From positions 1 through 32,995 of the forward strand of contig VXPF01000087.1 of assembly GCA_009839725.1 (NCBI GenBank): a stretch of 32,995 nt of DNA, in the 5' to 3' direction. The stretch comes from Dehalococcoidia bacterium. Its GTDB lineage: Bacteria; Chloroflexota; Dehalococcoidia; Tepidiformales; Tepidiformaceae. Shown in pieces: positions 1-32,995 of the stretch; position 1 is the first letter of the stretch; each line of letters begins with the position of its first letter. The notes beneath the pieces are model-generated. The model was not told the origin of the DNA. It searched no databases and worked only from the letters and a program-made list of their open reading frames with translations. The position numbers were made by a program, and so were the translations under genes.

Positions 1-40
1 ACAACCCACCTCCCTCTACGTCTCGGGGGCTCGGATTTTT

Positions 41-397
41 TTATAATCCACACACGGGGGGGGTGATGGGCCGGGCGGGGCTCCCATCAAGGGACTGGCA
101 GTAGATGCGCTGGCTGTCGTGGCCGACGAACCAGGCGGCGCCGTGGGCGAGGGAGGAGTCGCCGCCGCCGTACCCGACTCCGGCGCGAACGGCGTGGTCG
201 CTGCTGATGTCGCGGATGGCGTTGCCGTCGCCACCGAAGCCGGCGGCGACCACCACACCCCGGTCGCCGCGCCCCTCGAACCAGCCGAGGGTGCGGCCGT
301 CGCTATCCCAGGAGGGACCCCGGAGGCGAAGGCCGCCAGCGAGGGCGGCGGGCGTGATGGGGCTCTCCCACAGTCCGTAGGGTCGGCGCTCGGGCAT
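41..397 (-). CDS. S9-family (prolyl oligopeptidase-like) peptidase, N-terminal fragment
   Basis: The 118-residue reading frame begins MPERRPYGLWESPIT and continues with a WFEGRGDRG stretch, a GYGGG turn and a C-terminal SPARPITPP. This matches the start of the beta-propeller domain in S9 acyl-peptide hydrolase-like enzymes, which are usually 600 or more residues with a C-terminal alpha/beta-hydrolase domain. That domain is absent. The frame runs into a C8 tract (positions 55-62 on the minus strand) and stops at 41-43 in an AT-rich stretch that no longer resembles the family. Either the gene is broken, or the first ~60 bases are a contig-edge artefact. ATG 397 was chosen; ATG 406 is an alternative. 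No catalytic residues are present, so no activity is claimed. Confidence 0.5.
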   Translation of the reverse strand: MPERRPYGLWESPITPAALAGGLRLRGPSWDSDGRTLGWFEGRGDRGVVVAAGFGGDGNAIRDISSDHAVRAGVGYGGGDSSLAHGAAWFVGHDSQRIYCQSLDGSPARPITPPVCGL

Positions 398-453
398 GCG
401 GGGCATTCTGCCCGATGGCGCGAGTCGCGGTAGCCCCGAGCGCGGAGCGGCGG

Positions 454-459
454 TAGGCT
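454..459 (+). promoter_or_regulatory. Putative -10 box (TAGGCT) for the Na+/Ca2+ exchanger transcript
   Basis: TAGGCT fits the TANNNT consensus and lies 11 nt before the ATG of a 20-codon ORF at 471. A transcript starting about 7 nt downstream would have a leader of only a few bases. No convincing -35 hexamer is visible. It lies in the 135-bp gap between the divergent S9 fragment and exchanger genes. Confidence 0.35.
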
Positions 460-470
460 CGCAAGCGCAC

Positions 471-533
471 ATGACGCACCCGATTCCTTCCCCGGGCGCG
501 CGCCTGCTCCGGACGCGGCGAGACGCTTCGTGA
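471..533 (+). CDS. Possible 20-residue leader peptide overlapping the exchanger start
   Basis: ATG 471 opens a 20-codon frame (MTHPIPSPGA, then an Arg-rich end RLLRTRRDAS) whose TGA at 531-533 shares its A with the exchanger ATG at 533 (TGATG). The frame sits just behind a TAGGCT box. This arrangement would couple exchanger translation to the short ORF, because no Shine-Dalgarno sequence precedes 533. There is no homology evidence. It may be fortuitous. Confidence 0.3.
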   Translation: MTHPIPSPGARLLRTRRDAS

Positions 534-1819
534 TGAGCGCGCGCTTCACCGGGCAGTGGGCGGCCATCGGACTCGCCGTACTGGCGTGCGTGCCGGGCAT
601 CGTGCTGCGCATCACCGAACCGCACCTCGACCCGCTGCTGGAGTCGGCGGTGTATGGGCTCGCCATTCTGGGGGCGGCATTCCTGCTGACCTGGGCCGCG
701 GAGACGGCGGAGGTGGACATCTCACAGGGGCTCGCGCTCGCGATCATCGCCTTCATCGCGGTGCTCCCCGAGTACGCCGTCGACGCGTTCCTGGCGTGGG
801 AGGCGGGCACGGACCCGGAGAAGGCGGCCGAGGGACTCGCCGTCGCCAACATGACGGGCGGGAACCGGCTGCTGATCGGTATCGGCTGGCCGGTGGTTTT
901 CCTGATCTTCTTCTACCGGAGGCGACTGAAGGAGCTGGTGGTGAGCCGCGCGCGGGCGCTGGAGTTAGCGTTTCTGGCGGTGGCGACGGTATACGTCATC
1001 CTCATACCGCTGCGGGGCACGCTCACGCTGGCGGACACGATCGTGCTCGTCACGATGTTCGTCATCTACCTGGTGATGACGAGCCGGGTGGAGTCCGAAG
1101 AGGTGGAACTAGTGGGGCCAGCACGAGCGATGGGGGCGCTGCCGGACGTGCGGCGACGGGTCGTGGTGGTGGTGACGCTGGTGTTCGCGGCGGCAGTGAT
1201 CATCGCCTCTGCGGAGCCGTTCGCGCACGGGCTAGTGGAGACGGGCAAGAAGGTGAACATCAGCGAGTTCGTGCTGATCCAGTGGATAGCGCCGTTGGCC
1301 TCGGAGTCGCCGGAGGTGCTGGTGGCGGCGCTACTGGCGTGGCGGGGCCGGGCGGCGGCGGGGATGGGCGCGCTGATCTCGTCGAAGGTGAACCAGTGGA
1401 CGCTGCTGATCGGCACGCTGCCGATCGCGTTCATGATCGGCTCGGGCGACTGGGGCATCCTGCAGGGGCTGCCCCTCGTTTCGCCCACGGAGGAGGTCAA
1501 CCTCTTCTTCTCGCGCCAGCAGGGCGAGATCTTCCTGACGGCCGCGCAGTCGGCGTTCGCGATCGCGGTCTTCGTGAACCTTCGCATGAGCCGCCCCGAG
1601 GCCTGGGCGCTCTTCATCCTGTTCGCAGCGCAGCTCCCGCTGACGGAGGACGTGCTGGGCGAGGGGGCGCAGATCGTGCGCTTCTGGTACTCGATCGGGT
1701 ACATCGCGCTCTGCACCGCCCTGCTGATCCGCAACCGGGCGGGCATCCCCGGCCTCGTCCGGGACGCACGGGACATGATGACGGGGAAGGCGGATTTCGT
1801 GGAGGAACAGGAACGCTAG
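533..1819 (+). CDS. Sodium/calcium exchanger family membrane protein (CaCA superfamily)
   Basis: The 428-residue polytopic protein has two inverted alpha-repeats typical of cation/Ca2+ antiporters. Repeat 1 carries LPEYAVDAF (Glu80) and NMTGGNRLLIG near residues 78-116. Repeat 2 carries APLASESPEVLVA and SSKVNQWTLLIG. The acidic and Asn/Ser residues in these repeats form the ion-binding site in the family. About ten hydrophobic segments place it in the cytoplasmic membrane, where members exchange Ca2+ for Na+ or H+. The exact ions here are inferred. ATG 533 was preferred because it overlaps the stop of a short upstream ORF; GTG 530 is immediately adjacent. The end is convergent with the coiled-coil gene, 10 bp apart. 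Confidence 0.85.
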   Translation: MSARFTGQWAAIGLAVLACVPGIVLRITEPHLDPLLESAVYGLAILGAAFLLTWAAETAEVDISQGLALAIIAFIAVLPEYAVDAFLAWEAGTDPEKAAEGLAVANMTGGNRLLIGIGWPVVFLIFFYRRRLKELVVSRARALELAFLAVATVYVILIPLRGTLTLADTIVLVTMFVIYLVMTSRVESEEVELVGPARAMGALPDVRRRVVVVVTLVFAAAVIIASAEPFAHGLVETGKKVNISEFVLIQWIAPLASESPEVLVAALLAWRGRAAAGMGALISSKVNQWTLLIGTLPIAFMIGSGDWGILQGLPLVSPTEEVNLFFSRQQGEIFLTAAQSAFAIAVFVNLRMSRPEAWALFILFAAQLPLTEDVLGEGAQIVRFWYSIGYIALCTALLIRNRAGIPGLVRDARDMMTGKADFVEEQER

Positions 1820-1829
1820 GGGCGGCAGG

Positions 1830-2294
1830 CTAGCCGACAAAGGCAACGGTGACGATTGCACCGATCGTGCCCACGAGAATCGCAGAGCTGAGCCCGATCG
1901 AGGCTGCCACCCACACCCGCATGTCCCCCCGGAGTTCGGCGGTCTCCTCGCGGGAGTTGGAACGAAGCGCTTCCATGTCCTCACGGGACTCGGACCGGAG
2001 AGCCTCCATGTCCTCACGAGAGGCGGTTCGGAGAGCCTTCATGTCCTCACGAGACTCAGCCCAGCGGGCGTTCATCTCCTCGCCAAGACGGCTGATGTCT
2101 TGCCGAATGGCAAACGTGTCATCTCGAGACTCGGCACGGTAAGTAGCCAAGTCCTCACGGGATTCAGCGCGGTGAGCGGCCATATCTTCGCGTGACTCAG
2201 CACGGTGGGCGGCCATGTCCTCACGGAACTCGAGGCGGAGCGCTTCAAGGTCGGCGCGCGTGGCAGGCTCGGAAGCAGCGGATGTGCTTGTCAC
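1830..2294 (-). CDS. Hendecad-repeat coiled-coil protein with C-terminal membrane anchor
   Basis: The 154-residue protein has no recognised family. It has a short Ser/Thr/Ala N-terminus, then about eight 11-residue units of the form REDMxAxRxES, interrupted once by a 14-residue unit (11+3). It ends with one hydrophobic segment of ~24 residues. Eleven-residue periodicity predicts a straight or slightly right-handed coiled coil, so this is probably a membrane-tethered oligomeric rod; topology is unknown. GTG 2294 was chosen over TTG 2300 because a TAGACT box ends 6 nt before it, leaving a leaderless message. Weak resemblance to DUF1640/CCDC90-type coiled coils is possible. The neighbouring cimA gives no functional clue. 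Confidence 0.65.
   Translation of the reverse strand: MTSTSAASEPATRADLEALRLEFREDMAAHRAESREDMAAHRAESREDLATYRAESRDDTFAIRQDISRLGEEMNARWAESREDMKALRTASREDMEALRSESREDMEALRSNSREETAELRGDMRVWVAASIGLSSAILVGTIGAIVTVAFVG
1920..2225 (-). repeat. Tandem 33-bp coding repeats (hendecads)
   Basis: Within the coiled-coil gene, roughly 33-bp units encode REDM(A/K/E)AxRxES-type blocks. Two adjacent units (REDMAAHRAES) encode identical peptides, and REDMEALRS occurs twice. The array is broken by one 42-bp unit near the middle. Near-identity between adjacent units suggests recent expansion by slippage or unequal recombination. Confidence 0.75.
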
Positions 2295-2300
2295 ATCCAA

Positions 2301-2306
2301 AGTCTA
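2301..2306 (-). promoter_or_regulatory. Putative -10 box (TAGACT) of a leaderless promoter for the coiled-coil gene
   Basis: On the minus strand TAGACT is followed by exactly 6 nt and then GTG 2294. That spacing puts the expected transcription start at or next to the start codon. The box lies in the short gap between the cimA stop and this gene, where composition is locally AT-rich. Confidence 0.5.
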
Positions 2307-2317
2307 ACACAAACAGA

Positions 2318-3910
<1,593 letters not shown>

Positions 3911-3953
3911 GGTGAGGAGAGCGCGGCGTAAGGGCGCGAGGGGTGGTCCAGCG

Positions 3954-3959
3954 ATGGTA
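3954..3959 (-). promoter_or_regulatory. Putative -10 box (TACCAT) for cimA
   Basis: Minus-strand TACCAT lies 43 nt before the cimA ATG. Unlike several neighbours, cimA would therefore have a leader of about 35-40 nt. No clear -35 or Shine-Dalgarno sequence is seen. Confidence 0.3.
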
Positions 3960-4058
3960 GCACGGGGTCCTGTTATGGCATGTGGCCGCCCTGCGGCGGA
4001 GGGGGCGCAGTGACACCACCCCCGCCGCCGCCCGCGGCTGTTCCCGCGGAGGCCCGGT

Positions 4059-4088
4059 GTCAAGGCCGCTGCGGGGTGCGGCCTTGAC
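4059..4088. terminator. Perfect 11-bp hairpin (stem GTCAAGGCCGC, 8-nt loop)
   Basis: Left arm 4059-4069 and right arm 4078-4088 are exact reverse complements around an 8-nt loop. It sits downstream of the small lipoprotein ORF and upstream of cimA on the minus strand. A T-tract is absent on either strand, so it is not a textbook intrinsic terminator. It could end the upstream transcript or act as a protein site. Confidence 0.4.
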
Positions 4089-4111
4089 GACGGTTCCGGG
4101 TCGCTCGATGG

Positions 4112-4142
4112 CCAGCCTAGCGATCGGAAGGGCGAATTACCC
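4112..4142. repeat. Direct repeat copy R1 (promoter-like element)
   Basis: R1 begins CCAGCCTAG and ends GAATTACCC. It aligns with R2 (4294-4324) at about 28 of 32 columns, with two substitutions and two single-base indels. On the minus strand it also contains TAGGCT, but no start codon follows at the right distance. It abuts the stop codon of the small lipoprotein ORF. Confidence 0.7.
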
Positions 4143-4288
4143 TAGCCCCCCGGTAGGGGGTGGGGGGACGGCGGCGGGGACGGGCTCGCCTCGTCCCCAC
4201 CGCCGCATGCGGCGAGTGCCGCGAGGAGGACTGCTGCGACCGCCACGAGAGGGGCACTCCTCGGACGGGTGCGCGTTCGTCGCCCCAT
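4142..4288 (-). CDS. Small lipoprotein (48 residues) or lipoprotein remnant
   Basis: The frame encodes MGRRTRTRPRS, a hydrophobic core LVAVAAVLLAALAAC with a lipobox (LAAC, Cys28), then a short Gly/Asp/Glu and Ser/Pro-rich tail ending at TAG. This is a textbook lipoprotein signal peptide with Arg-rich n-region. The mature part is only 21 residues, so it is either a genuine very small lipoprotein or the front of a truncated one; Pro/Ser-rich linkers often follow the lipid anchor in larger proteins. TAGGCT ends 7 nt before the ATG, matching the leaderless pattern elsewhere in the window, which supports expression. Copies of a ~32-bp element bracket it precisely. Confidence 0.5.
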   Translation of the reverse strand: MGRRTRTRPRSAPLVAVAAVLLAALAACGGGDEASPSPPPSPHPLPGG

Positions 4289-4293
4289 GTGGA

Positions 4294-4324
4294 CCAGCCT
4301 AGGGACCGAAGGGCCGAATTACCC
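4294..4324. repeat. Direct repeat copy R2, carrying the lipoprotein promoter
   Basis: R2 matches R1 across CCAGCCTAG, AAGGGC and GAATTACCC. On the minus strand it contains TAGGCT (4296-4301), 7 nt before the lipoprotein ATG 4288. It therefore probably is the promoter of that ORF. Confidence 0.7.
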
Positions 4325-4347
4325 CGTCCGTTTTGGGGAAATTCCGA

Positions 4348-4845
4348 TTACTTGTAGCGGCGGCCTCGCTGGGCCTTCGTGCGGTCGCCCCGGTACTCGT
4401 AGACGGGGACGCCGTAGCCGCAGGAGGTCTGGGTGCGCTCGACGGCGATCTCGATGACCTGGCGCTCGGGGGTGGGCGTCTCGGCAGCTCGCAGCTCCTC
4501 GGCGTGGGCGGCGAGGACGGACTCATCGAGCGGCTTCGCGCAGGCGCGGCCGTAGAGGCGGACGATGGCCGCGTCCTCGTCCAACGACGTGACCATGACC
4601 GTGACCGGGCCGCCGGCCATGCCGTGGCGGGCGGTCTCGTTGCCGCTGCCGGCGTAGTCGAAGTAGGCGAGCGTGTTGCGGTCGATGACGTGCAGGTCGG
4701 CGGCGCCCTTGGGGGAGAGGTTGACGGCGCCCTGGCCGTCGGGGCCCTCTTCGAGGGCGGGGTCGGCGCTCGCGACGAAGAAGACGTGCGCGCTGCGGAT
4801 CAGGTCGGCCTGCTCGTCGGTGATGTGGTCGAGCAGGACTGCCAT
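4348..4845 (-). CDS. Pyridoxamine 5'-phosphate oxidase-family flavin-binding protein
   Basis: The 165-residue protein is a split-barrel FMN/F420-fold member: an N-terminal helix (ITDEQADLI), a strand VFFVASADP, GQGAVNLSPKG, then NTLAYFDYAGSGNETARH, which is typical of the PPOX family group often annotated pyridoxamine oxidase-like. Members bind FMN or F420 as homodimers and reduce small molecules; true PdxH activity is not indicated, and the substrate is unknown. It lies 19 bp downstream of the VWA gene on the same strand, so the two are probably co-transcribed. The C-terminus is basic (RTKAQRGRRYK). Confidence 0.8.
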   Translation of the reverse strand: MAVLLDHITDEQADLIRSAHVFFVASADPALEEGPDGQGAVNLSPKGAADLHVIDRNTLAYFDYAGSGNETARHGMAGGPVTVMVTSLDEDAAIVRLYGRACAKPLDESVLAAHAEELRAAETPTPERQVIEIAVERTQTSCGYGVPVYEYRGDRTKAQRGRRYK

Positions 4846-4864
4846 GGCGACGACCGCCGCCCCG

Positions 4865-7093
4865 CTACCCGGCGATGCCCGTGAGGTGCTTGCGCTTCTG
4901 GGCGACGTAGTCGACGAGGATGTACTCGCCGAGCTTGTCGGGGGTGGTGTAGAAGACGCGGCCCTTGTTGATGCGCGCGACCTGGTTCACGAACTCCTTC
5001 AGGTAGTGATTCCTGTCGAGCATGAAGGTGTTGATCGTGATGTTCTTGCGAGTGCAGCGCTTCACGGCCTTGAGGGTCTCGCGGATGGTGATGGGGCTCG
5101 GGGGATAGGCGAAGTAGCTGCGGCCGCGCTCGAGGTGCGCGGTCGGTTCGCCGTCGGAGATCATGATGATCTGGCGGGTGCCCTGGGTGTGCTTCGCGAG
5201 CAGGCGCTCGGCGATCATGAGGGCGTGGTGCATGTTCGTTCCGAGGACGGACTCGTCCCAGCGCACGTAGGGGAGGTCCTCGGCCTTCAGCTCCCGGGCG
5301 TAGGCGCTGAAGCCGATGATGTAGAGGCTGTCGCGCTGGAACTGGGAGGAGATCAGGTTGTTGAGGGCGAGGGCAACCTTCTTGGCGGCCTGGAAGCTGC
5401 CGCGCAGGGCCATGGACCAGCTCAGGTCGAGCATGATGACGGTGGCGGTCTGGGTGACGAGCTCGCTGCGGGCGACCTCGAAGTCGTCGGGCTGGAGGTT
5501 GATGGGGGTGCCAACGCCCTCGCGGTGGAGCGAGTTCATGATGGTGCGCTTGATGTCGAGGTGGAAGGGGTCGCCAAACTCGTAGAGCTTGGTCTGGTCG
5601 GTGCGTTCGCCGCCGAAGCCGCTCTCGTGGACCTCGTGCTTGCCGAAGGAGTCGGCCTTGAGCTGGGCGTAGAGCTCGACGAGGGCGCGCTGGCCGATCT
5701 TGCGGGTGCCGCGCGGGGTCAGCTCCCAGCCTGAGCCCTTCTTCCGGATGTAACCCGCCTCCTCGAGGATTTCGAGGAACTTGCGCAGCTCGTCGAGGGT
5801 CTCGCGGGCTTCGGGTCCGAGCAGCTCCTCGAGCTGGTCGGCGTCGATGTCGTCGATCTCCCCGCCGTACTGGGTGCGCTCGAGCTGGCGCTCGACCTCG
5901 TCGATGGACTGCATGTGGCGCATGAGCTCCATGGCGGCATCGAGGTCGATCTGCTCCTCGCCGCGGAAGGGGTACTGGTTGCGCTGGTCGCGCATGGGGA
6001 AGAGGTACTCGAGGTTCTGCGCGAGCTCGTTGAGGCTCTGCTGGAGCTCAGGGTCACCGACCTTGTCGGCGAGGAGGTCCTGGAGCTGCTGGCGCATGTC
6101 GCCCGGGAGGCTCCCCAGGAGGCTCTGCATCTGGCCCATCTGCTGCTGCATCTGGGCGATGAGCTCGTCGAGGGACTGGGGCGGGTTGTCGCCGAAAAGG
6201 TCACCGTACTTCTGCATGAAGCTGTCGAAGTCCGGCTCGTTGCCGGCCATCTTGTCCTGCAGCATCTGGTTGAGGTCCTGGGTCATCTGCTTCATGCGTT
6301 CCATGTCCTCGGGGGACATGTTGGCGATCTGCTCGGAGAGATCCTTGAAGAAGGTGTTCATCATCGCCTGGCGCAGCGACTCGACGAGCTCGTTGAACTT
6401 GGCCTGGGCCTCGGGGTCCATGAACTCGTAGTCCTGGAGCCTGCGGACCTGCCCGGCGGTGTCGTCCGGGAGCTCGTCGAGGAACTCCTGCTTGCGGTTG
6501 GCGATGTTGCGGAGCATGTCGGCGAACTCGCTGGTGGGGACGCTCCCCTCGCCGTCCGAACCGCCCGACTGCGACCCCTGCTGGCCCTGTTGCCCCTGCT
6601 GGCCCTCGCCGGGCTGGCCCTGCTGCGACTCGCCCTGCTGGCCGCCCTCGTTTGAGGGCTGGCCCTGCTCGGCGCCCTGCTGCTCGCCTTCCCCGTCCTG
6701 TGCGCCATCGCCCTGCTCGGCGGGCTGCCCCTCCTGCCCTTCCTGGCCTTCGGGCGGGACGCCGGCGTCCTCGAGGCGCTGGTCGATGGTGTTGCGCTCC
6801 ATGTCGAGGATCTCGTCGAGCTGCTCGCGGAGCTGGTCGAAGATGGAGCCGAGGTCGAAGCGGTCGAGCTGCTGGCGGCGCTGCTGGCGCAGCTGCTGGA
6901 GGAGATCGCGGAGGCCCTGGGTGCGGTCGCCCATGGGGTTGCGCATGCCACGCTGGAGGAGGTTACGGAGGGCGTGCTGGAGGTCTCCGAAGTTCATGAG
7001 GTCGTCGGAGAGGTTGTCCAGGATCTGGTCGGGGTCGAGGTCCGCGACTTCCTGGGTGCCATCCCACATGGAGTAGCGGAAACGTGACGGCAT
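4865..7093 (-). CDS. VWA domain protein with Gln/Gly-rich linker
   Basis: The 742-residue protein is likely cytoplasmic, with no signal peptide. Residues 1-110 are helical and conserved-looking. Residues 115-184 form a Gln/Gly/Glu low-complexity linker. Residues 190-450 are largely helical and Met/Gln-rich. The C-terminal ~200 residues are a von Willebrand A domain with a complete MIDAS: Asp556-x-Ser558-x-Ser560, Thr619 and Asp647 (SDGEP). Such VWA proteins act as metal-dependent scaffolds, often with MoxR-type AAA ATPases; none lies in this window. ATG 7093 is preceded by a GAGGAGG Shine-Dalgarno. The PPOX gene follows after 19 bp. The specific function is unknown. Confidence 0.85.
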   Translation of the reverse strand: MPSRFRYSMWDGTQEVADLDPDQILDNLSDDLMNFGDLQHALRNLLQRGMRNPMGDRTQGLRDLLQQLRQQRRQQLDRFDLGSIFDQLREQLDEILDMERNTIDQRLEDAGVPPEGQEGQEGQPAEQGDGAQDGEGEQQGAEQGQPSNEGGQQGESQQGQPGEGQQGQQGQQGSQSGGSDGEGSVPTSEFADMLRNIANRKQEFLDELPDDTAGQVRRLQDYEFMDPEAQAKFNELVESLRQAMMNTFFKDLSEQIANMSPEDMERMKQMTQDLNQMLQDKMAGNEPDFDSFMQKYGDLFGDNPPQSLDELIAQMQQQMGQMQSLLGSLPGDMRQQLQDLLADKVGDPELQQSLNELAQNLEYLFPMRDQRNQYPFRGEEQIDLDAAMELMRHMQSIDEVERQLERTQYGGEIDDIDADQLEELLGPEARETLDELRKFLEILEEAGYIRKKGSGWELTPRGTRKIGQRALVELYAQLKADSFGKHEVHESGFGGERTDQTKLYEFGDPFHLDIKRTIMNSLHREGVGTPINLQPDDFEVARSELVTQTATVIMLDLSWSMALRGSFQAAKKVALALNNLISSQFQRDSLYIIGFSAYARELKAEDLPYVRWDESVLGTNMHHALMIAERLLAKHTQGTRQIIMISDGEPTAHLERGRSYFAYPPSPITIRETLKAVKRCTRKNITINTFMLDRNHYLKEFVNQVARINKGRVFYTTPDKLGEYILVDYVAQKRKHLTGIAG
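6542..6751 (-). repeat. Low-complexity coding tract (Gln/Gly/Glu-rich)
   Basis: About 70 codons of the VWA gene encode GQQG, EGQ and QQGQ-like motifs without regular period. The protein stretch should be disordered and separates the N-terminal helical region from the rest. Confidence 0.7.
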
Positions 7094-7122
7094 GGCCCCT
7101 CCTCGACGGCGCGGCGGACTCG

Positions 7123-7153
7123 TTCGGGGCCTTACCGTAACCTACGCCCCGAA
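7123..7153. promoter_or_regulatory. 8-bp inverted repeat spanning the VWA promoter
   Basis: TTCGGGGC (7123-7130) and GCCCCGAA (7146-7153) are perfect reverse complements separated by 15 bp. The spacer holds minus-strand TAGGTT (7139-7144), the best -10 candidate for the VWA operon, so a protein bound to both arms would cover the promoter. It lies in the divergent gap between VWA and the AIM24-like gene. Confidence 0.35.
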
Positions 7154-7231
7154 GGCCCACAATCGGGGGGAAGGCATTCACCGCCCGACCTGCGACGCGA
7201 ACCACCTTCGACACCCCAACAGGAGTACCCA

Positions 7232-7912
7232 ATGCGCCACGAAGTGAAGTACCAGCCGTCCTACGCCCTCGCGCTGGTCACCCTCGACCCGGGCGAGTCG
7301 ATCCAGGCGGAAGCGGGGGCGATGGTGAGCATGTCGTCCACCATCCAGATGGAGACGAGCGCGCGCGGGGGGGTGCTCTCGGGCCTGCGGCGATCGGTGC
7401 TGGGCGGGGAGAGCTTCTTCATCAACACCTTCCGAGCGGAGGAGACGGGGGAGGTCACGCTGGCGCCGGCTTTGCCGGGTGACATCGTGGCGCTGGAGCT
7501 GACCGGGGGATCGACGCTGCTGGTGCAGTCGGGCTCATTCCTGGCGGCAACGGAGGGCGTGGAGGTCGACACGAAGTGGGGCGGAGGGAAGTCGTTCTTC
7601 TCCAGCGAGGGTCTGTTCCTGCTGCGCTGCACGGGCCAGGGCACGATCTGGCTCTCGAGCTACGGGGCGATCCACCCGATCGACCTCGGCGTGGGCGAGC
7701 CGTACACCGTCGACACCGGGCACATGGTCGCGTTCGACGACTCGGTGCAGTACGACGTGGGCCGCTCGGGCGGCTGGAAGTCGACGCTGTTCAGCGGCGA
7801 AGGGCTGGTCGTGAAGCTGACGGGGCCGGGGCGCTTCTACATGCAGACGCGCTCGGAAGACAGCTTCCTGAGCTGGCTCCTCCCGAAGATCCCGAAGCAG
7901 GGCGGCAACTAG
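7232..7912 (+). CDS. AIM24 / TIGR00266-family protein
   Basis: This 226-residue all-beta protein belongs to the AIM24 (TIGR00266) family. Characteristic features are the N-terminal YALALVTLDPGESIQAEAGAMVSM, SGLRRSVLGGESFFINTF, GTIWLSSYGAIHPIDL and VDTGHMVAFDDSVQYDV. The family is widespread in bacteria and as mitochondrial AIM24, adopts a TNF-like beta fold, and has no established enzyme activity. ATG 7232 has AGGAG at 7221-7225, 6 nt away. It is divergent from the VWA operon and is followed 41 bp later by an acyl-CoA dehydrogenase with its own promoter-like box. The gene is full length. Confidence 0.9.
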   Translation: MRHEVKYQPSYALALVTLDPGESIQAEAGAMVSMSSTIQMETSARGGVLSGLRRSVLGGESFFINTFRAEETGEVTLAPALPGDIVALELTGGSTLLVQSGSFLAATEGVEVDTKWGGGKSFFSSEGLFLLRCTGQGTIWLSSYGAIHPIDLGVGEPYTVDTGHMVAFDDSVQYDVGRSGGWKSTLFSGEGLVVKLTGPGRFYMQTRSEDSFLSWLLPKIPKQGGN

Positions 7913-7939
7913 GGCGCTCTGGCCCTCGCGTCGCGGGCG

Positions 7940-7945
7940 TAGACT
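7940..7945 (+). promoter_or_regulatory. Putative leaderless -10 box (TAGACT) for acyl-CoA dehydrogenase
   Basis: TAGACT is followed by 8 nt and then ATG 7954. No Shine-Dalgarno sequence precedes the ATG, which fits transcription beginning at or next to the start codon. Confidence 0.45.
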
Positions 7946-7953
7946 GCCGCGCG

Positions 7954-9120
7954 ATGGAGTTCCGGTTCTCGGAGGAAGCGCTCGCGTTCGAGCGCGAGGT
8001 GGATGACTTCCTCGCGGTCGAGTGGAGCCCTGAGGTGCGGCGCGCGCTGGATGCGTCGCCCGATCGGTACGCGGGCGAGCGGGAGTTCCGGCGGAAGCTG
8101 GCGGAGAAGGGCTGGCTGACGATGTCGTGGCCGCGGGAGTACGGCGGCCAGGAGCGGAGCTACGAGGAGCAGTACCTCTTCCAGGAGGCGCTCAACTACG
8201 TGAGCGCGCCGGGCGCGACGGTGGGTGTGCAGCAGGTGGGCCCGACGCTGATGACGTTCGGCACGGACGAGCAGAAGGCTCAGTTTCTGCCCCGGATCGC
8301 GAAGGGCGAGATCGACTTCGCGCTGGGGTACACGGAGCCGGACGCGGGCACGGACCTGGCTTCGCTTCAGCTTCGGGCCGTGCGGGACGGCGACGACTAC
8401 GTGCTCAACGGGATCAAGCGGTTCACGAGCGCGGCCCACCGGGCGGAGTACGTGTGGCTGGCGGCGCGGACGGACCCGTCGGCGCCGAAGCACCGGGGCA
8501 TCTCGATGTTCCTGGTGGACCTGCAGACGCCGGGCATCACGGTGAAGCCGATCTGGACGATGTCGGGCATCCGCACGAACGAGGTGTACTGGGAGGACGT
8601 GCGCGTGCCAGCGGACGCGCTCGTAGGGGAGGAGAACCGGGGGTGGTACTACGCCGCGCACGCGCTCGACTTCGAGCGGGTCTCGATCTTCACGGTGTCG
8701 GGGGTGCGGGCGGTGTTCGACGCGCTCATGCGGTGGGCCCGGGAGAAGGGACCGGACGGGAAGCGTCCGATCGACGACGGGCACGTTGCGCGGACGCTAG
8801 CGGACTACAAGGTGCAGATCGAGGTGCTGCAGATGCTGGCCTACCGCAACCTGGGGATGATCAAACGGGGGGAGCACCCGAACCACGAGGCGAGCGAGGT
8901 CAAGATCTTCAGCACGGAGCTGATGCAGCGTCTCCTCCACACCGGTACGAAGCTGCTGGGTCCGTACGGACAGCTCACGCCCGAGTCGGAGCACGCGCCG
9001 CTGGGTGGGCGCATCGAGCAGGGGTACCGGGCGGCGGTGATGCCGACGTTCGGGGCGGGTTCGAACGAGGTGATGCGGAACATCATCGCGACGCGGGGCT
9101 TCGGCCTGCCGCGGGGGTAG
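7954..9120 (+). CDS. Acyl-CoA dehydrogenase (FAD-dependent)
   Basis: The 388-residue enzyme has the ACAD fold: N-terminal helical domain, middle beta-domain with GYTEPDAGTDLASL and KRFTSAAHRAEYVWLAART, and a C-terminal helical domain ending GAGSNEVMRNIIATRGFGLPR. Members introduce a 2,3-double bond into acyl-CoAs and pass electrons to ETF. The classical catalytic Glu position (YEGTS in medium-chain enzymes) is Gly367 here, while Glu241 in LDFERV occupies the alternative base position used by isovaleryl- and long-chain acyl-CoA dehydrogenases. A branched or bulky substrate is possible. The C-terminal motif resembles FadE-type actinobacterial enzymes, some of which work as heteromers; no partner subunit is nearby. 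Confidence 0.9.
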   Translation: MEFRFSEEALAFEREVDDFLAVEWSPEVRRALDASPDRYAGEREFRRKLAEKGWLTMSWPREYGGQERSYEEQYLFQEALNYVSAPGATVGVQQVGPTLMTFGTDEQKAQFLPRIAKGEIDFALGYTEPDAGTDLASLQLRAVRDGDDYVLNGIKRFTSAAHRAEYVWLAARTDPSAPKHRGISMFLVDLQTPGITVKPIWTMSGIRTNEVYWEDVRVPADALVGEENRGWYYAAHALDFERVSIFTVSGVRAVFDALMRWAREKGPDGKRPIDDGHVARTLADYKVQIEVLQMLAYRNLGMIKRGEHPNHEASEVKIFSTELMQRLLHTGTKLLGPYGQLTPESEHAPLGGRIEQGYRAAVMPTFGAGSNEVMRNIIATRGFGLPRG

Positions 9121-9161
9121 CGAGGAGAGCGGCGCGCTGTCGCGTGGCTGAGTGAGGGACC

Positions 9162-9500
9162 GTGGCGCCGAACTTCTATGAGCGGGTGTGGGCGTTGGTG
9201 GGGGAGGTGCCGCGCGGGCGGGTGGTGACGTACGGGCAGGTGGCGGTGGTGCTAGGGGCGCCGTCGGCGGCGCGGGCGGTGGGGTATGCGTTGCGGGCGC
9301 TGCCGCACGACACGGATACGCCCTGGTGGCGAGTGATCAATGCGAAGGGCGGGATCAGCCTGCGGGGGCGGGGATACGGGGCCGACCTGCAGCGGGAGCT
9401 GCTGGAGGGCGAGGGGGTGGTGTTCGACGAGGCGGATACGGTCGACCTGCGGGTCTACCGCTGGTGGCCTGAGGACGAGGGCGACCTAGCCCGGCCTTGA
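9162..9500 (+). CDS. Alkyltransferase-like (ATL) DNA repair protein
   Basis: This 112-residue protein matches the C-terminal DNA-binding domain of O6-methylguanine-DNA methyltransferase: VPRGRVVTYGQVA (Tyr24), a helix-turn-helix with Arg finger Arg38 in ARAVGYAL, and PWWRVINAKGGIS. The reactive Cys of the PCHR motif is Trp55, so it cannot accept alkyl groups. In characterised ATLs, the protein binds and flips O6-alkylguanine and hands it to nucleotide excision repair. The GTG start is supported by upstream GAGGGA. It follows the acyl-CoA dehydrogenase by 41 bp and overlaps the tail of the convergent PPOX gene by 15 bp. Confidence 0.88.
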   Translation: MAPNFYERVWALVGEVPRGRVVTYGQVAVVLGAPSAARAVGYALRALPHDTDTPWWRVINAKGGISLRGRGYGADLQRELLEGEGVVFDEADTVDLRVYRWWPEDEGDLARP

Positions 9501-9914
9501 GTAGTCCCAGGAGATGACCTTCGTCGGCGTGACCTTGATGTAAGCGGCGCCGGGTGGGGCCTGCGTGGGGAGGGCATGCTCGGGAGCGCCCCGGCTGCGG
9601 GCGGCCTCGCGGGTCAGCTCCAGCATCTCGTCGGGGGTGTTGATGACGGTGGCGTCGCCCTGGATGAGGATGCCCTTGATGTCCTGCATGGTGCTGCCGC
9701 TCTCCAGCGAGAGGCTGACCTTCGGGTTGCGCTGGGCGTTCAGCACCTTCTGGGTGTGGTCGCGACAGCCGATGTAGACGTCGTTGTCGACGCGGAAGTA
9801 GCCGATGGGCACGCTGTGGGGGTAGCCGTCGCGGCCGACGGACGTGAAGGTGATCCAGCCGGGACGGCTGTCGAGGAACTCATTGACTTCGTCCGGGGTG
9901 AGTTGGGCGGGCAT
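9486..9914 (-). CDS. PPOX-class (F420/FMN split-barrel) oxidoreductase family protein
   Basis: The 142-residue protein starts with LTPDEVNEFLDSRPGWITFTSVGRDG and continues YPHSVPIGYFRVDNDVYIGC and KVLNAQRNPKVSLSLESG. This is the usual layout of small PPOX-family proteins (TIGR03618-like) that bind FMN or F420 as dimers. The cofactor and substrate cannot be decided from sequence. ATG 9914 has AAGGAGG upstream and a TATCCT box (9935-9940), giving a short leader; a longer in-frame upstream extension is non-homologous. It is divergent from pdxT, and its 3' end overlaps the ATL gene tail to tail. Confidence 0.82.
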   Translation of the reverse strand: MPAQLTPDEVNEFLDSRPGWITFTSVGRDGYPHSVPIGYFRVDNDVYIGCRDHTQKVLNAQRNPKVSLSLESGSTMQDIKGILIQGDATVINTPDEMLELTREAARSRGAPEHALPTQAPPGAAYIKVTPTKVISWDYSRPG

Positions 9915-9934
9915 GGCGCCTCCTTGCGTGCGAC

Positions 9935-9982
9935 AGGATAGCGGCTCGGGGGCAGGGCGCGACCAGGCGCGGCTGCTACAAT
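9935..9982. promoter_or_regulatory. Divergent promoter region between PPOX and pdxT
   Basis: Minus-strand TATCCT (9935-9940) sits about 20 nt before the PPOX ATG. Plus-strand TACAAT (9977-9982), the best -10 match in the window, points toward pdxT, giving it a leader of roughly 45 nt. -35 elements are not obvious for either. Confidence 0.4.
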
Positions 9983-10033
9983 CGCAGGGCGCATGGGGCC
10001 TGGACGCGAACGATCTGGCGGGACGCACACGAC

Positions 10034-10633
10034 GTGACCACGGGCATTCTCGCCCTGCAGGGCGACTTCCGGGAGCATTCGGAGATGCTTGCGAGCATCG
10101 GGCAGGCATCGGTCGAGGTGCGGCGTCCCGAGCAGCTCGATGCGCTCGACTCCCTCATCATCCCGGGCGGCGAGAGCACGACGATCGCGCGGCTCATCCT
10201 GCGGTACGGCTTCACCGAGCCGCTGCAGGCGTTCTGCGCGAGCGGCCGGCCGCTGTGGGGCACGTGCGCGGGGGCGATCCTCCTTGCCAAACGGGTCGAC
10301 GAGCTCGACCGGCCTGGGATCGAGACGATGGACATGACGGTGGCGCGCAACGCCTTCGGGCGGCAGGTGGACAGCTTCGAGGCGAGCCTGGAGATGAAGG
10401 GCCTGGAGGGAGGGCCGTTCCGGGCGATCTTCATCCGGGCGCCGATCATCGAGTCGGTGGGGCCGGGCGTGGAGGTGCTGGGGCGGATCGAGGACGGGGC
10501 AATCGTGGCGGCGCGGCAGGGCAACCTGCTGGCGACGGCCTTCCACCCGGAGTTGGGGGGCGACAAGCGCCTGCACCAGTACTTCCTCACGATCGGGGCG
10601 GCGGAGCGACCGAGGGCGGGAGCCGGGGCGTGA
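10034..10633 (+). CDS. pdxT: Pyridoxal 5'-phosphate synthase glutaminase subunit PdxT
   Basis: This 199-residue class-I glutamine amidotransferase hydrolyses glutamine and channels ammonia to PdxS, which makes pyridoxal 5'-phosphate from ribose 5-phosphate and glyceraldehyde 3-phosphate. The N-terminal [12 protein letters not shown], the PGGESTT loop, the nucleophile Cys78 in [10 protein letters not shown], and His171/Glu173 in AFHPEL form the expected triad. The start is GTG. The PdxS subunit is not in the window, although the two are often adjacent, so it must be encoded elsewhere. The R3H ATPase follows 40 bp later. Confidence 0.95.
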
Positions 10634-10660
10634 AGTACGGACAAGATGGCGCTGCGGGGG

Positions 10661-10666
10661 TAGCGT
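10661..10666 (+). promoter_or_regulatory. Putative leaderless -10 box (TAGCGT) for the R3H ATPase
   Basis: TAGCGT is followed by 7 nt and ATG 10674. This argues for ATG 10674 over GTG 10668 and for an internal promoter within the pdxT-tmk run. Confidence 0.35.
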
Positions 10667-10673
10667 AGTGGCG

Positions 10674-12245
10674 ATGACCGAGGAAAACGGGACCGCCCCC
10701 GAGCGGATCGTGACGGACGATCTCGATGCGCTCATCGAGACGTTGCCGTCACGGCTCACGGAGAAGCTGGAGGCGGAAGACCACCGCAGCGAGCTGCTGG
10801 AGGTGGTGCTGGACCTGGGGCGGCTGCCGGAGGCGCGCTACCCGAACCGCGAAATCGTGCTCAGCCACCGGGAGGTGACGGAGGAGGACCTCGACTACGT
10901 CATCTCGCGGGTGGGGCTCTTCGGGGACGACAACCGCGCCGGCATCGAGCGGACGCTGCACCGCATCTCGGCCATCCGCAACCGGCGGGGAGAGGTGGTA
11001 GGGCTGACCTGCCGCATCGGACGGGCGGTGTACGGGACGATCCGGATCATCGAGGACCTGGTGATGAGCGGGAAGAGCATCCTGCTGCTGGGGCGGCCGG
11101 GCGTGGGCAAGACGACGATGCTGCGGGAGGTCGCGCGCGTGCTCGCGGACGAGGCGAACAAGCGGGTCGTGATCGTCGATACGTCGAACGAAATCGGGGG
11201 CGACGGGGACATTCCCCACCCGGCGATCGGGGGCGCGCGGCGCATGCAGGTGTCGACGCCGGCGCTGCAGCACGGGGTGATGATCGAGGCGGTGGAGAAC
11301 CACATGCCGGAAGTCATCGTGATCGACGAGATCGGCACGGAGCTGGAGGCGGGGGCGGCGCGCACGATCGCGGAGCGGGGCGTTCAGCTCGTGGGCACGG
11401 CGCACGGCAACACGCTCGAGAACCTGATGGCCAACCCCACACTGTGCGACCTCATAGGAGGCATCCAGTCGGTGACGCTGAGCGACGAGGAGGCGAGGCG
11501 GCGGGGCACGCAGAAGTCGATCCTGGAGCGGATGGCGCCGCCCACGTTCGACGCCGTGATCGAGATCCAGGGATGGCGGCGCGTGGCGCTGCACGAAGAC
11601 GTGGGGGCGACGGTCGACGCCAAGCTGCGGGGCTTCCAGGCGCCACCAGAGGTCCGCGAGCTGACGGACGGGGGCACGATTGCAACGGTCGCGCAGGAAG
11701 AGGTGGAGGCGCCGGCATCGGGGACGCGGGCGCAGTCAGCAGGGGCGAACGGGGCGTCGGCACAGGAGCAGGAGACCCGGCTCTTCCCGTTCGGGCTCTC
11801 GCGGGGCCGGCTCGTGCAGGCGATCCAGGAGACGGGCGTGCCCATCCAGATCGTCGATGACCTGCGGCAGGCGGACGCGCTGATCACCCTGCGGCACTCG
11901 TACCGGAAGAAGCCGGCGCCGGTGCGGGAGGCGGAGGAGCGCTCGCTGCCGATCTACGTGATCAAGAGCAACACGCTGTTCCAGATGGAGCAGGTGCTGC
12001 TCCAGTTCCGGGGTCAGCGGGCGCGGCGTGATCCGGTTGCGGAGGCCTACCGCGAGACCGAGGAGGCGATCGCGCAGGTGCTGACGGACGGGCGTCCGCT
12101 GGAGCTGGCGCCGGCGAACAGCTACATCCGGCGGGTGCAGCACGAGCTGGCGGGGCGCTTCAACCTGGACAGCGAGAGCCACGGGAATGAGCCAGAGCGG
12201 CGCGTGCGCATCCTGCCGGAGCCCCCGCGGTCGGGCGGCCGGTGA
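10674..12245 (+). CDS. R3H-domain AAA ATPase (Ycf45 / SpoIIIAA-like)
   Basis: The 523-residue protein has three parts. The N-terminal ~110 residues include [18 protein letters not shown] and resemble SpoIIIAA. An ATPase core follows, with Walker A (GRPGVGKTT), the [19 protein letters not shown] loop, Walker B (VIVIDEIGT) and AHGNTLENL. The C-terminal ~65 residues form an R3H single-stranded nucleic acid-binding domain ([30 protein letters not shown]). A variable Ala/Gln-rich linker lies near residues 345-365. Homologues occur in cyanobacteria, chloroplasts and many Gram-positive-like bacteria; their role is unclear, and nucleic-acid-linked ATPase activity is inferred. Its TGA overlaps the tmk GTG (GTGA), suggesting translational coupling. 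Confidence 0.88.
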
Positions 12246-12883
12246 CGAGCGAGGGTCCCGATGGGCGCTTCATCGTCTTCGAGGGGGGCGAGGGGGCGGG
12301 CAAGAGCCTGCTGGCGACACGCCTTGCGCGACGGCTGGAGGCGGCGGGGGTCCACACGATCGAGGTGCGGGAGCCGGGTGGGACGCCCGCCGGGGAGCAG
12401 GCGCGCGAATTGCTCGGCCAGTCGCTGACGCCCTGGGCTGAGGCGTTCGCCTTCCTGCTGGCGCGGTCGGAGCTGGTGAGCCGCGTGATCAGGCCGGCAA
12501 TGGAGGGGGGCGCGACGGTCCTCTGCGACCGCTTCCGGGCGAGCACGGTCGCCTACCAGGGGTACGGGCGGGGCCTGGACCTGAAGCGCCTGGCGGAAGC
12601 GAACGCCTCGGCGACGCAGGGTCTTGTTCCCGACCTGACCATCTACCTCGACCTGCCGCCGGAAGTGGGGCTGCAGCGGAAGCAGGGCGAACGGGGCGGG
12701 CCGGCGACGGGACGGGAGGGGATCGCCTTCCACGAGCGGGTGCGGGAGGGGTATCGCCAGCAGCTGGCGCAGGCTCCCGAGGGGACGTGGCTGGAGATCG
12801 ACGCGACGCAACCCGCGGAGGCGGTGGAAGCGGCGGCCTGGGAGGCGGTTGCCGAACTGCTGGGGATCACGACGGGCGAGTAG
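12242..12883 (+). CDS. tmk: Thymidylate kinase
   Basis: This 213-residue kinase phosphorylates dTMP to dTDP with ATP. Walker A is [10 protein letters not shown] (residues 13-22), followed by [12 protein letters not shown], the substrate motif [16 protein letters not shown] (usually DRYxxST; Phe replaces Tyr here), and [13 protein letters not shown] before the lid region. The length is normal. The GTG start lies inside the R3H ATPase stop (4-nt overlap), and the MFS gene starts 9 bp after its stop, so it sits in an operon-like run. No holB or other replication gene, which often neighbours tmk, is present. Confidence 0.95.
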
Positions 12884-12892
12884 CGGCGGCAC

Positions 12893-14191
12893 GTGCTTCG
12901 GACAGGGGAAGGGCTGCGGGGGACGGCGAGCTATTTCCAGCGGAACTTCTATGCGCTGGAGAACGCGCACTACCGGCTGCTCTGGACGGGAACGGTGTTC
13001 TCGTACTTCGGGATGCAGATGCAGATCGTGGCGAGGGGTTGGCTCGCTTTCGACCTGACGGGGCAGAACACGGCGCTGGGGGCGATGATGCTCGCCTTCG
13101 GCGCGCCGAGCCTGGTCTTCACGCTGTGGGGCGGGGTGATCGCCGACCGGCTGCCACGGCGCCGGACGCTCGTGATCTCGCAGGGGGTGCTCTGCCTCAA
13201 CTCGGCCTGGATCGCGCTGATGGTGGCGGTGGGGTGGATGGAGTTCTGGATGCTCCTGGCCGCGAGCTTCACGCAGGGCGTCGGTTTCGCCTTCATGGGA
13301 CCGGCGCGAAACGCGTTCATCGGGTCGCTGGTCGGGCGCGAGGCGGTGGGGAACGCGATCGTCCTGCAGCAGCTCAGCATGAACGGCACGCGGGTCGCGG
13401 GGCCGGCCCTGGCAGGCGTGTTCATCTCGCTCTGGTTCATCGGGGTGGGGGGCGTCTACTTAATGACCGCGACGGGCTTCCTGATAGCGATCCTGACCGT
13501 CCTGAAGCTCCCTCCCGGAGAGCCGGAACAGCGGGCGGAAGCGACCTCGCCGGTGCGGGACCTCGTGGACGGCGTTCGCTACGTCTGGAGCCGGCCGTCG
13601 GTGGCGATCCTGATCCTGACGTCGTTCGCGCTGACGGCGTTCGCCTTTCCCTTCCAGTCGTTCCTGCCCTCGCTGGCGGAGGACATCTACAACGCGGGCT
13701 CGGAGGGGCTCGGGGTGCTGGGGACGGTGCAGGCGGTGGGGGCCGTGGTCGCGGTCGTGCTGGTGGCCGGGATCGCGGGGCGGGCGAGCGCGTGGCAACA
13801 GCAGATCCTGCTGGCGTTCGCCTTCGGGGGGTCCGTCACGCTGCTGGGGTTCGCCAACAACTTCGCGACCGGGCTCGGGGCGATCCTGCTGGTGGGCGCA
13901 TGCTCGGCGGGGTTCCAGTCGCTCAACAACGCGCTCTCGCTCCAGTACTCGGCGTTCCGCTACCACGGGCGGGTGCAGTCGTTGAACATGCTGTCGTGGA
14001 GTCTGTTCGGGATCTTCTCGATGCCGATCGGGGTGGTGGCGGACATCATCGGCATTCGCGAGACGCTGATGATCGCGGGGACGGTGGGCGTGGGCGCGGT
14101 GCTGGTCCTGCACGTGATCGGACGGGTGTGGGGCGCGGAGGAGGACCGGCTCCGTGATCCGGAGGCGCCGCCGGGGGCACCCCTGCGGTAG
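12893..14191 (+). CDS. MFS transporter (DHA3-like exporter)
   Basis: The 432-residue protein has about 12 membrane segments. It shows the N-terminal NAHYRLLWTGTVFSYFGMQMQIVARGWLAFDLT signature typical of DHA3-type (enterobactin-exporter-like) MFS proteins, a cytoplasmic motif-A-like GVIADRLPRRRTL between segments 2 and 3, and a central loop rich in charged residues (EPEQRAEATSPVRD). It is likely a drug or metabolite exporter in the cytoplasmic membrane; substrate unknown. The GTG start lies 9 bp after tmk. The C-terminal tail after the last segment is hydrophilic (RVWGAEEDRLRDPE). The downstream tlpA-like gene has its own TACGCT box. Confidence 0.87.
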   Translation: MLRTGEGLRGTASYFQRNFYALENAHYRLLWTGTVFSYFGMQMQIVARGWLAFDLTGQNTALGAMMLAFGAPSLVFTLWGGVIADRLPRRRTLVISQGVLCLNSAWIALMVAVGWMEFWMLLAASFTQGVGFAFMGPARNAFIGSLVGREAVGNAIVLQQLSMNGTRVAGPALAGVFISLWFIGVGGVYLMTATGFLIAILTVLKLPPGEPEQRAEATSPVRDLVDGVRYVWSRPSVAILILTSFALTAFAFPFQSFLPSLAEDIYNAGSEGLGVLGTVQAVGAVVAVVLVAGIAGRASAWQQQILLAFAFGGSVTLLGFANNFATGLGAILLVGACSAGFQSLNNALSLQYSAFRYHGRVQSLNMLSWSLFGIFSMPIGVVADIIGIRETLMIAGTVGVGAVLVLHVIGRVWGAEEDRLRDPEAPPGAPLR

Positions 14192-14219
14192 TCCGGGGGC
14201 GCACACAGGCGAGGGTTGG

Positions 14220-14225
14220 TACGCT
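14220..14225 (+). promoter_or_regulatory. Putative -10 box (TACGCT) for the tlpA-resB pair
   Basis: TACGCT lies 16 nt before ATG 14242 in the 50-bp gap after the MFS gene. It would give a leader of about 10 nt. No -35 match is clear. Confidence 0.3.
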
Positions 14226-14241
14226 CGCGGGCAGGCGACCA

Positions 14242-14874
14242 ATGGCCGAGACCCTTCCCGACGAACGTCCCCAGCAGCGCCGCGAATACGCGGGGCCCGG
14301 GTTCACGTTCGGGATCGCGGCGCTGGTGGTGGTGGTCGTGGGGTTCGGCATCTGGTTCCTGGAGATCCGCGGCGACGGGGGCGGGCTCGAGGCGGAGGCG
14401 GGGCTGGGGGTGGTGGTCTTGGAGGATGCGCTCAATCCAACCGGTGAGGCGCCGGCGGCCGAGGCGGGGCGGGCGGCACCCGCGTTCCGGCTGCGCTCGC
14501 TCGACGGTTCGGTGGCGGAACTGGCGGACTACCGGGGGAAGTACGTGCTGCTGAACTTCTGGGCATCGTGGTGCGGTCCCTGCCGGGGGGAGACGCCGGC
14601 GCTGCAGGCGTTCTTCGAGCGGGAGTCGCCGGGGCTGGTGGTGGTCGGGGTGAACCAGCAGGAAGGGCCGGATACAGCACGGGCCTTCACGGAGCAGTTC
14701 GCGGTGACCTACCCGATCGTGCTCGATCGGGACGGGCAGGTCTCGGGGGCGTACCGCGTGAGCACGGGGTTGCCGGTGAGCTTCCTGATTGATCCGGAGG
14801 GCGTCATCCGACGGGTGCACCTCGGCGCGCTGACGGAGGACGACCTGGCCGAGCTGGCGGGGGAGCTTCCCTGA
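14242..14874 (+). CDS. Membrane-anchored TlpA/ResA-like thioredoxin
   Basis: The 210-residue protein has a cytosolic N-terminus, one membrane anchor (about residues 20-41), an extracytoplasmic linker and a thioredoxin fold with AFRLRSLDGSVAELADYRGKYVLLNFWASWCGPC (redox pair Cys111/Cys114) and cis-proline GLPVSFLID (Pro178). ResA-type proteins keep apocytochrome c cysteines reduced for haem ligation. Linkage to resB supports that role: its TGA shares one base with the resB ATG (TGATG), so the two are translationally coupled. General extracytoplasmic thiol reduction is the alternative. Confidence 0.9.
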   Translation: MAETLPDERPQQRREYAGPGFTFGIAALVVVVVGFGIWFLEIRGDGGGLEAEAGLGVVVLEDALNPTGEAPAAEAGRAAPAFRLRSLDGSVAELADYRGKYVLLNFWASWCGPCRGETPALQAFFERESPGLVVVGVNQQEGPDTARAFTEQFAVTYPIVLDRDGQVSGAYRVSTGLPVSFLIDPEGVIRRVHLGALTEDDLAELAGELP

Positions 14875-16553
14875 TGGCCAGCAGCGCTCCGGCGACGACT
14901 CCCCCGATGCCGAAGTTCGACCCGCTGCGGGCGACGTGGCGGCTGCTCACGAACGTGAAGTTCGCGGTGGCGCTGGTCACGCTCGCGGTGCTGGCGAGCC
15001 TGCTCGGCGTGGTGCTGCCACAACTCCCGGCGGAAATGCGCGGCAACCCGCCCGCGCGCTCGGCCTGGCTGGAGCTCCAGCGCGAGGACTTCGGCTGGCT
15101 GACGGGCGTGCTGGACGGTCTGGACCTGTTCGACGTGTTCCACAGCCCGTGGTTCGTGGCGCTCTGGATCGTGATCGTGGCGGCGGTGACGGTCTGCACG
15201 ATCAGCCGCTTCCCACCGACCTGGCGGAGCGTGCAGCGCCCCCAGACGCGGGTGAACGAGCGCTACTTCGAGACGGCCCGGCACCGGGCCTCGTTCACGC
15301 ATGTGGGGGGCGCGGAGGCGGTGGAGGGGCTGTTGCGGCGCCGGCGGTACCAGGTGACGCGCACGCACGAGGATCAGGGTGTGACGGAGCTGTTCGCGGA
15401 GCGCTTCCCGTGGACGCAGTACGCGACGTTCATCTCGCACATGGCGCTGCTGATGCTGCTGGTCGGGGGGCTGCTGACGAACCTGGCGGGGTTCCAGCGG
15501 ACGCTCGCGCTGGCGGAGGCGCGGCCGGCGGCGCCGCTCTTCGGTGAGCCGGGTCCGGGCCAGATCTTCGTGGGGATGGAAGACGCGCACCGGGGCGTGG
15601 ACTCGGCGGGGAACATCGTCGACTTCCACAGCGACTTGCTACTCCGGCGTGGGGACGAGGTGGTGCGCTGCACGGCGACCGTGAACGACCCCTGCTCAGC
15701 CTTCGGCTACCGCTTCCACCAGGCGGCTTTCTTCGACGACCTCGCGCAACTGACGATCTGGGGACCGGATGGGCGGGTGCTGTTCGACGACGTGCTGGAC
15801 TTCGAGAACGAATCGACGGCGACACCGGCGCTGACGGTCACGGACGCGGAGGGGGTGGTCGTGTTCGATCAGGAGCTGCCGCAGCTGGGCAGCGTGCCGG
15901 GGCTGGCGCTGGGGTACGAAGGCGAGCTCGCGCTGTCGGAGCTGGCGCTGCGGGGCGCGGTTTACGGGGTGAGCTGGCGGCCAGAGGGGGAAACGCTGGT
16001 GGTCCGCATCGACGGAGACGGGCTCAGCCCCGTCGAGCTGCTGCCCGGGGAGGCGGTCGACACGGGCGCGCATCGCATCGCCTTCCGGGGGATCGCGTCC
16101 GTCCCGGCGATTCCGGTGCTGGACATGCCCCGGGGGGAGACGGTGGGCGTCGTGAACGTGCAGATGCCGGAAGGCGCCGACGGCCGTCCCTACCTGTTCA
16201 TTTCCGACATCGATGCAGACCACGTGGTGATCCCGGAGGGGGCGACGGTGGAGACATCGACGGGGTACCGCTACCGCTTCGGCGGTCGGGTGGACGCCTC
16301 GGGGATCGACGTACGGCGCGATCCCGGGGATACGTTCATCTGGGTGGCGGTAGGGCTGGCGCTGCTGGGCCTAGGGATCACGTTCTACGTGCCGCGACGT
16401 CGTCTCTGGGTGCGGGTGACGGACCAGCGGACGCAGCTCGCGGGGGTGGCGGCGCGCACGACGCGATTCGGGCGCGAGCTGCGGCAGATGGGCGCGGAGC
16501 TGGGGGCGCGGGACGCGCTCTTGCCGGAGGATGTCGAGGAACGCACTGGTTGA
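14874..16553 (+). CDS. resB: Cytochrome c biogenesis protein ResB
   Basis: The 559-residue ResB/Ccs1 protein shows an N-terminal LLTNVKFAVALVTLAVLASLLGVVLPQ segment, further membrane segments near residues 84-108 and 182-205, a large extracytoplasmic beta-rich domain, and a final segment near residues 485-505 followed by a cytoplasmic tail. The motif FSxFxxMALLMLLVGGLL (ERFPWTQYATFISHMALL) is typical. With ResC/CcsA it delivers haem to apocytochrome c in system II. The expected ccsA is not downstream: a toxin-antitoxin cassette begins 44 bp after the stop. The TlpA-like partner is immediately upstream. Confidence 0.92.
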   Translation: MASSAPATTPPMPKFDPLRATWRLLTNVKFAVALVTLAVLASLLGVVLPQLPAEMRGNPPARSAWLELQREDFGWLTGVLDGLDLFDVFHSPWFVALWIVIVAAVTVCTISRFPPTWRSVQRPQTRVNERYFETARHRASFTHVGGAEAVEGLLRRRRYQVTRTHEDQGVTELFAERFPWTQYATFISHMALLMLLVGGLLTNLAGFQRTLALAEARPAAPLFGEPGPGQIFVGMEDAHRGVDSAGNIVDFHSDLLLRRGDEVVRCTATVNDPCSAFGYRFHQAAFFDDLAQLTIWGPDGRVLFDDVLDFENESTATPALTVTDAEGVVVFDQELPQLGSVPGLALGYEGELALSELALRGAVYGVSWRPEGETLVVRIDGDGLSPVELLPGEAVDTGAHRIAFRGIASVPAIPVLDMPRGETVGVVNVQMPEGADGRPYLFISDIDADHVVIPEGATVETSTGYRYRFGGRVDASGIDVRRDPGDTFIWVAVGLALLGLGITFYVPRRRLWVRVTDQRTQLAGVAARTTRFGRELRQMGAELGARDALLPEDVEERTG

Positions 16554-16589
16554 CAGGGCTCTCGCTTAGTCCGATCCTTGACTAAGGAG
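16550..16589 (+). promoter_or_regulatory. Toxin-antitoxin promoter, palindromic operator and Shine-Dalgarno
   Basis: An exact TTGACA (16550-16555) overlaps the resB stop. A perfect 7-bp inverted repeat, CTTAGTC (16565-16571) and GACTAAG (16580-16586) with an 8-nt spacer, follows. A weak -10 (GATCCT, 16573-16578) would fall inside the spacer at 17-bp spacing, and AAGGAG (16584-16589) overlaps the right arm, 8 nt before the GTG. Antitoxin binding to the palindrome would block the promoter, as in other Phd-type autoregulated modules. Confidence 0.6.
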
Positions 16590-16597
16590 TTCTCTCA

Positions 16598-16831
16598 GTG
16601 ACGACGGTGAACATCCACGAAGCAAAGACCCATCTCTCCCGTCTGCTGGCGCAGGTAGAGGCGGGAGAAGATGTTGTCATTGCGCGGAACGGCAAGCCCG
16701 TGGCGCGCCTGGTGCCCTGCGAACAGCAAGGGAAGCGAGAATTCGGCGTTCTCAAGGGCCGGATCAAGCTCGACGACAGCTTTTTCGACCCCCTCCCCGA
16801 AGAGGAACTCTCCGCCTGGGAAGGCGATTAG
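16598..16831 (+). CDS. Phd/YefM-family antitoxin
   Basis: The 77-residue protein begins TTVNIHEAKTHLSRLLAQVEAGEDVVIARNGKPVARLVP, the hallmark of the Phd/YefM DNA-binding fold. The acidic C-terminus (FFDPLPEEELSAWEGD) is the probable toxin-binding tail. It should neutralise the PIN toxin encoded 3 nt downstream and repress its own promoter through the palindrome just upstream. The GTG start is fixed by AAGGAG 8 nt away. Local base composition is less GC-rich than the flanking resB and prs genes, suggesting acquisition as a mobile cassette. Confidence 0.92.
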   Translation: MTTVNIHEAKTHLSRLLAQVEAGEDVVIARNGKPVARLVPCEQQGKREFGVLKGRIKLDDSFFDPLPEEELSAWEGD

Positions 16832-16834
16832 GCC

Positions 16835-17230
16835 TTGCGCCTGCTCCTGGACACCCACGCGTTCATTTGGTGGTTTGAGGGCAGTAGCAGGCTGCCGGCG
16901 ACCGTACGGGAGGCAATAGGCGTCTCGGCGAACGAGGTATTCGTAAGCGCCGCCACAGCTTGGGAGATTGCGACCAAGCACAGGCTTGGCAAGCTCAAGG
17001 GAGTGGATGAACTAGCACTCAGCCTCCCCAGGTATATCGCCAGCCAGCGATTCGAGAGTCTGCCCGTGACTGTCGAAGATGGCATTAGGGCGGGAGCGCT
17101 CCCGGGACCGCACCGTGACCCGTTCGACAGGATGTTGGCCGCACAGGCCCTGGGGAGAGATCTCGTCATCGTATCGACCGAAACACTGTTCGATCGGTAC
17201 GGCGTACGACGCCTCTGGGAGGGAGGCTAG
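16835..17230 (+). CDS. PIN-domain toxin (VapC-like ribonuclease)
   Basis: The 131-residue PIN protein carries Asp6 in LLLDTHAFIWW, Glu44 in TAWEIATK and Asp98 in HRDPFDRMLAAQA, which form the Mg2+-dependent ribonuclease site of VapC-type toxins. The fourth acidic position, usually Asp, is Glu116 in VSTETLF. The TTG start follows the antitoxin stop by 3 nt, consistent with translational coupling and a low toxin-to-antitoxin ratio. Its stop is 3 bp from the convergent prs stop. Target RNA is unknown. GC content is visibly lower than in neighbours. Confidence 0.9.
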   Translation: MRLLLDTHAFIWWFEGSSRLPATVREAIGVSANEVFVSAATAWEIATKHRLGKLKGVDELALSLPRYIASQRFESLPVTVEDGIRAGALPGPHRDPFDRMLAAQALGRDLVIVSTETLFDRYGVRRLWEGG

Positions 17231-17233
17231 GCG

Positions 17234-18184
17234 CTACTGGAAGAGGGCGCCGACGCTCTGGCCGGTGTGGATTCGCTCGATGGCGTCGCCGAACTGGGGG
17301 GCGGTGGAGATGACGTGCATGTTCGGGAGGCGCTTCTCGGGGGGCAGAGGGACAGTGTCGGTCACGACGATCTCGTGGACATTGGCGTCGCGCAGGCGGT
17401 CGACGGCGGGGCCGCTCAGGATGGCGTGATAGCCGGCCACGAGAATCTCGCCGGCGCCCTTCTCCCGCAGAATGTTGACCGCCTGGACCATCGTGCCGGC
17501 GGTATCGATCTCGTCGTCGACGAGGAGGGCGTTGCGGCCCTCGACATCGCCGATGACGTTGAGGGCTTCGGTGCTGCCGGTGTTGCCGAGGCGGCGCTTC
17601 TCGACGATGGCGATGGGGAGGTCGAGGCGGACGGCCATGTCCCGGGCGAGCTTCTCGCCGCCCACATCGGTGGAGACGACGGTGTAGTCCGCCATGTCCT
17701 TGCCCTCGTAGTAGGTGCTCACGGGGAAGAGTGCGTTCAACTCATCGAGGGGGATGTTGAAGAAGCCCTGGATCTGCCCGGCGTGCAGGTTCATGGTGAG
17801 GACGCGGTCGGCGCCGGCGGTCTCGATGAGGTTGGCGAGGAGGCGGGCGCTGATGGGCACGCGCGGCTGGTCCTTCTTGTCGCTGCGGCCGTAGGCGTAG
17901 TAGGGGATGACGGCCGTGATGCGCCCGGCGGAGGCGCGGCGGGCGGCATCGATCATGATGAGCAGCTCAAGGATGGAGGTGCTCACGGGCGGGAAGAAGG
18001 GCTGGACGAGGAAGACGTCGCGGCTGCGGATGTTCTCCTGGTAGCGAACGAAGATGTTCTCGTTGGCGAACTCGAAGATGTCGGCCTCGCCCGGCTTCAT
18101 GCCGAGGTGGGCGCAGATCGCCTTCGTGAAGGCGGGATAGGTCCTTCCCGAGAAGATGGCGAGATCGACGAGCTCGTTGGTCAT
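17234..18184 (-). CDS. prs: Ribose-phosphate pyrophosphokinase (PRPP synthetase)
   Basis: This 316-residue enzyme converts ribose 5-phosphate and ATP to PRPP for nucleotide, His and Trp synthesis. Seen in order: the N-terminal IFSGRTYPAFTKAIC, ENIRSRDVFLVQPFFPPVSTSILELLIMIDA, the flexible-loop motif PYYAYGRSDKKDQPR, DRVLTMNLHAGQIQGFF, and the PRPP-binding loop LLVDDEIDTAGTM. The length is typical. Its ATG shares one base with the stop of the upstream acyl-CoA mutase gene (TGATG), so the two are co-translated. Pairing with that mutase is unusual; no shared pathway is evident. Confidence 0.96.
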   Translation of the reverse strand: MTNELVDLAIFSGRTYPAFTKAICAHLGMKPGEADIFEFANENIFVRYQENIRSRDVFLVQPFFPPVSTSILELLIMIDAARRASAGRITAVIPYYAYGRSDKKDQPRVPISARLLANLIETAGADRVLTMNLHAGQIQGFFNIPLDELNALFPVSTYYEGKDMADYTVVSTDVGGEKLARDMAVRLDLPIAIVEKRRLGNTGSTEALNVIGDVEGRNALLVDDEIDTAGTMVQAVNILREKGAGEILVAGYHAILSGPAVDRLRDANVHEIVVTDTVPLPPEKRLPNMHVISTAPQFGDAIERIHTGQSVGALFQ

Positions 18185-19854
18185 CAGACGACAACGAACT
18201 CCTTGTACTCGCCGAAGACGCGCCGCCACATGTTGCAGATCTCGCCGGAGGTGGCGCCGACGTTGACCGCGTCGATGATGAGGGGCATGAGGTTGGTGTT
18301 GGGGTCGTTGCTGCCGTTCTCGAGGGCGCGCATGGCCTCGCCCCAGGCGTCGGCGTCGCGCTCGGACTTGACCTTCTTGAGGCGGGCCAGATGGCGGCGC
18401 TCACCCTCGGGATCCATCTTCAGGATGGGGATCTCGATGGGCTCGTCGGTCTGGAAGTCGTTGACGCCGACGATGATGCGGTCACGGGTCTCGAACTCGC
18501 GCTGGAAGCGGGCGGAGGCGTCGGCGATCTCCTTCTGGAAGTAGCCGGTCTCGAGGGCGGGGATGACGCCGCCGAGGTCTTCGATGCGCTCGAAGATGGC
18601 GTTGCACTCGGCTTCCATGTCGTTGGTGAGCTTCTCGACGAACCAGGAGCCGCCAAGCGGATCGACGGTGTTGGCGACGCCGCTCTCGTGCTGGATGACC
18701 TGCTGGGTGCGGACGGCCAGGCGCACGGCCTTGTCGGAAGGCAGGGCGAGGGCCTCGTCCATCGAGTCGGTATGGAGGGACTGGGTCCCGCCGATGACGG
18801 CGGCGAGGGCCTGGATGGCGACCCGCACGAGGTTGACCTCGGGCTGCTGCTCGGTGAGGGAGACACCAGCGGTCTGCGTGTGGAAGCGCATAAGCCACGA
18901 GCGCGGCTTCGTTGCGCCGAAGCGCTCGCGCATCTGGCGGGCCCAGATTCGGCGGGCGGCGCGGAACTTGGCGATCTCCTCGAAGAAGTCGTTGTGGCAG
19001 TTGAAGAAGAAGGAGATGCGGGGGGCGAAGCTATCGATGTCGAGGCCGCGGTCGAGCGCCCACTTCACGTACTCGATGCCATCGGCGAGGGTGAAGGCGA
19101 GCTCCTGGACGGAGGTCGAGCCGGCCTCGCGGATGTGGTAGCCGCTCACGGAGACGGGGTTCCAGAGGGGCATCTCGTCGGAGGCGAACTCGACCGTGTC
19201 CGTCACGAGGCGCATCGACTCGCGGGGCGGGTAGATGAACTCGTTCTGGGCGATGTACTCCTTAAGGATGTCGTTCTGGAGGGTGCCGGCGAGCTTCGCG
19301 CGGGGAACGCCGCGCTTCTCGGCAGCCGCGATGAAGAGGGCCCAGATGACGGGCGCGGGGCTGTTGATGGTCATCGACGTGGTGATGTTGTCGAGGGGCA
19401 GGCCATCGAGAAGGATGTCCATGTCGGCGAGGGAATCGACGGCGACGCCACAGGAGCCGAACTCGCCCTCGGCCCAGGGCTCGTCGTGGTCGTAGCCCAT
19501 GAGCGTGGGCATGTCGAAGGCGATGGAGAGGCCGTTGTTCCCGGCGCCGAGGAGGTCGTGGTAACGCTGGTTCGTCTCCTCGACGGAGCCGAAGCCGCTG
19601 AACATGCGGATGGTCCAGGACTTGCCGCGGTAGCCGGTCTTGTGGACGCCGCGGGTGAAGGGGTAGGAGCCGGGCAGGTTGATGTCGCGCTCGTAGTCGA
19701 GGTCGGCGACGTCGGTGGGGTCGTAGAGGCGGTCGATGGGGCGGCTGGAAACCGTCATGAACGGTCCCGCCGACTCGCGGCCTTCGGCGACGACAGCCTC
19801 CTCGTACTCCTCGCGCAGCTCTCTGGCGCGCTCCAGTCCGTTCGATTCGCTCAC
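18184..19854 (-). CDS. Coenzyme B12-dependent acyl-CoA mutase large subunit (isobutyryl-CoA-mutase-type residues)
   Basis: The 556-residue TIM-barrel subunit belongs to the methylmalonyl-CoA mutase family but lacks the C-terminal B12 domain, so it needs a separate small subunit, absent here. Landmarks are [56 protein letters not shown] (His240) and [13 protein letters not shown]. Spacings match the P. shermanii enzyme exactly, mapping Phe85 to Tyr89, Gln203 to Arg207 and His240 to His244. Phe/Gln is the isobutyryl-CoA mutase signature; Ala112 argues against 2-hydroxyisobutyryl-CoA mutase. Probable reaction: isobutyryl-CoA to butyryl-CoA. GTG 19854 has GGAGAGGAG upstream and gives the family length. 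It overlaps prs by one base. Confidence 0.9.
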
Positions 19855-19891
19855 AGCCTGCTCCTCTCCCGACGTTCGAGGGAGTCCGCCT

Positions 19892-19915
19892 ATCTTACCG
19901 AACAGTCCCGAACAG
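19892..19915 (-). promoter_or_regulatory. Mutase promoter region with 10-bp-spaced direct repeat
   Basis: Minus-strand TAAGAT (19892-19897) is a good -10 for the mutase-prs pair. Immediately upstream, CCGAACAG occurs twice (plus strand 19898-19905 and 19908-19915), one helical turn apart, filling the -10/-35 spacer. It may be an operator. Confidence 0.4.
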
Positions 19916-19958
19916 GCAGGCCGCTCGCTCCCACTGGATCGCGGGCGGGTTGCGGGCC

Positions 19959-19964
19959 TACGCT
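19959..19964 (+). promoter_or_regulatory. Putative leaderless -10 box (TACGCT) for the RNA methyltransferase
   Basis: TACGCT is followed by 6 nt and GTG 19971. This rules against the upstream TTG at 19950, because that codon would precede the promoter box. Confidence 0.45.
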
Positions 19965-19970
19965 CGGGCG

Positions 19971-20558
19971 GTGCCGACGCCCGAACGGAACCAACGCTAT
20001 CGCGACGTGGCCGCGCGGCGGCAGCAGGGCGTCGTCGTGCTGGAGGACATCCACGACCCGCACAACGCCGAGGCCGTGTTCCGGAGCTGCGACGCCTTCG
20101 GGTTCCAGCGGGTGTGCCTGATTTTCGACGAGGAGGAGCCGTTCGACCCACGACGGGTGGGGAAATTGAGCTCGTCGTCGGCGAACAAGTGGCTCGACTT
20201 CGAGGTCTACGCCTCGGCTCGCGAGTGCCTCGGGAAGTTGCAGGCGGAGGGGTACGAGGTAGCCGCGACGGTGGCGGACGGCGGGGCGGAGGAGCTCTAC
20301 GCGGCGGAGCTGACAGCGCCGCGTATTGCGGTGATGCTGGGGAACGAGCAGCGAGGGCTCTCGCCGGAGGCGGTGGCACTGGCCGACCGGAGGCTGACCA
20401 TCCCGATGGCAGGGATGGTGCGCAGCCTGAACCTCTCCGTGACGGCGGCAATCGTCCTGTTCGAGGTGACGAGGCAACGGCAGCGGGCGGGTTTGGAGCA
20501 GTACCTGCTCGATGCCGACGAGCGGGAGGCGCTGGCGAAGGCGCTGAGCGAACGGTAG
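19971..20558 (+). CDS. TrmH/SpoU-type SPOUT RNA 2'-O-methyltransferase
   Basis: The 195-residue protein has the SPOUT order: motif 1 [25 protein letters not shown], motif 2 [29 protein letters not shown], and motif 3 [17 protein letters not shown], which form the knotted S-adenosylmethionine site. The internal [16 protein letters not shown] stretch and length are closest to TrmH, which methylates the 2'-OH of G18 in tRNA; an rRNA target cannot be excluded. GTG 19971 was chosen because a TACGCT box ends 6 nt before it. It is divergent from the mutase-prs pair. Confidence 0.9.
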
Positions 20559-20619
20559 GGGCGGAGTCGGCGGGTCGGGCAAGCGCGGGGTGACTTGCGT
20601 TCCTTGCAACGGTCGTGAC

Positions 20620-20625
20620 TACACT
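20620..20625 (+). promoter_or_regulatory. Putative -10 box (TACACT) for the ArsI-like gene
   Basis: TACACT lies about 50 nt before TTG 20678. TTGCGT sits 19 bp upstream of it as a possible -35, with longer than ideal spacing. A GGGAG Shine-Dalgarno at 20667-20671 belongs to the same transcript. Confidence 0.35.
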
Positions 20626-20677
20626 CGGTGGAGAACAACGGCGGCCGCCCTCAAGCGGACCGGTACGGGAGTCCACA

Positions 20678-21139
20678 TTGGCACGGGTACAACTGGCGCT
20701 GAACGTTGCGGAGCTCGATTCCGCGATCGCGTTCTATCGCGATCTCTTCCGCACGGAGCCGCACAAGGTGCGCGATGGCTACGCGAACTTCGAGGTGGCG
20801 GATCCGCCCCTGAAGCTGATCCTGTTCGAGAACGGGCGCGGGGGCGACCTGAACCATCTTGGCGTGGAGGTCGAGACGACGGCCGAAGTGGCCGCCGAGA
20901 CCGAGCGCCTCGCCGGGCTCGGCCACGCGCTCGACATCGAGGACGGGGTCGTGTGCTGCCACGCCGAACAGGACAAGGCCTGGGCAAAGGACCCCAGCGG
21001 GCTTCGCTGGGAGGTCTACGCGATCACCGACGACGATCCCTCTCCGATGGGGGAACTCCTCACGCTGGTTGAGGAGCCGGGGGCGGCGTGCGATATAGAC
21101 GGAGATGCCTGCTGCGCGGGAGAAGCGCCCTCGACCTGA
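20678..21139 (+). CDS. ArsI/CadI-family vicinal-oxygen-chelate protein (glyoxalase superfamily)
   Basis: The 153-residue protein matches ArsI/CadI by layout: [28 protein letters not shown] (His60), [12 protein letters not shown] (Cys93-Cys94) and GLRWEVY (Glu112), plus a Cys-rich tail (CDIDGDACC). ArsI is an iron dioxygenase that cleaves C-As bonds of trivalent organoarsenicals bound by the Cys pair. Its first metal ligand His5 is Gln5 here, so activity or metal preference may differ. The start is TTG with GGGAG 6 nt upstream; the longer GTG 20615 frame would overlap the promoter box. No arsR, arsM or arsP is nearby. An MFS gene follows 64 bp later. Confidence 0.82.
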
Positions 21140-21191
21140 GGCTGAGCGGCGGGCGGGCCGATTCACCGCCGTGAGGGCTCGGCAACGTCGT

Positions 21192-21197
21192 TAACAT
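21192..21197 (+). promoter_or_regulatory. Putative leaderless -10 box (TAACAT) for the MFS gene
   Basis: TAACAT is followed by 6 nt and ATG 21204. The gene could therefore be transcribed separately from the ArsI-like gene upstream. Confidence 0.45.
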
Positions 21198-21203
21198 GAG
21201 GGA

Positions 21204-22637
21204 ATGCGGCCCGAGAGCGCCGGGGCAACAGACTCCACGCTGATCCTGGACGGCGGCTGGCGGAGCATCGAGTTCCAGGCGACGGTCGCGCTGGCGGCCA
21301 TGCTGACGCCGCTGAACAGCACGATGATCGCGGTGGGGCTGCCCTCCATCCGGTCGCACTTCGACGTGGGCGTGGGGGAGATGACGCTGCTGATCAGCGT
21401 CTACCTGGTGGCGGTGGCGGCGATGCAGCCGGTCTCGGGGCGGCTTGGAGACGCGTTCGGCTCGATCCGCATGATGATGGTGGGGCTCATCCTCCTGATC
21501 GCCATCTCGGCGGTCTCCGCGCTCGCGACGAACCTGCCCATGCTCATCCTGATGCGCGGCCTTCAGGGGGCGGCGACCGCACTGGTGCTGCCCAACGGCA
21601 TCGCAGTGCTGCGCAAGCGGACGCCCTCGGAGCGGCTGGGGACGGTGCTGGGCATGAACGGCGCGGCGCTGTCCGTCGCGGCAGCGACGGGCCCCGTCAT
21701 CGGGGGAGCGCTGCTGCTGGCGGGGGACTGGCGGCTCCTCTTCCTGGTCAATGTCCCGCTCTCGATCGTCGCGATCGCGTTCCTGCTGCGGCTGAGCCCG
21801 GACGAGGGTCACGGCCGCGAGACGCTGCACATCGACCTGCCCTCGCTGGGCGCCCTCGTGGCCGTGTTCGGGAGCGCGGTGCTGATCGGCAGCGCGACGC
21901 GGGTGGAGAACCCGGCATTCCTGATCGTGGGCGCAGCGCTGTTGCCGGTGACGGTCGCGGCGTACTGGCTGCGTTCGCGCTGGGGAGAGAGCATCGTCCA
22001 GTTCCACTTCTTCGGGGCGCGGAATTTCCGATCGGCGGCCACGAGCCAGGCGCTCACCAACCTCGTGATGTACTCGTTCCTGGTGAGCCTGCCCCTCTAT
22101 CTGGTGGACTTGCGGGGCGTCGGGGACCAGGTGGTGAGCCTCGTGCTGTTCTCGCTGATGGCGGCGATGATCACGCTCTCGCCGATCGGCGGGGCGCTCA
22201 CCGACCGGGTGGGACGGAGGCCCCTACTGCTGGGCGGCGGGGCGGCCATTCTGGCGGCGACGGTCGCACTAGCGCTGCTGTTCGACGACCCGCCGCTGGC
22301 GGCGATCATCGGGCCGCTCATTGGCGTTGGGTTCGGCCTCGGAATCTCGGGGGCGGCGCGCTCGTCGGCGGCGCTGGAGGCGTGGCCGCGTGACGTGGCG
22401 GGCTCGGTGTCGGGAACGTTCTCGATGATGCGCTACGCGGGGGCGATCGTGGGGGCGGCGATCATCGCGGCGCTGCTCGGGCCGGATCCGGGCGAGGGCG
22501 CCTTCCGCATCCTGACGATCGTGCTGGCTGGCGCCGCCGTTCTCAACCTGTTCGTCTCACTGGAGATTCGCGACCGGCCGAGGGCGGCGACCGACGCCCA
22601 GCCCGAAGCGGGAGCTCCCGCTCTGGAGCGACCCTGA
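21204..22637 (+). CDS. MFS transporter (DHA2/EmrB-QacA type)
   Basis: The 477-residue membrane protein has 12-14 segments. N-terminal MLTPLNSTMIAVGLPSIRSHF matches the DHA2 signature LDxTIVNVALP-like region. GRLGDAFGSIRMMM is motif A, and GAALSVAAATGPVIGGALL with DWRLLFLVNVPLSIVAI is motif C and its follow-on. Such proteins export drugs or toxic compounds using the proton gradient. The substrate is unknown; an arsenical or metal-linked role with the preceding ArsI-like gene is only suggested by order. The C-terminal ~25 residues are Ala/Pro-rich and hydrophilic. It is convergent with the alcohol dehydrogenase gene (3 bp apart). Confidence 0.88.
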   Translation: MRPESAGATDSTLILDGGWRSIEFQATVALAAMLTPLNSTMIAVGLPSIRSHFDVGVGEMTLLISVYLVAVAAMQPVSGRLGDAFGSIRMMMVGLILLIAISAVSALATNLPMLILMRGLQGAATALVLPNGIAVLRKRTPSERLGTVLGMNGAALSVAAATGPVIGGALLLAGDWRLLFLVNVPLSIVAIAFLLRLSPDEGHGRETLHIDLPSLGALVAVFGSAVLIGSATRVENPAFLIVGAALLPVTVAAYWLRSRWGESIVQFHFFGARNFRSAATSQALTNLVMYSFLVSLPLYLVDLRGVGDQVVSLVLFSLMAAMITLSPIGGALTDRVGRRPLLLGGGAAILAATVALALLFDDPPLAAIIGPLIGVGFGLGISGAARSSAALEAWPRDVAGSVSGTFSMMRYAGAIVGAAIIAALLGPDPGEGAFRILTIVLAGAAVLNLFVSLEIRDRPRAATDAQPEAGAPALERP

Positions 22638-22640
22638 TCC

Positions 22641-23660
22641 CTAGCCCCGCGGGTCCACCAGGATCTTGATCTGGCGGCGATCCTCGTTCAGCAGGGAGAA
22701 CGCTTCGGCGATGTCGGAGAGCGCCGCCGTGTGCGTATGCAGGGGCCTGACCTGGATGCGGCCGGAAGCGATGAGGTCGGCGGCGATGGCGAACTCCCTG
22801 TGGGCGTAGGCGACGGCGGAGACAAACGTGATCTCCTTCGAGAGCCAGGTGCCAGGATCGATCGTGGCCTGCTCGCTCGCCAGGCCGATGAGCGTGACGG
22901 CCCCGCCCCGGCGCACGTAGTCGACCGCATGCTGAATGGTCGGGGCGATGCCCGCGCACTCGAAGACGACATCGGGCCCGAGGCCGCCGGTCGCGTCGGC
23001 GAGGCCGGTGGCCACGTCTTCCTCCATGGGGTTGAAGACCTGGTCCGCCCCGAGCTCGAGAGCAAGAGCGCCACGATCGGCGACGGGCTCGACGACGTAG
23101 ACGCGGCCGGCCCCGGCAGCGCGGGCGCACTGAAGCGTGAGGAGGCCGATGGGGCCGGCGCCGACGACCGCCACAGTGTCGCCGAGGCGGATGTCGGTGC
23201 GGCGCGTGCCGTGGAGGGCGACGGCGAGGGGTTCGACGATGGCGGCGTCGAGATCGTCGAGGCCATCGGGGACGGGGGTGAGGCGGCGGACGTCGGCGGC
23301 GATGGCGGGGGCGAAGCCGCCGTGGGGCGTGCCCATCAGGCTGCCGAGCTGGTGGGGGCAGTCGCGGGTGTAGCCGGCGCGGCAAGCGGCGCAATCGCCA
23401 CAGGCAGGGGCGATGCCGCCGATGACGCGATCGCCCTCGCGGAAGCCGGTCACGCCTGAGCCGACAGCGGACACCTCGCCCATCCACTCGTGGCCACAGA
23501 CGGCCGGATTCTCCATGACGCCGGACTGGTAGGCATGGAGGTCGGTGCCGCAGATGCCGCAGTAGCTGATGCGAACAACGGCCTCGTTCTCCGCGGGCGT
23601 AGGCTCCGTGAACTCGAGGAGCTCGATGATCTCTTTGCCGGTAATGATTCCTGCCTGCAT
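22641..23660 (-). CDS. Zinc-dependent alcohol dehydrogenase (MDR family)
   Basis: The 339-residue medium-chain dehydrogenase has catalytic-zinc motifs CGICGTDLHAYQSG (Cys37) and GHEWMGEV (His57), a GDRV loop, four structural-zinc cysteines (Cys87, 90, 93, 101) in CGDCAACRAGYTRDC, and an NAD(P) Rossmann motif VVGAGPIG. It is closest in style to threonine/sorbitol-dehydrogenase-like MDR enzymes; the substrate is undetermined. ATG 23660 was chosen because QAGIITGKEIIELLEF is the natural N-terminus; the longer upstream frame has no homology. It is divergent from the EamA transporter. Confidence 0.9.
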   Translation of the reverse strand: MQAGIITGKEIIELLEFTEPTPAENEAVVRISYCGICGTDLHAYQSGVMENPAVCGHEWMGEVSAVGSGVTGFREGDRVIGGIAPACGDCAACRAGYTRDCPHQLGSLMGTPHGGFAPAIAADVRRLTPVPDGLDDLDAAIVEPLAVALHGTRRTDIRLGDTVAVVGAGPIGLLTLQCARAAGAGRVYVVEPVADRGALALELGADQVFNPMEEDVATGLADATGGLGPDVVFECAGIAPTIQHAVDYVRRGGAVTLIGLASEQATIDPGTWLSKEITFVSAVAYAHREFAIAADLIASGRIQVRPLHTHTAALSDIAEAFSLLNEDRRQIKILVDPRG

Positions 23661-23772
23661 GGGGCGGGAGTGTAGCGGGTGGGGCGCACCCGTGCGCTCC
23701 ATGTCGAGGGGAGGCGCTATCCTGCCGGGGCGAGCGGAGGCGCGCAGCCCCGCATCGAGAGGGAGAGCCGCC

Positions 23773-23808
23773 ATGTTCCGCCTCGCGCGTCTCTACACCG
23801 ACCGGTGA
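23773..23808 (+). CDS. Possible 11-residue leader peptide before the EamA gene
   Basis: ATG 23773, preceded by GGGAG, opens a frame MFRLARLYTDR whose TGA (23806-23808) overlaps the EamA GTG at 23805 (GTGA). The EamA start has no Shine-Dalgarno of its own. The geometry suggests translational coupling or a regulatory uORF. There is no homology evidence. Confidence 0.35.
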   Translation: MFRLARLYTDR

Positions 23809-24701
23809 ATCCCGGCGTCCTGGCAGGAATCGGCTCGGCCGCGATCTGGGCGGTGGCAAGCACGCTCATGGCCTCGTCGTCGACACGTGTCGACGCGGTC
23901 TCGGTGAGCGCCGTGCGGGGGGCGTGGGGCGCGCTGGCGCTGTTGATCGTCCTGCCATTCGTGATTATGTCGGGCGGATTCGACGCGATGACCGTCGCAG
24001 TGGCGGTGGCGGTAATCGGGTCCGCGCTCGTCGGGCACTCGCTGGGGGACACCCTTTACGTCTTCTCTCTGAACGCGCTGGGGCTCACCAGGGCGTTCAC
24101 GATCAGCCTCGGGCTCTTCGTCTTCCTCACCTACGCGCTCGGGATCGTGTTTCTGGGTGACGCGATCACGCTGGCTGAGGTCATCGGCTCGCTGCTCGTG
24201 CTGGTGGGCGTCTACCTGGTGGCCCTGAGGGGACGGCGGGGGGGAGCGCCCGCGGCAACACCGGCAGGCAGCGGGAATCTCAAGCAGGGGCTGGCGCTGG
24301 TGGGGATTACTGCGCTCATCTGGGCGGTGGCGACGGTCTGGCTGGGGGACGCGGTGGAGGGCCAGAACGCGGTTGCAGTGACGGCGCTGCGCCTGCCGGC
24401 GAGCGCCCTGGTCGTGGGATTCGTGGCGGGGGCAATGCCGCGGTCAAGCGTGCGGCGGTGGCAGATCTCGCGCTGGGACCACGGCGCGCTCTTCCTCGCA
24501 GGGGTGGCGGGCACGGGGGTGGGGAGCCTGCTCTGGATCTACGCGGTGCAGGAGGCGGGCGTCGGGCGGGCCGCCGTGGCAAGCGCCATCTCACCGCTCT
24601 TCGCCGTGCCGCTGGGCGCCATCTTCCTGGGGGAGCGGCTGACCCTCTGGCTGGTAGCGGGGGTGGCGGTCGCGGTCGCGGGGATCATCCTGATCTCGTA
24701 A
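23805..24701 (+). CDS. EamA/DMT-family transporter
   Basis: The 298-residue protein has ten predicted membrane segments in two EamA repeats: the first opens with VLAGIGSAAIWAVASTLMASS, the second with GLALVGITALIWAVATVWLGDA. Each ends in the family pattern, FLGDAITLAEVIGSLLVLVGVYLVAL and FLGERLTLWLVAGVAVAVAGIILIS. Members export metabolites or amino acids; the substrate is unknown. GTG 23805 was chosen because the first hydrophobic segment begins right after it. The gene is divergent from the alcohol dehydrogenase, preceded by an overlapping short ORF and followed by a hairpin. Confidence 0.88.
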   Translation: MNPGVLAGIGSAAIWAVASTLMASSSTRVDAVSVSAVRGAWGALALLIVLPFVIMSGGFDAMTVAVAVAVIGSALVGHSLGDTLYVFSLNALGLTRAFTISLGLFVFLTYALGIVFLGDAITLAEVIGSLLVLVGVYLVALRGRRGGAPAATPAGSGNLKQGLALVGITALIWAVATVWLGDAVEGQNAVAVTALRLPASALVVGFVAGAMPRSSVRRWQISRWDHGALFLAGVAGTGVGSLLWIYAVQEAGVGRAAVASAISPLFAVPLGAIFLGERLTLWLVAGVAVAVAGIILIS

Positions 24702-24717
24702 GCAACCAAGCGAAGAC

Positions 24718-24748
24718 ACGGCGACCCTGGGCCACGGGGCTTCGCCGT
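24718..24748. terminator. Hairpin after the EamA gene
   Basis: ACGGCGA (24718-24724) pairs perfectly with TCGCCGT (24742-24748), with three further G-C pairs inside after a 2-nt bulge. It starts 17 nt after the EamA stop. There is no T-tract, so termination is plausible but not certain. Confidence 0.45.
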
Positions 24749-24761
24749 AGTCAGTATCGAG

Positions 24762-25277
24762 ATGTCATATCATTTCGGAGCAATGTTCGGAGGCGAGGGG
24801 GCAGCGGGAGGCCTGCGGGCGGGATTTGTTCTGCTTGTCGCACTGGGCGTGGTTGGCAGCGGTCTGGCACTGGCCTACGAACGCCACTGGCAGGGTCCCT
24901 GGCAACTGGCGCCGTGGGTAACGCTGGGCATCGTGCTCGTGGCCACGGCAGCCCTGATGGTTCGCCCAACGGGGGCGATGACATGGCTAGCGCGAACGGT
25001 AGCGGCCCTGGCCATCGTGAGCTCCGCCATCGGCGTGTGGCAACACATCGATGCGAACTACGCCACGGGCACGGCCGCGGAGCAAGACTCTCACGGCCAC
25101 CACGACCACTCCCACGGCAACGAGACGGATGCGAGCGGCCCGAGCATGGGAGACGTCATGAGCGGAGCCGCGGGACATGCGCCGATTCCCGCCGCGCTGG
25201 CGATCGCGCCGGCGGGGCTAGCGCTGGGCCTAGCGACGATCGGCCTCGGCGGCCGGCGCAGGCCGCCAGAGAGCTAG
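24762..25277 (+). CDS. Hypothetical membrane protein with His-rich loop
   Basis: The 171-residue protein has no recognised family. It has about four hydrophobic segments (near residues 20-39, 51-68, 73-93 and 142-162) and a loop with HGHHDHSHGN (His111, 113, 114, 116, 118) between the third and fourth. Such clusters bind Zn2+, Ni2+, Co2+ or Cu2+ in transporters and metal chaperones, so a metal role is inferred. ATG 24762 is used; ATG 24783, 9 nt after a TATCAT box, is an equally plausible leaderless start. It lies downstream of EamA beyond a hairpin and converges on the ABM gene (8 bp apart). Confidence 0.6.
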   Translation: MSYHFGAMFGGEGAAGGLRAGFVLLVALGVVGSGLALAYERHWQGPWQLAPWVTLGIVLVATAALMVRPTGAMTWLARTVAALAIVSSAIGVWQHIDANYATGTAAEQDSHGHHDHSHGNETDASGPSMGDVMSGAAGHAPIPAALAIAPAGLALGLATIGLGGRRRPPES

Positions 25278-25285
25278 CGCGAGCG

Positions 25286-25633
25286 TCAGCTGGCGGCGGT
25301 GAAGAAGTCGGCGCGGGGAGTGCCCGTGTCGTCGTAGACGGGCTCCTCGAGGTCGACGCGGAACTTGCTGATCTGGGAACCAGTAATGCCGTGACGGCCG
25401 AGGTGTGCGCCCATGTCTCGATAGGGCGCGTTCTCGAAGTGGAAGCGCAGGGAGGCTTCGTCGTCCCACAGCTCGTAGACCCAGATGCGCTCGGCGACGC
25501 GGGGGTCGGCGGTCCACTCGTAGTTGCGGCAACCCGGCTCCTCGAGGGCGGCGTCGATGTAGGCGCCGGCGGTGGCGAGGGCCTGGTCGCGCAGTTCGGG
25601 GTCAAGGTCGATGCTTCCGGCGATCACGATCAT
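25286..25633 (-). CDS. ABM-fold putative quinol monooxygenase
   Basis: The 115-residue antibiotic-biosynthesis-monooxygenase-domain protein shows IVIAGSIDLDPELRDQALATAGAYIDAALEEPGCRNYEW, then RIWVYELWDDEASLRFHFENAPYRDMG, the usual ferredoxin-like dimer pattern. Members include cofactor-free monooxygenases (ActVA-Orf6, YgiN) and haem-degrading relatives; the substrate here is unknown. The ATG has AGGAGG just upstream. It lies 38 bp downstream of the acyl-CoA synthetase on the same strand and is probably its operon partner. Confidence 0.85.
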   Translation of the reverse strand: MIVIAGSIDLDPELRDQALATAGAYIDAALEEPGCRNYEWTADPRVAERIWVYELWDDEASLRFHFENAPYRDMGAHLGRHGITGSQISKFRVDLEEPVYDDTGTPRADFFTAAS

Positions 25634-25671
25634 GGGTGCCTCCTGTGTGGCTGGTGGTTGGTGGCTGGTGA

Positions 25672-27264
25672 CTAATTGACGCGACGGCCGCCCGTCTCAG
25701 CCCAGTAGGGCTCGCGCAGCTCGAACTTCTTGAGCTTGCCGGTGGCCGTGCGGGGGAGCTCGGCGGCGAACTCGATCTGGCGGGGCACCTTGAAGTGCGC
25801 CATGTTGTCGCGGCAGAACTCGACGATCTCGTCGCTGGTGGCGTCCTCGCCCTGCTGGAGGACGATGACAGCGAGGGGCGTCTCGCCCCAGCGCTCGCTG
25901 GGAATACCGACAACGGCGGCTTCCAGCACCTTGGGATGACGGTAGAGGACGTCCTCGACCTCGATGGAGGAAATGTTCTCGCCGCCGGAGATGATGACGT
26001 CCTTGGCGCGGTCGACGATGTTGATGTAGCCGTCGGCATTCACGGTAGCGAGGTCGCCGGTATAGAAGTAGCCGTCGCGGACGACCTTGGCGGTCTCCTC
26101 GGGCTGGTTCCAGTAGCCCTTGAAGACCATGTTGCCGCGGGCCGCGACCTCGCCGATGGCGGTGTCGTCCCAGGGCACGTCGCGGCCGCCTTCGCCGACG
26201 ACCCGGAGCTGCACGCCGACGGAGGGGTGTCCGGCGCGGCCCTTGAGGCGGTAGAGGGCATCGCCCTCCGTGTTCACATGGGGCTTGGGCTCGGCGACGG
26301 TGAGGATGGGGGCGGTCTCGGTGAGGCCGTAGATCTGCATGAAGGTCCAGCCCCGCTCCTTCTCGAGCCGCTCGACGAAGGTGATGGGTGGCGGGGCGCC
26401 GGCGCAGACGAAGCGCGGGCTGGTCGCGATGTCGTACTCACCGGCGTCCTCGAAGTCGAGGATGCGGGCGAGCACGGCAGGTGCCATACAGGCGAAGGTG
26501 ACGCGCTCGTCCCGCATGAGGCTGTAGAGGAGGTCTGGCTCGGGGGCGCGGACGATGACGTGCTTCGCCCCCATCGCGGTGAGCGCATAGACGCCGCCCC
26601 AGCCGTTGCAGTGGAACATGGGCAGGGTCCACATCTCGACGTCGTCGTGGCTGATGCCGAGGTGGGCGATGAAGTGGTAGGCGTTGGCGTAGAAATTCCG
26701 GTGGGTGAGCATGACGCCCTTGGGGCGGGCGGTGGTGCCGGACGTGTAGTTGATGCTGACGAGGTCGTTCTCGTCGAGCTCCGGGTCGGGCGGCGGCGTT
26801 TCGGGCTGGCCGGCGACGAGCTCCTCCCAGTCCAGCCAGCCGTCGGGGGTGGGGGCGTCGCCGTAGCGGGCGACGATCCAGTGCTCGACATCGGGGAGAC
26901 CGTCGCGGATGGCGTCGAGGGCGTCGGTCAGATCGGAGTCGGCGATGATGACCTTGGCGCCGGAGTGGGAGAAGGCGTAGAGGAAGTCGTCGGAGACAAG
27001 GCGGTAGTTGAGGGGGACGAGGACGGCGCCGATGAGGGAGGTTCCGTAGAAGGATTCGAGGAAGTGGTGGCTGTTGGGGCTGAGGATGCCGACGCGGTCG
27101 CCCTTGCCCACGCCGAGGCTCGCCAGGCCGTGCGCGAGCTTGTAGCAGCGGCGTGCGTACTCGGCGTAGGTGAAGCGCTTGTCGCCATCGACGACGGCCT
27201 CTTTGGGGCCGTAGAGGCTCTCCGCGCGGAAGAGGAAATCGTTGACGACCATGGGGACTTCCAT
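25672..27264 (-). CDS. Acyl-CoA synthetase (AMP-forming)
   Basis: This 530-residue member of the ANL superfamily activates a carboxylic acid with ATP to an acyl-adenylate and then to the CoA thioester. The P-loop is NYTSGTTARPKGVMLTHRN; FMQIYGLTETAP is A5; YFYTGDLATVNADGYINIVDRAKDVIISGGENISSIEVEDVL covers A7-A8; and the catalytic Lys is in PRTATGKLKK. The layout is that of medium/long-chain FadD-like enzymes; the chain specificity is not readable. ATG 27264 has GGAG 7 nt upstream; ATG 27252 is an in-frame alternative. It is divergent from a P450 across a palindrome, hinting at shared control in fatty-acid or terpenoid-acid metabolism. Confidence 0.93.
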   Translation of the reverse strand: MEVPMVVNDFLFRAESLYGPKEAVVDGDKRFTYAEYARRCYKLAHGLASLGVGKGDRVGILSPNSHHFLESFYGTSLIGAVLVPLNYRLVSDDFLYAFSHSGAKVIIADSDLTDALDAIRDGLPDVEHWIVARYGDAPTPDGWLDWEELVAGQPETPPPDPELDENDLVSINYTSGTTARPKGVMLTHRNFYANAYHFIAHLGISHDDVEMWTLPMFHCNGWGGVYALTAMGAKHVIVRAPEPDLLYSLMRDERVTFACMAPAVLARILDFEDAGEYDIATSPRFVCAGAPPPITFVERLEKERGWTFMQIYGLTETAPILTVAEPKPHVNTEGDALYRLKGRAGHPSVGVQLRVVGEGGRDVPWDDTAIGEVAARGNMVFKGYWNQPEETAKVVRDGYFYTGDLATVNADGYINIVDRAKDVIISGGENISSIEVEDVLYRHPKVLEAAVVGIPSERWGETPLAVIVLQQGEDATSDEIVEFCRDNMAHFKVPRQIEFAAELPRTATGKLKKFELREPYWAETGGRRVN

Positions 27265-27298
27265 GCCGCTGCTCCGGGCGCCATGCGGGCGTGGCGGC

Positions 27299-27324
27299 AT
27301 GCTACCCGCCCGTCGGTACGGGCG
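27299..27324. promoter_or_regulatory. Palindromic operator overlapping the acyl-CoA synthetase promoter
   Basis: CGCCCGT (27307-27313) and ACGGGCG (27318-27324) form a perfect inverted repeat with a 4-nt spacer. Minus-strand TAGCAT (27299-27304) is the likely -10 of the synthetase operon, so the palindrome occupies the spacer upstream of it. The size and symmetry fit a dimeric repressor site (for example TetR-type). It lies between the divergent synthetase and P450 genes. Confidence 0.45.
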
Positions 27325-27361
27325 AAACCGGAGCGTAAAGGGGCAGAGCAGCGCCGTTCGG

Positions 27362-27367
27362 TAGACT
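27362..27367 (+). promoter_or_regulatory. Putative -10 box (TAGACT) for the P450 gene
   Basis: TAGACT lies 35 nt before ATG 27403, which has GAGGAG at 27389-27394. This gives a conventional leader of about 28 nt. Confidence 0.35.
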
Positions 27368-27402
27368 CCACAGCCTGCGACATTCCGCGAGGAGCGAGCC
27401 GC

Positions 27403-28575
27403 ATGACCGCACCAACCGCGACCCCCACCACCTTGATGACACCGGAGTGCAACGCCAATCCGTACCCCGAGTACGCCCGCCTGCGGGCGCAGTCGCCCGT
27501 TCGCATCGGGCCGGAGAACGAGGGGCTGTGGGCGCTGCTTCGCTACGAGGACGTCTACGGCGCGCTGCAGGACCACGCGACGTTCTCGTCGCAGCGGCAG
27601 ACGCGGCAGACCTCGGAGAGCGGGATGCGGCTGGTGCTGCTGAACGACGATCCGCCGCGGCACACGCGCTTCCGGCGGCTGGTGAACAAGGCGTTCACGC
27701 CGCGGCGCATCCGCGAGCTGGAGCCCTGGCTGGAGTCGGTGGTGGAGGAGTTGCTGCGGGACGTGGATGGGGGCGAATTGGAGGTGGTGGAGAACTACAC
27801 GATGCCGCTGCCGGTGATGGCGATCGCGGAGCTGCTGGGGATTCCCCGCGAGGAGTACCAGACCTTCAAGGAGTGGACGGACATCTCCCTGGGTATCCAC
27901 GCGCCCACAATGGACGACCGAAAGCGGGCCACGCAGGAAATGATGGCGTACTTCGGGCAGATGGCGGCGGCGAGGCGGAAGCACGGGGCGGAGGATCTGA
28001 TCACGGCGCTGGTGGAGGCGGAGATCGAGGGCGAGGCGCTGGAGGACTGGGAGGTGCTCGGCTTCTGCATGCTGCTGCTGATCGCGGGGAACGAGACGAC
28101 GACGAACCTGATGGGCAACACGATCGCCTTCCTCTCGACGCGGCCCAACCTGTGGGCGCGGCTGCGCGAGGACCGCTCGCTTGTCCCCCAGCTGATCGAG
28201 GAGATGCTGCGCTACGAGAGTCCCGTGCAGGTGCTCTTCCGCGTCACGACGCGGGACGTGGAGATGAACGGCGTGACCATCCCCGCGGACGAGCGCGTGG
28301 GAGTCTTCTACGGTGCGGCCAATCGCGATCCGGAGGAGTGGGACGACCCGGATGAGTTCGAGATAGAGCGGGACCTGCACGCGCACGTCGGCTTCGGGCA
28401 CGGGACGCACTACTGCCTCGGTTCCCCGCTGGCGCGGGCGGAAGCGCGGATCACGCTGAACACGTGGCTGGATCGGTTCGCCGCGATCGAACCGGCGGCG
28501 CCGCCCGTCCGGCAGACGGGCACAGGCGTCGTGCTGGGCTACAACTCGCTGCCGGTGGCACTTACCGGAGCATGA
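27403..28575 (+). CDS. Cytochrome P450
   Basis: This 390-residue soluble bacterial P450 has all hallmarks: NDDPPRHTRFRRLVNKAFTPRR in the C-helix region, the I-helix oxygen-activation motif AGNETT (residues 228-233), ExxR Glu267/Arg270, and the haem loop FGHGTHYCLG with thiolate Cys338. It resembles class I (CYP107/CYP125/CYP142-like) enzymes that hydroxylate hydrophobic substrates with ferredoxin and reductase partners, none of which are here. The substrate is unknown; the divergent acyl-CoA synthetase suggests a fatty or isoprenoid acid. ATG 27403 is fixed by GAGGAG. It is full length. Confidence 0.95.
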   Translation: MTAPTATPTTLMTPECNANPYPEYARLRAQSPVRIGPENEGLWALLRYEDVYGALQDHATFSSQRQTRQTSESGMRLVLLNDDPPRHTRFRRLVNKAFTPRRIRELEPWLESVVEELLRDVDGGELEVVENYTMPLPVMAIAELLGIPREEYQTFKEWTDISLGIHAPTMDDRKRATQEMMAYFGQMAAARRKHGAEDLITALVEAEIEGEALEDWEVLGFCMLLLIAGNETTTNLMGNTIAFLSTRPNLWARLREDRSLVPQLIEEMLRYESPVQVLFRVTTRDVEMNGVTIPADERVGVFYGAANRDPEEWDDPDEFEIERDLHAHVGFGHGTHYCLGSPLARAEARITLNTWLDRFAAIEPAAPPVRQTGTGVVLGYNSLPVALTGA

Positions 28576-28608
28576 ACAGCCCGCAGCGACGCGATCGTTG
28601 CGAGGGGG

Positions 28609-28614
28609 TACGAT
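28609..28614 (+). promoter_or_regulatory. Putative leaderless -10 box (TACGAT) for the ABC operon
   Basis: TACGAT is followed by 7 nt and GTG 28622. It rules out the upstream TTG 28598, which precedes the box. Confidence 0.5.
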
Positions 28615-28621
28615 AGCCGTC

Positions 28622-29545
28622 GTGCCCCTCATCGAGACACGCGCCCTGACGAAGCAGTACCCAGGCGTGATGGCGTTGAACGCCCTCGACATCAGCGTGG
28701 AGCCGGGCGTGATCGGGCTCGTCGGGGCGAACGGGGCGGGCAAGAGCACGCTGATTAAGATTCTGCTGGGCCTTCTGCCCCCAACACGCGGCACGGCCAG
28801 CGTGCTGGACATGGACGTACGGACCGAGGGGCGTGCCATCCGGGACCTGGTGGGCTACATGCCCGAGCATGACTGCCTCCCGCCCGACCTCTCGGCCACG
28901 GAGTTCGTCGCTCATCTGGCGCAGGTGAGCGGGCTTCCTCGCGTGGCGGCCCGGGAGCGGACGGCGGAGACCCTGCGGCACGTCGGCCTCTACGAGGAAC
29001 GGTACCGCGAGATGGGCGGGTACTCGACAGGCATGAAGCAGCGCGTGAAGCTGGCGCAGGCGCTCGTCCATGACCCCCAGCTCATCTTCCTGGACGAGCC
29101 CACCAACGGCCTCGACCCGGCAGGCCGCGACGAGATGCTCGACCTGGTGAAGCGCACAGGGCGGGAGTTCGGGATCGCGGTGCTCATGTCGTCGCACCTG
29201 CTGGGGGAGATCGAGCGGGTATGCGACTCGCTCGTCGTGATCGACGGGGGCAAGCTGGTGCGGTCCGGGGAGGTGGCCGAGTTCACGGCCACGCTGGGAT
29301 CGCTGGAGGTGGAGGTGGAGGGCGATGCGGCGGCGCTGGCGGCGGCGCTCATCGAGCGCGGCTTCGAGGCGAGGGGCGAGGGCTTCGTCGCGCACGTGGG
29401 GTTAAACGGGGACGACCCCTATGACGCGATTCGGGACTGCATCGTGGCCATGGAGATGGGCCTCGTGCGGCTGGAGCAGCGCCGGCAATCACTGGAGGAC
29501 ATCTTCCGGCCGGAGTCGGCAGAGGCGGTGAGGGAACGTGTCTGA
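28622..29545 (+). CDS. ABC transporter ATP-binding protein (first)
   Basis: The 307-residue ATPase has Walker A GANGAGKS (residues 35-42), Q-loop region LVGYMPEHDCLPPDLSATEF, signature YSTGMKQRVKLAQAL, Walker B LIFLDEPTNGLDP and switch His in MSSHLL. The C-terminal ~90 residues are an extra domain seen in ABC-2 exporter ATPases. The GTG start follows a TACGAT box by 7 nt. It opens a four-gene operon in which every junction overlaps; the next start lies 8 nt inside its 3' end. It likely energises the permease encoded next. Confidence 0.92.
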   Translation: MPLIETRALTKQYPGVMALNALDISVEPGVIGLVGANGAGKSTLIKILLGLLPPTRGTASVLDMDVRTEGRAIRDLVGYMPEHDCLPPDLSATEFVAHLAQVSGLPRVAARERTAETLRHVGLYEERYREMGGYSTGMKQRVKLAQALVHDPQLIFLDEPTNGLDPAGRDEMLDLVKRTGREFGIAVLMSSHLLGEIERVCDSLVVIDGGKLVRSGEVAEFTATLGSLEVEVEGDAAALAAALIERGFEARGEGFVAHVGLNGDDPYDAIRDCIVAMEMGLVRLEQRRQSLEDIFRPESAEAVRERV

Positions 29546-30419
29546 GCGGGCCGCCGGCAGCATCTTCGACCTCGGCTACCGGCGCTACGAGGGGCGGAGG
29601 CTGGGACGGCGCGATGCCGTGCTCGCGCTGTATGTGCATGGCCTGCGGGCGTCGTTCGGGCTGGGGCGGCGCACGCGCAGCAAGATCTTTCCGATCGGGC
29701 TGGCGATCGTGGCGGCGGTGCCGGCGGTCGTTCAGATCATGATCGCCTCGCTGGGGGCCGAGGGACTCGATATCTTCCGCGCGGAGGACTACTACTTCTA
29801 CATCGAGATCATCCTCGTGCTGTTCGTGGCGGTGATTGCGCCGGAGCTGCTGGGACGAGACGAGCGCCACGCGACGCTGTCGCTCTACTTCTCCCGGGGC
29901 CTGAGTCGATCGGAGTACGCATGGGCGCGCTACGGGGCAATGGCGACGGCCCTGCTGGCCCTGACCCTTCTGCCGCAGGCGATCATGTTCCTGGGGAACG
30001 CGCTCGTTGGGGACAGCTTCACGGGGTACTTCAAGGACGAATGGAGGCAGATCGGGCCGATCGTCGCGGCTGGAGTTCTCATCTCCCTGTTCCTGGCCTC
30101 CATCGGCCTGATCATCGCGGCACAGACGCCGCGGCGGGCATTCGCAACGGTCGGGATCCTGGCGCCATTCCTGCTGCTCACGTTCATCTCCAGCGCGCTG
30201 GTCTCCAACATCGACAACATCGTTGGGCGGCTGGGCATCTTCCTGAACCCGCTCGCCGTGATGGACGGATTCACGCGCTGGCTGTTCAACGCGGAGAGCG
30301 ACGGCGGACCACTCATGGAGGCGGCCTTCGCGGGAGGCTGGTATTTCGCCTTCGCGCTGGCGCTGGCAACCATTGCGGTGGCGCTGTTGCTGCGCCACTA
30401 CCAGAGGCGCAGCCTGTGA
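29538..30419 (+). CDS. ABC-2-type transporter permease (first)
   Basis: The 293-residue protein has about six hydrophobic segments: an N-terminal cytosolic region (FDLGYRRYEGRRLGRRDAV), a first segment IFPIGLAIVAAVPAVVQIMIA, an ELLGRDERHATLSLYFSRGLSRSEYAWARYGAM coupling-helix stretch typical of ABC-2 permeases, and further segments to the C-terminus. The GTG start overlaps the upstream ATPase gene by 8 nt, and its TGA overlaps the next ATPase GTG (GTGA). Exported substrate is unknown. Confidence 0.82.
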   Translation: MSERAAGSIFDLGYRRYEGRRLGRRDAVLALYVHGLRASFGLGRRTRSKIFPIGLAIVAAVPAVVQIMIASLGAEGLDIFRAEDYYFYIEIILVLFVAVIAPELLGRDERHATLSLYFSRGLSRSEYAWARYGAMATALLALTLLPQAIMFLGNALVGDSFTGYFKDEWRQIGPIVAAGVLISLFLASIGLIIAAQTPRRAFATVGILAPFLLLTFISSALVSNIDNIVGRLGIFLNPLAVMDGFTRWLFNAESDGGPLMEAAFAGGWYFAFALALATIAVALLLRHYQRRSL

Positions 30420-31351
30420 GCGCGGAGGGGACGGCTCCCGAGGCGGCGGTGGAGGTGCTCGATGTCTCCCGATGGTACGGGAACGTGGTGGCGGTGAACG
30501 GCATCTCGTTCGCGCTGGGGCCGGGAATCACGGGGTTGCTGGGGCCGAACGGGGCGGGCAAGACGACGCTCCTGAACATGATCGCCGGGTTCCTGAAGCC
30601 CTCGGCGGGCGAGGTACGGGTACTGGGGGCGCCGTCCTTCGGCACCCCCGAGATGTACCGGCGCGTCGCGCTCGTGCCGGAAAGGGAAGCGACCTACGAG
30701 TTCCTGACGGGCTACCAGTTCGTGCTGCTCGGCGCGCGGATGCACGAGCTTCCCGACCCCGAGGAGGCAGCCCTGCAGGCGCTCCGCATGGTGGAGATGA
30801 CGGAGGCTGCGGACCGGGCCACGGGTGGCTACTCGAAGGGCATGAAGCAACGCATCAAGGTAGCGGCGGCGCTCGTGCACGACCCGGACGTCCTGCTGCT
30901 GGACGAACCCTTCAACGGCATGGACCCCCGCCAGCGGCTTCAGATGATGGAGTTGCTGCAACGCATGGCGGAAGCGGGAAGGACGGTCCTTTTCTCCTCG
31001 CACATCCTGGAGGAGGTGGAGCGGCTGGGGGACAACGTGCTCGTGGTGGTGGCAGGCAGGCTGGCGGCGGCCGGCGACTTCCGCGCCCTCCGCAACATGA
31101 TGACCGACCGGCCGCACAGCTACACCATCCGGTCGAGCGACAATCGCACGCTGGCGACGACGCTTATGGCCGAGGAGAGCGTTTTCGGCATCGAGCTTAC
31201 GGACGGCAAGCTCGTCGTCCGCACGAACGAGCTGGGGGCGTTCGTCCAGGCGGCGCCGCGGGCTGCGCAGGCGGTGGGGGTCTCACTCTTGGAAGTGCGC
31301 CCCGAGGACGAGTCACTCGAGAGCGTCTTCGAGTACTTGGTGTCGCGATGA
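30416..31351 (+). CDS. ABC transporter ATP-binding protein (second)
   Basis: The 311-residue ATPase has Walker A GPNGAGKT (residues 43-50), Q-loop region VALVPEREATYEFLTGYQFV, signature YSKGMKQRIKVAAAL, Walker B VLLLDEPFNGMDP and switch His in FSSHIL, followed by a C-terminal ABC-2-type extension. It is clearly paralogous to the first ATPase of the operon. The GTG lies in a 4-nt overlap with the first permease, and its TGA overlaps the second permease ATG (ATGA). Two ATPases and two permeases could form one heteromeric exporter or two related ones. Confidence 0.92.
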   Translation: MSAEGTAPEAAVEVLDVSRWYGNVVAVNGISFALGPGITGLLGPNGAGKTTLLNMIAGFLKPSAGEVRVLGAPSFGTPEMYRRVALVPEREATYEFLTGYQFVLLGARMHELPDPEEAALQALRMVEMTEAADRATGGYSKGMKQRIKVAAALVHDPDVLLLDEPFNGMDPRQRLQMMELLQRMAEAGRTVLFSSHILEEVERLGDNVLVVVAGRLAAAGDFRALRNMMTDRPHSYTIRSSDNRTLATTLMAEESVFGIELTDGKLVVRTNELGAFVQAAPRAAQAVGVSLLEVRPEDESLESVFEYLVSR

Positions 31352-32085
31352 TCTGGCTCGTCCTGACCCTCACGCTGCGACAGCTCCTGGGGCAGAGGCG
31401 CACCCTGTTTCTGGCAGCTGTCGCCGTGTTGCCGCTTGTCGCGGCGATCATCTACCAGGCATCAGGAGGGGAAGGGGACGCCGGGGAGTTCACCGCGCAA
31501 GTCGTGCTCTACGGCCTGATCGTGACAGCACTGCTGCCGTTGACGGCCGTTCTCCTCTCGACTGCCGCCATCGGCAGCGAGATCGAGGACGGGACCATCG
31601 TCTACCTGCTTTCGAAGCCGGTCGAGCGCTGGCGCATCCTTGCGGGGAAGCTGCTGGCAGCCTGGGGAGCGACGACGGTGATCGTGCTGGCGAGCGCGCT
31701 CGTGGGGAGCGTGGTGGCGTTGGTGGGAGAGGACGACTGGAGCATCCTCGGGGGCTTCCTGATCGCGCTGGCGGCGGGGTCCCTGGCCTATTCGTCGCTC
31801 TTCGTGATGCTGAGCCTGTTCACCTCGCGGGCGTTGCTGGCGGGAATCGCGTACGCATTCATCTGGGAGGGCGTGATCACGAATTTCGCACCTGGCGTAC
31901 AGCGTTTCAGCATCCGGGAGTACACGGCATCGATCGCGGAGGCCGCCGGGGACATTAGTCCCTGGGTGTTCGAGGCGGAGCTGGGCCTCACCTACTCGGT
32001 GATCCTGGTGGTGGTCGTGACGGCGGTGGCGGCGGGGCTGGCAGTGGTGCGGCTGGCGCGCTTCGAGCTGAGCGGAGTGGAGTAG
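31348..32085 (+). CDS. ABC-2-type transporter permease (second)
   Basis: The 245-residue protein has about six membrane segments: LFLAAVAVLPLVAAIIYQA first, then AQVVLYGLIVTALLPLTAVLLSTAAIGSEIEDGTIVYLLSKPVERWRILAGK, the ABC-2 hallmark where a cytosolic coupling stretch (SEIEDGTIVYLLSKP) follows segment 2. The ATG overlaps the preceding ATPase stop by 4 nt. It ends the operon and converges on the PAC2 gene 4 bp away. Substrate unknown. Confidence 0.87.
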   Translation: MIWLVLTLTLRQLLGQRRTLFLAAVAVLPLVAAIIYQASGGEGDAGEFTAQVVLYGLIVTALLPLTAVLLSTAAIGSEIEDGTIVYLLSKPVERWRILAGKLLAAWGATTVIVLASALVGSVVALVGEDDWSILGGFLIALAAGSLAYSSLFVMLSLFTSRALLAGIAYAFIWEGVITNFAPGVQRFSIREYTASIAEAAGDISPWVFEAELGLTYSVILVVVVTAVAAGLAVVRLARFELSGVE

Positions 32086-32089
32086 GGCG

Positions 32090-32956
32090 TCAGGAGCCGT
32101 TGCCGCGAAGCAGATCCTCGACATCGCGGAGGACATCGTCGGCCGAGAGCTCGGTGTCGGGCTCGATGAAGGCGGCGTCGCCCTCCTGGTACTGCTCCTC
32201 GAGGGCGCGCACGTACTGGACGATCTGATCGTCGCCGCTTGACGCTTCTTCCACTCGCTCGAGGAAGGCCCCGCTCTCCCGCTCGAGGTCGCCGAGCGGC
32301 AGGTCGTACTCCAGCATCGGCTGCAGGGCGCGGAGGAGGGCGACGGTGGCCGGGGGATTCTCGTCGACGCTGAGGTAGTGGGGCACGGAGGCGGCGACGC
32401 TAACGAGCGGCAGGCCATGCTTGCGCATGGCGTCGTGGAGCACGCCGATGATGCCGGTGGGGCCCTGGTAGCGGGATGGTCCCAGCCCGAAGCGGCGGGC
32501 GAGGGCGGCATCGGCGGCGGAGCCGCTCACGGGGATGGGGCGAGTGTGGGGCGTGGCCGCGGGGCGGGCGACGAGCGTACAGACGAGCGACGGCTCGAGG
32601 GCCGCGATCGCGCTCGCGAGGCGGGAGGCGAAGGGCTCCCAGCGCAGGTTCGGCTCCGTGCCGGTGACAGTCACGAGGTCGTGGGGGGCGCCGGCGAGGC
32701 GGGAGGCCCAGGCCTCGTTTGTGGGCCAGGTGATCTCGCGCAGGCCGCCTTCGACCAGCCGCACCTCAGGGCGCGTCTCGGTGAAGACGAAGTACTCCTC
32801 GGGATCGACGCTGATGAAACGCTCCGCGTTCGTGGTCTCGATGAGGTGACGGGCGGCGTCGGTGGTGACCGTGCCGGTGTCGCTCCAACCGGTGAAGGCC
32901 ATGACGACCACGGGGGACCGCAGCCCTTCGACCGGCGAGACCTCGAATCCGTCCAC
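32090..32956 (-). CDS. PAC2-family protein
   Basis: The 288-residue protein has the PAC2 fold signature: VVMAFTGWSDTGTVTTDAARHLIETT near the N-terminus, WPTNEAWASR, and a C-terminal GIIGVLHDAMRKHGLPLVSVAASVPHYLSVDENPPATVALLRALQ. It then has an acidic helical tail. In eukaryotes and archaea the PAC2 fold assembles proteasomes; bacterial members (actinobacterial Rv2125-like) have no settled role. No proteasome genes are in the window. The GTG start follows a minus-strand TACGAT box by 6 nt. Confidence 0.87.
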   Translation of the reverse strand: MDGFEVSPVEGLRSPVVVMAFTGWSDTGTVTTDAARHLIETTNAERFISVDPEEYFVFTETRPEVRLVEGGLREITWPTNEAWASRLAGAPHDLVTVTGTEPNLRWEPFASRLASAIAALEPSLVCTLVARPAATPHTRPIPVSGSAADAALARRFGLGPSRYQGPTGIIGVLHDAMRKHGLPLVSVAASVPHYLSVDENPPATVALLRALQPMLEYDLPLGDLERESGAFLERVEEASSGDDQIVQYVRALEEQYQEGDAAFIEPDTELSADDVLRDVEDLLRGNGS

Positions 32957-32962
32957 GGAGCT

Positions 32963-32968
32963 ATCGTA
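32963..32968 (-). promoter_or_regulatory. Putative leaderless -10 box (TACGAT) for the PAC2 gene
   Basis: On the minus strand TACGAT is followed by 6 nt and GTG 32956. The same hexamer precedes the first ABC gene at 28609 with a 7-nt gap. Confidence 0.5.
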
Positions 32969-32995
32969 GCGGGTGGGGTGGTTAGGGGGCGGAGG

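Follow-up and report, generated by a model that had tools for sequence, protein, structure and literature searches.

Transcription activators of the ToxR/CadC type have a cytoplasmic N-terminal DNA-binding domain, one transmembrane (TM) helix, and an extracytoplasmic sensor, and the DNA-binding domain of ToxR-like receptors is an OmpR-type winged helix-turn-helix (HTH) (PMC5430869). The regulators considered here resemble them in combining, in their predicted topology, an N-terminal DNA-binding domain, a single TM helix, and an extracytoplasmic sensor. They differ in the domain itself, which is of the LuxR/GerE type, in a large lineage-specific expansion, and in their association with mostly leaderless promoters of exported-protein genes. 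Because the DNA-binding domain is GerE and not OmpR-type, they are not ToxR-like members. With the LuxR/NarL/FixJ (GerE-type) regulators they share the GerE HTH (PF00196), which here, unlike there, stands at the N-terminus, tethered to the membrane and joined to a beta-propeller or to RCC1 repeats. A further difference, from the LuxR quorum-sensing regulators, is that a Pfam scan finds no N-terminal autoinducer-binding domain. The regulators belong to the broad LuxR/GerE superfamily and have an unusual architecture.

In the Bacteroidetes, membrane LuxR proteins with periplasmic Reg_prop/Y_Y_Y propellers carry a C-terminal HTH. There, as here, a propeller outside the cytoplasm is linked across the membrane to a LuxR HTH, which in the regulators described below is N-terminal instead. 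The leaderless promoters of high-GC bacteria place the -10 box 6-7 nt before the ATG or GTG and have no Shine-Dalgarno sequence. Most promoters of the present set have the same geometry, with a specific 17-bp operator replacing the -35 region. Open-access literature searches returned no description of such regulators or operators in Chloroflexota.

A small lipoprotein gene between two promoter elements

The window, that is, the whole stretch of 32,995 nucleotides that was analysed, belongs to a 2.83-Mb draft genome of a Dehalococcoidia bacterium. The features discussed here are collected in Table 1.

Table 1. Features of the lipoprotein-cimA region, numbered from the first letter of the window
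Feature	Position	Strand	Remarks
Lipoprotein ORF, 48 codons	4142-4288	minus	ATG 4288-4286, TAG 4144-4142
R2 element	4294-4324	minus	repeat finder, 31 nt
R2 -10 box, TAGGCT	4296-4301	minus	7 nt ahead of ATG; leaderless promoter geometry
R2 operator core, class A, AACGGACGGGGTAATTC	4316-4332	minus	shared with regulator A and exported-protein genes across the genus
R1 element	4112-4142	minus	repeat finder, 31 nt
R1 -10 box, TAGGCT	4114-4119	minus	read from the sequence
R1 operator core, class B, GGGGGCTAGGGTAATTC	4134-4150	minus	overlaps ORF stop codon
Decayed second lipoprotein ORF copy	3985-4111	minus	alignment to orthologues; start ATG changed to ATC, frame broken
Perfect inverted repeat, TCAAGGCCGC-N8-GCGGCCTTGA	4060-4087	minus	inside decayed copy; 10-11 bp arms
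Probable -10 of cimA itself, TACCAT	3954-3959	minus	GTGCTACCATCGC-type block upstream of relatives' cimA, conserved in genus
cimA-like gene (citramalate/2-isopropylmalate synthase family)	2318-3910	minus	HMGL-like and LeuA_dimer; orthologues in relatives

The locus was originally singled out by a sequence-only reading as a 48-residue lipoprotein ORF with a LAAC lipobox and a 21-residue mature part, and all of this is confirmed at the base level (product MGRRTRTRPRSAPLVAVAAVLLAALAACGGGDEASPSPPPSPHPLPGG, 48 aa, 21 residues counted from the Cys). The same reading described two copies of an element flanking the ORF, R1 abutting its stop codon and R2 ending 5 bp from its ATG; the repeat finder agrees, with 84% identity between the copies across 31 nt. 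Both TAGGCT boxes also stand as described, the one in R2 (4301-4296) at its 7-nt distance from the ATG and the one in R1 with no start codon behind it, since the expected position is occupied by ATC (4109-4107). The spacing between the R2 -10 box and the ATG is equal in relatives and in other promoters of the set. The operator cores reach beyond the repeats, to 4332 upstream in R2 and to 4150 in R1, and these upstream extensions belong to two different classes. The next gene downstream of R1 is cimA.

When the cimA upstream regions were cut out of related genomes and compared, the promoter and short ORF were found in single copy between a PNPOx-fold gene and cimA in 7 of 9 genomes of the genus, the window genome included. 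The order in these seven is PNPOx-like gene, AAACGGACGGGGTAATTCG-type element, TAnnnT, 7 nt, lipoprotein ATG, cimA block (GTGCTACCAT), and cimA; the lipoprotein promoter/ORF arrangement is absent upstream of cimA in the other two (G008 and G004). Relatives lacking both the ORF and the repeats had been named as the observation that would speak against the sequence-only reading. The short ORF and R2 are in fact conserved, whereas R1 is private to one genome.

The pooled pN/pS is 0.58 in the frame of the ORF and 1.19 and 1.89 in the two alternative frames, and the ORF is, on this comparison of sequences, under mild purifying selection as a protein. It consists only of a short signal peptide, a lipobox, and a Pro-rich sequence with a variable C-terminus. 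The LAAC motif follows a hydrophobic segment, as in bacterial lipoproteins, and the lipobox is kept in the 7 genomes. A Pfam scan of the small lipoprotein gave no match. An assignment to LptM was rejected (NCBIfam score 16.8 bits, under the 27.7 cut-off), as was membership of the NCBIfam invert_tail family, whose score also lies below its cut-off. A sub-threshold NCBIfam match of 4142-4288 to a lipo-invert C-terminal anchoring domain reaches 25.8 bits against a cut-off of 37.

The cimA leader holds a different short ORF in most genomes of the family outside the genus (L017-L030). That ORF is conserved, ends in ...VI-x-x-P-R-Q-S-R-G-x-x-I, sits over a CCCCGCGGCAATCCCGCGGGG hairpin, and is missing in the genus of the window; together with the hairpin it is a probable attenuator or leader peptide.

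Tethered LuxR regulators and their proposed operator classes

Copies of the element beyond the window, for which the sequence-only reading had proposed a search, are present at 6-18 in each of seven genus genomes. The strict pattern, ACGGACGGGGTAATTCG-N13-TAnnnT, occurs 6-10 times per genome and a slightly looser form 7-18 times, while a reversed control pattern occurs 0 times in the same seven genomes. The contrast of 6-18 sites with none thus indicates that the element is not due to chance. The site lies at a fixed distance ahead of a -10 box and precedes genes for lipoproteins or secreted proteins and genes for membrane-tethered LuxR-HTH proteins. These comparisons identify the element as a predicted genus-wide regulatory site common to genes for exported proteins and for membrane-bound LuxR regulators.

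Genes behind class A sites encode lipoproteins and Sec-exported proteins (RCC1, LRR, VWA-type, LysM). Export signals are present in every one of the 11 class A targets examined in the window genome, 8 of which have a lipobox; of the 25 window ORFs used as background, 5 have such a signal (p=7e-6), and this background set is small, with some of its ORFs in the wrong frame. Most targets start 6-7 nt past the -10 box, and a few have a leader (e.g. L038, L043, L055). Class B sites precede the class B regulator gene itself and otherwise mostly genes for lipoproteins or membrane proteins. In six relatives the LuxR-TM gene itself is preceded by a class A site, and the 29 family genomes outside the genus contain only 4 class A sites, every one of them directly upstream of a LuxR-TM homolog. 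G004 and G008 have no class A sites, and both are without a full class A regulator. In the window genome the class A regulator (L165, G000:C81) is a fragment that lacks its N-terminus where the contig ends and has a TAA in frame close to that edge; the N-terminal loss is probably an assembly gap. Elsewhere, a truncated LuxR regulator ORF of 67 aa (L098, G013:C22) is still preceded by a perfect class A-type site.

The regulators consist of a GerE domain (HTH at 14-68), a predicted TM helix (near 97-125), a Pro/Thr linker, and then a beta-propeller with an SH3-like end, which is replaced by RCC1 repeats in some paralogs. The GerE HTH (PF00196) scores above the gathering threshold in 7 of 7 regulators (E 2e-15 to 1e-11), and the PDB matches of the DNA-binding domain are to the corresponding domains of VraR, NarL, and ComA. 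No receiver, autoinducer-binding, or OmpR-type domain was found in the Pfam scan of the regulators. A structure model has low confidence as a whole (mean pLDDT 49); its middle part matches PDB beta-propellers. From this layout we infer an N-terminal cytoplasmic HTH, a single TM helix, and an extracytoplasmic propeller. Paralogs are numerous, with 8-17 matches in each of eight genus genomes and 2 in G008.

Regulator genes themselves largely carry the site. Among 40 regulator promoters with a recognisable -10, 37 have a core resembling (C)GGGTrGGGwAAwTC, with its G[T/A]AA starting 21-22 nt ahead of the -10, and 3 have a different site; eight further regulator matches without a standard -10 were left out, and most of these show a similar core. 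In L137, L141, and L150 (helix VGTVKFH or similar), the usual core is replaced, for example by the inverted-repeat-like CTGCGGAGCGCTGCTCCACG. Three classes pair a recognition helix with a core: SPYTVKYHVSN with AACGGACGGGGTAATTC (class A, as in R2), S[LI]ATVKFHIRN with GGGGGCTrGGGwAATTC (class B, as in R1), and SPDAVKYHVSN with CGGGTAGGGAAAATC (class C).

Across 24 non-redundant regulator-promoter pairs, the distance between recognition helices correlates with the distance between cores (r=0.60, p=1e-4), and the whole-HTH distance does so more weakly (0.32, p=0.03). The recognition helix shows no correlation with the spacer (r=-0.01) or with the upstream flank (r=0.05), and within the genus there is a weak spacer effect (0.14, p=0.046). 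The helix-operator correlation hinges on register: it is about 0 when cores are aligned ungapped from the -10, 0.25 when the register is partly mis-set, and 0.60 when it is corrected. Since the regulators and their promoters are paired in cis, part of it may reflect shared descent.

A rigid spacing of 21-22 nt to the -10, a position at -35, and a weak similarity of the regulators to Sigma70 region 4 would also be expected if the core served an alternative (ECF-type) sigma factor as its -35 element and the LuxR-TM proteins played no role. This explanation is improbable, because paralogs of a single genome have different core variants, which vary with the LuxR recognition helix, class C cores are nearly confined to the position ahead of their own regulator gene, and the distribution of the sites follows that of the LuxR-TM genes. 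The idea that a mobile promoter cassette, one option of the sequence-only reading, or a repeat element gave rise to R1 and R2 draws on the several copies per genome and fares far worse still. It is contradicted by similarity that stops at the core and the -10, with differing flanks, and by promoter-proximal positions at a fixed distance from the -10 of unrelated genes.

Origin and fate of R1

Among the 9 genomes of the genus, the second promoter element is present in this one only. Behind it lies the decayed copy of the lipoprotein ORF. When the stretch from R1 to the cimA promoter was aligned to orthologues, the summed score was 453, versus 271 +/- 28 for shuffles, and none of 5000 shuffles did as well as the decayed copy, nor did any of 1620 further segments of the window. 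The part of R1 that runs from the core to beyond the -10 is nearest to promoters of the lipoprotein locus (G002 18.5, R2 17.5, G005 16.5), and among 76 further promoters of this type the highest score is 14.0; R1 is therefore a paralogous copy of the lipoprotein promoter. As reconstructed from these alignments, the R2-lipoprotein unit was duplicated in this genome, and the downstream copy lost its ORF and kept a promoter, R1. The suggestion of a duplicated promoter with a lost second lipoprotein cistron is thus largely right, given the decayed ORF copy found behind R1. The R1 core matches the class B site with zero mismatches, and the same 17-mer precedes the L130 regulator gene in a relative; the upstream half of R1 now fits the site of another regulator paralog.

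Whether such a promoter still serves a gene bears on two readings of R1. That it is a functionless, dying remnant of the tandem duplication has about even odds: the ORF behind it is not intact, its start codon is lost, and R1 is unique to this genome, yet the 17-bp core and the -10 are intact whereas the ORF copy has many indels. The same contrast between a perfect class B core with an intact -10 and a ruined ORF is what favours a retained and repurposed promoter, one that would place cimA, the adjacent gene, under a class B LuxR-TM regulator through a structured leader of ~200 nt made from the decayed ORF. Folding of the predicted leader RNA is stronger than that of its shuffled versions (z -2.3), and the inverted repeat lies within this strongly folded RNA. 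Even so, this second reading is doubtful, as cimA has its own conserved promoter block, R1 is limited to one genome, the duplication junction may have produced the class B upstream half by coincidence, and the other class A and B targets inspected are, almost without exception, genes for exported proteins, membrane proteins, or regulators. As a REP/MITE-like repeat the hairpin was rejected, with a single occurrence in the genome, and an Rfam search of positions 1-12000 found no known RNA element near R1 or cimA.

Proposed mechanism and its meaning

The reading preferred here, with a probability of roughly 0.7, is that autoregulated, one-component, membrane-tethered LuxR activators bind at the -35 position of largely leaderless promoters of exported-protein genes. 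An extracytoplasmic signal would act on the propeller of the tethered regulator, and the LuxR domain would bind its own core where the -35 contact of a sigma factor would otherwise be. The bound regulator could then recruit RNA polymerase to TAgggT-like -10 boxes, with transcripts beginning at or beside the start codon, and would raise its own level along with that of its lipoproteins and secreted proteins. R2 would thereby combine a binding site with a -10 box, and the promoter so formed, probably a leaderless one, would express a very small surface lipoprotein. The sequences themselves show the sites with their spacing, targets, and distribution, the covariation of recognition helix and operator, and the duplication followed by decay. 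From these we infer that the regulator binds, that it activates rather than represses, that transcription is leaderless, and that a signal is sensed.

The genus has many regulator paralogs, most of them with their own site variant. A broader version of the proposal, for which the odds are slightly in favour, is that most paralogs of this membrane-spanning LuxR-type sensor family read their own 17-bp code word at -35 and regulate themselves together with surface proteins of their own, R2 and R1 being the adjacent words of two paralogs.

Regulation in uncultured Dehalococcoidia is hardly known. The regulators and sites described here amount to a testable regulatory code, in which regulators lie beside cognate operators, operator variants covary with the recognition helix, and regulons of exported proteins are predicted. 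They also provide a natural set for asking how LuxR-type HTH domains choose DNA, and R1 offers a case of a regulatory site that may outlive the gene it served.
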